This document shows positions 1-64,000 of a stretch of DNA of 64,000 nucleotides, one piece after another. Below the pieces are notes generated by a model that searched no databases, had not been told where the DNA came from, and saw only the letters and a program-made list of their open reading frames with translations. The stretch comes from Hyphomicrobiales bacterium (GTDB lineage: Bacteria > Pseudomonadota > Alphaproteobacteria > Rhizobiales > Rhizobiaceae): assembly GCA_900470155.1 (NCBI GenBank), contig UBZT01000009.1, forward strand, positions 1,013,524 to 1,077,523, given 5' to 3'. A program made the position numbers and the translations under genes. Numbering within the stretch: the stretch's first letter is position 1; every line of letters begins with the position of its first letter.

Positions 1-355
1 GAAACAGGATGCGCTTTTCATGCGTGGCATTGTTCGGCCCACAGAGATAAAGCCGGTTGCCACGGGAGCCACGCCCGGACGTAAACGTCCACATGCCATC
101 CTGATAGGGCGTGCCATGGAACGTGTATTTCGCTAAGTCTTTGACCCGTTCGACCGCTTCGGCCATCATCCCCTCATCTCGGATGACGGCATCGATGTCG
201 ATCTTCGGCTTGGCACGCAGACCCACGACCGACGTGCTGCCAACGTGATGAATATCATCCACGAGTTCGCCCAGCAGGCTCAAGAGCGCAGCTTTTTCCG
301 CCGCGAAAAGCGCCGGCCAATCAGGATCGTAGTCGATGACCTCAATGCTGCCCAT
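1..355 (-). CDS. GrpB family protein (UPF0157), 3' end outside window
   Basis: The minus strand from an ATG at 353-355 gives a protein starting MGSIEVIDYDPDWP. It contains the signature HVGSTSVVGLRAKPKIDIDA, which is typical of the GrpB/UPF0157 family, a nucleotidyltransferase-like fold of unclear biochemical role. About 118 residues are visible and the frame is still open at base 1, so the C-terminus lies outside. The family is usually about 170-200 residues. The gene is 29 bp upstream of the stop of the beta-glucosidase gene, on the same strand, but has no obvious functional link to it. The family call is confident; the function is unknown. Confidence 0.8.
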   Translation of the reverse strand, partial: MGSIEVIDYDPDWPALFAAEKAALLSLLGELVDDIHHVGSTSVVGLRAKPKIDIDAVIRDEGMMAEAVERVKDLAKYTFHGTPYQDGMWTFTSGRGSRGNRLYLCGPNNATHEKRILF

Positions 356-384
356 CCGGGATCCTGTCTGCCGCGCGGCGACAC

Positions 385-1758
385 TCAGTCCGGCTTGAAA
401 TTCCCCTTGGGGAATTCAGCCGCCAGCGCGCTATACCACTTGCCACTCTTTTTCACCGTGCGCACCTGTGTGTCATAGTCGACATGCACGAGGCCGAAGC
501 GCATCCGGTAACCTTCCGCCCATTCGAAATTGTCCATCAGGCTCCAGGCAAAATAGCCATGCATCGGATAGCCGTCCTGGATCAGCTCGGCGACCACAGA
601 CAGATGCTCGACATAATAGTCGAGCCGCGGCTGGTCATCGACCGCGCCGTTCTCGACCTCCATATTGTAGCAGGCGCCGTTCTCGGTGATGTAGCAGACC
701 GGCAATTCGTAGCGCCCGTAGAGACGCGCGACCAGCGACTTCAGTGCCGGTGCATAGACCTCCCAGCCGATATCCGTCTGCACCTTGGAAACCGGCGGCG
801 CGCCTGACGTCGCCGGGAATTCGGCGCCGGGTGCCGGATCGTCGCAGACGCGCATCGGCGTGTAGTAGTTCAGTCCCCACCAGTCGAGTTTCTGGCTGAT
901 GATCTCAAGGTCGTTCTCCTCGATCTTCGGCATGCGCGACCCGAGAGCCGACAGGAAATCCGCCGGATATTCGCCCTTGAACACCGGATCGAAGAACACG
1001 CCGTTGTGGAACTGGTGCGCCCGCTCGGCAGCGGCAATATCTACAGCACTGTCTGACCCTGGCAGCGTCTCATGCGCATTCAGCACCAGGCCGACCGGCA
1101 CATTCGGCGCAATTTCCCGGATCGCCTGAACGGAGAGACCATGGGCAAGATTGGTGTAATGCAGCGCATGCAGCGCCGCATCCATGTTGCGTTCGCCCGG
1201 CGCATGAATACCGTAGAGATGCGACAGCCAGACCGAGCACCAGGGCTCGTTGAAAGTGGCAACAGCGTCGAGCCGGTCGCCCAGCCGCTCCATGATAACC
1301 TTGGTATAGCGCTGGAAGGCATAGGCCGTCGATCGCGCCGTCCAGCCCCCGTCGCCCATCAGGGCAAGCGGCAGGTCCCAGTGATAGAGCGTCGCATAGG
1401 CCTTGATGCCGCGCGCCTTCAAGCCGTCGATCAGCCTGTCATAAAAATCCAGACCCGCCTCGTTGATCGGTCCGGTCCCCTCCGGAACGATGCGCGGCCA
1501 GGCGATCGAAAACCGGTAGCCGGTGACGCCCATGGCCTTGATCAGGTCGAGATCGCTTTCCCAGCGATTGTAGTGATCGCAGGCGACGTCGCCATTGTGG
1601 CGGCCGAAAACCCGGCCCGGCATGTTGGAAAACGCATCCCAGATCGACGGCTTGCGACCATCGGCCTTCGACGCTCCCTCGATCTGGAATGAGGCCGTCG
1701 CCACGCCAAACAGAAAATCGCCGGGAAACCGGTCGGCAAACAGTTTCGGATCGATCAT
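385..1758 (-). CDS. GH1 family beta-glucosidase (457 aa)
   Basis: Glycoside hydrolase family 1 retaining beta-glucosidase, presumably cytoplasmic (no signal peptide), releasing glucose or a related sugar from imported beta-glycosides. The N-terminal FLFGVATASFQIEGA block, the acid/base motif NEP (Glu171) and the nucleophile motif ITENG (Glu359) are all present, as is the C-terminal SLMDNFEWAEGY block. Length 457 is normal for the family. The start ATG has AAGGA about 9 nt upstream. It is the last gene of a minus-strand sugar locus (ABC importer, isomerase-like and oxidoreductase genes) but is separated from the preceding gene by 345 bp with repeats and its own palindrome, so it may have its own promoter. 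Substrate not deducible. Confidence 0.95.
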   Translation of the reverse strand: MIDPKLFADRFPGDFLFGVATASFQIEGASKADGRKPSIWDAFSNMPGRVFGRHNGDVACDHYNRWESDLDLIKAMGVTGYRFSIAWPRIVPEGTGPINEAGLDFYDRLIDGLKARGIKAYATLYHWDLPLALMGDGGWTARSTAYAFQRYTKVIMERLGDRLDAVATFNEPWCSVWLSHLYGIHAPGERNMDAALHALHYTNLAHGLSVQAIREIAPNVPVGLVLNAHETLPGSDSAVDIAAAERAHQFHNGVFFDPVFKGEYPADFLSALGSRMPKIEENDLEIISQKLDWWGLNYYTPMRVCDDPAPGAEFPATSGAPPVSKVQTDIGWEVYAPALKSLVARLYGRYELPVCYITENGACYNMEVENGAVDDQPRLDYYVEHLSVVAELIQDGYPMHGYFAWSLMDNFEWAEGYRMRFGLVHVDYDTQVRTVKKSGKWYSALAAEFPKGNFKPD

Positions 1759-1863
1759 GAAACAAGTCCTTTGTCAGGTCCGGGCGAAAGGGCCGCCACC
1801 GATAAAAGTCGAAAGCGGTTTAGAGCAATCACGCGACGCGGTGAAGACAGGACGGACAAAAAA

Positions 1864-1877
1864 CTGCAACGTTGCAG
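1864..1877. promoter_or_regulatory. Perfect 14-bp palindrome CTGCAACGTTGCAG upstream of beta-glucosidase gene
   Basis: CTGCAACGTTGCAG is a perfect dyad with a central CG, the form of many LacI/GalR-family operators. It lies about 105 bp upstream of the GH1 start. A related left half (CTGCAACGTT) recurs at 4551-4560, upstream of the isomerase-like gene of the same locus. Inferred operator; not proven. Confidence 0.5.
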
Positions 1878-1883
1878 GAAATC

Positions 1884-1940
1884 CACCCTCCCCTTGAGGG
1901 GAAGGGTCGGACCGAAGGTCCGGGGTGGGGTGATCGCCGC
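1884..1940 (+). repeat. Intergenic repeat family B, copy 1
   Basis: A 57-bp unit with two short hairpins, CCCTCCCCTTGAGGGGAAGGG and GGACCGAAGGTCC, ending in GGGGTGATCGC. A second copy with a few substitutions is at 11154-11211, upstream of another family A copy. Both copies sit just 5' of a family A element, so B and A form a composite mosaic like the rhizobial intergenic mosaic elements. Non-coding. Confidence 0.75.
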
Positions 1941-1973
1941 GTGACCGCGACTACCCTCGGGGGAGAGGATCAC

Positions 1974-2083
1974 CCCCTCATCCGGCTGCCGCCACCTTCT
2001 CCCCGCAGGCGGGGAGAAGGCCAAACCCGCCACCGTATCCATCCCTTCTCCCCGCCTGCGGGGAGAGGGTCAGGGTGAGGGGC
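1974..2083 (+). repeat. Intergenic palindromic repeat family A, copy 1
   Basis: An element of about 110 bp beginning CCCCTCATCCG and ending GGGTCAGGGTGAGGGGC. It contains two GC-rich hairpins (CTTCTCCCCGC...GGGGAGAAGG and CTCCCCGCCTGCGGGGAG), and the outer ends CCCCTCA/TGAGGGG pair with one another. It recurs at 11214-11324, 22436-22547, 33662-33812 (opposite orientation) and 42092-42203. It resembles the RIME class of rhizobial intergenic repeats. With the family B unit it fills most of the 345-bp gap 1759-2103. Confidence 0.85.
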
Positions 2084-2103
2084 AGGTTTGCACCCCTCAA
2101 ACC

Positions 2104-3276
2104 TCAGAGTTTCACCCAGCCACCATTCTTCTTGCCCGACTCGATGCAGGCCTCGACAAAAGCAACACCCTTCACGCCATCGTCGATCGTCGGATAGACC
2201 ACCGCCGGATCGAGCTTGGCGCCGGTCCGCGCCGCGTTGATTGCCAAAGCCGCTTCCGTATAGATCGTCGCAAAGGCTTCGAGATAACCCTCCGGATGAC
2301 CGCTCGGAATGCGGGTGACCCGGCCGGCCGCAGCCCCTGCACCCGCGCCGCCGCGGGTGATCAGTTGCTTCGGCTCGCCGAGACGGGTGAACCACAGATA
2401 GTTCGGATCGGCCTGCGTCCATTCGATGCCGGCCTTGGTGCCATAGACGCGCACCTTCAACCCGTTTTCGTGACCGACAGCCACCTGGCTGCACCACAGA
2501 AGGCCCTTGGCGCCACCCTTGAAACGCAGCATCACATGCGCATTGTCGTCCAGCCGGCGGCCCTCGACAAACGTGTGCACATCGGCCGCCAGTTCATCCA
2601 GCTCGAGGCCGGAAATGAAAGAACCGAGATTATAGGCATGCGTGCCGATGTCGCCGGTGGAACCACCCGCACCCGACTGCTTCGGGTCGGTGCGCCAGGC
2701 CGCCTGCTTCTGGCCGGTCTGCTCGATCGGCTCCGCCAGCCAATCCTGCGGATATTCCATCTGCACCAGCCGGATCTCGCCGAGATCGCCATTCTGCACC
2801 AGTTCGCGTGCATGGCGAACCATCGGATAGCCGGTGTAGTTGTGGGTAAGGATGAAGAGTGCCTTGGCCTTGTCGGCGACCGCTTTCAGTTTTTTCGCAT
2901 CTTCGAGATTGGACGTCACCGGCTTGTCGCAGATGACATGGATGCCACGCTCGAGAAAGGCCTTGGCCGCGGGATAGTGGACATGGTTCGGCGTGACGAT
3001 CGACACGGCCTGGATACCGTCCGGCCGGATCGCCTCCTTTTCCGCCATCTCCTCGAAGGAGCCATAGCAGCGCTCGGGATCGAGCCCCAGTTCGCGTCCG
3101 GACGACAGCGACTTTTCCGCCGTCGACGACAGCGCGCCGGCGATCAGGTCATACTGGTCGTCGATCCGCGCCGCGATCCGATGCACGGCACCAATAAACG
3201 CACCCGATCCGCCACCCACCATGCCGAGCCGGATCTTCGGGTTCCGCTCTTCCGTCTTGCCTGCTTCGATCGCCAT
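2104..3276 (-). CDS. Gfo/Idh/MocA family oxidoreductase (390 aa)
   Basis: NAD(P)-dependent sugar or inositol-type dehydrogenase, cytoplasmic. The N-terminal Rossmann motif IRLGMVGGGSGAFIG is clear. The conserved ICDKPVTSN (family EKP-type lysine) follows, then the C-terminal dehydrogenase domain with GTHAYNLGSF. The frame stays open 72 bp further upstream, but that stretch is intergenic repeat DNA. I start at the ATG 3274-3276, preceded by GGGAGAA at good spacing. Member of the minus-strand sugar locus; it follows the isomerase-like gene by 200 bp holding repeat C. Substrate unknown. An oxidoreductase paired with a TIM-barrel isomerase suggests an oxidation/epimerisation route for an unusual sugar or polyol. 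Confidence 0.9.
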   Translation of the reverse strand: MAIEAGKTEERNPKIRLGMVGGGSGAFIGAVHRIAARIDDQYDLIAGALSSTAEKSLSSGRELGLDPERCYGSFEEMAEKEAIRPDGIQAVSIVTPNHVHYPAAKAFLERGIHVICDKPVTSNLEDAKKLKAVADKAKALFILTHNYTGYPMVRHARELVQNGDLGEIRLVQMEYPQDWLAEPIEQTGQKQAAWRTDPKQSGAGGSTGDIGTHAYNLGSFISGLELDELAADVHTFVEGRRLDDNAHVMLRFKGGAKGLLWCSQVAVGHENGLKVRVYGTKAGIEWTQADPNYLWFTRLGEPKQLITRGGAGAGAAAGRVTRIPSGHPEGYLEAFATIYTEAALAINAARTGAKLDPAVVYPTIDDGVKGVAFVEACIESGKKNGGWVKL

Positions 3277-3312
3277 AGTGTCTTTCTCCCTGAATTTGCT
3301 TTCCCTGCGGAG

Positions 3313-3449
3313 GTTACCCCCCTCTGCCCTGCCGGGCATCTCCCCCACACGGGGGGAGATCGAACATCGAACCGCTCCTACCCGCCCTGGCCGACGGCCA
3401 ATCTCCCCCCTTGTGGGGGAGATGTCACGGAGTGACAGAGGGGGGTACG
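3313..3449. repeat. Intergenic repeat family C
   Basis: Roughly 137 bp with long imperfect inverted ends: TTACCCCCCTCTG at the left, CAGAGGGGGGTAC at the right. Internal hairpins are ATCTCCCCCACA/GGGGGGAGAT and ATCTCCCCCCTTGTGGGGGAGAT. This architecture is a known style of rhizobial intergenic palindromic element. Only one copy is in this window. It separates the isomerase-like gene from the oxidoreductase gene and could form strong RNA hairpins in a shared transcript. Confidence 0.7.
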
Positions 3450-3476
3450 CCTGGCCGCTTCGGGTTGAGGCGCCGA

Positions 3477-4529
3477 TTACAGCCCCAGCATCCGCCGGTT
3501 CGCCGCATCATCCGTGCCGCTCGACGCAAAATCGTCGAAAGCATGGTCCGTCACGCGGATGATATGCGCCTTGACGAATTCGGCCCCTTCGCGGGCGCCG
3601 TCTTCCGGATGTTTCAACGCGCATTCCCATTCAACCACGGCCCAACCATCGAAATCATTGGCCGCCATCTTCGAAAAGACCGCCCCGAAATCGACCTGGC
3701 CGTCACCGAGGGAGCGGAAGCGTCCGGCCCGGTTCACCCAGCCCTGATAGCCGCCATAGACACCCTGCCGGCCGGTCGGATTGAATTCCGCGTCCTTGAC
3801 GTGGAACATCTTGATCCGGTCCTTGTAGATGTCGATATTGTCCAAGTAATCCAGGCACTGCAGCACATAATGCGACGGGTCATAGAGCATGTTGGCACGG
3901 CTGTGGTTCTTCACCCGCTCCAGAAACATCTCGAACGTGACACCGTCATGCAGGTCCTCGCCCGGATGGATCTCGTAGCAAACATCGACGCCCTGCTCGT
4001 CGGCATAGTCGAGGATCGGCATCCAGCGGCGGGCCAGCTCGTCAAAGGCGGCCTCGACCAGACCGGCCGGGCGCTGCGGCCAAGGATAGATGTATGGCCA
4101 GGCGAGCGCACCGGAAAAGGTCGCATGCGCCTTGATCCCGAGATGCTTGGACGCCTTCAGCGCGTATTTGACTTGGTTGACGGCCCATTCCTGCCGCGCC
4201 TTCGGATTGCCGCGCACTTCCGGTGCGGCAAAGCCGTCGAAGGCTTCGTCATAGGCTGGATGCACGGCAACCAGCTGGCCCTGCAAGTGCGTGGAAAGCT
4301 CAGTGATCTCGACGCCGTTGTTGCGCGCCACACCAGCCAGCTCGTCGCAATAATCCTTCGATTCCGCAGCCTTCTTGAGGTCGATCAGCTGGCCGGCCCA
4401 GGTCGGTATCTGCACGCCGAGATAGCCCTTGTCGGCCGCCCATTTGGTGATCGCATCCCAGGAATTGAACGGTGCTGCGTCACCCGCAAACTGACCGAGA
4501 AAGATCGCCGGCCCCTTGATCGTCTTCAT
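3477..4529 (-). CDS. Sugar phosphate isomerase/epimerase family TIM-barrel protein (350 aa)
   Basis: Member of the AP endonuclease family 2 / xylose isomerase-like TIM-barrel superfamily (IolE/IolI-like), typically acting on sugars or inositol derivatives with a divalent metal. Visible conserved pieces are LSTHLQGQLVAVHP, VCYEIHPGED (metal-ligand Glu/His), NMLYDPSHY (Asp/His), MFHVKDAEF and the C-terminal VVEWECALKHPEDG. The longer open frame starts nine codons upstream, but ATG 4527-4529 has an ideal GGGAGGAGAA ribosome site and is preferred. It lies between the ABC binding-protein gene and the oxidoreductase gene. Candidate LacI-type operators lie just upstream. Reaction not assignable from sequence alone. 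Confidence 0.88.
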   Translation of the reverse strand: MKTIKGPAIFLGQFAGDAAPFNSWDAITKWAADKGYLGVQIPTWAGQLIDLKKAAESKDYCDELAGVARNNGVEITELSTHLQGQLVAVHPAYDEAFDGFAAPEVRGNPKARQEWAVNQVKYALKASKHLGIKAHATFSGALAWPYIYPWPQRPAGLVEAAFDELARRWMPILDYADEQGVDVCYEIHPGEDLHDGVTFEMFLERVKNHSRANMLYDPSHYVLQCLDYLDNIDIYKDRIKMFHVKDAEFNPTGRQGVYGGYQGWVNRAGRFRSLGDGQVDFGAVFSKMAANDFDGWAVVEWECALKHPEDGAREGAEFVKAHIIRVTDHAFDDFASSGTDDAANRRMLGL

Positions 4530-4550
4530 GAATTCTCCTCCCTGAGCATC

Positions 4551-4577
4551 CTGCAACGTTTCCGTAAACGATTACAG
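4551..4577. promoter_or_regulatory. Candidate LacI-type operators upstream of the isomerase-like gene
   Basis: Two overlapping dyads are seen. GTAAACGATTAC at 4564-4575 (read on minus as GTAATCGTTTAC) fits the common LacI-family shape TGTAAnCGnTTACA. CGTTTCCGTAAACG at 4557-4570 is an inverted repeat of CGTTT. The adjacent CTGCAACGTT matches the left part of the palindrome before the beta-glucosidase gene. The sites lie 22-48 bp upstream of the start codon, a position that would block transcription. Inferred. Confidence 0.5.
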
Positions 4578-4670
4578 GAGATGGTTTTTCGATACAACCG
4601 CAATGATGAAGTCGGCATAAAATCTGCCCGGGAAAACCCGGGCAGAGCAGTGATCGTGAGTGTCCGTGGA

Positions 4671-5624
4671 TCAGAAAGGCGAGTCCGGGAAATAGTAGTT
4701 CTGCGCGTTGTCCTTGGTGATCAGCGTCGCGTCGAGCACATAGGTGCCGTGAACCGGAACCTGGTCGTAGATCGCAGCAGCCGTCAGTTCCATCGCCGTA
4801 CCAACCATTGACGGCGGATAGAGAACGTCGACCGGGATCATCTTGTCGCCGTCCATGACCTTCTTGATCATGTCCTTTGAGCCGGCACCAGCCACGACAT
4901 ACTGGATGTCGGTGCGCTTGGCCTGTTCGATCGCCTGCAGCACGCCGACGGCCATGTCGTCGTCCTGGCACCAGACCACATCGATCTTCGGATATTTGGT
5001 CAGGTAGTCCTGCATCACCTTGAAGGCGTCGTCGCGGTTCCAGTTGCCGAACTGGCGGTCGAGAACCTTGACGTTGGAGCCGGCAATGCCCTTATCGAAA
5101 CCGTCCTGGCGCTGCTGGTCGATCGGGATCGGCATGCCGCGAATGACGACGACTTCGGCATCCGGAGTGTTCTCGGCAATGTACTTGCCGGCGACTTCGC
5201 CGAGCGCCGGGTTGTTGCCGGCGACATAGAGGTCGCGAACCGAATTATCATTGGTGCTCGGTGCGCGGTCGACGATCGAGACGAACGTGCCCTTGCCCTT
5301 GATTTCCTTGATCGCGTTGACCAGCGGATCCGGATCGGTCGGCAGAATGACCAGAGCGTCGATGCCCTGGGTTTCGAGATCCTGCAGCGCATTGGCCTGG
5401 CTTGCCGGATCCGGCGAGGTCTTGACGATGACGTTGAGGCCCGGATGCTCCTTCATCAGAAGCTCGGCAACGCGGTTGGCATGGTAGACGACACCAGCCG
5501 TCCAGCCGTGGTCGGCGGCCGGAATGGAGACGCCGATGGTCTTCGTCTCCTGCGCCTGCGCCGCCGTGAAGATCGCGGTCAACGCCGTCATGGCGACGGC
5601 CAGACCCAACAGTTTCTTGTGCAT
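4671..5624 (-). CDS. Sugar ABC transporter periplasmic substrate-binding protein (317 aa)
   Basis: Periplasmic binding protein of the RbsB/peripla_BP_4 type. The N-terminus MHKKLLGLAVAMTALTAIFT...AQA is a clear Sec signal peptide, cleaved near AQA|QE. The mature part has SIPAADHGWTAGV, an IDALVILPTDPDPL block, AGNNPALGEVAGKYI and DVVWCQDDDMAVGVLQAIEQ, all family hallmarks of a two-lobed sugar binder. It follows the permease gene by 71 bp and works with the permease (5696-6712) and the double-domain ATPase (6806-8344). The ligand is probably a pentose, hexose or small glycoside; the nearby xylAB and beta-glucosidase genes suggest a plant-derived sugar, which is inference. Confidence 0.92.
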   Translation of the reverse strand: MHKKLLGLAVAMTALTAIFTAAQAQETKTIGVSIPAADHGWTAGVVYHANRVAELLMKEHPGLNVIVKTSPDPASQANALQDLETQGIDALVILPTDPDPLVNAIKEIKGKGTFVSIVDRAPSTNDNSVRDLYVAGNNPALGEVAGKYIAENTPDAEVVVIRGMPIPIDQQRQDGFDKGIAGSNVKVLDRQFGNWNRDDAFKVMQDYLTKYPKIDVVWCQDDDMAVGVLQAIEQAKRTDIQYVVAGAGSKDMIKKVMDGDKMIPVDVLYPPSMVGTAMELTAAAIYDQVPVHGTYVLDATLITKDNAQNYYFPDSPF

Positions 5625-5695
5625 TGGTTTCCTCCCAAAGTGACTAAGGGTCGACTGAACGACGGACCGGGCGACCCTCCTGCCCGGCCGTTTCT

Positions 5696-6712
5696 TTACG
5701 CCTTGCGCGCCAGCGACCGCTGGACGAGCATCGCGATGATGATGATCGTGCCCTGGATGGCGCCGATCAGATATTCGGAGATGAAGTTCGACAGCAGCAT
5801 GATATTGCCGACGAGCTCAAGAATGAACGCGCCGCAGATCGTGCCCCAGACCCGGCCAGCACCACCCTTGAGCGCCGTACCGCCGACGACGACGGCGGTG
5901 ATCGCCTGCAACTCCCACAGGATGCCGGTCGTGGCCGAGGTCGATCCGAGCCGCGGCACGTAAAGCAGAACGGCGATCGCAACGCAGAGACCCTGGATGA
6001 TGAAGGCGATGGTCCGCACCCGGTCGACGGCGATGCCGGAATAACGCGCCACGTCGCGGCTCGAGCCGACAGCCACCACATGGCGACCATAACGCGTGCG
6101 GTAGAGGATGAAGGCCGCGATCGCCGTCACGATCAGGATGATCAGGATCGGCAGCGGCATGCCGAGGAACGAACCAAAATAGACGGGGCGATACAGTTCC
6201 TGCTGTTCGGGGGACCGCAGGGTGATCGCCCCGCCCTGGGAGAGCCAGGTGGTGAGGCCGCGATAGATGCCCATCGTGCCGAGCGTCGCGATAAAGGGTT
6301 CGATCTTGCCGACCGTCGTGATCAGGCCGTTGGCGAGACCGCACAGCGAACCGATCACCACGGTCAACACCGCAGCCGTCGCCAGCATCAGCGCCGGATC
6401 GGCAATCACGCCGGAATTCATGAACAGGATCATCAGGCTGGCGACGAAGGCCACCATCGAGCCGACCGAGAGGTCAAGGTCGCCAGACGAGATTACGAAG
6501 GTCGCGCCAACCGCGATGATGGCGATGAAGGCCGAGCGCGTCGCAACATTGGCGAGGTTGTTGAGGCCGATGAAATTCGGATTGACCATGGCTCCGACGA
6601 TCAAAAGCAGCAGCAAGGCCGCAAACGGCGCCACGGCACGCAGATCGACATCGCGCCAGGTACGCCGGCCACGGATTTCGGGTGTGCTCTCTGTCTCGGC
6701 AGTCGTATTCAC
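5696..6712 (-). CDS. Sugar ABC transporter permease, RbsC family (338 aa)
   Basis: Integral inner-membrane permease of the BPD_transp_2 (RbsC/XylH) family. About 8-10 hydrophobic segments are visible, starting with VAPFAALLLLLIVGAMVNPNF. The motif GSMVAFVASLMI with GDLDLSVGS, and the cytoplasmic ATPase-contact loop around YGRHVVAVGSSRDVARYSGI, are family hallmarks. It lies between the ATPase and binding-protein genes in the same transcription unit, 93 bp after the ATPase stop. Length is normal for the family. Confidence 0.93.
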   Translation of the reverse strand: MNTTAETESTPEIRGRRTWRDVDLRAVAPFAALLLLLIVGAMVNPNFIGLNNLANVATRSAFIAIIAVGATFVISSGDLDLSVGSMVAFVASLMILFMNSGVIADPALMLATAAVLTVVIGSLCGLANGLITTVGKIEPFIATLGTMGIYRGLTTWLSQGGAITLRSPEQQELYRPVYFGSFLGMPLPILIILIVTAIAAFILYRTRYGRHVVAVGSSRDVARYSGIAVDRVRTIAFIIQGLCVAIAVLLYVPRLGSTSATTGILWELQAITAVVVGGTALKGGAGRVWGTICGAFILELVGNIMLLSNFISEYLIGAIQGTIIIIAMLVQRSLARKA

Positions 6713-6805
6713 TGGTCGTCTCCTCCCGGATGGACGCTTTTGAGGCGGTCCATTCCCCTGTCTTTTGTCTCTGGCGCGATGCGCGATCCGGCCGAGCCGG
6801 ACCCG

Positions 6806-8344
6806 TCAGCTGGCCAGTTGTCTCTTCAGTCCGGCGGCGTAGCGCATGATCACCTGTTCGCTGATCTCCTCGCCCTCCAATATGCCGACCATCCGCCCTT
6901 CGCGCATCACCGCCACCCGGGTGCAAAGCCCGATCACTTCCGGCATTTCCGAGGAAATCACGATGATTGAACGCCCCTCGCGGGCCAGTGCCGCAATGAA
7001 ATGATAGATCTGCTGCTTGGTCCCTACATCGATGCCGCGCGTCGGCTCGTCGATGATGATGATCTGCGGCTCGATCTCCATGATCTTGGCAAGCAGCAGC
7101 TTCTGCTGGTTGCCACCCGACATGCGACCGACCCGCACCCTGTCATCGCGCACGCGGATATCGAAGCGGCGCTTGGCCCGCGCCATCGCCTTCGCCTCGC
7201 TCGATGGGTCGAGATAGCCGTGGTGGATGTGCTGCTCGATGGCCTGCAGCGTCAGGTTCGCCGTCATGCCCTCGCCAAGCAGCAGGCCCTTGCCTTTGCG
7301 ATCCTTGGTCATGTAAACCAGCCCGCGCCGGTTCGCCTCGCGAAAATCTTCCGGCAACAGGTCCGTGCCCTTCAGCTGGACGACGCCGGACAGGCGCGGC
7401 CGAAGTCCGGCAACTGCCTCCATCAGCTCGGTACGGCCGGAGCCTATCAGGCCGGAAAAGCCGAGCACTTCGCCCTTCTTCAGTTCGAAGCTGACATGCT
7501 TGACATAGGCGGTGCTGAGATCCTTGACCGAAAGCACCACCTCTTCATCGACATTCGGCTCGTGCTTGGTCGGATAGAGGCTGGAAAGCTCGCGCCCGAC
7601 CATCAATTGCGCGATGGATTCACCATCGAGCACGGCGGTCGGCGCGGTCTTCACCCACTGGCCATCCCGGAGCACGGTCACGCGGTCGGTCAGTTCCATC
7701 ACCTCGTCGAGCTTGTGGCTGACGAAGACGAAGCTCGTGCCCTGGGCGCGCAACTTGCGCACCTGGGCAAACAGCACATCCGTTTCTTCCCGTGACAGGA
7801 CGGCGGTCGGCTCGTCCATGAACACTATACGCGCCTTGCGGCTGATCGCCTTGGCGATCTCGACCATCTGCTTGTCGGCCACGGCCAGCGAACTGATCAG
7901 CGCATCCGGATCGATCGGCGAGCCGAGCTGGTTGAGCGCCCGCACCGTCTCGGCCCGCATGAACTTGCGGTCGAGCACGCCGAAACGCGTGACCTCGCGG
8001 CCGAGAAACAGGCTTTCGGCAACCGTCAGATGCTCTGCGAGATTGAATTCCTGGTGGATCAGCACGATGCCCAGCGCTTCGGCCGCTCCATTCGGCGGCA
8101 GGACCACCGGCTGACCATCCAGCAGTATGCGCCCGGCCGTCGCCTGCTCGAAACCCGACAGGATCTTCACCAGCGTCGACTTGCCGGCACCGTTTTCGCC
8201 CATCAGCGCATGCACTTCGCCGGGCAACACGTCGAAATCGACGCTGAACAGCACCTGCACGTCGCCAAATGATTTCGAGATACGTTCTGCCACGAGCACG
8301 GCTTTGCGCGCTTCGTCCCCGGCCCTGGTCCCAGCCCCAGTCAT
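6806..8344 (-). CDS. Sugar ABC transporter ATP-binding protein, RbsA family, two ATPase domains (512 aa)
   Basis: Double nucleotide-binding-domain ATPase of carbohydrate importers (RbsA/XylG/MglA class). The N-terminal domain has Walker A GENGAGKST, and Walker B IVFMDEPTA. The C-terminal domain has the degenerate P-loop LIGSGRTEL usual for this class, signature MSGGNQQK and Walker B IIIIDEPTRGIDVG. The open frame begins eight codons earlier; ATG 8342-8344 with GGAGGATTGC just upstream is the likely start. First gene of the minus-strand sugar operon, divergent from the LacI regulator, with two tandem operators in between. Confidence 0.94.
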   Translation of the reverse strand: MTGAGTRAGDEARKAVLVAERISKSFGDVQVLFSVDFDVLPGEVHALMGENGAGKSTLVKILSGFEQATAGRILLDGQPVVLPPNGAAEALGIVLIHQEFNLAEHLTVAESLFLGREVTRFGVLDRKFMRAETVRALNQLGSPIDPDALISSLAVADKQMVEIAKAISRKARIVFMDEPTAVLSREETDVLFAQVRKLRAQGTSFVFVSHKLDEVMELTDRVTVLRDGQWVKTAPTAVLDGESIAQLMVGRELSSLYPTKHEPNVDEEVVLSVKDLSTAYVKHVSFELKKGEVLGFSGLIGSGRTELMEAVAGLRPRLSGVVQLKGTDLLPEDFREANRRGLVYMTKDRKGKGLLLGEGMTANLTLQAIEQHIHHGYLDPSSEAKAMARAKRRFDIRVRDDRVRVGRMSGGNQQKLLLAKIMEIEPQIIIIDEPTRGIDVGTKQQIYHFIAALAREGRSIIVISSEMPEVIGLCTRVAVMREGRMVGILEGEEISEQVIMRYAAGLKRQLAS

Positions 8345-8381
8345 GCAATCCTCCCGGCGGCTCCTCAACCGCTATGCTGAA

Positions 8382-8423
8382 CTATGTAAAGGTTTACATG
8401 ATCTATGTAAAGGTTTACATCAT
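8382..8423. promoter_or_regulatory. Tandem pair of LacI-type dyads in the divergent promoter region
   Basis: ATGTAAAGGTTTACAT occurs twice, at 8384-8399 and 8405-8420, within two 21-bp direct repeats that differ at one base. Arms ATGTAAA/TTTACAT are perfectly inverted around GG. Centre-to-centre distance is 21 bp (two helical turns), so two repressor dimers could bind the same face. The sites lie 38-76 bp upstream of the ATPase start and about 100 bp upstream of the divergent lacI-type gene. They resemble the LacI-family form TGTAAnCGnTTACA except for the GG centre. Likely operators of the adjacent regulator (inferred). Confidence 0.75.
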
Positions 8424-8522
8424 CCATTCACAGGGTTGTTTAACCGCCCTCTCGGCTTTCGCAGCCGCAGCACAGCAGATAAGGTCTCCAACGATTCCAT
8501 ATGGATAGGGGGATGGGGCAGC

Positions 8523-9542
8523 GTGCCGAATTCAGCGCCGGCCACGATTGACGACGTTGCACGCATTGCCGAGGTGTCGATCGCCACGGTGAGCCGTGCC
8601 ATCCATACGCCCGACAAGGTGGCCAAGACCACCCGCCAGCGCGTCAACCAGGCAATTGCGATCACCGGCTACACCACCAATGCCATGGCCCGCTCGCTGC
8701 GCATGGGCCGCTCCAACATGATCCTGATCCTGGCTCCGGATATCGGCGACCCGAATTTCTCCACCACGCTGATCGGCCTGGAAAACGAGGCCCGCGCCCA
8801 TGGCTTCGGCGTGCTGATCGGCCATACCCAGAACGATCCCGAGCGCGGGCTGGAATATCTGAAATTTCTCAGTTCCGGACAGGCCGCAGGCCTTGTGCTG
8901 TTCACCGGCCACGAACCCTTCGGCCATCAGGTCATCGGCCAGCGCCTGCCGCCATCGGTCGCCGTGTTCGAACCGGTCTTCGGCTCGAAGACCTCCTATG
9001 TCGGCGTCGATGACACCGCCGGCGCCCGCAAGGCGGCCGAACATCTTCTCTCGGCCGGCCACCGCCGCATCGCCTTCATCGGCGATGCAAAGACAAGGCT
9101 CGGCCACCAGCGCCGCCGCCAGGGCTACGACCTCGCACTCGACGCCGCCCGCATTCCGCCGGACCACCGGCTGGTCCTGGAGGGCGACGGCACGATCGAA
9201 AGCGGCCGCCTCGCCGTCGAGCAACTGTTCATGCGCGATACGCTGCCAACCGCCTTCATGTGCGTCAACGACGCGACAGCCGTCGGCGTCATCAACGGCC
9301 TGACAGCCCGTGGCTACGATCTGCCGCGCGACTTCTCGATCATCGGTTTCGACGACGTGCCACAAGCGACCTATGTCAATCCGGCTTTGACCACGATCCG
9401 CCAGCCCCGCAGCGCCATCGGCCGCCAGGCGATGGCGCTGCTGCTGGAAACACTGGCCGAGCGCCCGACCGAGCGGCGCGAAATCCTGATCATGCCGGAC
9501 CTGATCGTCAGGGGATCGGTGACGGGACCGGACAAGCGGTAG
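8523..9542 (+). CDS. LacI family transcriptional regulator of the sugar locus (339 aa)
   Basis: The N-terminal helix-turn-helix TIDDVARIAEVSIATVSRAIHTPDKVAKTTRQRV and hinge ITGYTTNAMARSLRMGRSN are followed by a periplasmic-binding-like effector domain (SNMILILAPDIGDPNFS...; FDDVPQATYVNPALTTIRQP near the C-terminus). No ATG is available near the domain; GTG 8523-8525 with GGGGGATGGGG upstream gives the standard length of about 339, so I use it. It is divergent from the sugar ABC operon and most likely represses it through the tandem dyads at 8382-8423. The effector is probably the transported sugar or a metabolite. Confidence 0.92.
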   Translation: MPNSAPATIDDVARIAEVSIATVSRAIHTPDKVAKTTRQRVNQAIAITGYTTNAMARSLRMGRSNMILILAPDIGDPNFSTTLIGLENEARAHGFGVLIGHTQNDPERGLEYLKFLSSGQAAGLVLFTGHEPFGHQVIGQRLPPSVAVFEPVFGSKTSYVGVDDTAGARKAAEHLLSAGHRRIAFIGDAKTRLGHQRRRQGYDLALDAARIPPDHRLVLEGDGTIESGRLAVEQLFMRDTLPTAFMCVNDATAVGVINGLTARGYDLPRDFSIIGFDDVPQATYVNPALTTIRQPRSAIGRQAMALLLETLAERPTERREILIMPDLIVRGSVTGPDKR

Positions 9543-9625
9543 CGGGCGGCCCTGCTACGTGCCGTCGTCAGGCACTTTATGGCCATCGCCGGGAATGTTG
9601 ACGGGCACGACACCCCGAAGCCGTC

Positions 9626-9736
9626 TTCCTCGGGTTTGACCCGAGGATCTACTGTCGGCAACCAGGAGCCCGACCTCAACCGTTGAGCGACGCTGCAAAC
9701 CTCGGCAGATGCTCGGGACAAGCCCCGAGCATGACG
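9626..9736. repeat. Intergenic hairpin repeat family D (single copy here)
   Basis: Two hairpins, CCTCGGGTTTGACCCGAGG at 9628-9646 and GCTCGGGACAAGCCCCGAGC at 9711-9730, bracket about 65 bp. Paired CCCGAGGATC/GCTCGGG units of this kind are dispersed in many rhizobial genomes. It fills much of the gap between the LacI gene and the convergent xylA. No coding potential seen. Confidence 0.5.
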
Positions 9737-9745
9737 TCAACCGCA

Positions 9746-9777
9746 TAAAAAAGCCGGGACACTCGCATGCCCCGGCC
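9746..9777 (-). terminator. Rho-independent terminator of xylA
   Basis: Read on the minus strand this is a GC-rich stem (GCCGGGGC ... GTCCCGGC) followed directly by TTTTTTAT. It starts 31 bp after the xylA stop codon. Confidence 0.8.
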
Positions 9778-9807
9778 CAATCGCATGATATCACATCAAC
9801 CTACATC

Positions 9808-11118
9808 TCAGACGTAGCGGTTGACCACATTCTCCAGCAGTTCCTGCTGGCCCGATTTCGGCTGCGGATTGACGTCCTTGGCCTCGACGCGGGCGGCGAT
9901 TGCCTCGAGGCTTTCCTCGCCGCGCAGCATCGTCTGGTTTTCGGCCTTGTCCCAACCGGCATAGCGCGAGGCCAGCGGACCCGATAGCGCCTTGTCCTCG
10001 ATCATCTTCGCCGCAGCCTTCAGGCCACGGGCGCAGCAATCCATGCCGCCGATATGGCCGATCAGCAGGTCGGCCGGATCGATCGACTGGCGGCGCAGCT
10101 TGGCGTCGAAGTTCGTACCACCGGTGGTGAAGCCGCCGCCGGCGAGAACCTGGTAATAGGCCAGCGCCATTTCCGGCACATTGTTGGGGAACTGGTCGGT
10201 ATCCCAGCCGGACTGGTAGTCGTTGCGGTTCATGTCGATCGAGCCGAAGATGCCGAGCGCATTGGCGAGCGCCAGTTCGTGCTCGAATGTATGGCCGGCC
10301 AGGATCGCATGACCCTGTTCGATATTGACCTTCACCTCCTTCTCGAGACCATAGGTCTTGAGGAAGCCGTAGACGGTCGCAACGTCGTAGTCATACTGGT
10401 GCTTGGTCGGCTCCTGCGGCTTCGGTTCGATCAGCAGCGCGCCCTTGAAGCCGATCTTGTGCTTGTACTCGACCACCAGGTTGAGGAAACGTCCCATCTG
10501 GTCCAGTTCCCGCTTCAGGTCGGTGTTGAGCAGGGTTTCATAACCCTCGCGGCCGCCCCAGAGCACATAGTTCTCGCCGCCCAGGCGCATCGTTGCATCC
10601 ATGCAGGTCTTGACGGTCGCCGCACTGAAGGCAAACACATCCGGATCCGGATTGGTCGAGGCGCCCGACATGTAGCGGCGGTGCGAAAACAGGTTCGCCG
10701 TGCCCCAGAGCAACTTGACGCCGGTCTCGGCCTGCTTCTGTTCGAAGTAGTCGACGATCTCGTTGAGGTTCCGGGTGTTCTCGGCAAAGCTATCGCCTTC
10801 CGGGCGCGCGTCGGCATCGTGGAAGCAATAATAGGGCGTGCCCAGCAGGCTGAACATTTCGAAGGCGACATCCGCCTTCAGCTTCGCCTTGTCCATGCCG
10901 CTGCCATACCAGGGGCGGTCGAAAGTGCGTCCGCCGAAGGGGTCTCCGCCTTCCCACGCGAATGTGTGCCAATAGGCAATCGCAAAGCGCAGATGGTCTT
11001 CCATGCGCTTGCCGGCGACCATTTCATCGGGATTGTAGTGGCGATAGGCCAGCGGATTGGTGCTGTCGGTGCCTTCGTATTTGATCTTGGCGATATCGCC
11101 GAAAAAGCCAGTGCTCAT
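9808..11118 (-). CDS. xylA: Xylose isomerase (436 aa)
   Basis: Converts D-xylose to D-xylulose in the cytoplasm using divalent metal. It is a class II (long) enzyme with the N-terminal insert [12 protein letters not shown]-type block ([16 protein letters not shown]). Catalytic His100 and Asp103 are in [11 protein letters not shown]. Metal ligands are in [18 protein letters not shown] (Glu231, Lys233), [17 protein letters not shown] (Glu267, His270), GSIDMNRND (Asp295) and GWDTDQFP (Asp306/308). Length 436 is typical. It is the last gene after the regulator and xylB; 211 bp with two repeats separate it from xylB, so it may be read through or have its own promoter. Confidence 0.97.
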
Positions 11119-11153
11119 GGGTCGTTCCTCCTTGGTGTGTATCGTGTGTTTCT

Positions 11154-11211
11154 ACCCTCCCCTTGAGGGGGAGGGTCGGACCGCAGGTCCGGGTTGGGGT
11201 GATCGCAGCGC
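11154..11211 (+). repeat. Intergenic repeat family B, copy 2
   Basis: Near-identical to the unit at 1884-1940 (CCCTCCCCTTGAGGGGGAGGGTC..., GGACCGCAGGTCC, GGGGTGATCGC) and, as there, directly followed by a family A element. Lies between xylB and xylA. Confidence 0.8.
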
Positions 11212-11213
11212 AG

Positions 11214-11324
11214 CCCCTCATCCGCCTGCCGGCACCTTCTCCCCGTGAACGGGGAGAAGGGGTCTTGCCGCAACCGTTCCGTCCCCTATCCCCGCCTGCG
11301 GGGAGAGGGTCAGGGTGAGGGGCA
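11214..11324 (+). repeat. Intergenic palindromic repeat family A, copy 2
   Basis: CCCCTCATCCGCC...GGGTGAGGGGC element of about 110 bp with the same two internal hairpins as the other family A copies. It ends 5 bp before the xylB stop codon, so any xylB-xylA transcript would carry these hairpins in its intercistronic region. Confidence 0.85.
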
Positions 11325-11329
11325 AATCT

Positions 11330-12778
11330 TCAAAGCCCCTTGATCGCCGGATAGACCGAGCGATAGCGGCGATAGGCCTCCTCATAGGCGCCCGACAGCG
11401 CCTTGACCGGCGTGATCGTCTCGGCCGTCTCTGGCGCCGTGCAGACCGACAGCGGATCGGCGCCGGTCGCGGCAATCAGCCCGAGCCTAGCCGCACCGAA
11501 CGCCGCGCCGAAATCGCCGTCCGCCGGCACGTCGACCGGCATGTCGAGAGCCGTGGCAATCGACGCCAGCCAGTAGCGCGAGCGCGATCCACCGCCGATC
11601 GCGGTGACGCGATCGATCTTCGTGCCGGCGGATTTCAGCGCCTCGAGGCTGTCGCGGATGGCAAAGGTCACGCCTTCGACAACGGCCTGCGTCAGCACCG
11701 CGCGACTGGAATCATGGCCGAGCCCGATAAAGGCGCCGCGGATCTTCGCATCATTGTGCGGTGTGCGCTCGCCCGACAGATACGGCAGGAACGTCACGCC
11801 GGTCGGCGCCTTGAGGTCGTCGCCCAGTTCCGCGGTCAACTCGCCTGCCGATTTGCCGGTGACGCCGGAATGCCAGTTCAGCGCATCGGTCGCCGAAAGG
11901 ATCACGCCCATCTGGTGCCAGGTATTCGGCAGTGCGTGGCAGAAGGCATGCACGGCACTTTCCGGCTTCGGCAGGTAGGAGCCATTGGCGGCAAAGAGAA
12001 CGCCGGACGTGCCGAGCGACACGAAGGCATGACCCTCGGCGACCGTACCCATGCCGCAGGCAGAGGCGGCATTATCCCCTGCCCCGCCGGCCACGACGAC
12101 ATCGGAACCGATGCCCCATTTCGCTGCCAGTTCGCCACGCAGCGTACCGGCGCGCTCCGTGCCCTCGACGAGGCCCGGCATCTGCTCGACGGCCAGGCCT
12201 GTTGCCGCAAGAAGCTCCGTCGACCACGCACGCTTTCCGGTGTCGAGCCAGGCCGTTCCGGCCGAATCCGACATGTCGGAGAGATATTCTCCCGTCAGCC
12301 ACAGCCTGAGGAAATCCTTGGGCAGCAGCACCTTGGCGACCTTGGCGAAGGTGTCCGGCTCGTGCTTGGCCACCCAGGCGAGCTTGGGCGCGGTAAAGCC
12401 GGGAAAGACGATATTGCCGGTCAGTGCCCGAAACCGCGGATCGGCGTCGAGTGCTGCCGCCTCTTCATGGCTGCGCGTGTCATTCCACAGGATGCACGGG
12501 CGCAGCACCCGGTCCTTGGCATCGATCAGCGTCGCACCATGCATATGGCCGGACAGGCCGATGCCCTTGACGGCGGCCAGTTCCTTCGCATGCGAGGCCT
12601 TGAGCGCGCCGACCGCCTCTTCCGTCGCGCGGATCCAGTCGCCGGGCGCCTGCTCGGACCAGCCGGAATGCGGCCGCTGAACGCTCAGCGCCGCATGACC
12701 GACACCGATCACGCGCTGGCTGTCATCCATCAGCATCGCCTTGATGCCCGATGTGCCAAGATCCAAACCGAGATACAT
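11330..12778 (-). CDS. xylB: Xylulokinase (482 aa)
   Basis: FGGY-family carbohydrate kinase, phosphorylating D-xylulose to xylulose 5-phosphate. The N-terminal phosphate motif YLGLDLGTSGIKAMLMDD and the SGHMHGATLID block (xylulokinase MHG signature) are present. So are ILWNDTRSHEEA, the VAGGAGDNAASACGMG block and GGGSRSRYW. Length is normal. The frame opens six codons earlier, but ATG 12776-12778 with AAAGGGAGAA upstream is preferred. It follows the LacI regulator by 79 bp on the same strand, forming a regulator-xylB-xylA unit. Confidence 0.96.
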   Translation of the reverse strand: MYLGLDLGTSGIKAMLMDDSQRVIGVGHAALSVQRPHSGWSEQAPGDWIRATEEAVGALKASHAKELAAVKGIGLSGHMHGATLIDAKDRVLRPCILWNDTRSHEEAAALDADPRFRALTGNIVFPGFTAPKLAWVAKHEPDTFAKVAKVLLPKDFLRLWLTGEYLSDMSDSAGTAWLDTGKRAWSTELLAATGLAVEQMPGLVEGTERAGTLRGELAAKWGIGSDVVVAGGAGDNAASACGMGTVAEGHAFVSLGTSGVLFAANGSYLPKPESAVHAFCHALPNTWHQMGVILSATDALNWHSGVTGKSAGELTAELGDDLKAPTGVTFLPYLSGERTPHNDAKIRGAFIGLGHDSSRAVLTQAVVEGVTFAIRDSLEALKSAGTKIDRVTAIGGGSRSRYWLASIATALDMPVDVPADGDFGAAFGAARLGLIAATGADPLSVCTAPETAETITPVKALSGAYEEAYRRYRSVYPAIKGL

Positions 12779-12857
12779 AGTTTTCTCCCTTTTCAACCGC
12801 TTCGAACCCGGCCGCCAGGCGTCCAGTCGCTCAAAGCTGCATTCACCTTTTTGCCCC

Positions 12858-13883
12858 TCAGGGCAGATTGTCCTTCAAGAATATGTCGAGCCGAATACGC
12901 TCTTGCGCCGCAACCACCGGCAACCCGTCGGCCTTGGCTTTCAGCACCCGGATGGCACTGCGCACCTCATGGCCGGCATCCTGATTGAGCACAGCATCGA
13001 TCAGGCCGGCATTGAGCGCTGTGCGCGTCGTTTCCGTCAATTCGTGCGCGATCACCGCCGGCCTGTTTGTCGACGGCAGCTTCTCCAGCGCCCGCACGAG
13101 GCCGCGGTTGCCAGCACCCAGACTGTAGAGACCGATGATATCGTCCCGCCCGGCCAAAAGCCGGCTGACCAGCATTTCCACCGTCGCCGGGTCGTCGCGC
13201 CCCTCGAGCACCGGCAGGATCACGAACCGGGAAAAATCCTTGGCCATCACGGCTTCAAAGGCCTCGCAACGCTCGCGATGGTCGCGGACCAGCATCGAGC
13301 CTGCAAGAACGGCGACTGCGCCATCGCGGCCACCGAGAAACCGCCCGAGCAGGCTCGCGGCCGTCCGGCCCGCGGCAGCATTGTCGATCCCGGCATAGTG
13401 ATCGCGTTGCGACCCGGACAGATCCGACACCAGCGTCACCAGCGGCACACCCGCGGCGGTCACGCGATTGGCTGCAGCCGCGACCTCGGGCGCATCGACC
13501 GCGACGAATGCAATGCCCGCAGGTGCATCACGCAACGCCATGTCAAGCGCGTTGGCCAGCGCCGGCGCGTCGAATGCCGGCACATCGACGAGCCGGATGG
13601 AAACCCGCTCGACAGCCCCGCGTCCGGTTGCCTCATTCAGCGCAAGCCTGAGGCCGCGCATGAAGGAATTGTCATTGGACGGAATGATGAAGGTCAGCGG
13701 ATAGGTTCGCCCCTTGGCCAGGTTGGCCGCCGCCACGTCGCGCACGAAACCGAGCGACGACACCGCCTGGTCGACCTTGTCGCGGGTCCGCGCACTCACG
13801 CCCGGTCGCCGGTTCAAAACCCGGTCGACGGTCGCAAGACTGACCCCGGCATGGACCGCGATGTCATGGACTGTTGGCTTCAT
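12858..13883 (-). CDS. LacI family transcriptional regulator, probable xylose repressor (341 aa)
   Basis: The helix-turn-helix TVHDIAVHAGVSLATVDRVLNRRPGVSARTRDKV is at the N-terminus, followed by a sugar-binding effector domain (LTFIIPSNDNSFMRGL; NALDMALRDAPAGIAFVAVDAPEV; HYAGIDNAAAGRTAASLLGRFLG). ATG 13881-13883 places the HTH at residue 3 as in other LacI proteins; the open frame upstream includes operator-like DNA and is not used. It is located directly upstream of xylB, so control of xylBA (and perhaps itself) is the natural inference. It belongs to the branch with an AAANLAKGRTYPL linker rather than the usual NAVARSL-type hinge. Effector not determined. Confidence 0.9.
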   Translation of the reverse strand: MKPTVHDIAVHAGVSLATVDRVLNRRPGVSARTRDKVDQAVSSLGFVRDVAAANLAKGRTYPLTFIIPSNDNSFMRGLRLALNEATGRGAVERVSIRLVDVPAFDAPALANALDMALRDAPAGIAFVAVDAPEVAAAANRVTAAGVPLVTLVSDLSGSQRDHYAGIDNAAAGRTAASLLGRFLGGRDGAVAVLAGSMLVRDHRERCEAFEAVMAKDFSRFVILPVLEGRDDPATVEMLVSRLLAGRDDIIGLYSLGAGNRGLVRALEKLPSTNRPAVIAHELTETTRTALNAGLIDAVLNQDAGHEVRSAIRVLKAKADGLPVVAAQERIRLDIFLKDNLP

Positions 13884-13916
13884 GAATTCCTCCGGCGCCT
13901 GTCCTAGCGCAGGAGA

Positions 13917-13953
13917 TGAGGTACGTAAATCAAAAAAAGATGTACGTACCTCA
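13917..13953. promoter_or_regulatory. Long perfect inverted repeat upstream of the xyl regulator gene
   Basis: Arms TGAGGTACGTA (13917-13927) and TACGTACCTCA (13943-13953) are an exact 11-bp inverted repeat around a 15-bp A-rich spacer. It lies 34-70 bp upstream of the regulator start. GGTACGTA and its inverse also contain the small dyad TACGTA. This is the expected position for an autoregulatory operator; the split arms could bind two half-sites or a dimer spanning one to two turns. Function inferred. Confidence 0.6.
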
Positions 13954-13963
13954 TTTTCGACAG

Positions 13964-13998
13964 GCAAAAAGCCGCCAACCCTGTCGAGCGGCGGCCTT
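13964..13998 (-). terminator. Rho-independent terminator of the efflux permease gene
   Basis: On the minus strand GGCCGCCGC, a short loop, and GGCGGCTTTTTG form a stem with a T run, starting about 15 bp after the stop codon of the MFS gene at 14013. Confidence 0.65.
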
Positions 13999-14012
13999 CA
14001 ACCAGCGAATCT

Positions 14013-15602
14013 TCAGTGACCGGCACCAGCCGGTGCGGCGGCCTTGGGTTTCTTCAGCATCAGCGTCATGAACACCAATGAACCAAACAGCACGGTCAGC
14101 GCCATGAAGATGTCGATGAAGGACAGCAGCGTCGCCTGCTGCGTGACGATGCCGGCAAGCTTCTGGACCGCAACGGTGCTGCCGTCGAGACCATAGGCCT
14201 CGTAGTTGGCACCGACACTGGCCAGCCAGTCGAGTGCTGCGGCATTGCCCCAGTCAAGCTGTTCGGACAGGCGGGCAAAATGATCGTCGGTACGCTGGGT
14301 GATCATCGTGTTGATGATCGCCAGACCGACGGCGCCACCGAGGTTGCGGGTCAGGTTGAACAGGCCCGATGCGTTTTTCATCCGATCCGGCGGCAAGGTG
14401 CCGAGCGCGATATTGTTGATCGGCACCATGCAGATCATCAGCGAGCAGCCGCGCAGGATCTGCGGCAGGAGCAGTTCGTAGAAGTCCCAGTCCGCCGTGA
14501 TCCCGGTCATCATGTAGGTGCCGGTCGCAAATCCGGCGAAACCCAGCATCATCATGACGCGCGGGTCGAGCTTGCTCGACAGGATGCCCGCGATCGGCGC
14601 CGTCAGGAACATCGCGGCACCCGACACGAACATGGTCTCGCCGATCATCAGCGAATCGTAGTGACGGATGCGGCTGAGATAGAGCGGATAGAGATAGGTC
14701 AGGCCATAGAGACCGACCCCCATGACAAACGAGAACAGCGAGCCGAAGGCAAAGTTCGCGTTCGAGAATGCCCGCAGATCGACAACGGGAAGCTCGACCT
14801 TGAACACCCGGCGGAAGAAGATCGCCCCGCCGATCACCATGGCAATGGTGCCCATGACGATATGGTGGTCGTTGAACCAGTCCTTGTTGTTGCCTTCTTC
14901 CAGCACGAATTCCATCGACCCGAGGAACACCGCCATGGAGGCCAGTCCCCACCAGTCGAATTTCTTCATCAGGCTGTGGTCCGGCTCGTCGAAATCGATC
15001 AGGCTCCACGTCGTCGCGGCCACGATGATGCCGGGAATAACATTGATCAGGAACAACCAGTGCCAGGATAGGGCATGACTGATATAGCCGCCGATCGTCG
15101 GACCGATCGTTGGCGCGAGCGTGGCGACAAGACCGATCATCGGCGAAACGATATTGCGCTTGGACGGCGGGAAGATCGTGAAGGCGGCCACGAAGACCGA
15201 CGGGATCATGCCCCCGCCGATAAAGCCCTGGATCGCACGGTAGACGATCATCTGTTCGATATTCGTGGCCGTGGCCGCCAATGCGCTGGCTAGCGTGAAG
15301 CCGCCGGCACAGATCGAAAACAGCACCCGCGTCGACAGGATCCGGGCCAGAACGCCGGACAACGGGATCATGATGACTTCGGCAATCAGATAGGACGTCT
15401 GGACCCAGGCGACCTCGTCATTGCTGGCGCCGAGACCTGCCTGGATTTCCGACAGCGAGGCCGAGACGATCTGGATGTCGAGGATCGACATGAACATGCC
15501 GAAGACCATCGCAAGAAAGGCGATGACACGCTTCGGATCCATGCGCTCTTCCGCCCCCGAGGCCGAGCCAAGGGTGGGTGATGCTGTGCTTGCAACGGCC
15601 AT
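14013..15602 (-). CDS. DHA2 family MFS multidrug efflux permease, EmrB/QacA type (529 aa)
   Basis: Fourteen-helix drug:H+ antiporter of the inner membrane. The protein has the DHA2 helix-1 motif FGMFMSILDIQIVSASLSEIQ and WVQTSYLIAEVIMIPLSG. The motif-C-like region is around IGLVATLAPTIGPTIGGYI, followed by WHWLFLINVIPGI. Length 529 matches EmrB. AAGGGG lies 8 nt before the ATG. It starts 28 bp after the stop of the EmrA-type gene and so forms a pair with it. Its outer-membrane partner is not encoded here. The divergent TetR gene likely controls the pair. Substrates unknown. Confidence 0.94.
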   Translation of the reverse strand: MAVASTASPTLGSASGAEERMDPKRVIAFLAMVFGMFMSILDIQIVSASLSEIQAGLGASNDEVAWVQTSYLIAEVIMIPLSGVLARILSTRVLFSICAGGFTLASALAATATNIEQMIVYRAIQGFIGGGMIPSVFVAAFTIFPPSKRNIVSPMIGLVATLAPTIGPTIGGYISHALSWHWLFLINVIPGIIVAATTWSLIDFDEPDHSLMKKFDWWGLASMAVFLGSMEFVLEEGNNKDWFNDHHIVMGTIAMVIGGAIFFRRVFKVELPVVDLRAFSNANFAFGSLFSFVMGVGLYGLTYLYPLYLSRIRHYDSLMIGETMFVSGAAMFLTAPIAGILSSKLDPRVMMMLGFAGFATGTYMMTGITADWDFYELLLPQILRGCSLMICMVPINNIALGTLPPDRMKNASGLFNLTRNLGGAVGLAIINTMITQRTDDHFARLSEQLDWGNAAALDWLASVGANYEAYGLDGSTVAVQKLAGIVTQQATLLSFIDIFMALTVLFGSLVFMTLMLKKPKAAAPAGAGH

Positions 15603-15630
15603 GGCGCGGCCCCTTTTCTAGCAGATCCGC

Positions 15631-16827
15631 TTACTTCGCAGCGATGGCCTGGGCATCCGGCGCAGTCCGAGTATCGACATCGACAATCACGCTGAGACCG
15701 GCACGCAGATGCCCCTGCTTCAGGGCTTCCGGCGGAAGCGCGATCCGCACGGGAACGCGCTGCACCACCTTGGTGAAGTTGCCGGTGGCGTTTTCGGCCG
15801 GCAGCATCGAGAAGATCGCACCCGAGGCCGGAGCGATCGATGTCACCGTACCTTCCAGCGGATCCTCACCGTAGGCATCGACATGGATCGAAACCTTCGA
15901 ACCGGGAACCAGATGGGCGATCTGCGTTTCCTTGAAGTTCGCCTCGATGTAAAGTTCGTTGACCGGAACGAGTGCCGCCAGGCGCTTGCCGGCGGAGACA
16001 AGATCGCCGGCCTGGACCGACAGATTGCCGACGATGCCGTCATAAGGGGCCTTCAGCACGGTAAAGTCGAGGTCGCGCTTGGCCTGCTCGATGGCGAGAT
16101 CCTGCACCTTGACGGTGTTCAGGGCCTCGTCGCGCTGAGCCTTCAGCAGCGAAACATTGGCCTCGGCAGAAGACACGGCCGCTTCGCCTGCCACCAGGTT
16201 TGCCTTGGCCTGCTCCAGAGCGATCTTGGCGCTGTCGAGATCGGCGGTCGTGCCGACCGACTTGGCAGCAAGATCTGTAGCGCGCTTTTCGGTAATCTGC
16301 GCGCCGCGCACGCTCGCTTCGAGCGCACCCTGCTGAGCCCGCGTCTGCGCTAGGCTGGCCTCGCCGCCGGAGATCTGCGCGTCCATGCGCAACACCGCCA
16401 GTTCGGCACTCTGCTTGTTGGCGACGGCCTGTTCATAGGCGATGCGATAGTCGCCAGCATCGAGCGTGACCAGCGGATCGCCGGCCTTGACCACCTGATT
16501 GCCGGTAACATTCACCGTTTCCACATAACCCGAGACTTTCGGCGAGATGATCGCGATATCGCCTTCGATATAGGCGTCGTCCGTCGAGACCATGAAGCGG
16601 CCGTCGGTCCACCATTGGTAACCGAACCACGCACCCGCGCTCAGAAGCGCCAGACCGATGATTGGCAGCACCGGACTGCGGCGCTTCTTGGCAACCTTGG
16701 CGACAGGGGGCGTCGCGGCCTCGGGAGCAGTCACCCCGGCTTCTTGCGGCGTGGCCGGCACGGCCTCATTCCTGTCATCGACTGGAGGAGCGGAACGAAG
16801 GGCGGTGGATCTTTGCGTGACGGACAT
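15631..16827 (-). CDS. HlyD/EmrA family membrane fusion protein (398 aa)
   Basis: Periplasmic adaptor linking an EmrB-type pump to the outer membrane. After a charged N-terminus there is one membrane anchor (SPVLPIIGLALLSAGAWFGYQWW). Next come the barrel-sandwich half DDAYIEGDIAIISPKVSGYV, a long Ala/Gln-rich alpha-helical hairpin (residues about 120-230), the second lipoyl half LKAPYDGIVGNLSVQAGDLV, and the beta-barrel around VNELYIEANFKETQIAHLVPGSKV. This order is canonical. First gene of the efflux operon, divergent from tetR with a 146-bp gap. Confidence 0.94.
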   Translation of the reverse strand: MSVTQRSTALRSAPPVDDRNEAVPATPQEAGVTAPEAATPPVAKVAKKRRSPVLPIIGLALLSAGAWFGYQWWTDGRFMVSTDDAYIEGDIAIISPKVSGYVETVNVTGNQVVKAGDPLVTLDAGDYRIAYEQAVANKQSAELAVLRMDAQISGGEASLAQTRAQQGALEASVRGAQITEKRATDLAAKSVGTTADLDSAKIALEQAKANLVAGEAAVSSAEANVSLLKAQRDEALNTVKVQDLAIEQAKRDLDFTVLKAPYDGIVGNLSVQAGDLVSAGKRLAALVPVNELYIEANFKETQIAHLVPGSKVSIHVDAYGEDPLEGTVTSIAPASGAIFSMLPAENATGNFTKVVQRVPVRIALPPEALKQGHLRAGLSVIVDVDTRTAPDAQAIAAK

Positions 16828-16861
16828 GGGCTCAAAACCGGGGAGTTGGTTGCTAATCTAT

Positions 16862-16884
16862 TCGAACTGAACCGTTCGGTTCGA
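16862..16884. promoter_or_regulatory. Candidate TetR operator between efflux operon and regulator
   Basis: Outer arms TCGAAC (16862-16867) and GTTCGA (16879-16884) are perfectly inverted, and the centre carries a second dyad, AACCGTTCGGTT (16870-16881). The site ends directly at a TTGACA hexamer (16885-16890) that could be the -35 box of the tetR promoter, so binding would affect both directions. Inferred. Confidence 0.6.
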
Positions 16885-16973
16885 TTGACATATAGAGTTT
16901 CGTACCGCATATCAAGATGCACAGGCGCGCTTTGCACCTTGAAAATTGACTTGAGTTAATATTTGGACCGATC

Positions 16974-17672
16974 ATGACCAAGCCGACTGCGAAACCGACC
17001 GAAACACAGGAGCAGCCAATCGTGGCAGCGCCCGGTTTGAGCCGTTTTGCCGCGGGCGAAGATCCGATCAAGCGCGGCCAGATCCTCGATGGCGCAAAGC
17101 GCGTTTTCATGAAGATGGGTTATGACGCCGCCAGCATGAATGACGTGACGCGTGAGGCCGGCGTCTCCAAGGGCACGATCTACGTCTACTTCCAGAGCAA
17201 GGAAGAACTGTTTGCCGCCCTGATCGAACGCGAGAAAGGGTTGTTTGCCGAGCGCATGCGTGAACTGCTCGAGCGGAGCGCCAGCACCGAAGACGGCCTG
17301 CGCAGCTTCGGTCTCGCCTTTGCCCATCAGGTCATTGAGACGGACATGATCCCTGCGATGCGTGTTGTCCTGGGCGTGATCGATCGCATGCCGAGCCTTT
17401 GCCAACGGTTTTTCGCCGGGGCACCCACCAATGCCAAGAGCGTGCTGCGGGCCTTTCTGGAAAAGCAGGTTGCGGCCGGACAGCTGTCCATAGACGATTG
17501 CGAACTGGCGGCGCGCCAGTTTATCGACCTGACCATCGGCTCATTTTTCAGGGAGCGCCTGTTCAATCAGTTGCCGCCAAACCTCTCCCAGGCTGAAGTG
17601 AAACGCGTGATCGAAAGCGGCCTCAGGATTTTCCTCAAATCCTATGGACCGGCAAGGCCCGAAAACATCTGA
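16974..17672 (+). CDS. TetR/AcrR family transcriptional regulator (232 aa)
   Basis: The N-terminal HTH is GQILDGAKRVFMKMGYDAASMNDVTREAGVSKGTIYVYFQSKEELFAALIE, which is diagnostic of the TetR family and begins after a disordered leader of about 30 residues. The C-terminal part (SFGLAFAHQVIETDMIPAMRVVLGVIDRMPSL; AARQFIDLTIGSFFRERLF) matches the AcrR/TetR_C type of effector domain. It is divergent from the EmrAB-type operon, so it most likely represses that operon and itself. Inducing compound unknown. Confidence 0.93.
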   Translation: MTKPTAKPTETQEQPIVAAPGLSRFAAGEDPIKRGQILDGAKRVFMKMGYDAASMNDVTREAGVSKGTIYVYFQSKEELFAALIEREKGLFAERMRELLERSASTEDGLRSFGLAFAHQVIETDMIPAMRVVLGVIDRMPSLCQRFFAGAPTNAKSVLRAFLEKQVAAGQLSIDDCELAARQFIDLTIGSFFRERLFNQLPPNLSQAEVKRVIESGLRIFLKSYGPARPENI

Positions 17673-17798
17673 AAAACGGCCATTGGCCGCCCCCGCCGGT
17701 CAACGCTTGGAATACCTGGCGATGGCACCCTTGCCATATGCGATCATTTGCCCCATTTGCTGTTGCTCAACTCCTCTGTTTAGCACGGAAAACATCGA

Positions 17799-18557
17799 AT
17801 GCAGGATCTGCTCCTACTCGCTCAGGACCCCGCCGCCTGGATCGCACTGATCACGCTGATCATCATGGAAGTCGTGCTCGGCATCGACAACCTCGTCTTC
17901 ATTTCCATCCTGACCAACAAGCTGCCGGCTGAATCGCGCGAAAGGGCTCGCCGCATCGGCATCGGCCTCGCGCTTGTCATGCGTCTCGCGCTGCTGGGCA
18001 CCGTCGCCTGGATTGTCCAGCTGACCAATCCCGTCTTCGAACTCTTCGGCCACGGCTTCTCGTGGAAGGACATGATCCTGATTGCAGGCGGCCTGTTCCT
18101 GGTCTGGAAGGCGACCAAGGAAATTCACCACAGTGTCGACCCGATCGATCAGCAGGAAGATTTCATTGCCTCTTCGGCGACCAACACCTTTGCCGCAGCC
18201 ATTGGCCAGATCCTGTTGCTCGACCTGGTGTTTTCTGTCGACAGCATCATCACTGCGGTTGGCATGACGGAACACCTGCCGATCATGATCATCGCCGTCA
18301 TCGTGGCTGTGACCGTCATGCTGATTGCCTCCAATCCGCTCGCCAACTTCATCGAAAAGAACCCGACCGTCGTTATGCTGGCACTTGGCTTCCTGCTGAT
18401 GATCGGCATGACCCTGATCGCCGACGGCATGGGCTTCCATGTTCCCAAGGGCTACATCTACGCGGCCATGGCCTTCTCCGGCCTCGTGGAAATGCTCAAT
18501 ATGTTTGCCCGCAAAAAGAAGCAGGCCGACCGGGAAAAAGGCACCACCCGTCACTGA
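17799..18557 (+). CDS. TerC family integral membrane protein (252 aa)
   Basis: Multi-pass inner-membrane protein of the TerC/YgdQ family, associated in various bacteria with metal handling (tellurite, manganese) and membrane protein homeostasis. Hallmarks are the acidic intramembrane motif [15 protein letters not shown], and [18 protein letters not shown], each contributing a conserved Asp to a putative ion path. It has about seven hydrophobic segments and ends in a basic tail ([13 protein letters not shown]). Single gene with its own terminator directly after it. The native substrate cannot be told from sequence. Confidence 0.93.
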
Positions 18558-18573
18558 TCCTTGACGTTGCAAG

Positions 18574-18609
18574 AGAGGGCCTGTTTTATCGAACGGGCCC
18601 TCTTTTTTG
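18574..18609 (+). terminator. Rho-independent terminator after the TerC gene
   Basis: GAGGGCC and GGCCCTC form a stem around a loop, followed by TTTTTTG. It starts 17 bp after the stop. Confidence 0.85.
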
Positions 18610-18722
18610 TGCATGACGACCGTCGCGACCTAAAACACCACCACGACCGAAGAAATTATACTGGGCACTGACCAGCGGTGAGAGCTACCGTCTGCAGTCA
18701 CGCCAAAAACCGCCGGAGCCAT

Positions 18723-20489
18723 ATGACCTACGAGCAAATTCTCGCCTTCGGTGTCATTGCTGCGATGATGGCCGCGTTCCTGTGGGAGCGGTTTCGGTAT
18801 GATGTCGTCGCCTGTGCCGCACTTGTCACGGCCGTCGCCCTTGGCCTCGTCTCCCCTGCCGATGCATTTTCCGGCTTCTCCGACGACATTGTCATCATTG
18901 TCGGTTCGGCACTTGTCGTCAGCGCCGGTGTGGCGCGGTCCGGCGTCGTCGATCTCGCCATCAAGCGCTTCTTTCCAAGCCTTGAATCCGTCCGGGCGCA
19001 GATGCTGCTCCTGCTTCTCACCGTCACCGTGCTTTCCGCCTTCATCAAGAACATCGGGGCGCTCGCCATCATGATGCCGGTGGCATTCCAGTTCGCCCGT
19101 CGCTCCAGCGTCTCACCCTCGATCTTCCTCATGCCGATGGCCTTCGGTGCCCTGCTCGGCGGCCTGATGACCCAGATCGGCACGTCGCCCAACATCGCCG
19201 TCTCAAGGCTGCGCGAAGAGATTACCGGCCAGGCCTTCACGATGTTCGACTTCACGCCGGTCGGCGCAACGATCGCGGTCGCCGGCATCATCTTCCTGAT
19301 GTTCTTCTACTGGCTGGTGCCCGTCCGCGAGAACCAGAACCCGTCGCTGCAGGAAGCACTTGAAAGCTCGCATTTTTCCACCGAAGCCACCCTTGGACGG
19401 CAATCGCCCTTTATCGGCAAGACCCTGCATCAGTTGCAGCAGATCGCCTCTGGCGAAGTGTCTGCAACGTCGATCCTGCGCGGCGATACGCGCCTGTCGC
19501 CTTTCCCTGACGTCGTGCTGAAACTCGGCGACACGCTTCTGCTGCAGGGTCCATCGGAAGCCCTTGACCGGGTCGTATCCCAGGGCAATCTGACGCTCGC
19601 CGGCGGCAGCGTCGACACAAACAAGGGCGGCGACCTGGTCTCCGTCGAGGCTGTGATCGGCCGCGGCTCGTCCCTGATCGGCCAGACAGCGCGCGACCTT
19701 TCGCTCGTCCATTCTTACGGCGTCAACCTGCTGGCCGTCAGCCGTCAGGGCAAACGCATCCGCGAACGTCTCGGCGAATTGACGCTGCGTTCCGGCGACG
19801 TTGTGCTTCTTCAGGGTCTGCGCCAGCAGATGCCGGCCATTCTCACCGAGCTTGGCTGCCTTCCGCTTGCAGAGCGCGCCATCCTGCTGGGCACCCCCCG
19901 CAACGTTCTCGTTCCGCTCGCCATTCTCTTCGTTGCCATGGGCTCGACGGCAGTCGGGCTCGTCCCTGTCGGCATTGCCTTCTTTGCCGCCGCACTCGCC
20001 ATGGTTATCTTCAAGGTCATCCCGATTTCAGAGGTCTACCAATCGGTGGATGGACCCATTCTGGTCATGCTCGCTGCCCTGATTCCGGTCTCCGATACGC
20101 TGCGGACATCCGGCGCAAGCGATGTCGTTGCCGGCTGGCTGAGCGCGGTCGCAGGCGGCATGCCGGCCTGGGGTGCGGTTGCCCTGATCCTCGTCACGGC
20201 CATGGCGGTAACCCCCTTCCTCAACAATGCGGCAACCGTGCTGGTCATGGCCCCGATTGCCGCAAGCTTTGCCGGAGGCCTGGGCTACAAGCCGGAAGCC
20301 TTCCTGATGGCCGTGGCCATCGGTGCCGGCTGCGATTTTCTGACCCCGATCGGCCACCAGTGCAACACGCTCGTCATGGGTCCAGGTGGATATCGCTTCA
20401 GTGACTATCCCCGTTTGGGACTTCCGCTGTCTTTTCTCGTTGTCTTCGTCGCGGTGCCGACGCTCCTGATGGTCTGGCCAGTGAGTTGA
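18723..20489 (+). CDS. SLC13/citrate transporter-type permease with two RCK_C domains (588 aa)
   Basis: Inner-membrane permease of the SLC13/DASS (ArsB/NhaD superfamily) type. N-terminal helices include AFSGFSDDIVIIVGSALVVSAGV. A central soluble region of about residues 215-400 holds two RCK_C (TrkA-C) domains (DVVLKLGDTLLLQGP; LRSGDVVLLQGLRQQM). The C-terminal half has MAVTPFLNNAATVLVMAPIA and GAGCDFLTPIGHQCNTLVMGPGGY, the second Na+/substrate motif. ATG 18723 with CGGAG upstream is chosen over the longer open frame. Likely imports sulfate or a dicarboxylate; the RCK_C pair suggests gating by a small ligand. Substrate inferred only at class level. Confidence 0.9.
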   Translation: MTYEQILAFGVIAAMMAAFLWERFRYDVVACAALVTAVALGLVSPADAFSGFSDDIVIIVGSALVVSAGVARSGVVDLAIKRFFPSLESVRAQMLLLLLTVTVLSAFIKNIGALAIMMPVAFQFARRSSVSPSIFLMPMAFGALLGGLMTQIGTSPNIAVSRLREEITGQAFTMFDFTPVGATIAVAGIIFLMFFYWLVPVRENQNPSLQEALESSHFSTEATLGRQSPFIGKTLHQLQQIASGEVSATSILRGDTRLSPFPDVVLKLGDTLLLQGPSEALDRVVSQGNLTLAGGSVDTNKGGDLVSVEAVIGRGSSLIGQTARDLSLVHSYGVNLLAVSRQGKRIRERLGELTLRSGDVVLLQGLRQQMPAILTELGCLPLAERAILLGTPRNVLVPLAILFVAMGSTAVGLVPVGIAFFAAALAMVIFKVIPISEVYQSVDGPILVMLAALIPVSDTLRTSGASDVVAGWLSAVAGGMPAWGAVALILVTAMAVTPFLNNAATVLVMAPIAASFAGGLGYKPEAFLMAVAIGAGCDFLTPIGHQCNTLVMGPGGYRFSDYPRLGLPLSFLVVFVAVPTLLMVWPVS

Positions 20490-20966
20490 ACACGCTCGCT
20501 TGCAACCGCCGCGGTGATACGCGGCGCCAGAATGCAGAAAAACCTGCGTCGGCGGACGCAGGTTTTCCTGGGGGGCGGGACTTGGGGTGAACGCAAACCA
20601 GACGGTTGGGGGGCTCGTCTGCCGTTTCGTTGGCCACGGTGAGAAACCGGAAAAATCACCGTGTTCCCCATATCCCGTCGCGTCCGGTTGGCATGGCCTG
20701 CGCTCTGTCCTAGAAACGCACCCGACAAAATTCGGTTCCAGGGCTTTTTGATTTTTTTGCGCCCGCGCCGCTGGGGGTCCGCGAAACCGCCCGAATGCGC
20801 AGTTTTCCTTGACGCATTGCGCTGAATATGGCCTAAGGCCAGCCAATGGAACAGGCGGAGCCGGGCATTAAAACGCGCTTTTTCGTCCGTTCGCCACATC
20901 GTCTTCACACCCATGATCCTGCGGCCATCGCTCGATTTCCCCGCACGACACAATGAGCTGAACTCC
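20490..20966. other. 477-bp intergenic region before gltX
   Basis: Apart from the terminator at 20538-20567 I see no gene. A G-rich run follows the hairpin. The right half, after about 20700, should hold the gltX promoter, but I cannot pick out convincing -35/-10 boxes. Confidence 0.5.
20538..20567 (+). terminator. Terminator after the SLC13 permease gene
   Basis: AAAACCTGCGTC-GGCG-GACGCAGGTTTT is a perfect 12-bp stem with a 4-base loop. The stem ends in T residues on both strands, so it could act in both directions. Confidence 0.75.
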
Positions 20967-22424
20967 ATGACCAATTCCGGCGTCCGCGTCCGCATCGCAC
21001 CCTCCCCGACAGGCGAGCCCCATGTCGGCACCGCCTATATCGCGCTGTTCAATTATCTCTTCGCCAAGAAACACGGCGGCGAGTTCATCCTGCGCATCGA
21101 GGATACCGATGCGACCCGTTCGACGGCCGAATTCGAACAGAAAGTGCTCGACGCGTTGAAATGGACCGGACTGACCTGGTCGGAAGGCCCGGATGTCGGC
21201 GGCCCCTACGGCCCCTACCGCCAGTCCGACCGCAAGGACATGTACTGGCCCCATGCGCAGGACCTGCTCGACAAGGGCCACGCCTTCCGTTGTTTCTGCA
21301 CGCCCGAGCGGCTCGAGCAGATGCGCGAAGGCCAGCGCGCCGCCGGCAAGCCGCCGAAGTATGATGGCCTGTGCCTCAACCTGACCGCTGAAGAAGTCAC
21401 CTCGAAGATGGCGGGCGGCGAAACCTCCGTCGTGCGCATGAAGATCCCGACGGAAGGCTCGTGCGATTTCCACGACGGCGTCTATGGCGATGTCTCGATC
21501 CCGTGGGACAGCGTCGACATGCAGGTCCTGATCAAGGGCGACGGCATGCCGACCTATCACATGGCCAATGTCATCGACGACCATCTGATGAAGATCACCC
21601 ACGTCGCCCGCGGCGAGGAGTGGTTGGCATCGGTGCCCAAGCACATCCTGCTCTATCGCTATTTCGGCTGGGAACAGCCGGTGTTCATGCATCTCTCCCT
21701 GATGCGCAACGCCGACAAGTCCAAGCTGTCGAAGCGCAAGAACCCGACCTCGATTTCCTATTATTCGGCCCTCGGCTACCTGCCGGAAGCGCTGATGAAT
21801 TTCCTCGGCCTGTTCTTCATCCAGATCGCCGAGGGCGAGGAACTGCTGACCATGGACGAGTTGACCGCAAAGTTCGACCCGGACAACCTGTCCAAGGCCG
21901 GCGCAATCTTCGACATCCAGAAGCTCGACTGGCTCAATGGCCGCTGGCTGCGCGAAAAGCTGACCCCGGACGAGTTCATCGCCCGCGTCCTCGACTGGTC
22001 GATGGAAAACGATCGCCTGACCGAAGGCCTGAAGCTCGCCCAGAGCCGTGTCACCAAGCTCGGCGAACTGCCGCCGCTCGCCGGCTTCCTGCTCGCCAAC
22101 GATGTCGGCCTGACGCCGGCCTCCTTCGGCGGCCTGAAGACCAGCCCGGCGGAAACGCTTTCCATCGTCACCACCGTCCAGGCGGATCTCGAAAAGATCC
22201 TCGAATGGAACGTCGCGACCATCGAGGAAGAACTGCGCGCGATCGCCGATCGTATGGAGAAGAAGCTGCGCGTGGTCACCCCGCCGCTGTTCGTCGCCGT
22301 GTCGGGAAGCCAGCGCTCGCTGCCGCTGTTCGACAGTATGGCGCTGCTCGGCCGCTCGGTCGTGCGCCAGCGCCTGAAGGTGGCGATCCAGGTGCTGACC
22401 GCGATGGCGGGTGCCCAGAACTGA
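20967..22424 (+). CDS. gltX: Glutamyl-tRNA synthetase (485 aa)
   Basis: Class I aminoacyl-tRNA synthetase charging tRNA-Glu (in bacteria of this type often also tRNA-Gln, before amidation by GatCAB). RIAPSPTGEPHVGTAYIALFNY carries the HIGH-type motif, LRIEDTDATRST the Glu-binding block, and KSKLSKRKNP the KMSKS-type loop. The C-terminal anticodon-binding region runs to VLTAMAGAQN. The frame is open 54 bp upstream, but ATG 20967 gives the standard N-terminus. It is separated from lysS by a family A repeat. Alphaproteobacteria commonly carry two gltX paralogues; I cannot tell which this is. Confidence 0.96.
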   Translation: MTNSGVRVRIAPSPTGEPHVGTAYIALFNYLFAKKHGGEFILRIEDTDATRSTAEFEQKVLDALKWTGLTWSEGPDVGGPYGPYRQSDRKDMYWPHAQDLLDKGHAFRCFCTPERLEQMREGQRAAGKPPKYDGLCLNLTAEEVTSKMAGGETSVVRMKIPTEGSCDFHDGVYGDVSIPWDSVDMQVLIKGDGMPTYHMANVIDDHLMKITHVARGEEWLASVPKHILLYRYFGWEQPVFMHLSLMRNADKSKLSKRKNPTSISYYSALGYLPEALMNFLGLFFIQIAEGEELLTMDELTAKFDPDNLSKAGAIFDIQKLDWLNGRWLREKLTPDEFIARVLDWSMENDRLTEGLKLAQSRVTKLGELPPLAGFLLANDVGLTPASFGGLKTSPAETLSIVTTVQADLEKILEWNVATIEEELRAIADRMEKKLRVVTPPLFVAVSGSQRSLPLFDSMALLGRSVVRQRLKVAIQVLTAMAGAQN

Positions 22425-22435
22425 TTTGAGATAGT

Positions 22436-22547
22436 GCCCCTCGTCCGCCTGCCGGCACCTTCTCCCCGCAAGCGGGGAGAAGGCCACAAGCGCCGCCACG
22501 GGCGACCCCCTCTCCCCGCTTGCGGGGAGAGGGTAGGGTGAGGGGCA
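22436..22547 (+). repeat. Intergenic palindromic repeat family A, copy 3
   Basis: CCCCTCGTCCGCC...GGTAGGGTGAGGGGC, about 112 bp with two hairpins. It fills most of the 165-bp space between gltX and lysS. Confidence 0.85.
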
Positions 22548-22589
22548 AAACATACGGCAGAGGCCAGAGGCCGCCACAGGAACCACACC

Positions 22590-24086
22590 ATGACCGAACA
22601 GACACCTGAATCCACCCTGTCCTCCGACCCGACCGAAGTGCGTCGCCAGAAACTGGCTTTGCTGCGCGAACAGGTCGGCGACGTCTACCCGGCCCATTTC
22701 CACCGCACGATCACCAATGCGGAACTGGCTGCGAAATACCAGGGCCTTGAGCTGGACACGGAATCAGGCGACATCGTCACCGTGGCCGGGCGCGTCTATT
22801 CCTCGCGCAATTCCGGCATGTTTATCGACCTGCACGATGCCTCGGGCAAGATCCAGATCTTCTCCCACAAGGACACGACACCGGAGGCGGCCCGCAGCCT
22901 CCTGCCGATGATCGACCTTGGCGACATTATCGGCGTCACCGGCATGGTCCGCCGCACCAAGCGCGGCGAGCTGACGATCAACGCCCATGAAATCACCATG
23001 CTGACCAAGACGCTGCTCCCCATGCCGGAGAAGTATCACGGTCTCGCCGATATCGAGCTGCGCTACCGCAAGCGCCATCTCGACATCCTGACCAACGAGG
23101 ATTCGAAGCTCCGCTTCAGGCAGCGTTCGCAGATCGTCTCGGGCATTCGCCGCTTCATGGAAAACGACGGCTTCATGGAAGTCGAGACGCCGATGCTGCA
23201 TTCGGTCTATGGCGGCGCGACGGCCGAGCCGTTCAAGACCCATCACAACACGCTGAAGCTCGACATGTACCTGCGCATCGCGCCGGAACTGTTCCTCAAG
23301 CGCACCCTCGTATCCGGCCTGACCGACAAGGTCTTCGAGGTCAACCGCAACTTCCGCAACGAAGGCGTCTCCACCCGGCACAATCCGGAATTCACCATGA
23401 TGGAGTGCTACTGGGCCTATGCCGACTACGAGGACATCATGGACCTCGTCGAGCGCATGTTCGCCGAACTCGCCGTCAAGATCCACGGCACCACCGAATT
23501 CATGTTCGGCGACAAGGAAATCTCCTTCAAGGGCCCGTTCAAGCGCGTGCCCATGCCTGACGCCGTCAAGGAAGCGACCGGCATCGACTTCCTCGCCATG
23601 AAGACCGACGAGGAAGCCCGCACTGCCGCCAAGGCCGCCGGCTTTGCCATCGAAAAGGACTGGACCTGGGGCGAATGCCTTGCCTTCATCTTCGAAGAGA
23701 AGGTCGAGGGCACGCTGATCCAGCCGAGCCATGTCACGCATTTTCCGAAAGACATCTCGCCCTTTGCCAAGGAAGTGCCGGGCGAACCACGCCTCGTCGA
23801 GCGTTTCGAGACCTATTGCAACGCCTGGGAAATCGGCAACGCCTTCTCCGAACTCAACGATCCGGAAGAACAGCGCAAGCGCATGGTCGAACAGCTGGAG
23901 CAGGCCCATGCCCGCGGCGAAAAGGACAAGCAGCTGGACGAGGAATTCCTCGATGCGATCGACCAGGGCATGCCGCCTGCCGGCGGTCTCGGCATCGGCG
24001 TCGATCGCCTGATCATGCTGTTGACCAACGCCCCGTCGATCCGCGACATCATCCTCTTCCCGGCCCGTCGCGCCAGGGCCGACTGA
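22590..24086 (+). CDS. lysS: Lysyl-tRNA synthetase, class II (498 aa)
   Basis: Charges tRNA-Lys. The N-terminal OB-fold anticodon-binding domain (DIVTVAGRVYSSRNSGMFIDLHDASGKIQIF) comes first. The class II catalytic core follows: motif 1 RRFMENDGFMEVETPML, the LRIAPELFLKR block, motif 2 FEVNRNFRNEGVSTRHNPEFTMMECYWAY, and motif 3 GGLGIGVDRLIMLLT. Length 498 and the OB domain exclude the short EpmA/GenX homologues. Rhizobiales vary between class I and class II LysRS, so the class II type is a useful taxonomic marker. A terminator follows directly. Confidence 0.97.
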   Translation: MTEQTPESTLSSDPTEVRRQKLALLREQVGDVYPAHFHRTITNAELAAKYQGLELDTESGDIVTVAGRVYSSRNSGMFIDLHDASGKIQIFSHKDTTPEAARSLLPMIDLGDIIGVTGMVRRTKRGELTINAHEITMLTKTLLPMPEKYHGLADIELRYRKRHLDILTNEDSKLRFRQRSQIVSGIRRFMENDGFMEVETPMLHSVYGGATAEPFKTHHNTLKLDMYLRIAPELFLKRTLVSGLTDKVFEVNRNFRNEGVSTRHNPEFTMMECYWAYADYEDIMDLVERMFAELAVKIHGTTEFMFGDKEISFKGPFKRVPMPDAVKEATGIDFLAMKTDEEARTAAKAAGFAIEKDWTWGECLAFIFEEKVEGTLIQPSHVTHFPKDISPFAKEVPGEPRLVERFETYCNAWEIGNAFSELNDPEEQRKRMVEQLEQAHARGEKDKQLDEEFLDAIDQGMPPAGGLGIGVDRLIMLLTNAPSIRDIILFPARRARAD

Positions 24087-24110
24087 TCAGCCGGCAACGC
24101 GCAGATAGAC

Positions 24111-24142
24111 AAAAGCCCCGATCCTGCGACCGGGGCTTTTTG
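24111..24142. terminator. Bidirectional terminator between lysS and the His-rich protein gene
   Basis: AAAAGCCCC / GGGGCTTTT arms with a short loop lie between two convergent genes; T runs on both strands. Confidence 0.85.
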
Positions 24143-24161
24143 CTGTCTGCAAATGCGATGA

Positions 24162-25748
24162 TCAGTGACCGGCCTTGGCCTCTTCCTCGCCATGCACCTT
24201 GGCCTTTGGCGGCAGGATAGCCTCTTCCTCGGCCGGTGCGGCAGGCGCATGTGACGCATCCGCCTTTTCCCCATGCTCGACTTGAGTCGACGCGGGCTGG
24301 TCATGTGTTTCCACGGCCGCACCCTCTACTGCGGCGGCAGCGCCATGCCCATCGTCAGCCCCGGCGGCGATCGGCTTGGCCCGCATCTTGGCCAGCCAGT
24401 CTGCGCCGTCATGCTTGCCGCCCTCTGCCTGTTCGCCAACGGGCGCGACCTGATTTTCGGCCGGCTTCGGCCACTTCTTCTTTGCAACCTCATCGGCTTC
24501 CGAGACGGCGGCGCCCTCCTCGGACGCTGCCTCTTCCGGTGCTGCCCCATCTCCAAGGCCGACCATACCCTTCAACGAAGACAACCAGCCCTGCTCTTCA
24601 GCCACCGCGACATCTGCACCGTGCGCCGCATCGGTGGCCACAGGCGAATGACCGTCAGCCGCCTCCGGCGCAGCGACGACAGGCTCTCCAGCGGGTGCAT
24701 GATCCTCGACCGCGGCGCCATGCGCCTCAACCGCCGCGCCATGGCCTTCGCCCTCGGCAGGCGCATGACCGGCGGCGGCTTCTCCATGTCCGGCGGCCTC
24801 TCCATGATCGGCCGGCGCACCGTGTTCGCTCGCAACAACCTCATCTTCGGCCGGCGCATCGTGGCCCGCGGCGTCCGGAGCATGCGCCGCCGCTTCCGGC
24901 TCATCACTGCCGCCAAGGCCGACCATGCCCAGGATAGAGCCCATCCAGCCCTTGCTTTCCTCTGCCCCATGCTCGGCAACAGGAACCGCCTCGCCGTGGC
25001 CTTCAGCCGGTGCCTCCCCATGACCTTCAGCCGGCGCTTCGCCGTGCGCATCTGCCGGGGCCGCCCCATGCGCATCGGCAGGCGCTTCGCCATGGCCGCT
25101 GGCGGGTGCTTCGCCATGTCCGGCAGGCGCCTCTCCATGTCCGGCCGGTGCCGCGCCATGGGCGCCTTCCGGCAGCACCACCTCCGGTTTCAGGCAATCG
25201 GTCGTGTCATCGAGCTTGGCAACAAGCGCTTCGATATCGGCATTGATCATGTCGATACGCTCGCCGAAGAACTGACCGCTCTCATTGGCAGCCTTGTCGA
25301 CATAGCGGGCGGTATACACCTGCGCCGAGGCCTCTTCGGGCACGCGGCTCGGATCGGGAATGAAGATCACGTCGGCACCGACGGCGCGGCCGCGCATGTC
25401 GGCGCGATCCTTCGGTCCCTTGGTATCGAGCACGACAACCTGGACCAGATCGGCCTTTTCATGCTCATGCAGGCTTTTCGCCACGCGAAGTGCTGTCTTG
25501 ACCCGTGTCAGGCCGTCGCCGGGCTCGTCGGTGGTGATGTATTTGCGGATCCAGAAGTGATCCTTCTTGTGGATCTCGACGGTTTTGACCTCGGTGCATT
25601 CCAGCCCGTTCAGCTCCGCATAGGACGGGCCCAGCAAAGTATCGGCGCCGATGAACACGGCAGCAGCACCCGTTCCGCCACACAGGACAAGAACACCGCC
25701 GAAGATCAGCACGAGCTTGCGCGAAATATGGATCTTCGGACCCTTCAC
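24162..25748 (-). CDS. Membrane-anchored His/Ala/Gly/Glu-rich low-complexity protein (about 528 aa)
   Basis: I do not recognise a named family. GTG 25746-25748 is chosen because GGAG lies 8 nt upstream; an ATG at 25803-25805 would add 19 residues but lacks a good ribosome site. A membrane anchor (KLVLIFGGVLVLCGGTGAAAVFIG) is followed by a folded-looking domain of about 150 residues (GLECTEVKTVEIHKKDHFWIR; ADLVQVVVLDTKGPKDRADM; GADVIFIPDPSRVPEEAS). The remaining 330 or so residues are low complexity, with many HGEAPA/HGAAPA repeats and two copies of a GW(M/L)(G/S)S(I/L)xGMVGLG motif. The tail would lie in the periplasm. High His content and a divergent position to sitABCD suggest metal binding, which is inference. 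Confidence 0.75.
   Translation of the reverse strand: MKGPKIHISRKLVLIFGGVLVLCGGTGAAAVFIGADTLLGPSYAELNGLECTEVKTVEIHKKDHFWIRKYITTDEPGDGLTRVKTALRVAKSLHEHEKADLVQVVVLDTKGPKDRADMRGRAVGADVIFIPDPSRVPEEASAQVYTARYVDKAANESGQFFGERIDMINADIEALVAKLDDTTDCLKPEVVLPEGAHGAAPAGHGEAPAGHGEAPASGHGEAPADAHGAAPADAHGEAPAEGHGEAPAEGHGEAVPVAEHGAEESKGWMGSILGMVGLGGSDEPEAAAHAPDAAGHDAPAEDEVVASEHGAPADHGEAAGHGEAAAGHAPAEGEGHGAAVEAHGAAVEDHAPAGEPVVAAPEAADGHSPVATDAAHGADVAVAEEQGWLSSLKGMVGLGDGAAPEEAASEEGAAVSEADEVAKKKWPKPAENQVAPVGEQAEGGKHDGADWLAKMRAKPIAAGADDGHGAAAAVEGAAVETHDQPASTQVEHGEKADASHAPAAPAEEEAILPPKAKVHGEEEAKAGH
24300..25190 (-). repeat. Degenerate HGEAPA-coding tandem repeats inside the His-rich gene
   Basis: Within the coding sequence, short units encoding HGEAPA, HGAAPA, GHGEA and similar recur tens of times, densest around 24990-25170. 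A GW...GMVGLG module occurs twice (around 24555-24600 and 24920-24965) as spaced hydrophobic islands. Unit number is likely variable between strains. Confidence 0.7.
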
Positions 25749-25930
25749 GCTGTGAACTCCGCCATGACACCGCCCCGCTGTTTTACGCAATACTTGCGCC
25801 ACCATATGAGATCGTTCTTGCGGAAACTTTAACTTGCCCCCGACAATGCCGCACAACGGCCTGGCGGCAGCGAAAATCCCGAGGTGGAAGGAGTTTCCCG
25901 CCAAGAGTGGCTTCTTTTTGCGAATGAGTT

Positions 25931-25986
25931 GCAAATGCATTGACAAAGCAGATTTGCGCTATAGGTTTTAATGAGAATTATTCGCA
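25931..25986. promoter_or_regulatory. Candidate Fur/Mur-type control region of sitABCD
   Basis: Two dyads lie upstream of sitA. GCAAAT (25931-25936) and ATTTGC (25952-25957) are inverted around 15 bp and bracket a TTGACA hexamer (25940-25945). TGAGAAT-T-ATTCGCA (25972-25986) is a 7-bp inverted repeat with one mismatch and resembles Fur-family sites. In rhizobia sitABCD is known to be repressed by the Fur homologue Mur in response to manganese. Site assignment is inference. Confidence 0.55.
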
Positions 25987-26003
25987 AGAAGTGGAGATCG
26001 TGG

Positions 26004-26903
26004 ATGCTGCCAAGACTAGCCTGCCTCGTCGGAAGTTCGCTGCTCGCGGCGCTGACCCTTCTGCCGCTCCCGGCCTTCGCCGCCGAAAAGCCCAAGGTCG
26101 TCACCACATTCACCGTGATCGCCGACATCGCCCGCAATGTCGCCGGCGACGCAGCCACCGTCGAAAGCATCACCAAACCCGGTGCCGAGATCCACGGCTA
26201 TCAGCCGACGCCGCGCGACATCCTGAAAGCCAGCGACGCCAATCTCGTCCTGTGGAACGGTCTCAATCTCGAAACCTGGTTTGAAAAATTCCTCGCCAAT
26301 CTCGGCGATGTGCCCAATGTCGTGGTCAGCGACGGCGTGGCGCCGATGAGCATTGCCGGCGGTGCCTATGACGGCAAGCCCAATCCGCATGCCTGGATGT
26401 CGCCCGACAATGCGCTGATCTATGTCGAGAACATCCGCAAGGCACTGACCGGGATCGACCCCGACCATGCCGCCGTCTATGCCGCCAATGCCGCCGCCTA
26501 TTCGGACAAGATCAAGGCCGAGATCGCGCCGATGAAGGCGCAGATCGCAGCCCTGCCCGAAAACGAGCGCTGGCTGGTGACGAGCGAAGGCGCCTTCTCC
26601 TATCTCGCCCGCGATCTCGGCCTGAAGGAACTCTATCTCTGGCCGATCAATGCCGACAGTCAGGGCACCCCCCAGCAGGTCAAGGCGGTGATCGATGCGG
26701 TGACCGAAAACAAGATCCGCGTCGTCTTTTCCGAAAGCACCGTGTCCGACAAGCCGGCCAAGCAGGTCGCGGCCGAAACCGGGGTGAACTACGGCGGTGT
26801 GCTCTACGTGGATTCGCTCAGCACCGAGGACGGCCCGGTTCCGACCTATATCGATCTCCTCAAGGTCACCGTCTCGACCATTGTCAAGGGACTTGAAGGA
26901 TGA
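26004..26903 (+). CDS. sitA: Manganese/iron ABC transporter substrate-binding protein (299 aa)
   Basis: Cluster 9 (ZnuA/SitA/PsaA type) periplasmic metal-binding protein. The signal peptide [20 protein letters not shown]...AFA is obvious. The four metal ligands of Mn/Fe-type members are visible: His64 ([11 protein letters not shown]), His129 (NPHAWMSP), Glu195 (TSEGAFSYL) and Asp270 (VDSLS). There is no His-rich loop as in ZnuA, which favours Mn/Fe over Zn. The open frame extends 33 bp upstream through the operator-like dyad; ATG 26004 with GGAG 7 nt before is preferred. First gene of sitABCD. Confidence 0.94.
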
Positions 26904-27913
26904 TCATGGGTTCAAGCCAGCGCCAGGCCAGATCGCGCCAGTCCAGCCTGAAAACCGTTCACGCTCCAGGGCAGGCACCGGTGCAGGCGCCTGAATTCGC
27001 CGGCGTCCAGGGCATCGTCGCCGAAGACGTCACCGTCACCTATCGCAACGGCCACACGGCCCTGCGCCATGCAAGCTTCGCCATCCCCACCGGCACGATC
27101 ACCGCACTTGTCGGCGTCAACGGCGCCGGAAAATCCACCCTGTTCAAGGCGATCATGGGCTTCGTGCCCGTGGCCGGCGGCCAGATCCGGGTCCTCGGCA
27201 TGAGCGTGCATGATGCGCTGGCCAAAAACCTGATCGCCTATGTGCCCCAGGCCGAAGAGGTCGACTGGAACTTCCCGGTTCTGGTCGAGGACGTGGTGAT
27301 GATGGGCCGCTATGGCCACATGAATTTCCTCCGCATCCCCTCGAAGAACGACCGCCGCCTGGTTGACGAGGCATTGGCGCGCGTCGGCATGGGCGACTAT
27401 CGCAAGCGCCAGATCGGCGAACTGTCCGGCGGCCAGCGCAAGCGTGTCTTCCTCGCCCGTGCGCTTGCCCAAGAAGGCCAGGTGATCCTGCTCGATGAGC
27501 CGTTTACCGGCGTCGATGTCACCACCGAGGAGCAGATCATCACGCTGATGCGCGACCTGCGCGCCGAAGGCCGCGTCATGCTCGTCTCGACCCACAATCT
27601 CGGCAGCGTGCCCGACTTCTGCGACCGCACCATTTTCGTCAAGGGCACGGTCCTGGCCGCGGGAACGACGGCGGAAACCTTCACCGAGGACAATCTCAAG
27701 GCAGCCTTCGGCGGCGCCCTGCGCCATTTTGTCCTCTCCGGCCCCGACCTGCACGACGATGCCGACGGCCGCGAGGTCAAGGTGATCACCGACGACGAGC
27801 GCCCCTTCGTCATCTACGGCGCGCCTGCCACTGCCCCGGCGGCAAAATCACCGGCACCTGCGCTTGAGCCGGCAGACGTTCTGGAAAAGGCTGATGATGA
27901 CCGTCCTGCTTGA
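26900..27913 (+). CDS. sitB: Manganese/iron ABC transporter ATP-binding protein (337 aa)
   Basis: ATPase energising the Sit importer. Walker A is GVNGAGKST, signature LSGGQRKR, Walker [13 protein letters not shown], and the H-loop STHNLGSV. It starts at ATG 26900 overlapping the sitA stop (ATGA); an in-frame ATG at 26906 is an alternative. The protein is longer than usual SitB (about 250-300 aa), with a Gln/Arg/Ala-rich leader of about 37 residues and a Pro/Ala-rich tail of about 45 residues after the ATPase domain. The tail overlaps the start of sitC. Confidence 0.94.
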
Positions 27914-28799
27914 GCCTTTCACCTATGACTACATGCGCAATGCGATCTTCGTCAGCGCCCTCGTCGGTGGCGTCTGCGGCTTCCTGTCGGCCTATCTCAT
28001 GCTCAAGGGCTGGTCGCTGATCGGCGATGCGCTCTCGCATGCCATCGTGCCGGGCGTCGCCGGCGCCTATATGCTCGGCCTGCCCTTTGCCTTCGGCGCC
28101 TTTCTCTCCGGCGGTCTGGCAGCGCTCGCCATCCTCTTCCTCAACCAGCGCACCAAGCTCAAGGAAGATGCGATCATCGGTCTGATCTTCACCTCCTTCT
28201 TCGGCCTCGGCCTGTTCATGGTGTCGATCTCGCCCGTCTCGATCGACATCAAGACCATCGTGCTCGGCAATATCCTCGCCATCACCCCGGCCGACACGCT
28301 GCAGCTTGTCCTGATCGGCGGCATCAGCCTCGTGATCCTGGCGCTGAAGTGGAAGGACCTGATGGTCGCCTTCTTCGACGAAAACCACGCCCGGTCCATC
28401 GGCCTGAAACCGGAGCGTCTGAAGGTGATCTTCTTCACCCTGCTCGCCGCCTCGACCGTTGCCGCCATGCAGACCGTCGGCGCATTCCTCGTCATCGCCA
28501 TGGTCGTCACCCCGGGCGCCACCGCCTATCTGCTGACCGATCGCTTCCAGCGGCTGATCCTGATGGCGCTCGCCATCGGCGCCGGCACCAGTTTCATCGG
28601 CGCATACCTCAGCTACTTCCTCGATGGCGCGACCGGCGGCGTCATCGTCGTGCTGCAGTCGCTGATTTTTGTCGCGGCCTTCCTGTTTGCACCCAAACAC
28701 GGCCTGTTCGCCGCCCGCCGTCGTGCCAAACTTGCGCTGGAACCCCTTGCCCCAGAACCTCTTGCAGCGGGACCCCGGACACTGGAGCCAGTCGCATGA
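27894..28799 (+). CDS. sitC: Manganese/iron ABC transporter permease (301 aa)
   Basis: ABC-3 family permease with about 8 helices. It has [28 protein letters not shown] (conserved family block) and the ATPase-contact loop [21 protein letters not shown]. The start is one of two adjacent ATGs (27894, 27897) with GGAAAAGG upstream, overlapping the end of sitB by about 20 bp, which suggests translational coupling. The C-terminus has a Pro/Ala/Leu-rich extension ([19 protein letters not shown]). Confidence 0.94.
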
Positions 28800-29638
28800 C
28801 CGAGACCCTCGAACTGCTGATCCTGCCCTTCCAGCTGCCTTTTATGCAGACGGCGTTCGTCATCACGCTGATGATCGCAATCCCCATGGCCTTGCTCTCC
28901 TGCTTCCTCGTCCTCAAAGGCTGGTCGCTGATGGGCGATGCGGTCTCCCATGCCGTGTTGCCCGGCATCGTCATCGCCTATATCGCCGGCATCCCCCTGG
29001 CGATCGGCGCCTTCATCGCCGGCCTCGCCTGCGCGCTGATGACCGGCTACGTCAAGGAAAACAGCCGCATCAAGGAAGACACGGTGCTCGGCATCGTCTT
29101 CTCCGGCATGTTTGGTCTGGGGCTCGTGCTTTACGTCAATGTCGAGAGCAGCGTGCATCTCGACCACATCCTGTTCGGCGACATGCTCGGCATTCTGCCG
29201 TCCGACCTGATCGAAACCGGCCTGATCGCACTGGCGGCCACCGCCTTCCTCGTTCTGCTGCGCAAGGATCTGCTCGCCCATGCTTTCGATCCGCAGCATG
29301 CCCGCGCCATCGGCCTGTCGGTACGGCTTTTGCACTATGGCCAACTGGCGGTTCTGTCGCTGGTCGTCGTCGGCGCCCTGAAAGCGGTCGGCATCATTCT
29401 CTCGGTTGCCATGCTGGTGACACCCGGCGCGATCGCCTTCCTGATCACAAGGCGCTTCCAGTCTATGCTGGTCGCCGCCGTCTCGGTCGCCGTTCTGGCA
29501 TCGCTGATCGGCATCTATCTGAGCTTTTTCCTCGACAGCGCGCCGGCACCGACCATCGTCCTGGTGATGAGCTCGATGTTCGTGCTTGTCTTCATCATCG
29601 GCGCCTTTCGCAACCGACGGACACAGGCAACGCTGTAG
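28796..29638 (+). CDS. sitD: Manganese/iron ABC transporter permease (280 aa)
   Basis: Second ABC-3 permease of the Sit system, paralogous to SitC (FLVLKGWSLMGDAVSHAVLPGIVIAYIAG; FDPQHARAIGLSVRLLHYG). The ATG at 28796 overlaps the sitC stop as ATGA. A much longer open frame reading upstream is an out-of-family artefact over sitC. It ends the operon; the next gene is convergent with 48 bp between them. Confidence 0.94.
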   Translation: MTETLELLILPFQLPFMQTAFVITLMIAIPMALLSCFLVLKGWSLMGDAVSHAVLPGIVIAYIAGIPLAIGAFIAGLACALMTGYVKENSRIKEDTVLGIVFSGMFGLGLVLYVNVESSVHLDHILFGDMLGILPSDLIETGLIALAATAFLVLLRKDLLAHAFDPQHARAIGLSVRLLHYGQLAVLSLVVVGALKAVGIILSVAMLVTPGAIAFLITRRFQSMLVAAVSVAVLASLIGIYLSFFLDSAPAPTIVLVMSSMFVLVFIIGAFRNRRTQATL

Positions 29639-29686
29639 TGCGGCTCCGGCAAGAAGGCGCAGCGGTTTCTGCGCGGAAACGAGCGC

Positions 29687-30583
29687 TCAGACACGCGCCT
29701 CTTCTTCGGCCCGGCGGACACGGCGGGAGACCACCCATTCGCGCCAAACGGTAAACAAGCCGGCGCCGACGACGATGGCAGCACCCACCACTGTATTCCA
29801 GCGCAGGACTTCGCCGAAGACGGTAATGGCGATCACGGCACCGATCACCAATTGCCAATAGGAAATCGGCTGCACGATCACGGCATCGAGGTTCTCATAG
29901 GCCCGGATCAGGGCGAAATGCCCGACAATGCCGGTGCAGCAGAGCCCACCCATCCAGGCCCAGTCTGTTGCCGAAAATGGCACCCAGAAGAACGGCCCGA
30001 GCAGGCTCGCGCCGATGAAACCGACGATCGCCAGATAGAAGAAGCTGGTCGATGGCTGGTCGTCACGGCTGACCAGACGTGTCGCGATGCCGTAGACCGC
30101 GCCAAGCACGGCGCAGATCAACGGCAGCCAGATATACGTATTGAAGCCGCCGGCCGTCGGCGAGAGCATGATCACCACGCCGATCAGACCAAAGACGATC
30201 GCCGTCCACCGGCGCCAACCGACCTTTTCGCCCAGGATAGGCATCGACAGCAGCGCAACGAAGATCGGACCCGCGGCAAAGATTGCCTGGCTTTGTGCCA
30301 GTCCAACCTTCGTAAACGCGACGATCGAGATCAGGATCTGCGAAAACAGGATCAGGCCGCGCAGCACCTGCAGGAGCGGCCGCTTGGTCGCCACGGCAGC
30401 CGACAGTCCCCCCGGTGCGCGGCTGGCCAGGAACAGGGCGAAGGCGACAAACGCCCAGTAGCGCACCATCGCGACCTGGACCGGCGAATAGCTCCCTCCC
30501 AGGTGTTTTGAGATGCCGTCCTGAATGGCGAAGACGGAAAAGGCGAGAAAGGCAAAGGTATAGCCGAGCGGCGTCGATTTCAT
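29687..30583 (-). CDS. EamA/DMT superfamily transporter (298 aa)
   Basis: Ten-helix drug/metabolite transporter, usually an exporter of amino acids or other small metabolites. Two EamA repeats are visible: the first from YTFAFLAFSVFAIQDGISKHLG to the helix IVFGLIGVVIML, and the second from WLPLICAVLGAVYGIATRLVS to GAAIVVGAGLFTVWREW. Length 298 is standard. It is divergent from the LysR-type regulator with a 180-bp gap, the usual arrangement for a regulator-exporter pair. Confidence 0.9.
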   Translation of the reverse strand: MKSTPLGYTFAFLAFSVFAIQDGISKHLGGSYSPVQVAMVRYWAFVAFALFLASRAPGGLSAAVATKRPLLQVLRGLILFSQILISIVAFTKVGLAQSQAIFAAGPIFVALLSMPILGEKVGWRRWTAIVFGLIGVVIMLSPTAGGFNTYIWLPLICAVLGAVYGIATRLVSRDDQPSTSFFYLAIVGFIGASLLGPFFWVPFSATDWAWMGGLCCTGIVGHFALIRAYENLDAVIVQPISYWQLVIGAVIAITVFGEVLRWNTVVGAAIVVGAGLFTVWREWVVSRRVRRAEEEARV

Positions 30584-30763
30584 GATGAGATACGAATGCT
30601 TGGGGAAATGAAACGGGATACCCGTGCACGAACCAACGGTGCGGCGGGTCGATCCTACACCCCTGAAGCCGTTTGCCTAGTCCAGAAATTCATGGCTGCC
30701 ATGCAACCTGACAACTGCTGGCGCCCCTTGTTCGAAGCCTCATCTCCATGCTGTATAGTCGGC

Positions 30764-31672
30764 ATGGCCTTCACCATTCGTCAGTTGCAGTATTTTGTCG
30801 CCGTCGCAGAGCAGGGCTCGGTCACCCGTGCCGCCCAGAACCTGTCGATTTCCCAGTCTTCCGTCACCGAGGCGATCAAGGAACTGGAAGGCGATCTCGG
30901 CGTCGAGCTGTTCGAGCGTCATCCGCGCGGCCTGTCGATCACCTATAACGGCCACCAGTTTCTGCGCCACGCAACCAAGATCCTGGCGACCGTCTCGGAT
31001 GCGCGCAATTCTTTCGCCGAAACCAAGAACAATACCGGCGGCACGCTGAATATCGGCGTTACCTCGCTGGTCGCCGGCTATGTCCTGTCCGACCTGCTCG
31101 CCCGCTACCGCCGCGCCTGCCCCGGCGTCGAGGTCTCCGCGATCGAGGACAATGGCTCCTATCTCGAGCACCTTCTGGTCGGCGGCGAACTCGATGTCGC
31201 CGTCATGGTCATCTCCAACCTGCGCGACCGGCTGGCGCTGCAGGCCGAAATCCTCGAAACCTCGCCCTATCGCCTCTGGCTGCCGATCGGCCACCCGCTG
31301 GTGTCGGCCGACATCATCTCGATTGCCGATATCACCAAGGAACCGCTGATCATGCTGACGGTGGATGAAATCGAGGAAAACACCGGCAAGCTTCTGTCGG
31401 CGCTCGGCGCCCGCCCGCATGTCGCCTTCCGCACCCGCTCGGTCGAAGCCGTGCGCAGCCTGGTCGCCACCGGCGCCGGGGTCGCGCTTCTGCCCGATCT
31501 CGTCTACCGTCCCTGGTCGCTGGAAGGCGACCGCATCGAAAGCCGCGACGTCTCCGGCGCGCTTCCGGTCGTCCAGGTCGGCATGGTCTGGCGCAAGGGC
31601 TCCAGTCTGCCCCAGGCGGCGCGCGATTTTGTCGGCATTGCCGAGGCTATGCGAAGTGGAAGGGTCAGGTGA
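30764..31672 (+). CDS. LysR family transcriptional regulator (302 aa)
   Basis: The N-terminal winged HTH FTIRQLQYFVAVAEQGSVTRAAQNLSISQSSVTEAIKELEGDLGVELFERHPRGLSIT is diagnostic. The LysR substrate-binding domain follows (LNIGVTSLVAGYVLSDLLARYRRACPGVEVSAIED; GVALLPDLVYRPWSLEG). ATG 30764 is the standard start; the frame is open 168 bp upstream but not coding-like. Its probable target is the divergent DMT transporter gene. Co-inducer unknown. Confidence 0.93.
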   Translation: MAFTIRQLQYFVAVAEQGSVTRAAQNLSISQSSVTEAIKELEGDLGVELFERHPRGLSITYNGHQFLRHATKILATVSDARNSFAETKNNTGGTLNIGVTSLVAGYVLSDLLARYRRACPGVEVSAIEDNGSYLEHLLVGGELDVAVMVISNLRDRLALQAEILETSPYRLWLPIGHPLVSADIISIADITKEPLIMLTVDEIEENTGKLLSALGARPHVAFRTRSVEAVRSLVATGAGVALLPDLVYRPWSLEGDRIESRDVSGALPVVQVGMVWRKGSSLPQAARDFVGIAEAMRSGRVR

Positions 31673-31674
31673 CT

Positions 31675-32355
31675 ATGCCAAACAGTGATAATTCATGGCT
31701 GAGGATCGACGAGCGGACAGACGTGCTTGCGTCCCTGGCAGTTTGCTTAACATGCCTCCAGAAAGTCAACGAGCACCCGATATTCTGGAAGCAGGTATTA
31801 GTCAGCCTCCACAATGGCTTACAAGGGGCATTAGTATGCCACCTTTCTGGAACTGCGCAGATGGGAGCGTTGGATGAGAAGTCTTTGCGTAAGACCCACG
31901 AATGGCATGAGAAAGATCGAGCAGGCAAGATTGAATATGAGTTATCTTACGAGGATGGCTGGCAAGTACACCGCGCAAAGTCAGAGAGTGATGAGTTTCC
32001 CCCACAACGTCTTGCTGACGCCAAGACCCTCTTTTCCCGACTGTGTGATGAGACCATGAGGGCAGAAGCAGCTGGGTCCATGATCGTAGTCACCGAAGGC
32101 CAGATCAATTCCTTCGAGAGACTACATTCTCTCAGAAATGGACTTTCCCACTTCGCCCCTGCAGGCTGGTCTATTGAACTCGCAGGATTGCCTAAAATCA
32201 CTTTGGATTGCTTGACCGTTGTGAGATCAATTTTCGAGGGCGACTGGGCATTCAGGCACATGAGTTCGGACGAAAATGCGACCTTAGCCGAAACGATCGA
32301 ATGTTTAGAGATGCATGTGAAAGCCATGCTGGCGCACAGTGCAAGCGCAGCATGA
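31675..32355 (+). CDS. Uncharacterised protein with HEPN-like Rx4H motif (226 aa)
   Basis: No named family recognised. The protein is soluble and largely helical. An early segment ASLAVCLTCLQKVNEHPIF...WKQVLVSLHNGLQGALVCHLSG resembles a widespread uncharacterised bacterial family with a W-x-x-ALHNALQGxMV core. Near the C-terminus LHSLRNGLSHF gives R-x4-H (Arg154, His159), the sequence form of HEPN RNase active sites. Base composition is visibly more AT-rich than its neighbours. ATG 31675 is chosen (GTG 31669 is possible). It starts 2 bp after the LysR stop yet has no evident link to it. RNase or abortive-type function would be inference. Confidence 0.65.
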   Translation: MPNSDNSWLRIDERTDVLASLAVCLTCLQKVNEHPIFWKQVLVSLHNGLQGALVCHLSGTAQMGALDEKSLRKTHEWHEKDRAGKIEYELSYEDGWQVHRAKSESDEFPPQRLADAKTLFSRLCDETMRAEAAGSMIVVTEGQINSFERLHSLRNGLSHFAPAGWSIELAGLPKITLDCLTVVRSIFEGDWAFRHMSSDENATLAETIECLEMHVKAMLAHSASAA

Positions 32356-32483
32356 TCTATCGGAAAAACCGATAACACCATTCTGACGAATGAATTTGCG
32401 AATGCTGATTTTTCGCTGCACCTTTCGAACCGGGAACAAAACGCCGTGAAAATGCGGCCCCTCAAAAACCGGGAGACCTCGCG

Positions 32484-33641
32484 ATGAAGTCCATTCTGAA
32501 GTCCTGCACCGTTCTTGCATCCGTCCTGAGTATGACCACCGCCGCCGTCGCCCAAGAGCCGCTGCAGGCACTCGGTGCCGGAGAAGGCGCACTTTCGATC
32601 GTCGCCTGGGCCGGCTATATCGAGCGCGGCGAAACCGACAAGAACTACGACTGGGTCACCGAGTTCGAAAAGAAGACCGGCTGCATGGTCACCGTCAAGA
32701 CCGCCGCCACCTCCGACGAAATGGTCGCCCTGATGAACGAAGGCGGCTTCGACCTCGTCACCGCCTCGGGCGACGCATCGCTCCGCCTTGTTGCCGGCAA
32801 GCGCGTCCAGCCGATCAACACCGCCCTCATCCCCTCGTGGAGCACCATCGACGAGCGCCTGCAGAACGCGCCCTGGCACACGGTCAACGACGTGCATTAC
32901 GGCACGCCCTATGTCTGGGGCGCCAACGTCCTGATGTACAATACCGACGCCTTCAAGGATCAGGCGCCGACGAGCTGGAACGTCGTTTTCGAAGAGCAGA
33001 CCCTGCCCGACGGCAAGTCCAACAAGGGTCGTGTCCAGGCCTATGACGGCCCGATCTATGTCGCGGACGCTGCCCTCTATCTGATGAAGCACAAGCCGGA
33101 ACTCGGCATCAAGGATCCCTACGAGCTGAACGAGGACCAGTACAAGGCCGCCCTCGACCTGCTCCGTGTCCAGCGCACGCTCGTCGGCCGCTACTGGCAC
33201 GACGCGATGATCCAGATCGACGACTTCAAGAACGAAGGCGTCGTCGCCTCCGGTTCGTGGCCGTTCCAGGTCAACCTGATGAAGGCCGAAGGCGCCAAGA
33301 TCGCCTCGACCTTCCCCGAGGAAGGCGTCACCGGCTGGGCCGATACCACCATGCTGCATGCCGATAGCGAGCATCCCAACTGCGCCTATATGTGGATGGA
33401 GCATTCGCTGTCGCAGAAGGTCCAGGGCGACGTCTCCGCCTGGTTCGGCACGGTCCCCTCCGTCCCGGCCGCCTGCAAGGGCAACGCGCTTTACGGCGAC
33501 GAGGGCTGTAAGACCAACGGCTTCGAGAACTTCGACAAGATCAAGTTCTGGCGCACCCCGACCTCGAAGTGCAGCACCGGCGAATGCGTGCCCTACCACC
33601 GCTGGGTCTCCGACTATATCGGCGTGATCGGCGGCCGCTGA
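32484..33641 (+). CDS. Putrescine/spermidine-type ABC transporter substrate-binding protein, YdcS-like (385 aa)
   Basis: Periplasmic binding protein of the PotD/SBP_bac_8 class. The signal peptide MKSILKSCTVLASVLSMTTAAVAQ is clear. Mature features are LSIVAWAGYIERG, a ligand-lobe block FDLVTASGDASLRLVAGKRVQPI, and YGTPYVWGANVLMYN. Four Cys near the C-terminus (AACKGN, EGCKTN, SKCSTGEC) are consistent with disulfides in the periplasm. GGGAGACC precedes the ATG. It heads a five-gene unit with ATPase, two permeases and an aldehyde dehydrogenase, matching the ydcSTUV-patD organisation of putrescine uptake and breakdown. Confidence 0.9.
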   Translation: MKSILKSCTVLASVLSMTTAAVAQEPLQALGAGEGALSIVAWAGYIERGETDKNYDWVTEFEKKTGCMVTVKTAATSDEMVALMNEGGFDLVTASGDASLRLVAGKRVQPINTALIPSWSTIDERLQNAPWHTVNDVHYGTPYVWGANVLMYNTDAFKDQAPTSWNVVFEEQTLPDGKSNKGRVQAYDGPIYVADAALYLMKHKPELGIKDPYELNEDQYKAALDLLRVQRTLVGRYWHDAMIQIDDFKNEGVVASGSWPFQVNLMKAEGAKIASTFPEEGVTGWADTTMLHADSEHPNCAYMWMEHSLSQKVQGDVSAWFGTVPSVPAACKGNALYGDEGCKTNGFENFDKIKFWRTPTSKCSTGECVPYHRWVSDYIGVIGGR

Positions 33642-33661
33642 TCAACGTCGAGGGGACATTT

Positions 33662-33812
33662 GCCCCTCACCCTAGCCCTCTCCCCGTGAACGGGGAGAGG
33701 GGACGTGCCCCGAAAACACCGTCCGATAGCATCCAGCCCGACAATAAGGGCCGGCTGAGGCTCGTCCTTCTCCCCGCCTGCGGGGAGAAGGTGCCGGCAG
33801 GCGGATGAGGGG
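33662..33812 (-). repeat. Intergenic palindromic repeat family A, copy 4 (inverted, longer spacer)
   Basis: Begins TGCCCCTCACCCT and ends GCCGGCAGGCGGATGAGGGGC, so it is opposite in orientation to the other copies. The two hairpins are separated by a longer linker (about 75 bp). It lies between the binding-protein and ATPase genes, where 3' hairpins could raise the stability of the binding-protein mRNA (inference). Confidence 0.85.
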
Positions 33813-33835
33813 CGTTTGCGAAAACCGGAGTCCCC

Positions 33836-34825
33836 ATGACCGCTGCCGTTTCCTTCACGAAGGTGTCGCGCCATTTCGGCACCGTCAAAGCCGTCGACGC
33901 GGTCGACCTGACCATCGAGCCCGGCGAGTTTTTCGCCATGCTCGGGCCGTCGGGTTCGGGCAAAACCACCTGCCTGCGCCTGATCGCCGGCTTCGAACAG
34001 CCGACCAGCGGCGAAATCGAGATCTTTGGCGAAAAGGCCGGCGGCGTGCCGCCCTATCGCCGCAACGTCAACACCGTCTTTCAGGACTATGCCCTCTTCC
34101 CGCATCTGAGCATTCTCGACAATGTCGCCTACGGCCTGATGGTCAAGGGCGTGGCCAAGGCGGAACGTCTGCGCGAAGCCGAAAAGGCGCTCGAACTGGT
34201 GAAGCTGCCCGGCTACGGCGCCCGCAAGCCCGGCCAGCTCTCCGGCGGCCAGCGCCAGCGCGTGGCGCTGGCACGCGCCTTGGTCAACAAGCCCAAGGTC
34301 CTGCTGCTCGACGAGCCGCTCGGCGCGCTGGACTTGAAGCTGCGCGAGCAGATGCAGGAAGAGCTGAAGAGCCTGCAGCGCGCGCTCGGCATCACTTTCG
34401 TCTTCGTCACCCATGACCAGGGCGAGGCCCTGTCGATGGCCGACCGCGTCGCCGTCTTCAACGACGGCAGGATCGTCCAGGCCGGCACGCCGGAAGACAT
34501 CTACAACCGGCCGCGCACCCGCTTTGTTGCCGATTTCGTCGGCTCGTCGAATGTCATCGCTCCAGCCGACATGGCAAAGCTCGGCGGTGCCGCAAAATGG
34601 ACGAGCCTCAGGCCCGAAGCCATCCGTCTGGCGAGCGAGGGCGGCATCCCTGCCACCGTGCGCTCGAAGAGTTTCCTCGGCAGCGCCACGCGCCTCTTCC
34701 TCGACGTCGGCAGCCTGCCTTTGTCCGTCATGGTCCCGGCCGGACAGCCTGTGCCCAATCCCGGCGAGACCACCCGGATCACCTGGCAGCCAGGCGACCT
34801 GCACATCATGGAGGACCTTGCATGA
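33836..34825 (+). CDS. Polyamine-type ABC transporter ATP-binding protein, PotA/YdcT-like (329 aa)
   Basis: The ATPase domain has Walker A GPSGSGKTTC, signature LSGGQRQR, Walker B VLLLDEPLGALD and the H-loop VTHDQGEAL. A C-terminal TOBE domain starts near GSSNVIAPADMAKLGG (ATSLRPEAIRLAS-type block: WTSLRPEAIRLAS). It matches PotA-class importers. Its stop overlaps the first permease start as ATGA. Confidence 0.93.
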   Translation: MTAAVSFTKVSRHFGTVKAVDAVDLTIEPGEFFAMLGPSGSGKTTCLRLIAGFEQPTSGEIEIFGEKAGGVPPYRRNVNTVFQDYALFPHLSILDNVAYGLMVKGVAKAERLREAEKALELVKLPGYGARKPGQLSGGQRQRVALARALVNKPKVLLLDEPLGALDLKLREQMQEELKSLQRALGITFVFVTHDQGEALSMADRVAVFNDGRIVQAGTPEDIYNRPRTRFVADFVGSSNVIAPADMAKLGGAAKWTSLRPEAIRLASEGGIPATVRSKSFLGSATRLFLDVGSLPLSVMVPAGQPVPNPGETTRITWQPGDLHIMEDLA

Positions 34826-35772
34826 GCATGGCCCCCACCACCGCCATTCTTCCCGGCCGCAACGGCCTGGCGGGGCGGCTCTCGGATCTGCTCTGGCGGC
34901 GGCCCAACCTGCTGCTGGTGCTGATGCTGGTGCCGCCCCTGCTCTGGCTCGGCATCATCTATGTCGGCTCGCTGATCGCGCTGCTGCTGCAGAGCTTCTT
35001 TGCCATCGACGACTTCTCCGGCCTGATCTCCTACGAGTTCACGTTTGCCACCTACCGGCAACTGCTGATCCCGTCGAATTTCGACATCATCCTGCGCACG
35101 CTGCTGATGGCCATCTCGGTGACGCTCGCCTCGGCTCTGCTCGCCTTCCCGATCGCCTACTACGCCGCCCGTTATGCCACCGGAAAATGGAAGGCCATCT
35201 TCTATCTCGGCATCATGCTGCCGCTCTGGTCGAGCTATCTGGTCAAGATCTATGCCTGGAAACTGATCCTCGCCAAGGAAGGCATCCTCACCTGGATCTT
35301 CGAGCGACTGCACCTGACCTGGCTGCTTGACGGCCTGTTGGCGACGCCCGTCATCGGCGGCAATTCCCTGTCGATCAGCTATATCGGCACCTTCATCGTC
35401 TTCGTCTATGTCTGGCTGCCCTACATGATCCTGCCGACCCAGGCAGCACTCGAGCGCGTGCCCGGCAACCTGATCGAAGCGTCCGGCGATCTCGGCGCCG
35501 ATCCGCGCCAGACCTTCCGCCATGTGTTGTTTCCGCTGGCTTTGCCCGGCATCGTCGCCGGCTCGATCTTCACGTTTTCGCTGACGCTCGGCGACTACAT
35601 CATCCCACAGATCATCGGCTCGTCGCGGCTGTTCATCGGCCAGGCGGTCTATGCCCAGCAGGGCACGGCCGGCAATATCCCGCTTGCCGCCGCCTTCTCG
35701 GTCGTGCCGATCGTCATCATGGGCATCTATCTGACCATCGCCAAACGCATGGGGGCCTTCGATGCGCTCTGA
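34822..35772 (+). CDS. Polyamine-type ABC transporter permease, PotB/YdcU-like (316 aa)
   Basis: Inner-membrane permease with about six helices. It has [30 protein letters not shown] at the N-terminus, and the EAA loop [26 protein letters not shown], which contacts the ATPase. ATG 34822 overlaps the ATPase stop. It pairs with the next permease. Confidence 0.93.
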
Positions 35773-36577
35773 TCGTCCCAATGCGGCAGGTCTGCCATTG
35801 AAAGTCGCAGCCGCCGGCGGCCTCGCCTTCCTGCATCTGCCGATCCTCTTGATCTTCGTCTATGCCTTCACCACCGAGGAAAAAAGCTTCCAGTGGCCGC
35901 CGCCAGGCTTCACCACCAAGTGGTTCGCCGTCGCCTGGAACCGTCCGGACATCTGGGAAGCGCTCTGGCTCTCGGTCAGGGTCGCCACCATCGCGACGCT
36001 GATCGCGCTGGTTCTCGGCACGCTTGCGTCGGCCGCCGTTGCCCGGACGAAATTCTTCGGCCGCGAAGCGATCTCGCTGCTCGTCATCCTGCCGATAGCG
36101 CTGCCCGGCATCATCACCGGCATCGCCTTGCGCTCGGCCTTTTCGCTCGGCGAGATCCCCTTCTCGATGTGGACGATCATTCTCGGCCACGGCACGTTCT
36201 GCGTCGTCGTCGTCTACAACAACGCAGTCGCCCGCTTCCGCCGCACCTCCGGATCGCTGATCGAAGCCTCGATGGATCTCGGTGCCGACGGCTTCCAGAG
36301 CTTTCGTTACATCATCCTGCCGAACATCGCGACGGCGCTTCTCGCCGGCGGCATGCTCGCCTTCGCCTTGTCCTTCGACGAGGTCATCGTCACCACCTTC
36401 ACCGGCGGCCAGCAATCGACATTGCCGATCTGGATGCTGGAAGAACTGATCCGCCCGCGCCAGCGACCGGTCACCAACGTCGTCGCCATGGTCGTGGTGA
36501 TCGTGACCTTCCTGCCGATCCTGGCCGCCTTTTATCTCACCCGCGATACCGACCAGGTCTCCGGCAGTGGCAAATAA
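35762..36577 (+). CDS. Polyamine-type ABC transporter permease, PotC/YdcV-like (271 aa)
   Basis: Second permease of the importer. It has six hydrophobic segments ([17 protein letters not shown] at the start) and the EAA loop [26 protein letters not shown]. It overlaps the previous gene by 11 bp and is followed 24 bp later by the aldehyde dehydrogenase gene. Confidence 0.93.
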
Positions 36578-36601
36578 CCGTCAAAAATGAGGGAGAACGA
36601 C

Positions 36602-38026
36602 ATGGACACCCAGATGCTGATTGGCTCGACATTCGAAGCCGGCACCGAGATCGAGGAAAAGATCCTCAACCCGAAGACCGGCGAGCTGATCCTCGACCTG
36701 GCCGAAGCCTCGCTTGGCCAGATCGACGCCGCCGTCGACGCCGCCGACAAGGCCTTCCAGTCGTGGTCGACCACCACGCCCGGCCAGCGCTCGGCCTATC
36801 TGCTCGCCATCGCCGATGCCGTTGAAAAGGACGCGCTCGGCTTTGCCACGCTGGAAGCGCTGAATTGCGGCAAGCCGATCAATGCCGTGTTGAACGACGA
36901 GATCCCCGCCATCGTCGACTGCTACCGCTTTTTCGCCGGTGCGATCCGCACGCTGCAGGCGCCGGCCGCTGGCGAATACCTGCCCGGCTTCACCTCGATG
37001 ATCCGCCGCGACCCGATCGGCATCGTCGGCTCGATCGCGCCGTGGAACTATCCGCTGATGATGATGGCCTGGAAGCTCGCACCGGCCATTGCCGCCGGCA
37101 ATACCGTCGTCTTCAAACCATCGGAACAGACGCCGCTGACCGCGTTGAAGATGGCGAAGCTGATGGCCGACATCCTGCCGGAAGGTGTGGTCAATGTCGT
37201 GCTCGGCCGTGGCGAAAGCGTCGGCAACGCGATCATCAACCACCCGAAGATATCAATGGTCTCGATCACCGGCGACATCGCCACCGGCAAGAAGGTGCTG
37301 GCGGCGGCTGCCAAGACCGTCAAGCGCACCCATCTGGAACTCGGCGGCAAGGCCCCTGTCATCATCTATGACGATGCCGATATCGACGCCGTGGTCTCGG
37401 CGATCCGCACCTTCGGCTATTACAATGCCGGCCAGGACTGCACAGCAGCCTGCCGCATCTACGCCGCCGACAAGGTCTACGAAAAATTCGTCGCCGACCT
37501 CGCCTCCGCCGTCTCGACGCTGAAATACAACCAGGCCGACGACACCGAAAACGAGATCGGCCCGCTGATCTCCAAGCGCCAGCGCGACCGCGTCGAGAGC
37601 TTCGTTGCCCGTGCCTCTGAACACAAGCACATGGAAGTCGTCACCGGCGGCAAGCTCGGCTCGGACAAGGGCTTCTTCTATGCCCCGACGGTGATTGCCG
37701 GTGCCTTGCAGGACGACGAGATCGTCCGGCGCGAAGTCTTCGGCCCGGTCGTCTCCGTCACCCGCTTCTCGGATGTCGACCAGGCGGTGACATGGGCCAA
37801 TGACAGCGACTACGGCCTTGCCTCGTCTGTCTGGACCAAGGACATCTCGCGCGCCATGCAGACGGCGGCCAAGCTGCGCTACGGCTGCACCTGGATCAAC
37901 ACGCATTTCATGCTGTGCAACGAGATGCCGCATGGCGGCCTGAAACAGTCCGGCTACGGCAAGGACATGTCGGTCTATGCGCTCGAAGACTATACCGCCG
38001 TGCGCCATGTGATGATCGCACATTGA
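36602..38026 (+). CDS. Aldehyde dehydrogenase, probable gamma-aminobutyraldehyde dehydrogenase (474 aa)
   Basis: NAD-dependent aldehyde dehydrogenase. Core blocks are [34 protein letters not shown], the catalytic Glu motif [11 protein letters not shown], the nucleophile motif [13 protein letters not shown] (Cys), and EVFGPVVSV. In gamma-aminobutyraldehyde dehydrogenases (PatD/YdcW) the Cys block reads [14 protein letters not shown], as here. AGGGAGAA precedes ATG 36602. Its place behind a putrescine-type importer fits oxidation of 4-aminobutanal to GABA after putrescine transamination or oxidation. Confidence 0.92.
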
Positions 38027-38070
38027 GGAAGCAGTAAATCACTCGGCAGTAGTGGCGCGAACCAGCGCTG

Positions 38071-39216
38071 CTACTTGCCCAAGAAATCGATAACGGACAG
38101 AGACTGTGCCAAATCATCGCGCCTACTCTTCAGCAGCTTCAGTCTCGTCTCAGCTTGATTAATTTTCTCGTAGTCGTAAGAATCTGCTGACTTAAGTAGC
38201 TGGATTTCAGCAGAAATTTTATCAATATCGCCCTTGACCATGGCATATTTGAAACGCAACCGAGTAATGTCGTCGATCTTGCTTGCTACTTCTGCATCAA
38301 CAGATTTGGTGTCCATGGGCGTCCCGATTAGGGGACGATCGAGAGTTGGCGCATTGTCTGGTCGCCGTCCCAATTGACCTACTTCCTCGATCACCTCCTT
38401 GGTGACCGTCGCGTGGGTTTCAAGGAAATGTTGCGCAGTATACATAATCAACCGCTTATTTGTTACAAGCGAGAACTCTTGAACCAGTTCAGGCCGAGGA
38501 CCCAACTTCCTCCCAGACTGCTTTGCCCACCAATCATCCTTCTCGTCAGCAGTAACAAAGATTACATCACACGATGTTTTTTGCGCATGATCCAATATCT
38601 CACGCCAGACAATGTAGTCGCCAAAGCGCCTCCGCTGCGACGCAAATGTATGATCAACTCCCTTTGCATCATCTCGATAGCCCGGAGGTATCTTCTCCAA
38701 ATAGCGTCTTTCGCCCTCTTTGAAAATCATGGAAAACTCTTCGTCTGTGCAACACTTTCCGATCCGTCCTTCCGTTATTTCAACGACGTGATTAAGCAGA
38801 TCATCATTCGAAAGCCGCGCCTCCATCATCACCCTCGCCTCTTCGATCTCCTGACAAACGCTTCGGATTGCGTCGCTTAGTGTGGCGAGGGTCTTCGACT
38901 TCACAGACGGGTGCGATCTGGGTGACTCCAGCGTGTTAAGGCTTTCATTGATCCTTACTTTAAAATCATCGAGCAGTTTGGACTGCTCAAGAATGACTTT
39001 GGATCGGTTCTCTAGAAACTCAAACGCAACTTGGTGTGGCAACCAGATCCTGTTGCCATAAGTGCGTAGCAGGGCAAGAAATCCGTCCCTTGCATCATCG
39101 GAAGAGCGGTACAGGTTCAGGAGAACGTTTGCATCCAGAACCAAAATCGCCTGTTTCTCTATCTCATCTTTCTCATTTTCCAGAAGCCTGAAATGACCGG
39201 GAAAAAGGGATCTCAT
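38071..39216 (-). CDS. Orphan PIN-like nuclease domain protein (381 aa)
   Basis: The N-terminal half is a PIN-like domain of the long type (PIN_8-like). Motif 1 is LVLDANVLLNLYR (Asp28), and IWLPHQVAFEFLENR contributes Glu66. RFGDYIVWREIL gives Asp200 and IFVTADEKDDWW gives Asp224, a full acidic set for metal-dependent RNase activity. A charged helical region of about 100 residues lies between. The C-terminal 80 residues look like coiled coil (KGDIDKISAEIQLLKSADSYDYEKINQAETRLKLLKSRRDD). AT-richer than its neighbours; no antitoxin-like gene adjacent. ATG 39216 or GTG 39225 could be the start. Probably a horizontally acquired defence or RNA-processing gene (inference). Confidence 0.8.
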   Translation of the reverse strand: MRSLFPGHFRLLENEKDEIEKQAILVLDANVLLNLYRSSDDARDGFLALLRTYGNRIWLPHQVAFEFLENRSKVILEQSKLLDDFKVRINESLNTLESPRSHPSVKSKTLATLSDAIRSVCQEIEEARVMMEARLSNDDLLNHVVEITEGRIGKCCTDEEFSMIFKEGERRYLEKIPPGYRDDAKGVDHTFASQRRRFGDYIVWREILDHAQKTSCDVIFVTADEKDDWWAKQSGRKLGPRPELVQEFSLVTNKRLIMYTAQHFLETHATVTKEVIEEVGQLGRRPDNAPTLDRPLIGTPMDTKSVDAEVASKIDDITRLRFKYAMVKGDIDKISAEIQLLKSADSYDYEKINQAETRLKLLKSRRDDLAQSLSVIDFLGK

Positions 39217-39386
39217 CGCGCGCACTCGATTGCTCGTACATCTATACTAGGTTGAAGATGACAGATTCAGCAATGACAGAAAATAAGCTGATACGTGCAA
39301 TAATGTGCCTGTTTACCTTCGCCCGAGATAATCTGGCGACGCGCCGGCCTCTGTACTATCGTCGCGCTAACAGAGGAGTCTTAAGC

Positions 39387-39830
39387 ATGCGCCGCATCCC
39401 GCCCGTCCTGATCGCCCTAGCGGCGATGTCTTGGCCCGTGGTGACGAACGCCCAGCAACCGCAGGTGATCCCCGCGCCTGATCTCGGCGGCGGTCAGATG
39501 ATGGATACCTATCTCTGGCATGTGCGCGGCCTGCCGCCGGGCGCAAGGCTTGCCGTCTATTCCGGCGCCGGCCCGAATTTCCGCGTCATCCACATGCTTG
39601 ACGAGGGCTCGCCGATCGAACGGCTGAACTGCCGGGAAAGCCGGGGCGGATACTGGTGCCGGGTGGCAACTGTCGATCGGCCGCGCATTTCCGGCTGGGT
39701 CGATGGCCGCTTCCTGCTCGAGGATGCAGGTTTCATGCCTTATGATGACCGGCGCCTGGAAATCCAGCCGATCATTCCGATCCCGTTCCCGACCAATCCG
39801 GGTCGCCCGCCCCGGCCACACAGACCGTGA
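39387..39830 (+). CDS. Secreted SH3-like domain protein (147 aa)
   Basis: The signal peptide MRRIPPVLIALAAMSWPVVTNAQ is followed by a bacterial SH3-like region (ARLAVYSGAGPNFRVIHMLDEGSPIERLNCRESRGGYWCRVATV...ISGWVDGRFL) and a Pro-rich tail. Two Cys in the SH3 part could form a disulfide. AGAGGAG precedes ATG 39387; the longer open frame upstream is AT-rich intergenic DNA. Such proteins are often periplasmic and envelope related. No operon partners. Confidence 0.8.
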   Translation: MRRIPPVLIALAAMSWPVVTNAQQPQVIPAPDLGGGQMMDTYLWHVRGLPPGARLAVYSGAGPNFRVIHMLDEGSPIERLNCRESRGGYWCRVATVDRPRISGWVDGRFLLEDAGFMPYDDRRLEIQPIIPIPFPTNPGRPPRPHRP

Positions 39831-39872
39831 CCTTGCAGACTGTGACCCTCGCGATCGACTGAAGCTGAACAC

Positions 39873-39907
39873 GAAAAAGGCGCCGCGGGTGGATCGCAGC
39901 GCCTTCT
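39873..39907 (-). terminator. Rho-independent terminator of transaldolase gene
   Basis: On minus, AGGCGCTGCG ... CGCGGCGCCT with TTTTTCG, starting about 25 bp after the tal stop. Confidence 0.75.
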
Positions 39908-39931
39908 CGGGAGGTTTGGGTTGGGAGCGGT

Positions 39932-40888
39932 TTAGGCGGCCAGTGCCTTGGCGATCTGGCCACGCAGCGTGCCGAGATCCTTGGCGAAGCCGCGAATGCC
40001 TTCGGCGAGCTTTTCGGTCGCCATCGCATCCTCGTTCATCGCCCAGCGGAACGCCTTCTCATCAAGCGAGACCAGCGGCTCCGCCTTGGCCTTTTCCGGC
40101 GACAGCATGCGCGGCAGGTTGCCTTCCGCCGCATTCAATTCGTCGAGCAACTGCGGGCTGATCGTCAGGCGGTCGCAACCGGCCAGCGCTTCGATTTCGC
40201 CGGCATTGCGGAACGAGGCGCCCATGACGATCGTGTTGATGCCATTCGCCTTGTAGTAATCGTAGATCGCCCGCACCGAGACCACGCCCGGATCGGTTTC
40301 CGACGTGTAGTTCTCGCCGGTCGACTTCTTGTACCAGTCGAGGATACGGCCGACGAAGGGCGAGATCAGGAAGACCTTGGCTTCGGCGCAGGCAATCGCC
40401 TGGGCCTTGGAAAACAGAAGCGTCAGGTTGCAGTCGATGCCTTCCTTCTGCAGCACTTCGGCAGCCCGGATGCCTTCCCAGGTGGAAGCGAGCTTGATCA
40501 GGATGCGATCCTTCTCGATGCCGCGTTCCTTGTAGCCCGCGATGATCCCGTGCGCCTTGTCGATCGAGGCCTTGGTGTCGAAGGACAGGTCGGCATCGAC
40601 TTCGGTCGAGACGCGGCCGGGAACGAGCGCGGCGAGTGCTGCACCGACGGAGATCGCCATACGGTCGGCGATGGCACCGACAACGGCGTCATCCTTGCCG
40701 CCCTTGGCCTTGCCCCAGGTGATCGCTTCTTGAAAGGCATCGGCAAACGCATCCGTGCCCAGCGCCTTGAGGACGATCGACGGGTTGGTCGTGCAATCGA
40801 CAGGCTTCAGACGGGCAACGGCCTCGATGTCGCCGGTATCGGCAACAACGGTGGTCATCGCGCGAAGCTGTTCGAGTTTGGAAGTCAT
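39932..40888 (-). CDS. tal: Transaldolase (318 aa)
   Basis: Pentose phosphate pathway enzyme transferring a dihydroxyacetone unit between sedoheptulose 7-phosphate and glyceraldehyde 3-phosphate. The signature [14 protein letters not shown] and the Schiff-base Lys block [24 protein letters not shown] are present, followed by [18 protein letters not shown] and [15 protein letters not shown]. Length 318 is that of the TalB class. AAGGATATC lies upstream of the ATG. Divergent from a SorC-type regulator, with 215 bp between. Confidence 0.96.
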
Positions 40889-41044
40889 GCGGGATATCCT
40901 TCGATATTTGCTCAGTTAACCTACTCAGCCGCCATTCGTTCCCCAAGATCCGACCCGCAGACCCGGCAAGATGAACGCGCGCGTTTATAGGCTGGACTAT
41001 CGCAATCCAAGGGGCAGGAAGTCAAGACATTTGTGCATCTGATT

Positions 41045-41058
41045 TGACATAAGTGTCA
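41045..41058. promoter_or_regulatory. Dyad TGACATAAGTGTCA in the tal / SorC-regulator gap
   Basis: Perfect 5-bp arms TGACA/TGTCA around TAAG, 46 bp upstream of the likely TTG start of the regulator gene and overlapping an alternative GTG. Candidate autoregulatory operator; a looser partial copy (GACATTTGTGCA) lies about 20 bp to the left. Confidence 0.45.
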
Positions 41059-41103
41059 TATCGGGAAATAGTATGCGCTGACGTCATCAGGATACCGGAC
41101 CCC

Positions 41104-42087
41104 TTGGCCAAGCTCAGACGGGAAACCCACAGCACCTATTCGGACGCGGCATCGCTGCGCCTGCGGGCGGCATGGCTCTACTACAATCAGGGCCTGACGC
41201 AGAAGGACGTCGCCGATCGCCTCGGCATCAGCCGCTCCACTGTCATCCGCATGCTCGACGAGGCGCTGAAGAGGGCAGAGGTGCAGATCTGGATCAGCGA
41301 AGGCATCGGCGATTGCGTCGAACTGGCCGTGCGGCTGGAAAAGGCCTTCGGCCTCGACGAGGCCGTGGTGGTGCCCTCTCCCGCAAATCAGGATGCCACC
41401 TCGATCGCCTCAGCCGTTGGCCTGGCACTCGGCCAGTTCCTCACCGAAGTCGTCACCGACAATGCCACGATCGGCGTCGGCTGGGGCAGGACCATGACCG
41501 CCTCACTGTCCGGCTTTCGCCCGCCGCGCCGGGAAAACTGCAAGGTCGTCTCCCTGCTCGGCGGCATCGTCGCCGTGCACCAGACCAATCCGATCGACTA
41601 TACCTGGCGGCTGGCGAGCCAGCTCGGCGCCGAATGTTACATGTTTCTCGCTCCGCTTCTGGTCGATTCCGTTGCCACCAAACGGGCGCTGATCGAAAAA
41701 TGCGGCCTGAAGACGCTCTATGATCTGGCGGAAAATCTCGACCTCGCGATCGTCTCCTGCGGCGACATCGGCCCGCACTCGACCTCGCTGTCGGAAGGCT
41801 TCATCAGCCACGAGACGCTGGAGGAACTGATTGCCGCCGGCTGCGTCTGCGACACCATGTTCAACTTCCTCGACGCCGACGGCCGCTCGGTCGATCACCC
41901 GATCAACGAGCGCGTCATGTCGGTCGATCTCGACACGCTGAAAAAGGCCAAACACATCGTCATCTCCTCCGGCGGCGCCCACCGCGCGGTCGCCATCCGG
42001 TCCACGATCAAGCGCATCGGCTGCAACACGCTGATCACCGATGAGAGCGCGGCGAGGGAGTTGTTGGGGATGGCAGGAGACAACTGA
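41104..42087 (+). CDS. SorC/DeoR-type sugar-binding transcriptional regulator, EryD-like (327 aa)
   Basis: The N-terminal HTH RAAWLYYNQGLTQKDVADRLGISRSTVIRMLDEALKRAEVQI is followed by a SorC sugar-binding domain (ASAVGLALGQFLTEVV; TIGVGWGRTMTASL; PLLVDSVATKRALI; IVSCGDIGPHSTSL). It resembles EryD-type repressors of polyol catabolism. No ATG is near: TTG 41104 puts the protein at LAKLRRETHS and leaves the dyad at 41045 upstream. GTG 41053 is the alternative but lacks a ribosome site. The divergent transaldolase gene is a plausible target. Confidence 0.88.
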   Translation: MAKLRRETHSTYSDAASLRLRAAWLYYNQGLTQKDVADRLGISRSTVIRMLDEALKRAEVQIWISEGIGDCVELAVRLEKAFGLDEAVVVPSPANQDATSIASAVGLALGQFLTEVVTDNATIGVGWGRTMTASLSGFRPPRRENCKVVSLLGGIVAVHQTNPIDYTWRLASQLGAECYMFLAPLLVDSVATKRALIEKCGLKTLYDLAENLDLAIVSCGDIGPHSTSLSEGFISHETLEELIAAGCVCDTMFNFLDADGRSVDHPINERVMSVDLDTLKKAKHIVISSGGAHRAVAIRSTIKRIGCNTLITDESAARELLGMAGDN

Positions 42088-42091
42088 AACA

Positions 42092-42203
42092 GCCCCTCAT
42101 CCGCCTGCCGGCACCTTCTCCCCGCAAACGGGGAGAAGGGAAAATGCCGCGACACGTCCATTCCCTCGCCCCGCTTGCGGGGAGAGGGTCAGGGTGAGGG
42201 GCA
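42092..42203 (+). repeat. Intergenic palindromic repeat family A, copy 5
   Basis: CCCCTCATCCGCC...GGGTCAGGGTGAGGGGC, 112 bp, two hairpins. It starts 4 bp after the SorC stop, between this gene and the convergent MGMT-type gene. Confidence 0.85.
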
Positions 42204-42224
42204 AAGCACAGCTGGCCGCCACAC

Positions 42225-43109
42225 TCACACCCGCCCCTGTTCCCAGCCCAGCATCGCCCGCTTGCGCGTCAGGCCCCAGTGATAGCCGGTCAGTGCACCG
42301 CTTTTGCCGAGCGCCCGGTGGCAGGGCACGACGAAGGAAATCGGGTTGCGGCCGACGGCGGCTCCGACCGCGCGGCTGGCCGTCGGCTGGCCGATCTTGG
42401 CGGCAATGTCGGAATAGGTGACGGCCTTGCCGAGCGGGATGCTGAGCAGGCTTTCCCAGACCCTGACCTGGAAATCGGACCCGATCAGCACCACCCGCAA
42501 GGGCTCGTCCGACGACCAGCGCGCCGGATCGAAGACACGGGCGGCATAGGGCGCGGTGGCCAGCTGGTCCTCGACGAAGCATGCATTCGGCCAGCGGCAG
42601 GCCATGTCGTCGAAACAGGCCTGCTCGCCGCCGACATCGGCGAAGGCGAGGCCCGCCAGCCCGCGATCGGTCGCCATGACAAGCGCCACCCCGAACGGTG
42701 ATGCATGGTAGCCATAGCGGATCGTCAGGCCGGCACCCCTGGCTTTCCACTCGCCGGGGCTCATCGCCTCATGCGTCACGAACAGGTCGTGCAGGCGGCC
42801 GGGTCCGGAGAGGCCAAGCTCCAGCGAGGTCTCCAGCAAGGGCAGTTCTTCGCGTCCGAGCAGCCGCTTGGCATGGTCGAGCGTCACCGCCTGCAGGAAG
42901 GCCTTGGGCGAAAGCCCGGCCCAGCGCGTGAATGTCTTCTGCAATTGCGTCGGCGACTGGCCGAGCCGCTCGGCGATCGTCTCGAGCGACGGCTGGCTCT
43001 GGTAGTCGAGCGTCAGCATTTCGATCACCTGGCGCACGGTCTCGTAGTCGCCACCATCAGGCGTGATGTCTGTGCTGCGGGAAAGATCGATGTGTTGCGC
43101 AAGTGTCAT
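42225..43109 (-). CDS. AraC-type HTH fused to O6-methylguanine-DNA methyltransferase (294 aa)
   Basis: Residues about 25-125 form an AraC-like HTH (IEMLTLDYQSQPSLETIAERLGQSPTQLQKTFTRWAGLSPKAFLQ). The C-terminal part is a suicide alkyltransferase with FQVRVWESLLSIPLGKAVTYSDIA and the active-site motif VVPCHRALGKSG (Cys263). It removes methyl groups from O6-methylguanine or O4-methylthymine. Unlike full Ada it lacks the N-terminal zinc-Cys phosphotriester domain, so sensing through that domain is not expected. Length near 290 is usual for this two-domain type in rhizobia. Confidence 0.93.
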   Translation of the reverse strand: MTLAQHIDLSRSTDITPDGGDYETVRQVIEMLTLDYQSQPSLETIAERLGQSPTQLQKTFTRWAGLSPKAFLQAVTLDHAKRLLGREELPLLETSLELGLSGPGRLHDLFVTHEAMSPGEWKARGAGLTIRYGYHASPFGVALVMATDRGLAGLAFADVGGEQACFDDMACRWPNACFVEDQLATAPYAARVFDPARWSSDEPLRVVLIGSDFQVRVWESLLSIPLGKAVTYSDIAAKIGQPTASRAVGAAVGRNPISFVVPCHRALGKSGALTGYHWGLTRKRAMLGWEQGRV

Positions 43110-43176
43110 GGTCTGGTCCTCGTCTGGAACGGGACTTCACCACGACAGGGACCGGGACGCCACCCGTTTCTTGCGC

Positions 43177-43671
43177 TCAGATCCGCTGTTTCGCCGTCGC
43201 CAGCGCGCCGCGAAACGCCTTGGCAAAACTCTCGCGATCATCGGGATTGAGGAAGGCGCCGATATCGGTGTGCCGGCCTTCACCGGCCACCTGCATCGAC
43301 ACGATGCCGATCTCCTCGTGGCGACGGACGAAGAAGCGCGCCCAGAACGGATTGAAGCGATATTCGGTCATGCGTCCTGCCGGCGTGAACTTGCGGATCG
43401 ACAGGTTGCTGCGCGACACCGTGACCTCCTCTCGTGCCCGGCCAGACCGGTAGTTCAGCCAGAAGGCGCCATAGAGCAGCAGGAAGTCCAGCCCGAAGAA
43501 CAGGCTGATCGGCCAGGCCCCGGTCGACAGGAAGAAGATCGAATGCACCAGGCAGACACCGCCGGTCAGGACCAGCAGCACCCGGAAGCCCTTCGGCCCC
43601 AAAGACCGATAGGGCGTGAGCTCCGCTGCAAAAATCGGCGTCTCCGCCGCCTGCTCGACATTGCCTTCCAT
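43177..43671 (-). CDS. DUF2244 family membrane protein (164 aa)
   Basis: Two adjacent transmembrane helices (GFRVLLVLTGGVCLVHSIFFLS; WPISLFFGLDFLLLYGAFWLNY) are followed by a cytoplasmic domain (EEVTVSRSNLSIRKFTPAGRMTEYRFNPFWARFFV). This is the DUF2244 layout common in alphaproteobacteria; no function is known. ATG 43671 is preferred over GTG 43677. Its start is only 25 bp from the divergent endonuclease III start, so the promoters must overlap coding or each other. Confidence 0.85.
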   Translation of the reverse strand: MEGNVEQAAETPIFAAELTPYRSLGPKGFRVLLVLTGGVCLVHSIFFLSTGAWPISLFFGLDFLLLYGAFWLNYRSGRAREEVTVSRSNLSIRKFTPAGRMTEYRFNPFWARFFVRRHEEIGIVSMQVAGEGRHTDIGAFLNPDDRESFAKAFRGALATAKQRI

Positions 43672-43696
43672 CCGCACGCCCGACTATAGATTTCCG

Positions 43697-44476
43697 ATGA
43701 CCATTGCGAAGCCGAAATCCAGCACCCAAACCTTGAAAAAGTCAAATCAACCGGCGCGAAAACCGGCAGCGACAAGCCGTCGCACGGCCTATTCCCGCGC
43801 CGAACTGGAAGAGATCTTCCGCCGTTTCTCGATCCAGCGGCCGGAACCGAAAGGCGAGCTGGAACACGTCAACCCGTTCACCCTCGTCGTCGCGGTCGCG
43901 CTGTCCGCCCAGGCGACCGATGCCGGCGTCAACAAGGCGACGCGGGCCTTGTTCAAGGTGGCCGATACGCCGGAAAAGATGCTCGCCCTCGGCGAGGACA
44001 AGGTCCGCGACTATATCAAGACCATTGGGCTTTATCGCAACAAGGCGAAGAACGTGATCGCCCTCAGCCGCATGCTTGTCGACGATTTCAGCAGTGTCGT
44101 GCCGAAGACGCGGGAAGAGCTGGTCAAGCTGCCCGGCGTCGGACGCAAGACCGCCAATGTCGTCATGTCCATGGCCTTCGGCATCCCGACCATGGCGGTC
44201 GACACCCATATCCTGCGCATTGCCAACCGCATCAGACTGGCGCCCGCCAAGACGCCGGACGCGATCGAGGACATCCTGATGAAGATCGTGCCGGAGCACT
44301 ATCTGTTCCATGCCCATCACTGGCTGATCCTGCACGGGCGCTACTGTTGCAAGGCGCGCAAGCCCGAATGCGAGCGCTGCGTCATCGCCGATATCTGCAA
44401 GTCGGCGGAAAAGACCTGCGATATCCCGGCGCCGCTGGTCGAACTGCCGCAGCAGGTCATCGCCGGCGCCGAATGA
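43697..44476 (+). CDS. nth: Endonuclease III (259 aa)
   Basis: Base-excision-repair DNA glycosylase/AP lyase for oxidised pyrimidines. The helix-hairpin-helix LPGVGRKTANVV (residues 145-156) carries catalytic Lys151, and catalytic Asp169 lies in VDTHILRIANR. The iron-sulfur cluster loop has Cys218-x6-Cys225-x2-Cys228-x5-Cys234. A basic, Ser/Lys-rich leader of about 30 residues precedes the core, as in many rhizobial Nth proteins. Confidence 0.96.
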   Translation: MTIAKPKSSTQTLKKSNQPARKPAATSRRTAYSRAELEEIFRRFSIQRPEPKGELEHVNPFTLVVAVALSAQATDAGVNKATRALFKVADTPEKMLALGEDKVRDYIKTIGLYRNKAKNVIALSRMLVDDFSSVVPKTREELVKLPGVGRKTANVVMSMAFGIPTMAVDTHILRIANRIRLAPAKTPDAIEDILMKIVPEHYLFHAHHWLILHGRYCCKARKPECERCVIADICKSAEKTCDIPAPLVELPQQVIAGAE

Positions 44477-44480
44477 CCAT

Positions 44481-45194
44481 TCAGCTCCTGAATTGCGGAT
44501 CGCGAGCGCTCAGCAGCTTGTGCAGATGCACCATCAGGCCGGCGGCAAACAGCGGCGTCAGCAGGTTGAGGATCGGCACGGCGAGGAAGCCGGCAATCAC
44601 CAGCCCGGCGAGAAAGATCGTGCCGCCATGTTTGGAGCGGAACAGCTTTGCTTCCGCAGGCGTGCGAAAACGCATGGCGGCGAATTCGAAGAATTCCCGA
44701 CCGAGCAGATAGCCGTTGACCAGGAAGAAGGCGATCAGATTGACGCCCGGGATGAACAGCAGCATCAGAGCCACGAGATTACCGAGCACGACCACGCAGA
44801 AGAATTTCAGCGAGGTTGCGATGCTGGACAACAGCGGCATGGCGAGACCGGCCGGATCGTCCGGATAGTCGCGCTTTTCGATCACCTCCGCCACATCGTC
44901 AAGAAACAGGCCGGCAATGATCGCCGTCACCGACGACATCAACAGCGCCACGGCGAGGGCAAGGCCGATGCTGGCGAGAATGCCGAAGACGAAACTCAAC
45001 CAGCCGGCCCAGGCCGGCAGATCGGGAATGAACCCGTCGATCAATGGCATGGCATAGGCGATGAAGGTCTCGCGCAGCGCCAGCCAGAGGGCGATCAGCA
45101 CCAGCGCCGTCAGACCCAGCACTTTCCAGAACACGGACCGGGTTTCCGGGGCAAACAGGTTACGGGCGGCAAGTGCTGCGGCATCAAGGATCAT
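44481..45194 (-). CDS. EI24/CysZ-type integral membrane protein (237 aa)
   Basis: Multi-pass protein of the EI24 domain family, which includes sulfate transporter CysZ. Segments are VLGLTALVLIALWLAL, WLSFVFGILASIGLALAVALLMSSVTAIIAGLFLDDVAEVIEKRDYP (the most conserved block), FFCVVVLGNLVALMLLFIPGVNLIAFFLVNGYLLGREFFEFAAMRF and a final helix pair. AAGGAGACC precedes ATG 45194. A sulfate-related role is possible but not supported by neighbours. Confidence 0.85.
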   Translation of the reverse strand: MILDAAALAARNLFAPETRSVFWKVLGLTALVLIALWLALRETFIAYAMPLIDGFIPDLPAWAGWLSFVFGILASIGLALAVALLMSSVTAIIAGLFLDDVAEVIEKRDYPDDPAGLAMPLLSSIATSLKFFCVVVLGNLVALMLLFIPGVNLIAFFLVNGYLLGREFFEFAAMRFRTPAEAKLFRSKHGGTIFLAGLVIAGFLAVPILNLLTPLFAAGLMVHLHKLLSARDPQFRS

Positions 45195-45259
45195 TGCGGT
45201 CTCCTTCTGGATCGGTGCCTGATGTAGGAAAGGCAGTCCGCAACCGCAATGCACAAGTG

Positions 45260-46048
45260 TCAGCCGAGCCGGTAGAGCGAGGGCCGCCGGTCGGTCAGAT
45301 AGGGGTTCTGCGCCTTGGCATCCTCGTAGGCGCCAAGATCGATCTTCGCCACCAGCAGCGTTTCCCCCGTGCCGGCACGCGCCAGTTCGTCGCCATCCGG
45401 CGCGAGGATCACCGAGCGCCCGGTATAGGACAGTTCTCCCTCGGTGCCGCAGAGATCGGCATAGACGACGAAAAGGCCGTTTTCGAAAGCGCGGGTCGGC
45501 ACCACCATGTCGGCGACACGCCGGCTGATGATGCCGGCCGGCAATGCGGTGGGCACAAGCACCAGTTCGGCACCGGCGAGAGCCAGCGTCCGCACATATT
45601 CCGGAAACTCGACATCATAGCAGATCAGCATACCGGTCTTGATGCCGAAGAGATCGAAGACATGCGGGCTGTCGGCACCGGGCACGAAGGCCGCGCGCTC
45701 GCCGTCGCCATAGAGATGGCCCTTGCGGTAGAATTCCAGCGAACCGTCGGGCCGCACCACCACGGCCGAGTTGAACACCTGGTCGCCATCGCGCTCGGGA
45801 AAGCCGGCGCAGATGGCAAGGCCGCAATCGGCGGCGATTTCAGTCAGCGCGCCGATGATCGAGCCGTCGCGTGTTTCGGCGAGCTCTGCAAAGCGCGGTC
45901 CGAGGCCATAGCCGCTGGTGCCAAGCTCCGGCGTGACCAGAACGTCCGCGCCCATTTCGGCCGCCGCGATCGCCGCCTGGGCGATCTTGCCGATATTGCC
46001 CGGCACATCACCGGAAATCGGCTGCATCTGGTAGAGCGAGATCAACAT
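45260..46048 (-). CDS. Carbon-nitrogen hydrolase (nitrilase superfamily) family protein (262 aa)
   Basis: Cytoplasmic amidase-like enzyme with the Glu-Lys-Cys triad: Glu41 (LVTPELGTSGYG), Lys109 (YRKGHLYGDGER) and Cys143 (MLICYDVEFPEYVR). The C-terminal block ILAPDGDELARAG is typical. Length is that of the single-domain branch, such as omega-amidases and N-carbamoyl hydrolases. It lies just downstream of the ExoD-family gene on the same strand with 21 bp between, so they may be co-transcribed. Substrate unknown. Confidence 0.92.
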   Translation of the reverse strand: MLISLYQMQPISGDVPGNIGKIAQAAIAAAEMGADVLVTPELGTSGYGLGPRFAELAETRDGSIIGALTEIAADCGLAICAGFPERDGDQVFNSAVVVRPDGSLEFYRKGHLYGDGERAAFVPGADSPHVFDLFGIKTGMLICYDVEFPEYVRTLALAGAELVLVPTALPAGIISRRVADMVVPTRAFENGLFVVYADLCGTEGELSYTGRSVILAPDGDELARAGTGETLLVAKIDLGAYEDAKAQNPYLTDRRPSLYRLG

Positions 46049-46069
46049 GACGGCACCTATGGATGGGAG

Positions 46070-46732
46070 TTAGAAAAACGTTGCGGACACGAGCAGGATG
46101 AACCCCTTCACGATCGCAAACAAGACGCCGGCGACCACCACGAGTGATACCACGAAGGTGACCAGTCCGAACAGGATGCAAAGCCCGTCGCGCTCCAGAA
46201 TGCCGAACGAGAACAGACAAATGGCAATGGCCGGCAGGATATTGCCGAGCGGGATCGGCAGGGCAAGGATGATCGCCAGGATCAGGCAGAGCAGCCCCGT
46301 CAGATATTCCACCGGGGGATAGACGAGATAGGTCATGCGCGGACGCAGCATGCGCTCGCCACGGGCCAGCCAGGGCGAAATGCGTCGGACGATCGCGGCA
46401 AAATCCTCGCGCGTCATCGATCGATTGGCGATGATCTTCGGCAGCCAGGGCGACTGGCCGAGCATCAGTTGCGCTGCCAGAAAGACCAGCGGCGCGCCGG
46501 TGATCGCAGACGTTCCCGGCGGGGTCGGGACGACATTCGGTATCGCGAAGATGAGAAGCAGAGCGCCGAAGGCGCGGTCACCCATTGCGGTGAAAATATC
46601 GGCAACCGACACACGCGCCCGATCGCCGTCCTGCGCGATGTCGGACAGGATCTCCGAGAGACGTCGTCCACGCTTGCGATAACTGCCTTCCGACAAAGGA
46701 TCGTCGGCGAGTCCGCCATCCGCATCAATCAT
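46070..46732 (-). CDS. ExoD family exopolysaccharide-synthesis-related membrane protein (220 aa)
   Basis: ExoD family (named after a Sinorhizobium gene affecting exopolysaccharide and nodule invasion). A soluble N-terminal part (RRLSEILSDIAQDGDRARVSVADIFTAMGDRAFG) is followed by the hydrophobic block LLLIFAIPNVVPTPPGTSAITGAPL, then four or so further helices. The PNVVPTPPG and WLPKIIANRSM segments are characteristic. Molecular role not established for the family. Confidence 0.9.
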   Translation of the reverse strand: MIDADGGLADDPLSEGSYRKRGRRLSEILSDIAQDGDRARVSVADIFTAMGDRAFGALLLIFAIPNVVPTPPGTSAITGAPLVFLAAQLMLGQSPWLPKIIANRSMTREDFAAIVRRISPWLARGERMLRPRMTYLVYPPVEYLTGLLCLILAIILALPIPLGNILPAIAICLFSFGILERDGLCILFGLVTFVVSLVVVAGVLFAIVKGFILLVSATFF

Positions 46733-46850
46733 GCTTCATTCCTGCACTGTCCCGATTGCCTCGTGTACCCGAGACTTATCGCCAGACAATGACGGATGTT
46801 GGATTAACGGCGCAGAAAATTGTCAATCAAACCTTGGTGTTCACAGTCCG

Positions 46851-48686
46851 CTACAGCTGCACCAGATGGCCGGCACCGACGTCGCGGTATTGCCGCACCG
46901 GTGGCTGAAAACCGAGCGGCCGGATCGGGCTCTTGATTTCGTCGGTCGACAGGTTGCGCTTGACCCGCCGCCTTGACGGATCCGGCACCGGCACGGCCGC
47001 CATCAGCTTCTTGGTATAGGCATGTTGCGGATTTTCGAACACCGCCTGGCGCGGCCCGATCTCGACGATCTCGCCAAGATACATCACCGCCACCCTGTGG
47101 CTGACCCGCTCGACCACAGCCATGTCATGGCTGATGAACAGATAGGCGAGATTGAAGCTCTGTTGCAGGTCGAGCAGCAGGTTGCAGACCTGCGCCTTGA
47201 TCGACACATCGAGCGCCGAGACCGCCTCGTCGGCGACGATCACCTTCGGATCGAGCATCAGCGAGCGGGCAATGGCGATGCGCTGGCGCTGCCCCCCGGA
47301 AAACTCGTGGGGATAGCGCGGCATCATGTCGGCGCCGAGACCGACACGCTCCAAAAGGTTGGCCGCCTTTTCGCGCGCCTGCGCCTTGCTGCCGAGCTGG
47401 TGCTCGATGAACGGCTCCATCACCGCCTGGCCGACGCTCATGCGTGGATCGAGGCTGGCGAACGGATCCTGAAACACCATCTGGATACTGCGCCGCATGC
47501 GCCGCAGCGCCATGCTGTCGAGGGACGCCACATTGTAGCCGTCCATCGAGATCTGCCCCGATGTCGGTTCGACCAGCCGGGTGATCGAACGACCAGTGGT
47601 CGACTTGCCGCAGCCGGATTCTCCCACCAAGGCCAGGGTTTCGCCGGGACGCAAATCGAAGGAGACATTTTCGACCGCATGCACGGCACCGCTCTTGCGG
47701 CCCAGAAGACCCGAGCGGATGTCGAAGCGCGTCGTCATGTTTTTCACTTCGAGGATCGGCCGATTGGCCTCGTTGACGCCTGCGGCCTCGGTCTCGGGCA
47801 CCAAAGTCTCACCGCTCCTGATATCGATGACCGGGAAGCGCATCGGTCGATCCCGCCCGCCCATCGAGCCGAGCTTCGGTACGGCGGACAAAAGCGCCCG
47901 CGTATAGGGATGCGCGCCGCGATTGAAGATGGCATCGGTGGTTCCGGTCTCGACCGCCTCGCCGCGAAACATCACGATCGTCCGATCGGACACTTCCGCC
48001 ACCACGCCCATGTCATGGGTGATGAACAGCACGGCCATGTCTTCCTCGTCCTGCAGCGACTTCAGCAGGTCGAGGATCTGCCCCTGGATCGTCACGTCGA
48101 GCGCCGTCGTCGGTTCGTCGGCGATCAGCAGCTTCGGTTTCGAGGCGAGCGCCATCGCGATCATCACCCGCTGGCGCATGCCACCGGAAAACTGGTGCGG
48201 ATAGTCGTCGAAACGGTTCTTGGAATTGGGGATGCGAACCTTGTCGAGCAGCCGCAGCACCTCCGCCTTGGCCTCGGCATTCGAGACATTCTGGTGGCAG
48301 GTGATTGCCTCGGCGATCTGTTTGCCGATCGGGAAGATCGGATTGAGGCTGGTCATCGGCTCCTGGAAGATCATCGCGATCTCGTTGCCGCGCACCCGGC
48401 GCATCGCCTCCGGCTCGAGCGTCAGCAGTTCGCGCCCAAGCAGTTTGACACTGCCCTCGATCCGGCTGGAGGCCGTCGGCAAAAGCCGCATGACCGACAG
48501 AGACGTGACGCTCTTGCCCGAGCCCGATTCGCCGACGATCGCAACCGTCTCCTTCGGCGCGATATCGAAGCTCATGTTGCGCACGACCGAGCGCCATTCC
48601 GGACCGACCCGGAACGATGTCGTCAGATCGCGCACGGACAACACGGGCTCGATCGTGCCGCCGGTTCCCAATTCCATATCAGCCAT
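46851..48686 (-). CDS. Peptide-type ABC transporter ATP-binding protein, two fused ATPases (611 aa)
   Basis: A single polypeptide carrying both DppD- and DppF-like ATPases. Half 1 has Walker [10 protein letters not shown], signature FSGGMRQR and [13 protein letters not shown]. Half 2 has GESGCGKST, signature FSGGQRQR and [13 protein letters not shown]. Each half ends with an oligopeptide-type extension ([27 protein letters not shown]). Walker B in half 2 reads ADEAVSALD rather than ADEPVSALD. AGGGGAACGGGAC precedes the ATG. It serves the divergent binding protein/permease genes at 50212-53916. Confidence 0.95.
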
Positions 48687-48732
48687 GTCCCGTTCCCCTG
48701 TTCTTATGTCGTCGAGATCTGCTGCGGATGGA

Positions 48733-49896
48733 TCAGGCGGCGAGCGCCGTTTCGGCCAGCGTCACCCAGTAGCTGATGCCATAGGGGATCGCCTCGTCGT
48801 TGAAATCATAGGCCGAATTGTGCAGGTTCGCCGTATCGCCATTGCCGATGAACACGAAGGCGCCCGGACGCGCTTCCAGCATGTAGGAAAAATCTTCCGC
48901 GCCCATGGCCGGCGGGAATTCGTCGCTGACGGCCTGGGCGCCGGCAACCTTGCGCAGCACGTCGAGGGCGAAGTCTGTTTCGGCATGATGGTTGAAGGTG
49001 ACCGGGTAGCCGCGGTGATAGCGCACCTCAGCTTTTGCGCCCATGGCCATGGCAATGCCGGTCGCGATCTCGCTAAGGCGTTTTTCCGCCATGTCGCGCA
49101 GTTCGGGCAAAAGCGTGCGAACCGTGCCGGACAGTTTCACGCCGTCTGGAATGACGTTATAGGCGTCGCCGCCGTGGATCTTGGTGACGGTCACGACCAC
49201 GGAGTTGAGCGGATCGGTTTCGCGCGCCGCGATCGATTGAAGTGCTACGACCACCTGCGCTGCCGCCAGCACCGGGTCGATGCTCTTGTGCGGCTGGGCG
49301 GCATGGCCGCTGCGGCCATGGATCTCGATGTCGAACTGGTCGGCCGCAGCCATCACCGAGCCGCGGCGGGTGGCAAAGCTTCCGACCTTCATGCCCGGGT
49401 GATTGTGCATGCCGTAGACTTGACTGATGTCGAACGTCTCCATCATGCCGTCGGCGACCATCTCGCGGCCGCCGCCGCCGCCCTCTTCGGCCGGCTGGAA
49501 GATCACCGCGATCGATCCACGGAAATTGCGCGTCTCGGCCAGATATTTGGCCGCCCCGAGCAGCATGGCCGTGTGGCCGTCATGGCCGCAGGCATGCATC
49601 TTGCCCGGCGTTTTCGACGCCCATTCCCTGCCGCTCGCCTCGAGGATCGGCAGGGCATCCATGTCGGCGCGAAAACCGATCACCGGGCCGTCACCGCGAC
49701 TGCCCTTGATCAGACCGACGACCCCGGTCCGGCCGATGCCGGTCTTGACGATGTCGCAGCCGAATTCCTTCAGCTTGTCGGCAACAAAGGCCGCCGTCCC
49801 ATGCACATCGAACAAAAGCTCGGGGTTCTCGTGCAGATGACGCCGCCATTCGGCGACCTCCGGCTGGAGTTCGCTGGCGCGATTGAGAACTGGCAT
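48733..49896 (-). CDS. M20 family amidohydrolase, hippurate/N-acyl-amino-acid hydrolase type (387 aa)
   Basis: Metal-dependent peptidase/deacylase. The protein has WRRHLHENPELLFDVHGTA, GFRADMDALPI, the dinuclear metal site MHACGHDGHTAMLLGAA (Cys/His ligands), FQPAEEGGGGG (Glu pair), YGMHNHPGM, and the C-terminal GAEDFSYML. The dimerisation insert GRSGHAAQPHKSIDP is present. Length is that of HipO/IAA-amino-acid hydrolases. It lies immediately upstream of the fused ATPase gene on minus, so imported peptides or N-acyl amino acids are probably cleaved by it after uptake. Confidence 0.93.
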   Translation of the reverse strand: MPVLNRASELQPEVAEWRRHLHENPELLFDVHGTAAFVADKLKEFGCDIVKTGIGRTGVVGLIKGSRGDGPVIGFRADMDALPILEASGREWASKTPGKMHACGHDGHTAMLLGAAKYLAETRNFRGSIAVIFQPAEEGGGGGREMVADGMMETFDISQVYGMHNHPGMKVGSFATRRGSVMAAADQFDIEIHGRSGHAAQPHKSIDPVLAAAQVVVALQSIAARETDPLNSVVVTVTKIHGGDAYNVIPDGVKLSGTVRTLLPELRDMAEKRLSEIATGIAMAMGAKAEVRYHRGYPVTFNHHAETDFALDVLRKVAGAQAVSDEFPPAMGAEDFSYMLEARPGAFVFIGNGDTANLHNSAYDFNDEAIPYGISYWVTLAETALAA

Positions 49897-50211
49897 GAAA
49901 GACCTCTTTTAGACATTGCTCCCGACAGGATGCGTCCATAGTGGCCTGCGAATTTCGCCTTTTGCAAGCTTGAAATTTCCGTCTTGCATGGAAAATAGGC
50001 TTGTGTTTACATGGCCTAAATTTTCACCAGTCGGATGAGGCCCTGCCTTGTCCGCGGCGGATTCCGTGACCCGTTACACATCACAAATTGGCGATTTTTT
50101 CTATATAAGACAATAAGATAAGCGGTTGACATTTTCCAGCTGGACTGGCCACATCTCGACCCGGCGCCTAAAGGTGCCGAAGCTCCTACAATAATAAATG
50201 GGGAACAGCTT
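49897..50211. other. 315-bp divergent control region of the peptide-type ABC system
   Basis: No gene seen. It should hold promoters for both the M20-ATPase unit (minus) and the binding-protein operon (plus). TTGACA at 50126-50131 is a possible -35 box for the plus direction, with only a weak -10 match. An AT-rich stretch (50090-50120) lies just before it. The binding-protein gene has GGGGAACAGC before its ATG. Confidence 0.4.
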
Positions 50212-51918
50212 ATGAAGAAACTGCACCTTATCCTTGCGGCGTCGGCTGCCGCATTGACCATTTCCGGCGCCCCGGCCATGGCCGATCGCGGCACCGACGG
50301 CGACCTCAAGATCATCTTCTGGCAGGCCGTCTCGACGATGAATCCCTACCTGTCCGGCGGCACCAAGGAAGTCTATGGCGCTTCCATGGTGATCGAGCCG
50401 CTGGCCCGCTACGACGAGACCGGCGCCTTGGTGCCGATGCTCGCAACCGAGATCCCGACCGTCGAGAATGGTGGTGTGGCGGCCGACCTGAAGAGCATCA
50501 CCTGGAAGCTGAAGCCGGACCTGAAATGGTCGGACGGCACGCCGGTGACCGCCGAGGACGCGATCTTCACCTGGAAATATTGCACCGCGCCAGACGGCGG
50601 CTGCGCCCAGGGCGCCTATTTCGAAGGCGTCAGCAATGTCGAGGCTATCGACGCGTCCACCATCAAAATCTCGTTCACCGACCCCAAGCCCTATCCCTAC
50701 AGCGCGCTCGTCGGCGGCCAGTCGCCGCTGATCCAGGCCGCCCAGTTCAAGGATTGCCTCGGTGCCAAGGCGCCGGAATGCACCGCGGCCAATTTCGGCC
50801 CGATCGGCACCGGCCCGTTCGTCGTCAAGGAATTCAAGCCGAACGACGTGGTGACTTTCACCGCCAACCCGAACTACCGCGACGCCGCCAAGCCGGCCTT
50901 TGCCACAGCCACCCTCAAGGGCGGCGGTGATGCCGCCTCGGCTGCCCGCTCGGTTCTGGAAACCGGCGAGTTCGACTATGCCTGGAACATGCAGGTCGAG
51001 CCGGAAGTGCTGGCGACCATGATGCAGGCCGGCAAGGGCAAGATCGAGGTTGCCTTCGGCACCCAGGTCGAGCGCATCGACCTCAACCCCTTCGCCGTCG
51101 ATCCGTCGCTTGGCGACAAGCGTTCGACCAAGGAGGCAGGCCCGCACCCGGCCCTGAAGGACCCGGCCGTGCGCAAGGCGCTGTCGCTCGCCATCGACCG
51201 CGACATCATCGATGAAGCCGGCTACGGCGACAACGGCAAGCCGACCTGCAACATCCTGCCAGCGCCCGATATCTATGTCTCGACGGCGGTCGACTGGTGC
51301 CTGAAGCAGGATGTCGAAGCGGCCACCAAGCTGCTCGACGATGCCGGCTGGAAGATGGGCAGCGACGGCATCCGCGAAAAGGACGGTGTCAAGCTTTCCT
51401 TCCTCTACCAGACCTCGACCAATTCCGTCCGCCAGGCAACCCAGGCGCTGGTCAAGGACATGTGGAGCCAGATCGGCGTCACCGTCGAGCTGCGCAACGT
51501 CTCGGCCAACGTCTTCTTCGGCGGCGATCCGGCATCGCCGGACACGTTCCAGAAGTTCATGGCCGACGTGCAGATGTACACCAACAACTTCGACGGCACC
51601 GATCCGGAAAAATACATGGCCGGCTGGATGTGCGACAAAATCCCGAGCCCGGCCAGCGGCTGGCAGGGTGAAAACATCGTCCGCTACTGCAACCCGGAAT
51701 ACGACGCCCTGGTCAAGGAACTCGGCAAGACCGGCAAGCTCGAGGACCGCGCCGTCATCGCCAAGAAGCTCAACGACATGCTGAGCAATGACGTGGCGCA
51801 GATCCCGCTGATCCATCGCGGTCAGCCGTCTGCCGTCTCCGCGACGCTGGAAGGCGTCAAGATGAATGCCTGGGACAGCGAACTGTGGAACGTCGCCGAC
51901 TGGTCGCGCAAGAAATAA
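50212..51918 (+). CDS. Peptide-type ABC transporter substrate-binding protein, SBP_bac_5 family (568 aa)
   Basis: Periplasmic receptor of the DppA/OppA class. The signal peptide is MKKLHLILAASAAALTISGAPAMA. Mature landmarks are KIIFWQAVSTMNPYLSGGTKEVYGASMVIEPLARYD, LKPDLKWSDGTPVTAEDAIFTWKY, PAVRKALSLAIDRDII and LLDDAGWKMGSDGIREKDG. Six or more Cys, unusual for the class, suggest periplasmic disulfides (YCTAPDGGC; KDCLGAKAPEC). It heads the plus-strand operon and pairs with the fused ATPase on minus. The ligand may be a peptide or N-acyl amino acid, given the linked M20 enzyme. Confidence 0.93.
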   Translation: MKKLHLILAASAAALTISGAPAMADRGTDGDLKIIFWQAVSTMNPYLSGGTKEVYGASMVIEPLARYDETGALVPMLATEIPTVENGGVAADLKSITWKLKPDLKWSDGTPVTAEDAIFTWKYCTAPDGGCAQGAYFEGVSNVEAIDASTIKISFTDPKPYPYSALVGGQSPLIQAAQFKDCLGAKAPECTAANFGPIGTGPFVVKEFKPNDVVTFTANPNYRDAAKPAFATATLKGGGDAASAARSVLETGEFDYAWNMQVEPEVLATMMQAGKGKIEVAFGTQVERIDLNPFAVDPSLGDKRSTKEAGPHPALKDPAVRKALSLAIDRDIIDEAGYGDNGKPTCNILPAPDIYVSTAVDWCLKQDVEAATKLLDDAGWKMGSDGIREKDGVKLSFLYQTSTNSVRQATQALVKDMWSQIGVTVELRNVSANVFFGGDPASPDTFQKFMADVQMYTNNFDGTDPEKYMAGWMCDKIPSPASGWQGENIVRYCNPEYDALVKELGKTGKLEDRAVIAKKLNDMLSNDVAQIPLIHRGQPSAVSATLEGVKMNAWDSELWNVADWSRKK

Positions 51919-51992
51919 TGCCGCCTCGCCGGGCCTCGGCAAGACGCCAGGCCCGGCGATCGCATGTCTCGTGACAGCCTGGAGACCATCCG

Positions 51993-53003
51993 ATGTTCAC
52001 CTTTACGATTCGGCGATTGCTGTTTGCAATCCCGACATTGCTGGCGATCAGCTTCATCATTTTTGCGCTGCTCGATCTTGCCCCCAGCGATCCGCTGAGC
52101 GACCTGCCGCTGACCATTCCGCCCGAGGTGCGCGAGCAGATCCGCGCCGCCATGGGCCTCGATCAGCCCTTCCTCATCCGCTACATGAAATGGCTGCAGC
52201 AGTTCTTCATCAATGAACCGCTCAACATCTTCGAACAGCTGACCGGACTGACCATCGGCACCGGCGAGCGCATGCGCGTTCTTTCCTGGGCCACCCGCAG
52301 CCCCGTGGTCGACCTGATCGTCCAGCGCCTGCCGCAGACGCTCTGGGTTGTCGGCCTGTCCTATCTCTTCGGCGTTCTGCTGGCGATCCCGATCGGCGTC
52401 ATCTCCGCCTATCGCCAATATTCGATCTTCGACCAGATCGGCACCTTCGTCGCGATGGTCGGCTATTCCGTTCCGACCTTCTTCACCGGCGTGCTGCTGA
52501 TCGTCGTCTTCTCCTCCTGGCTGCAATGGTTCCCGTCGATCTACGACACCAATCTGGTGGTCGACAGCTGGTCGAGTTTTGTCATGCAGGTGACGCAGAT
52601 GTTCCTGCCGGTGCTGGTGCTAACGCTCTACAACACCTCGCAGATCAGCCGCTTCGTCCGCGCCTCGATGCTCGACAACCTGCATATGGATTACGTGCGC
52701 ACGGCCCGCGCCAAGGGCGTCAAGGAAAAGGTCGTGCTCCTGGTACACGTCCTGCGCAACAGCCTGATCCCGGTGGTCACCGTGATCGCGCTCGGCGTGC
52801 CGACCATCTTTTCCGGCGCCATCATCACCGAACAGGTGTTCCGGGTGAACGGCCTTGGCCAGCTGCTGATCACCGCGATCCAGGGCGCCGACATCCCCCT
52901 CGTCCAGACGCTCACCTTCATCTTCGCTGTGCTGATCGTTCTCTTCAACCTGATTGCCGACGTTCTCTACGGCATCCTTGACCCGAGGATTCGCTATGAC
53001 TGA
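51993..53003 (+). CDS. Peptide-type ABC transporter permease, DppB-like (336 aa)
   Basis: Inner-membrane permease. The N-terminal TIRRLLFAIPTLLAISFIIFALLDLAPSDPL is typical of DppB/OppB, and the ATPase-contact EAA loop region is YVRTARAKGVKEKVVLLVHVLRNSLIPVVT. The C-terminal DPRIRYD ending is characteristic. Between the binding-protein gene and this one there are 74 bp. Its stop overlaps the next start by 8 bp. Confidence 0.95.
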   Translation: MFTFTIRRLLFAIPTLLAISFIIFALLDLAPSDPLSDLPLTIPPEVREQIRAAMGLDQPFLIRYMKWLQQFFINEPLNIFEQLTGLTIGTGERMRVLSWATRSPVVDLIVQRLPQTLWVVGLSYLFGVLLAIPIGVISAYRQYSIFDQIGTFVAMVGYSVPTFFTGVLLIVVFSSWLQWFPSIYDTNLVVDSWSSFVMQVTQMFLPVLVLTLYNTSQISRFVRASMLDNLHMDYVRTARAKGVKEKVVLLVHVLRNSLIPVVTVIALGVPTIFSGAIITEQVFRVNGLGQLLITAIQGADIPLVQTLTFIFAVLIVLFNLIADVLYGILDPRIRYD

Positions 53004-53916
53004 TGCGGCCATCCCGACAACGCTTGCGACACGGCCGAAAAGCGGCAATTTCTGGCTGCTGCTCTGGCGCCAGTTCCGCGCCCATCCCGGCGGCGTCGCC
53101 GGCCTGATCGTCTTTTCCTTCATCGTGGTGGCGGTCTATGTCGGCCCCTTCATCCACACGATCGACCCCAACAAGATCGACATCAAGGCGAAGAACCAGG
53201 GACCGTCCTTTGCCCATCCCTTCGGCACCGACAATCTCGGCCACGACATGCTGGCCCAGGTCATGGCCGGCGGGCAGATCTCGCTTGCCGTCGGCATGAC
53301 CGCCATGTCGCTGGCGCTGCTGGTCGGAACGCTGGTCGGCGTGCTCTCGGGCTATTCGAAAAAGCTCGACGGCCCGCTGATGCGCATCACCGACCTCTTC
53401 CTCGCTTTGCCGCTGCTGCCGCTGCTGCTGGTCATCATCATGCTGTTCCGCGACACGTTGCGCGCCGCCTTCGGCCCCGAAACCGGCATCTTCATCCTGA
53501 TCGTCTTCGTCATCGGCATCACCAGCTGGATGCACACCGCCCGCATCGTGCGCGGCGACGTGCTGGCGGTGAAAAGCCAGGAATATATCCTGGCAGCCAA
53601 GTCGAGCGGCATGCGCGAATACCGGATCATCCTCAAGCACATCCTGCCCAACGTCATGTCGTCGATCATGGTCTCGGCAACGCTCGGCATCGCGTCCGCG
53701 ATCATCACGGAATCGGCCCTGTCCTTCCTCGGCCTCGGCTTCCCCTCCGACTTCCCGACCTGGGGCCGCCTGCTGTTCGACGGCGCCAACTTCCTGCAGA
53801 TCAACCCGTCCCGCGTCCTCTGGCCGGGCCTGGCGATCTCGCTGACGGTGTTGAGCGTGAACTATATCGGCGACGCGATCCGGGATGCGCTGGATCCGCG
53901 GGCGTTGAAGCATTGA
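52996..53916 (+). CDS. Peptide-type ABC transporter permease, DppC-like (306 aa)
   Basis: Second permease. An N-terminal helix (GGVAGLIVFSFIVVAVYVGPFI) is followed by FAHPFGTDNLGHDMLAQVMAGGQISLAVG (DppC hallmark GTDxxGRD-type block), the EAA loop YILAAKSSGMREYRIILKHILPNVM, and a C-terminal GDAIRDALDPR. ATG 52996 overlaps the DppB stop; the frame upstream of it is an artefact within dppB. A terminator follows within 26 bp. Confidence 0.95.
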   Translation: MTDAAIPTTLATRPKSGNFWLLLWRQFRAHPGGVAGLIVFSFIVVAVYVGPFIHTIDPNKIDIKAKNQGPSFAHPFGTDNLGHDMLAQVMAGGQISLAVGMTAMSLALLVGTLVGVLSGYSKKLDGPLMRITDLFLALPLLPLLLVIIMLFRDTLRAAFGPETGIFILIVFVIGITSWMHTARIVRGDVLAVKSQEYILAAKSSGMREYRIILKHILPNVMSSIMVSATLGIASAIITESALSFLGLGFPSDFPTWGRLLFDGANFLQINPSRVLWPGLAISLTVLSVNYIGDAIRDALDPRALKH

Positions 53917-53941
53917 GGGGAGCGTGAGGCGCAAAACGACC

Positions 53942-53967
53942 AAGGGGCGCTTCGGCGCCCCTTTTTA
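53942..53967 (+). terminator. Rho-independent terminator of the peptide-type ABC operon
   Basis: AAGGGGCGC-TTCG-GCGCCCCTTTTT: a 9-bp stem with a stable TTCG tetraloop and T run. Confidence 0.9.
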
Positions 53968-54383
53968 TCTTTGACGATTTGGCAAAGTCGAAATGGGTTG
54001 TGACAATAGAGGACGTTCGCGTCAAACCGGCTGATTTACCGCATTGGGGCCGCAACAGGACTGTCGGCTCCTGGAAAAACGTTACGCCTAAGCCGAATTT
54101 CGTTATAAGAAATTTCGTGGTAGCGTTCGGCCTATTGCCGCCGTTCGTGTCGGGCGCAGCGGATGGCCGGTCCCACCCTTTTACGGTCCTTGGGTCGAAG
54201 CGTAGCATGACGAACGGAGCCTGCACTGATAGAGGGAAACGTGCGTACGTTGGGAGACGCTCCAATGTGCGATAAGGGTGCGTTTCCGAAGCTCAGATCA
54301 TGGTCGGGATGATTTCACGGAACCGCTAAGCAGCACTGGCCTCACCGTCGCCTGCCGCTGATGCTCGGGCAGCTATAGCACCC
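53968..54383. other. Gene-free AT-richer stretch beside the orphan HEPN-like gene
   Basis: About 416 bp with stop codons in all frames that matter and no recognisable gene, RNA or repeat. An inverted AAATTTCG/CGAAATTT-like motif (GAATTTCGTTATAAGAAATTTCG, 54093-54115) is AT-rich. Composition differs from the flanking operons and matches the orphan gene, so it may be part of the same insertion. Confidence 0.4.
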
Positions 54384-55508
54384 TCAATCAGCCTTCCCGC
54401 TTACTTCCTCAGTTGCATCCATGAGCTTGATGCCATCCAGAAGACTATCGTCTCCCTCCCAGTGTTCATCGCCTGGAATCTTATACATCTCACGCCAATA
54501 CTTGACGCTTTCCCAGTCGACATTTTCCGCTTTGGTTGCCTCTTTGGCTGAGTGCTTAGCATCCTTTTTTTCGCTTGCGTTGAAGATTTCGAAAAGGTGC
54601 GAGGTGCCTGTCGAAACTCCCTTAAGGTCAGCAAATTGTTGAATTAACAGTATTAGGCCCGATACGCATTTAAAAGCGCTGTCGAAAGTTACTGCCCCGC
54701 CCTCGTGGGCAAAATCATTCCTAGCTTTCCGCGCGACGGCTAGCGTCTCATAGGCATCTTCTGAGATTATCTTGGCCAACGCCAAAAGCTCCAGCTTTGG
54801 CGCAACATTTCTCGTCGCTTTAAGGCCCTTCCTTCGCGTTTCCGTGCCGTAAACGTCTTGATTTCCAATCAAGAATTCGTCCCACACTTGCTGGATGACT
54901 TGCTCGCAGGCCACCCAGCCAAAGACTAGAGCGTTACGTGTTTCCGAGCGGCGCAGACTAGAATATGCTAACGAGAGGTATGCGGCGTTGAGCTTGGTCA
55001 AATGGATGAAGAGCTTCTGGCCCTCGGCATATGCATCCTCAACTTCCTTCTGAGTAATCCGCCTTGGAGATAGCAACGAAATATTTAGCTGGCCACCAGC
55101 GCCGCCTTCCTGGAGGGCATGACTGATTTGGGCCTCGGAGCCCAATGCGCGAGTGTATCTGAAGTAGCCGGATGATTTTAACTCACCAAATCCCATCATC
55201 CCTTGGGTTGATGCATCCAGTGCTAGCCCTCCCAGCATCATCGCAGCCTTGACGCCGTTGAAACAATCCATTGCAGCGTCGGGCGAAGAAACTGAGGGAG
55301 TTCGGGGGATTAGCATCGACCCATCGAAGCCAAAGCCCATGGGGCTCCCGCCTTCCAATCCAACATCTAAGAAGAAAGACACACGATGAAGCTTCAGCGG
55401 ACTATAGGTGCCGGAATTGACCTTCTCGATGTCGATGTCGAAGTCGTCATCTTCGCCTCGTGTAAAGAAATACAAAGGCGATGGTGCTGAGATAAGGACA
55501 GGAAACAA
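54384..55508 (-). CDS. Uncharacterised protein with C-terminal HEPN-like domain (374 aa)
   Basis: No named family recognised with certainty. The N-terminal 140 residues look globular beta/alpha (SPLKLHRVSFFLDVGLEGGSP). The C-terminal half is helical and resembles Apea-type HEPN proteins: NALVFGWVACEQVIQQVWDEFL, then LALAKIISEDAYETLAVARKARNDFAHEGGAV. Arg263-NDFA-His268 forms the R-x4-H active-site pattern. The start is uncertain: the open frame begins at a TTG (55508) with GGGTGAAAC before it, and no early ATG exists. Visibly AT-richer and with codon use unlike its neighbours. A lone gene on minus between two plus-strand operons; HEPN-type RNase function is inference. Confidence 0.65.
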   Translation of the reverse strand: MFPVLISAPSPLYFFTRGEDDDFDIDIEKVNSGTYSPLKLHRVSFFLDVGLEGGSPMGFGFDGSMLIPRTPSVSSPDAAMDCFNGVKAAMMLGGLALDASTQGMMGFGELKSSGYFRYTRALGSEAQISHALQEGGAGGQLNISLLSPRRITQKEVEDAYAEGQKLFIHLTKLNAAYLSLAYSSLRRSETRNALVFGWVACEQVIQQVWDEFLIGNQDVYGTETRRKGLKATRNVAPKLELLALAKIISEDAYETLAVARKARNDFAHEGGAVTFDSAFKCVSGLILLIQQFADLKGVSTGTSHLFEIFNASEKKDAKHSAKEATKAENVDWESVKYWREMYKIPGDEHWEGDDSLLDGIKLMDATEEVSGKAD

Positions 55509-55917
55509 GTTTCACCCGCTTGTTCAATTTGACAACCAACCCGACTTAATCACCCTTTCGGCAGGTTTGGGAAGGTCCTTCGCCTTCACCTTGTCTTCCC
55601 GCCGCTCCATTCCGCTTCCTCTCTAAACAGCCCGGGAACGTCAGTTATGCTGCGCATCGCTGCCGTTCTTCCAGAATGCAGCGAACGACCGCTTTCCGCC
55701 CGATGTAGACCTTCGAACGTGGCGCAATCAATGGCAGCTTTCAAGACACGGTTGAAAGAAGGCGAATTTCCGAGACGACGCGCAAGGCGGTCATCCGCAC
55801 GCCCTCCAAAGGCAGCTTCGGGCAAAAGGCAACCGTCAGGCACCTAACCCCACACCCCCCTTGATCCCGCCACCTTCTCCCGCCACTCTCCGCCCACCCA
55901 TCCGGAGACCCCGCACC
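55509..55917. other. 409-bp intergenic region, nothing recognised
   Basis: No convincing gene. Short open frames (for example 55647-55847) lack ribosome sites and look like chance or decayed sequence. The left part probably holds the promoter of the HEPN-like gene (TTGACA reads on plus near 55526 as TTTGACAACC, not on minus). The right part leads into the P1-family peptidase gene. Confidence 0.35.
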
Positions 55918-56916
55918 ATGACCCACGCGCCCCTCAACCTCGTGACCGATGTCGACGGTGTCTCCGTCGGCCATGCGACCGATCTGGAACTCGGGTCCGG
56001 CGTCACCGTCATCCTGTTCGATGAACCGGCGGTAGCCTCCGGCACCGTGCTCGGCGGCGCGCCCGGTGGACGGGATGTCAGCCTGCTCGATCCGTCGATG
56101 ACGGTGCAGCAGGTCGATGCCTTCGTGCTGTCGGGCGGCTCGGCCTTCGGGCTCGATGCGGCCGGGGGCGTGCAGTCGGGCTTGCGGTCCATCGGCCGCG
56201 GTTTTCCGGTTGGCCCGGTCAATATACCGATCGTGCCGCAGGCGATCCTGATGGATCTGCTCAACGGCGGCAACAAGGACTGGGGCCTGCATTCGCCCTA
56301 CCGGGACATGGGTTATGCCGCATTTGCCGCCTGCGCCAAGGGATCGTTCGAGCTTGGCACCGTCGGTGCCGGCGCCGGCGCCACCACCGCCAATTTCAAG
56401 GGCGGCATCGGCTCGGCCAGCGCCGTGTCGTCCGCGGGACATACGATTGGCGCGCTTGTTGCCGTCAACGCCATGGGTTCGGTGACGATAGGCGACGGTC
56501 CGCATTTCTGGGCGGCACCGTTTGAGGAAGACGATGAATTCGGCGGGCTCGGCCTACCAGTGGCGATCAGCGCTGCCGACCGCGCCATGGCCATCAAGGG
56601 CGTGCGGTTGACGGCCACCACCATCGGCGCCGTCGTCACCGACGCAGCCCTGAGCAAGGCCGAGTTACACCGGCTTTCGATCACCGCCCATGATGGGCTT
56701 GCCCGCGCCGTTCTGCCGGCGCATCTGCCGCTCGACGGCGACACTATCTTTACCGCCTCGACCGGCAGGCGGGTCGTGTCCGGCTCTGCCGACCTGATGG
56801 AACTCTGCCATCTCGCAACTTTGGTCACGGCCCGCGCGATAGCCCGCGGCGTGCATGCCGCAACGGCATTGCCTTATCCGGGCGCACAGGCCGCCTGGCG
56901 CGACCGCTGGGCGTGA
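55918..56916 (+). CDS. P1 family (S58/DmpA-like) peptidase (332 aa)
   Basis: N-terminal nucleophile-type aminopeptidase/amidase of the DmpA family (L-aminopeptidase D-amidase/D-esterase; related to 6-aminohexanoate oligomer hydrolase). It has VDGVSVGHATD, SGTVLGGAPGGRD, the FVLSGGSAFGLDAAGGV block, and GTVGAGAGATTANFKGGIGSAS. GNGAGATA-type and cleavage regions typical of the family are thus visible. The longer open frame is discounted; ATG 55918 matches the family N-terminus. It stands alone on plus between the HEPN-like gene and the MaoC-Pta gene. The substrate is probably small peptides or amides. Confidence 0.9.
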   Translation: MTHAPLNLVTDVDGVSVGHATDLELGSGVTVILFDEPAVASGTVLGGAPGGRDVSLLDPSMTVQQVDAFVLSGGSAFGLDAAGGVQSGLRSIGRGFPVGPVNIPIVPQAILMDLLNGGNKDWGLHSPYRDMGYAAFAACAKGSFELGTVGAGAGATTANFKGGIGSASAVSSAGHTIGALVAVNAMGSVTIGDGPHFWAAPFEEDDEFGGLGLPVAISAADRAMAIKGVRLTATTIGAVVTDAALSKAELHRLSITAHDGLARAVLPAHLPLDGDTIFTASTGRRVVSGSADLMELCHLATLVTARAIARGVHAATALPYPGAQAAWRDRWA

Positions 56917-57068
56917 GCCGGCAGCTTAGACTTTAGTCCCGGCGCATTTGCGATAAGTCAAAGACAGGCGCCAATACCGGCGGGATAGTGCCGCCATATT
57001 GCAACGCAACATTGCGACACGGCCGGGCAGACCGCATGATGATCCGCCAGGGACCGGGACGATTTCAG

Positions 57069-58466
57069 ATGGATGACATAGCCGACATGGAAAAACCGAT
57101 CCTCACCAACCGCACCTTCGAGGAACTGAAGGTCGGCGATAGCGCCGCCATGACACGCCTGATCGGCCCCGACGATATCGAACTCTTTGCCGCCCTCTCC
57201 GGCGACCACAATCCGGTTCCGCTTGGCCAGTCGCTGATCCCTGCCGGCATGGTATCGGCCGTGCTCGACACCCGCCTGCCCGGCCCCGGCACCGTCTATC
57301 TCGGCCAGGATCTGCAGTTCCAGAAATCGCTGGCTCCCGGCGACACGATCACCGCCACCGTTACCCTTGTCCAGAAGCAGGCCGACGGCCAGACGGTGAT
57401 ATTCGACACGCGCTGCGTCAACCAGCATGGCGAAACCGTGCTGGCCGGCCAGGCCCGCGTCAGGGCGCCGCAACGACGTGTCGTCTGGTCGGAAAATTCC
57501 ATTCCCGACGTCTCGCTGCAGCGCCATGATCGCTTCGACGCGATTGTCGCCGAAGCCAAGGCCCTGCCGATGCTGAGGACGGCGCTTGTCCATCCCTGCA
57601 CGCCGGATGTCATCGAAGCCGCCGTCGAGATCCGCGACGAGGGCCTGCTGGAGCCGATCCTGATCGGTCCCGAAGCCAAGATCCGTGCAGCGGCGGCCGA
57701 GGCCGGCATCTCGCTCGACGGCTTCGAGATCCTGTCGACCGAACACAGCCATGCGGCGGCAGCGCTGGCCATCGAGCTTGCCATTGCCGGCAAGGTCGGC
57801 TCGGTGATGAAAGGCAGCCTGCATTCCGACGAAATCCTCGGCGCGGTCGTTGCCGGCGGCTCGGGCATGCGCACCGAACGGCGCATCAGCCATGTCTATG
57901 TCATGGATGTGCCGGCCTATTCGAAGCTGCTGATCGTTACCGACGCCGCGATCAACATCGCCCCGACGCTCGACCAGAAACGTGACATCTGCCAGAATGC
58001 CGTGGATCTCATGCATATGCTCGGCGTCGCCAATCCCAAGGTGGCGGTGCTGGCAGCCGTGGAAACGGTCAATGACAAGATGCCGGCGACGCTGGATGCG
58101 GCAGCGCTCACCGTCATGGCGGCCCGCGGCCAGATCAGGGGTGCGCTGGTCGATGGACCGCTCGCCTTCGACAATGCCATCAGCATGGAGGCGGCGCGCA
58201 CCAAGGGCATCGTCTCACAGGTTGCCGGCGATGCCGACATCCTGCTGGTGCCGGATCTCGAAGCCGGCAATATGCTGGCCAAGCAGCTGCTCTATTTCGC
58301 CAATGCCGATGCGGCAGCGCTGGTGCTCGGCGCCCGCGTGCCGATCATCCTGACCAGCCGTTCCGACAGCCTGCGGGTGCGCATGACGTCTGCGGCGCTG
58401 GCCAAGCTCGTGGCGGCGAGACGCGCTGCCGTGCCAAAACCAGATCTGGGGCTGATCATTGCATGA
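57069..58466 (+). CDS. Bifunctional MaoC-like hydratase / phosphate acyltransferase (465 aa)
   Basis: N-terminal MaoC-like hotdog domain of about 145 residues (FEELKVGDSAAMTRLIGPDDIELFAALSGDHNPVP, with the Asp-His hydratase pair DHNP). It is fused to a phosphotransacetylase/phosphotransbutyrylase domain (HPCTPDVIEAAVEIRDEGLLEPILIGPEAKI; VMKGSLHSDEILGAVV; DAAINIAPTLDQKRDICQNAVDLM; SDSLRVRMTSAALAKLVA). It converts acyl-CoA to acyl phosphate and may hydrate an enoyl-CoA first. ATG 57069 is chosen (GGGACG upstream). Its stop overlaps the acetate kinase start. Confidence 0.93.
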   Translation: MDDIADMEKPILTNRTFEELKVGDSAAMTRLIGPDDIELFAALSGDHNPVPLGQSLIPAGMVSAVLDTRLPGPGTVYLGQDLQFQKSLAPGDTITATVTLVQKQADGQTVIFDTRCVNQHGETVLAGQARVRAPQRRVVWSENSIPDVSLQRHDRFDAIVAEAKALPMLRTALVHPCTPDVIEAAVEIRDEGLLEPILIGPEAKIRAAAAEAGISLDGFEILSTEHSHAAAALAIELAIAGKVGSVMKGSLHSDEILGAVVAGGSGMRTERRISHVYVMDVPAYSKLLIVTDAAINIAPTLDQKRDICQNAVDLMHMLGVANPKVAVLAAVETVNDKMPATLDAAALTVMAARGQIRGALVDGPLAFDNAISMEAARTKGIVSQVAGDADILLVPDLEAGNMLAKQLLYFANADAAALVLGARVPIILTSRSDSLRVRMTSAALAKLVAARRAAVPKPDLGLIIA

Positions 58467-59647
58467 GTGACAAACTGCTGCTGACATTCAATGCCGGTTC
58501 CTCGTCGGTGAAGATCGGCCTGTTTGTCCGCGAGAATGGCCGGGCGAGACGCATCGGCAAGGGCATGATCGACTTCCGCCACCAGCCGCTGACCTTTCAT
58601 CTGGTGGAGGGACCGCAGATCTTCAACGTGCCGCTCGTAGCGAAAAGCGATGACTTGCTGCACGATGTGCTGGAAGAAACCTTCGCATGGCTGGCCAGGC
58701 ACTATGATCTCGATGCCGTGACCGCCGCAGGCCACCGGGTGGTGCATGGTGGCGACCGCTTCGCCGATCCGGTGCTGGTCACCGACGAGAGCACGGCTGC
58801 CATCGCGGCGCTGATCCCGCTGGCGCCCCTGCACCAGCCGCAGAACATCAGGCTGATCCAGGCGATCCACGACCTGAGACCCTGCCTGCCGCAGACCGTG
58901 TCCTTCGACACCGCCTTTCATCGCAGCCAGAGCGAGACCGTGCAGCGCTTTGCTATCCCGCGCGAATGGTTCGACAAGGGCATCAAGCGCTACGGGTTTC
59001 ACGGCCTGTCCTATGCCTATATCGCGCGCGCCCTGAAGGCGCTGGAACCGGAACGCGCCGGCGGCAAAGCAGTTGTCGCCCATCTCGGCAGCGGCGCCAG
59101 CCTCTGCGCCATGGACAATGGCATCAGCCGCGACACCTCGATGGGTTTTTCCACCATTGATGGCGTGCCGATGGCAACCCGCAGCGGCGCCATCGATCCC
59201 GGCGTCTTCTTCCACCTCATCCATGGTCACGGCCTGACCGTCGATCAGGTCGAGACGATGATCTACCAGCAGTCCGGCCTGCTTGGCCTGTCCGGCATCA
59301 GTGCCGACAGCCGGGTGCTGCTGGAAAGCGACGCGCGGCAGGCCCGCGAGGCGATCGATGTCTTCACCTTCCGCATAGCCGGCGAAGTGGCGCGATTGTC
59401 GGCCACGCTCGGCGGCCTCGACACGCTTGTCTTCACCGCCGGCATCGGCGAGAACCAGCCGGCGATCCGCAAGGCGGTCTGCGAGCGGCTGGCCTTCTTC
59501 GGCGTGGCGATCGACACGCGCGCCAATGAGCAGAATTCAGCACTGATCTCGACGGCCTCCAGCCGCATCAAGGTCCGCGTCATCGCAACGGACGAGGAAC
59601 AGGTGATCGCCGACGATATGCTGTCCGTTCTCGATCGACAGCGTTGA
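58463..59647 (+). CDS. ackA: Acetate kinase (394 aa)
   Basis: Acylate kinase making ATP from acyl phosphate (ASKHA superfamily). It has LLTFNAGSSSVKIGLF, the catalytic region PQTVSFDTAFHRSQS, YGFHGLSYAYI, VAHLGSGASLCAMDNGISRDTSMGF, and TAGIGENQPAIRKAVCERL. ATGA overlap with the MaoC-Pta gene marks a two-gene acyl-CoA to acylate plus ATP module. Acetate is the default substrate; the MaoC fusion leaves room for longer acyl groups. Confidence 0.95.
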   Translation: MSDKLLLTFNAGSSSVKIGLFVRENGRARRIGKGMIDFRHQPLTFHLVEGPQIFNVPLVAKSDDLLHDVLEETFAWLARHYDLDAVTAAGHRVVHGGDRFADPVLVTDESTAAIAALIPLAPLHQPQNIRLIQAIHDLRPCLPQTVSFDTAFHRSQSETVQRFAIPREWFDKGIKRYGFHGLSYAYIARALKALEPERAGGKAVVAHLGSGASLCAMDNGISRDTSMGFSTIDGVPMATRSGAIDPGVFFHLIHGHGLTVDQVETMIYQQSGLLGLSGISADSRVLLESDARQAREAIDVFTFRIAGEVARLSATLGGLDTLVFTAGIGENQPAIRKAVCERLAFFGVAIDTRANEQNSALISTASSRIKVRVIATDEEQVIADDMLSVLDRQR

Positions 59648-59743
59648 GTTGTAATCGTTCGCGGCTGACAACAAACCGTCATGAAGCGCGCTTAGAGACG
59701 GGCCGACAATCGGGTCAAATCAGTCCACACGGGAGCACGCCAC

Positions 59744-60937
59744 ATGCTGCAGGAGATGAATGCAACGGGTGAGGCCGAGCGCCACGCGAACCGGACCGCC
59801 ATCATCATCACCAATGCCCGCGTCGTGCTGCCCGGCCATGTCATGCATGGCACGGTCATCGTCGAGGACGGCCTGATCACCGAGATCCACGAAGGCCCGT
59901 CGCGGCTGGAAGGCGCCATTGATTTTGCCGGCGACTACCTGCTGCCTGGCCTCGTCGATATCCACACGGACCATTTCGAAAAGCATATCTATCCGCGCGC
60001 CCATGTGCGCTGGGATTTCATGCGGGCTGCCCTTGCCCACGACGCCCAGATCATCGGCGGTGGCGTCACGACGGTCTTCGACAGCCTTTGCGTCGGCGCC
60101 ACCACCGACAATCCGCATCGCGCCGAAATCCTGACACCGATGATCGAGGCGCTGGAACAGGCAACGGCCGCCGGCATGCTGCGCGCCGAGCACCTGGTGC
60201 ATCTGCGCTGCGAGATCACCGATCCGGCGACGCCGGCGCTGACGGCCGCCAATATCGACCGCCCAATCGTCCGGGTCATGTCGGTGATGGAGCACCTGCC
60301 CGGCATCCGCCAGAGCCGCGACATCGACGCCTATGTCGCCCGTGCCGCCAAATCCACCGGCGAAAGCCCGGACCTGGTGCGCGAGAAGATCAAGGTCCTG
60401 GTCGCCGAAAAGGGCGAGATCGGCGCCACAATCCGTCCGGAAATCGTGGCGCTTGCCCGCTCCCGTGGCCTGCCGCTGATGAGCCATGACGACACCGATA
60501 TCGAACACATCGACGAAGCGCTGGCCGATGGCGTCAGCATTTCCGAATTCCCCTGCTCGATCGAAGCCGCACAAGCCGCCCGCGACAAGGGCCTCGGCAT
60601 CGTCGCCGGCGCACCGAACATTCTGCGCGGCGGCTCGCAGTCCGGCAATATCGCCGTGCGCGACCTGCTGGTTGCCGATCTCGTCGATATCCTGGCATCC
60701 GACTATGTGCCGCGTTCGCTGCTCGATGCGGCCTTCATGATCGCCGCCGATCCGGGCCTCAGCTACGACCTGCCGCGCGCGGTGGCCATGGTCACCCGGG
60801 CACCGGCTTTGGCCGGCGGGCTGAAGGATCGCGGCGAAATTTCGCTCGGCCTGCGCGCCGACCTGATCCGCACCGACCTGCATGACGGTCATCCGTTCCT
60901 GAAAGCCGCCTGGCGGTCGGGGCTGCGGGTGGCCTGA
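59744..60937 (+). CDS. phnM: PhnM-type alpha-D-ribose 1-methylphosphonate 5-triphosphate diphosphatase (397 aa)
   Basis: Amidohydrolase-superfamily enzyme of the C-P lyase pathway that removes pyrophosphate from the phosphonate-ribose triphosphate. Metal-site elements are LLPGLVDIHTDHFEKH (His-x-Asp-His), DNPHRAEIL, LVHLRCEITD, LMSHDDTDIEHI (His/Asp) and SDYVPRSLLDAAF. Length and the DIHTDHFEKH motif match PhnM rather than generic dihydroorotases. No other phn gene is visible here; it stands 96 bp after ackA and convergent to an ABC importer operon. Confidence 0.88.
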   Translation: MLQEMNATGEAERHANRTAIIITNARVVLPGHVMHGTVIVEDGLITEIHEGPSRLEGAIDFAGDYLLPGLVDIHTDHFEKHIYPRAHVRWDFMRAALAHDAQIIGGGVTTVFDSLCVGATTDNPHRAEILTPMIEALEQATAAGMLRAEHLVHLRCEITDPATPALTAANIDRPIVRVMSVMEHLPGIRQSRDIDAYVARAAKSTGESPDLVREKIKVLVAEKGEIGATIRPEIVALARSRGLPLMSHDDTDIEHIDEALADGVSISEFPCSIEAAQAARDKGLGIVAGAPNILRGGSQSGNIAVRDLLVADLVDILASDYVPRSLLDAAFMIAADPGLSYDLPRAVAMVTRAPALAGGLKDRGEISLGLRADLIRTDLHDGHPFLKAAWRSGLRVA

Positions 60938-60983
60938 GCCACCCAACTCGACCCGTCTGATCCAGGATCAAGTCGCACCCGTT

Positions 60984-61733
60984 TCAGTCGCGGCGAAAAC
61001 CCTCGCTGGCGGTCAGAAGCTGTCGCGTATAGTCGGTGGAAAAGTCACGGCTGCGTAGTTGCTCCGTCGACAGGGTTTCCACCACCTTGCCGGACTTCAT
61101 CACCACCAGCTTTTCGCACATATGGCTGATCACCGAGAGATCGTGGCTGACCATGACGAAGGTCAGGCCGCGATCCTTGCGCACCTGTTCGAGCAGGTTC
61201 AGGATCTCTGCCTGGATCGAGGCATCGAGCGCCGAGGTCGGCTCGTCAAGCAGCAGGATCTGCGGTTCGAGGATCAGCGCCCGGGCAATGGCGATGCGCT
61301 GGCGCTGGCCGCCCGACAGCTGGTGCGAAAAGCGGAAGCGGAAACCGCTGCCGAGGCCCACCTCGTCGAGCGCGCGCGCGATGCGCACCTCCGCATCCGG
61401 TATGCCATGGATCGCCAGCGGCTCGAGCAGCAGCCGATCGACCGTCTGGCGCGGATGCAGCGAGCCGTAGGGGTCCTGGAACACCATCTGGACGGTGCGG
61501 TAGAATTCGCGGTCGCGCTTGCGGCCGCTGTAGCTCCTGCCGCTCACAGTCAAGGTGCCCTCGTCGAACGGGTTCAGCCCGGCGACAGCGCGCAGAAGCG
61601 TCGATTTGCCTGAACCGGATTCGCCGACAATGCCGAAGGACTGGCCGGTCTCGACATCGAGGCTGACGGTATCAAGCGCACGAAAACCGTCGAAGCGCAC
61701 GATCATGTCACGGATGGAAAGGGACAGTTTCAT
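60984..61733 (-). CDS. Dpp/Nik-type ABC transporter ATP-binding protein, second ATPase (249 aa)
   Basis: DppF/NikE-like ATPase. Walker A is GESGSGKST, the Q-loop VFQDPYGSLHPRQTV, signature LSGGQRQR and Walker B LLLDEPTSALDAS. ATG 61733 (GGAAGC upstream) overlaps the stop of the preceding ATPase gene by 4 bp; the longer open frame upstream is discounted. It lacks the usual C-terminal oligopeptide extension of about 60 residues, making it short for the class. Last gene of the operon entering from the right. Confidence 0.94.
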   Translation of the reverse strand: MKLSLSIRDMIVRFDGFRALDTVSLDVETGQSFGIVGESGSGKSTLLRAVAGLNPFDEGTLTVSGRSYSGRKRDREFYRTVQMVFQDPYGSLHPRQTVDRLLLEPLAIHGIPDAEVRIARALDEVGLGSGFRFRFSHQLSGGQRQRIAIARALILEPQILLLDEPTSALDASIQAEILNLLEQVRKDRGLTFVMVSHDLSVISHMCEKLVVMKSGKVVETLSTEQLRSRDFSTDYTRQLLTASEGFRRD

Positions 61734-62563
61734 AGCTTCCACTCCGCCTGGCGCTCCAGCACCGGCAGCGGATGCCGGTCGGCCGCGATCTGGGGCAGAC
61801 AATTGAGGAGGCCTTGGGTGTAGGGATGTTTCGCCTCGGACAGTTTCGATGCCTCGATCTCCTCGACCACCTTGCCCGCATACATGACCAGGACACGGTC
61901 GCAGAAGGACGAGACGAGCCTGAGGTCGTGGCTGATGAAGATCAGCCCCATGCCGCGCTCGGACACCAGCTTGTCGAGAATGGCCAGCACTTCGAGCTGC
62001 ACGGTGACGTCGAGCGCCGATGTCGGCTCGTCGGCAATCAGCAGTTCCGGGCCGCAGACCAGCATCATCGCGATCATCACGCGCTGGCCCATGCCGCCGG
62101 AAACCTCGTGCGGGTAGAGATCAAAGACACGCTCCGGATCGCGGATCTGCACCGCTTCCAGCATGGCAAGCGCTCGGGCGCGCGCCTCGCTCCGCGAGAT
62201 CCGCTCGTGGGTCCGCAGCGTTTCCATGATCTGCCGGCCGATCGGCATGACCGGATTGAGGGAATATTTCGGATCCTGCAGGATCATCGCCAGCCGTTTG
62301 CCACGCAGGGTCCGACGCTGCGAGGCCGAGGCCTTGAGCAGATCGGTTTCGCCGAACGCGAGCCTGTCGGCGGTGATCAGGGCGTGACCCGGCGTCAGCC
62401 CCATGATGGCGCGGCCGGTCTGCGACTTGCCCGAGCCGGATTCGCCGACGATCCCAAGACGCTCCTTACCGAGGGTGAAATTTACCCCGCGCACCGCCTC
62501 GATGGTGCCGGTGCGGGTTGGAAAACTGACCCTCAGGTTTTCGACTGTCAGAAGCGGCGTCAT
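61730..62563 (-). CDS. Dpp/Nik-type ABC transporter ATP-binding protein, first ATPase (277 aa)
   Basis: DppD/NikD-like ATPase. Walker A is GESGSGKSQ (Gln replacing the usual Thr/Ser-Val position), the Q-loop LQDPKYSLNPVMPIG, signature VSGGMGQR (Gly for Arg) and Walker B LIADEPTSALDVT. The C-terminal KHPYTQGLLNCLPQI is the class extension. ATG 62563 with GGAGG upstream overlaps the permease stop by 4 bp. Confidence 0.94.
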   Translation of the reverse strand: MTPLLTVENLRVSFPTRTGTIEAVRGVNFTLGKERLGIVGESGSGKSQTGRAIMGLTPGHALITADRLAFGETDLLKASASQRRTLRGKRLAMILQDPKYSLNPVMPIGRQIMETLRTHERISRSEARARALAMLEAVQIRDPERVFDLYPHEVSGGMGQRVMIAMMLVCGPELLIADEPTSALDVTVQLEVLAILDKLVSERGMGLIFISHDLRLVSSFCDRVLVMYAGKVVEEIEASKLSEAKHPYTQGLLNCLPQIAADRHPLPVLERQAEWKL

Positions 62564-63492
62564 TGGCCGGCCTCCTTCGGATCGAGCGCATCGCGAAGCC
62601 CGTCGCCCAAAAGGTTGAAGCCGAGCGAGACGATCAGGATGGCAAAGCCCGGCATGGCGGCAACCCACCATTGGTCGAGGATGAAGCGGCGACCGGATGC
62701 GATCATCGCGCCCCATTCGGGAAGCGGCGGCTGGGCGCCGAGACCGAGGAAGCCGAGGCCGGCGGCCGTCAGGATGATGCCCGCCATGTCGAGCGTCACG
62801 CGCACGATCAGCGACGACATGCAGAGCGGAATGATGTGGAAGAGCACGATGCGCAGCGGCGAGGCTCCCATCAGCTTGACCGCCGAGATATAGTCGGAAT
62901 TGCGGAAGGTCATCGTTTCGGCGCGCGCGATGCGGGCATAGGGCGGCCAGGACGTGATCGCGATGGCGAGAACGGCATTCTCGATGCCGGGACCAAGCGC
63001 CGCAACAAGTGCCAGCGCCAGGACCAGTTTCGGAAAGGCGAGGAAGATGTCGGTGATGCGCATCAGCACCGCATCGACCCAGCCACCGGCATAACCGGCA
63101 ACGGTGCCGACGATCAGGCCGATCGGTGCGGCGATGATCGCGACCAGCGCGATGACGAACAGCGTCAGCCGCGAGCCATGGATCAGCCGCGACAGGATAT
63201 CGCGCCCCTGGTCATCGGTGCCGAGCAGGTATCCTTCGGTTCCCGGCGGCAGCAGGCGCGCATTGCGCAGGTCGCCCTGCACAGGCGAATGCGGCGCCAG
63301 AATATCGGCAAAGGCGGCAACAAACAGCAACGCGATCAGGATGGCGAGACCGAACAACGCCAGCCGGTTTTCGGAGAACCGCCGCCAGATCATGTAGAGG
63401 CGGCCGCAGCGGGCCTGCCAGCGCGACTGCGGCCGGTCGGAGAGAAGCCATTGGCGAAGGCTCGGTTTTGCCGTGAGATCGGATCCGGTCAT
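62560..63492 (-). CDS. Dpp/Nik-type ABC transporter permease, DppC/NikC-like (310 aa)
   Basis: An N-terminal helix (RLALFGLAILIALLFVAAFADIL) is followed by LLGTDDQGRDILSRLIHGSRLTLFV (hallmark GTDxxGRD), the EAA loop YISAVKLMGASPLRIVLFHIIPLCMS, and an ending GDGLRDALDPKEAGQ. It overlaps both neighbours by 4 bp (ATGA type). The substrate may be peptides, nickel or a glycoside; not resolvable. Confidence 0.94.
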   Translation of the reverse strand: MTGSDLTAKPSLRQWLLSDRPQSRWQARCGRLYMIWRRFSENRLALFGLAILIALLFVAAFADILAPHSPVQGDLRNARLLPPGTEGYLLGTDDQGRDILSRLIHGSRLTLFVIALVAIIAAPIGLIVGTVAGYAGGWVDAVLMRITDIFLAFPKLVLALALVAALGPGIENAVLAIAITSWPPYARIARAETMTFRNSDYISAVKLMGASPLRIVLFHIIPLCMSSLIVRVTLDMAGIILTAAGLGFLGLGAQPPLPEWGAMIASGRRFILDQWWVAAMPGFAILIVSLGFNLLGDGLRDALDPKEAGQ

Positions 63493-64000
63493 CGGCTGCG
63501 CGTCCTCGGGTCAAGCATGCGGTACAGAACGTCCGACAGGAGATTGATGGCGATGAATACGGAACCGATGACAATGGTCCCGCCGAGCACCGCATTCATG
63601 TCGGCATTCTGCAGCGAATTTGTGATGTAGAGGCCAAGGCCCGGCCAGGAGAAGATCGTCTCCGTCAACACGGAACCTTCCAGCAGGCCGGCATAGGAGA
63701 GTGCGATCACGGTGAGCAGCGGCACGGCGGCATTGCGCAGCGCATGGAACCAGATGATCCGCGTTTCCGACAGACCCTTTGCCCGGGCCGCGACGATATA
63801 TTCCTGCGAAAGCTCGTTCAGCATGAAGGAGCGTGTCATGCGGCTGATATAGGCGAGCGAAAAATACCCGAGCAGCGCGCCCGGCAGGATGATGTGGCGG
63901 AACAGGTCCCACAACACGTCCCACTGCCGCTGCATGGCGGCGTCGAGAAGGTAGAAGCCGGTGACCGGCGTGAAGCTGTATTCATAGACGATATCGACGC
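63489..64000 (-). CDS. Dpp/Nik-type ABC transporter permease, DppB/NikB-like, 5' end outside window
   Basis: About 170 C-terminal residues are visible, and the frame is open to base 64000. The family loop YIVAARAKGLSETRIIWFHALRNAAVPLLT is clear, as is TETIFSWPGLGLYITNSLQNADMNAVLGGTIV, with the ending DVLYRMLDPRTRSR. An ATG at 63935 is internal; coding continues upstream through YEYSFTPVTGFYLLDAA. The binding protein is expected just outside the window. Confidence 0.92.
   Translation of the reverse strand, partial: VDIVYEYSFTPVTGFYLLDAAMQRQWDVLWDLFRHIILPGALLGYFSLAYISRMTRSFMLNELSQEYIVAARAKGLSETRIIWFHALRNAAVPLLTVIALSYAGLLEGSVLTETIFSWPGLGLYITNSLQNADMNAVLGGTIVIGSVFIAINLLSDVLYRMLDPRTRSR

Follow-up and report, generated by a model that had tools for sequence, protein, structure and literature searches.

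Does a histidine-rich protein that is encoded next to a manganese and iron importer take part in the supply of these metals? This question is raised by a gene of a Hyphomicrobiales bacterium of the Rhizobiaceae, located in a stretch of 64,000 nucleotides of contig UBZT01000009.1 that was analysed as a whole (the window). The first-pass annotation described a membrane-anchored protein, here called X, that carries HGEAPA-like repeats and two GMVGLG islands and shares its upstream region with sitABCD, and proposed that X is linked to manganese or iron supply.

A conserved domain followed by a variable tail

X is composed of a hydrophobic segment, a domain of about 150 aa with two invariant cysteines and a tail of 338 aa rich in Ala, Gly, Glu, Pro and His. 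The following features were assigned:

24162–25748, − strand: protein X, 528 aa, GTG start at 25748, stop at 24162–24164 (open frame and conserved N-terminal domain)
25179–25748, − strand: N-terminal family domain, residues 1–190 (alignment of eight members and profile matches)
25647–25715, − strand: hydrophobic segment, residues 12–34, probable membrane anchor (read from sequence)
24165–25178, − strand: low-complexity acidic Ala/Gly/Glu/Pro/His tail, residues 191–528, 338 aa (composition)
24906–24968, − strand: hydrophobic island 1, KGWMGSILGMVGLGG (island profile A4, E 1.7e-7)
24546–24602, − strand: hydrophobic island 2, QGWLSSLKGMVGLGD (island profile A4, E 2.0e-6)

A search of 99 other genomes found homologues of the N-terminal 191 aa in 57, and X is therefore a real gene; the open frame with a long tail and two islands was confirmed as first observed. 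In an alignment of eight diverse members, G27, A29, A30 and G34 are invariant, as are C51 and C185 (8/8), which may form a disulfide. The claim of membrane anchoring can be kept in a weaker form: the K/R-rich start and the hydrophobic stretch at about residues 12–34, both seen in the sequence only, are probably a membrane anchor, with a cleaved signal peptide as a possible alternative.

Counting its own, 58 of 100 genomes had a match to the N-terminal 191 aa, and every one of them belongs to the genus code of the window; a set of 40 genomes, each from a different other family of the order, gave none. With a profile made from the N-terminal domains of eight diverse members, X was detected in 127 of 394 Rhizobiaceae genomes (27 of 106 genus codes) and, among 289 genomes sampled across the class, in none besides that of the window; both draws of genomes were limited to 90% completeness. 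Among named records, the nearest found were Rhizobium sp. 18065 (96% over the domain) and PDO1-076 (95%).

That the family had not been recognised is in line with the database searches. No Pfam or NCBIfam family passed its curated cut-off for X, and the eight members gave a single weak Pfam match (0.077). A profile search of PDB sequences yielded one match at E 0.54, and no relative was found in viral contigs. The AlphaFold2 model of X with six homologues is a poor model of the domain (mean pLDDT 43.9), and Foldseek returned nothing at E 0.001 or below with it; the best match, a pyrophosphatase (0.051), was not used as a fold assignment. The few terms tried in the open-access literature gave no description of X. 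CenR/srlA was rejected as a counterpart, as the consulted part of PMC9561847 concerns another gene and another repeat, and the passage found on RL1763 gave no link to X.

To compare neighbourhoods, 110 loci of more than 12 kb were examined. One was dropped as a duplicate (L037, of L067), and the remaining 109 comprise 103 core loci and six paralogues that were set apart (L045, L046, L059–L061 and L131). The core set combines 42 loci taken from the 57 matching relatives of the same genus (not counting the window's own copy), 59 from the 119 matching genomes of other genera (about two for each genus code; code g89, which has a weak fragment, was left out) and two named records, L043 from Shinella and L044 from S. 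meliloti. Core loci were picked for spread and are not a random sample, and near relatives within the set are not independent.

Genomic neighbours and the upstream region of X

The genes next to X in the window are:

22590–24086, + strand: lysS, convergent with X (TIGR00499)
26004–26903, + strand: sitA, start at about 26004, metal ABC substrate-binding protein (PF01297, 1.3e-87; no NCBIfam cut-off passed)
26900–27913, + strand: sitB, Mn/Fe ABC ATPase (NF011630, 448 bits against an equivalog cut-off of 393)
27864–28799, + strand: sitC, permease, start uncertain (PF00950)
28796–29638, + strand: sitD, permease (PF00950)

X is indeed divergent from an Mn/Fe importer, with sitA running from about 26004 on the plus strand and sitB passing its equivalog cut-off. 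The first-pass annotation had suggested examining the conservation of this pair and had named homologues unlinked to sit beforehand as one outcome that would speak against its proposal. Of the 103 core loci, 51 keep the divergent pair; these fall into 12 of the 26 genus codes covered, and the other 52 are not linked to sit. By neighbour, 49 loci have both sit and lysS, two have sit only and 52 have lysS only. As lysS is convergent with X at a distance of up to 7 kb in 101 of the 103 loci, in some with extra DNA in between, compared to 51 for sit, it is the steadier neighbour. On a tree, sit adjacency required 9 changes compared to 36 in shuffles, and the association is old and clustered.

We also searched for SitA in 50 of the 51 X genomes without adjacent sit (G207 was left out). 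A SitA of 60–72% identity is encoded elsewhere in 21 of these genomes, 14 contain only a relative of 33–38%, and in 15, including G055 with a sitA fragment, there was no SitA at E 1e-40 or below. A SitA of at least 60% identity is thus missing from 29 of the 50 genomes. Co-occurrence does not identify X as a dedicated accessory of SitABCD, with 52 of 103 loci unlinked and 29 of 50 genomes lacking a close SitA.

In one locus (L052), X stands beside a sitA fragment (query residues 4–59) and sitB–D are not adjacent, which looks like in-place decay of the importer. For the other non-sit loci, loss of sit and sit never having arrived may both fit the counts. In the window, EamA follows sitD; in eight non-sit loci it is found right next to X, and the LysR gene that comes after EamA is so placed in three. 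The other upstream genes of the non-sit loci look mixed (longest frames read by eye, some of them shadow frames). Upstream of X in L076, at 337–2101 nt, a translation reads as an ArsA-type ATPase, with EamA and LysR further out.

Three elements were assigned between X and sitA:

25801–25832, − strand: promoter-like element of X, TTAARnnTTCnnnAA (25818–25832) and TAnnnT (25801–25806), conserved upstream of X
25929–25946, + strand: near-palindrome TTGCAAATGCATTGACAA, presumed Mur-type operator of sitA (half-site pattern; putative Mur assignment)
25745–25765, − strand: six-codon leader ORF, MAEFTA and a stop that overlaps the X start (GTGA); exactly six codons in 54 of 103 core loci

The X box was found 66–106 nt from the start of X in 47 of 51 sit loci and in 40 of 52 non-sit loci, compared to a background of 4.3% of shuffles with a score of at least 11; its consensus was drawn from the same loci, and part of this agreement is therefore built in. 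The complete box, with TAnnnT, occurs once in the genome, at X. When the −10 part was omitted, three genomic sites were found compared to eight for a reversed control, and hence no X-box regulon was found in this genome.

Half-sites of the TTGCRAW type lie in the window at 25918, 25929 and 25981, ahead of the sitA start, the nearest lying 85–96 nt further out than the X box. In the 420 bp ahead of X, sit loci contain 3.8 such half-sites (0.16 when shuffled), whereas loci without sit contain 0.17 (0.14 when shuffled) and show no enrichment above the shuffled level. The promoter box of X is separate from the presumed sit operator and is conserved with or without sit. Rhizobial sitABCD is under the control of Mur according to the consulted part of PMC5575495, and the half-sites in the window are candidate Mur boxes; the parts of PMC5575495 and PMC9409073 that were consulted do not give the Mur box sequence.

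An overlapping leader ORF of any length precedes X in 68 of the 103 core loci. Its peptide varies between loci, and the length of six codons recurs. Among 407 control starts from the same loci (gltX, lysS and sitA–D), two had a six-codon leader and 25 any leader, in a scan of the three nearest starts within 60 nt, compared to all starts within 15 nt for X. A tetramer resembling a ribosome site precedes the leader in 41 of the 54 six-codon loci and occurs in 295 of 2530 windows further upstream; the leader in the analysed window has none of these tetramers. The leader may be translated and coupled to X.

Repeats and hydrophobic islands of the tail

The tail of X contains 27 His and has a net charge of −51 by composition, with His counted as neutral. 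The more than 300 residues of HGEAPA-like repeats that had been reported correspond to this 338-aa tail, in which strong tandem repeats of the HGEAPA type span only about 58 codons (24987–25161, period 24/48 bp). Weaker arrays are present at 24698–24818, and the rest is degenerate and of low complexity. Tail length ranges from 6 to 409 aa in the core loci. Several orthologues have almost no tail, for instance that of S. meliloti (206 aa), and the tail can therefore not be the core function of X.

Both reported GMVGLG islands are present, with the cores SILGMVGLGG and SLKGMVGLGD. The island is an amphipathic motif of about 14 residues with a consensus of about G-[WFL]-h-x-S-h-x-x-[ML]-[VI]-[FGL]-G, and mostly one to three copies occur per tail. 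A profile was built from ten training tails and tested on 63 held-out tails, with a domain E of 0.001 as the threshold. It matched 51 of the 63 tails compared to 0 of 1460 shuffles, and missed 12 (L049, L101–L103, L117, L128, L130, L132, L135 and L140–L142). By composition alone, a hydrophobic island is found in 67 of 73 tails of at least 80 aa and in 8.6% of shuffles, although not all of these islands are the profile motif. Seven tails contain three or fewer His: the profile motif is present in L093, L094, L119, L120 and L125 but not in L140 and L142, which are among the missed tails and have few or no His. Since L093 and L119 belonged to the training set, the held-out count is three of five. 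The island is a better conserved feature of the tail than its His. When the genome itself was scanned with the profile, the two X copies and one weak match (E 0.013, L157) were obtained; the latter was judged to be due to chance, its frame being read as a shadow frame.

Possible roles of X

The reading that we tentatively prefer, at slightly less than an even chance, is that X is anchored in the membrane, lies in the periplasm and carries a disordered arm for docking. The single N-terminal membrane segment would anchor a small periplasmic domain held by the two invariant cysteines, and the acidic, fast-changing tail, predicted to be disordered, would hang from this domain as a flexible arm. 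The A/G/P/E/H repeats would then serve as a spacer, while the islands could dock on a partner protein or on the membrane surface, and the isolated His of GHGE may tune the charge of the tail with pH rather than hold metal. In such a scheme sitABCD would often lie next to X under an operator of its own, and X, with its own promoter, would persist in places where sit is missing or has decayed.

Periplasmic tethers of the TolA/TonB type have an N-terminal membrane anchor and a long low-complexity arm. As far as can be read from its sequence, X may resemble them in its probable anchor and its arm. It differs in that a putatively folded domain precedes the arm and that short islands would have to do the docking. 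A C-terminal folded domain was not seen in X, the tail reading as low-complexity to its end, with no Pfam match. The tether reading is weakened by the old and clustered sit adjacency, by paralogues near Nramp genes and by the higher His content in sit loci (in a comparison that ignores kinship). The tails missed by the profile (12 of 63), the almost tailless orthologues, the poor domain model and the lack of a significant fold match also count against it. A more specific version, in which X is a family-specific sticker-and-spacer arm (repeated amphipathic docking motifs on a disordered, His-tuned acidic chain, an inner-membrane anchor and a conserved, translated hexapeptide leader) that tethers or scaffolds the Rhizobiaceae envelope in response to acid, appears unlikely.

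The tail may also be a sticker-and-spacer chain that responds to pH or stress: protonation of the isolated His below about pH 6 would let islands of several chains come together or attach to the membrane, and X would thereby report on or reinforce the envelope in acid. The charge of −51 with 27 spaced His is consistent with this, as are the similar balance in the non-sit tails L143, L137 and L126 and the islands, which are hydrophobic against the polar rest of the tail. However, islands are also found in tails with no or few His (L093, L094 and L119), and pH gating can therefore not be general. We regard this explanation as improbable.

The explanation closest to the first-pass proposal is that X buffers manganese, iron or another metal in the periplasm, or passes it to SitA, via its His-rich tail. 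It would draw on the divergent sitABCD found at 51 of 103 core loci, two of them with no lysS nearby, and on the Nramp genes near paralogues. The median His content of tails of at least 100 aa is 7.9% when sit-linked (n = 38) and 5.6% when not (n = 31); for core loci the medians are 8.3% and 5.9% (p 0.0017 in a plain test that ignores kinship). On the other hand, His-rich tails showed no association with sit on a quick tree with long branches: seven supported independent pairs went the same way in 1.3, the opposite way in 1.8 and showed no difference in 3.9 cases on average, informative pairs so few that independence cannot be proven. Moreover, sit-linked L140 has only three His in a tail of 272 aa, and sit-linked L127 has a tail of 10 aa with no His.

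The arrangement of the His also differs from that expected for a metal buffer. Known His-rich buffers and chaperones, such as the His loops of ZnuA, HypB, SlyD and Hpn, cluster their His as HH or HxH. X shares with them a flexible segment with a raised His content, encoded here close to a metal transporter gene. However, its His hardly ever stand close together, and X persists in genomes that lack the transporter. In 60 pooled tails with at least eight His, HH was seen twice, HxH never and HxxH six times, compared to about 102 expected for each, whereas HGE was seen 268 times compared to 25 expected. All three close spacings are absent from the tail of X in the window. The repeat has one His per unit, and the near-absence of close pairs may follow from the repeat itself. 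The tails do not show the clustering (HH, HxH, HxxH) of metal buffers; their His are isolated and form no classical chelating cluster. Together with the 29 of 50 non-adjacent genomes without a close SitA and the unenriched half-sites upstream of X where sit is absent, this gave no support for the proposed link to Mn/Fe supply, and we consider a metal-buffering role quite unlikely. A His-rich composition and a metal-transporter neighbour are not sufficient to infer metal handling.

It is also quite doubtful that only the folded N-terminal domain matters and that the tail has expanded through its repeats almost neutrally and drifts in length and composition, as the tandem DNA repeats, the range of 6 to 409 aa and the nearly tailless S. 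meliloti and other orthologues might suggest, since a drifting tail should lose its islands and these recur in 51 of 63 held-out tails compared to 0 of 1460 shuffles.

The conserved docking-like motif, the promoter box and the overlapping mini-ORF are features of an unnamed family that is tied to lysS and occurs in 27 genus codes of one family. They offer direct handles on the role of X in the envelope of plant-associated bacteria.

At the level of the X domain a metal role is conceivable because of the mobile-element paralogues (L045, L046, L059–L061 and L152–L154), which share the N-terminal domain with about 35–43% identity and lie near Nramp in five of six inspected loci (L045, L046, L059, L152 and L154; Nramp was not seen near L153). 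A heavy-metal ATPase and PCuAC were found near three of the six (L045, L046 and L059, the neighbours of L059 being named by reading). In contrast to X, the five paralogues that were measured (L045, L046 and L059–L061) have no tail and are 194–198 aa long; they form one supported group in the tree and were therefore counted as one observation. Some mobile-element paralogues are also near cell-wall enzymes. The sixth locus set apart from the core, L131, is a second, diverged X copy on another contig of genome G450, with neither lysS nor sit found within 9 kb.
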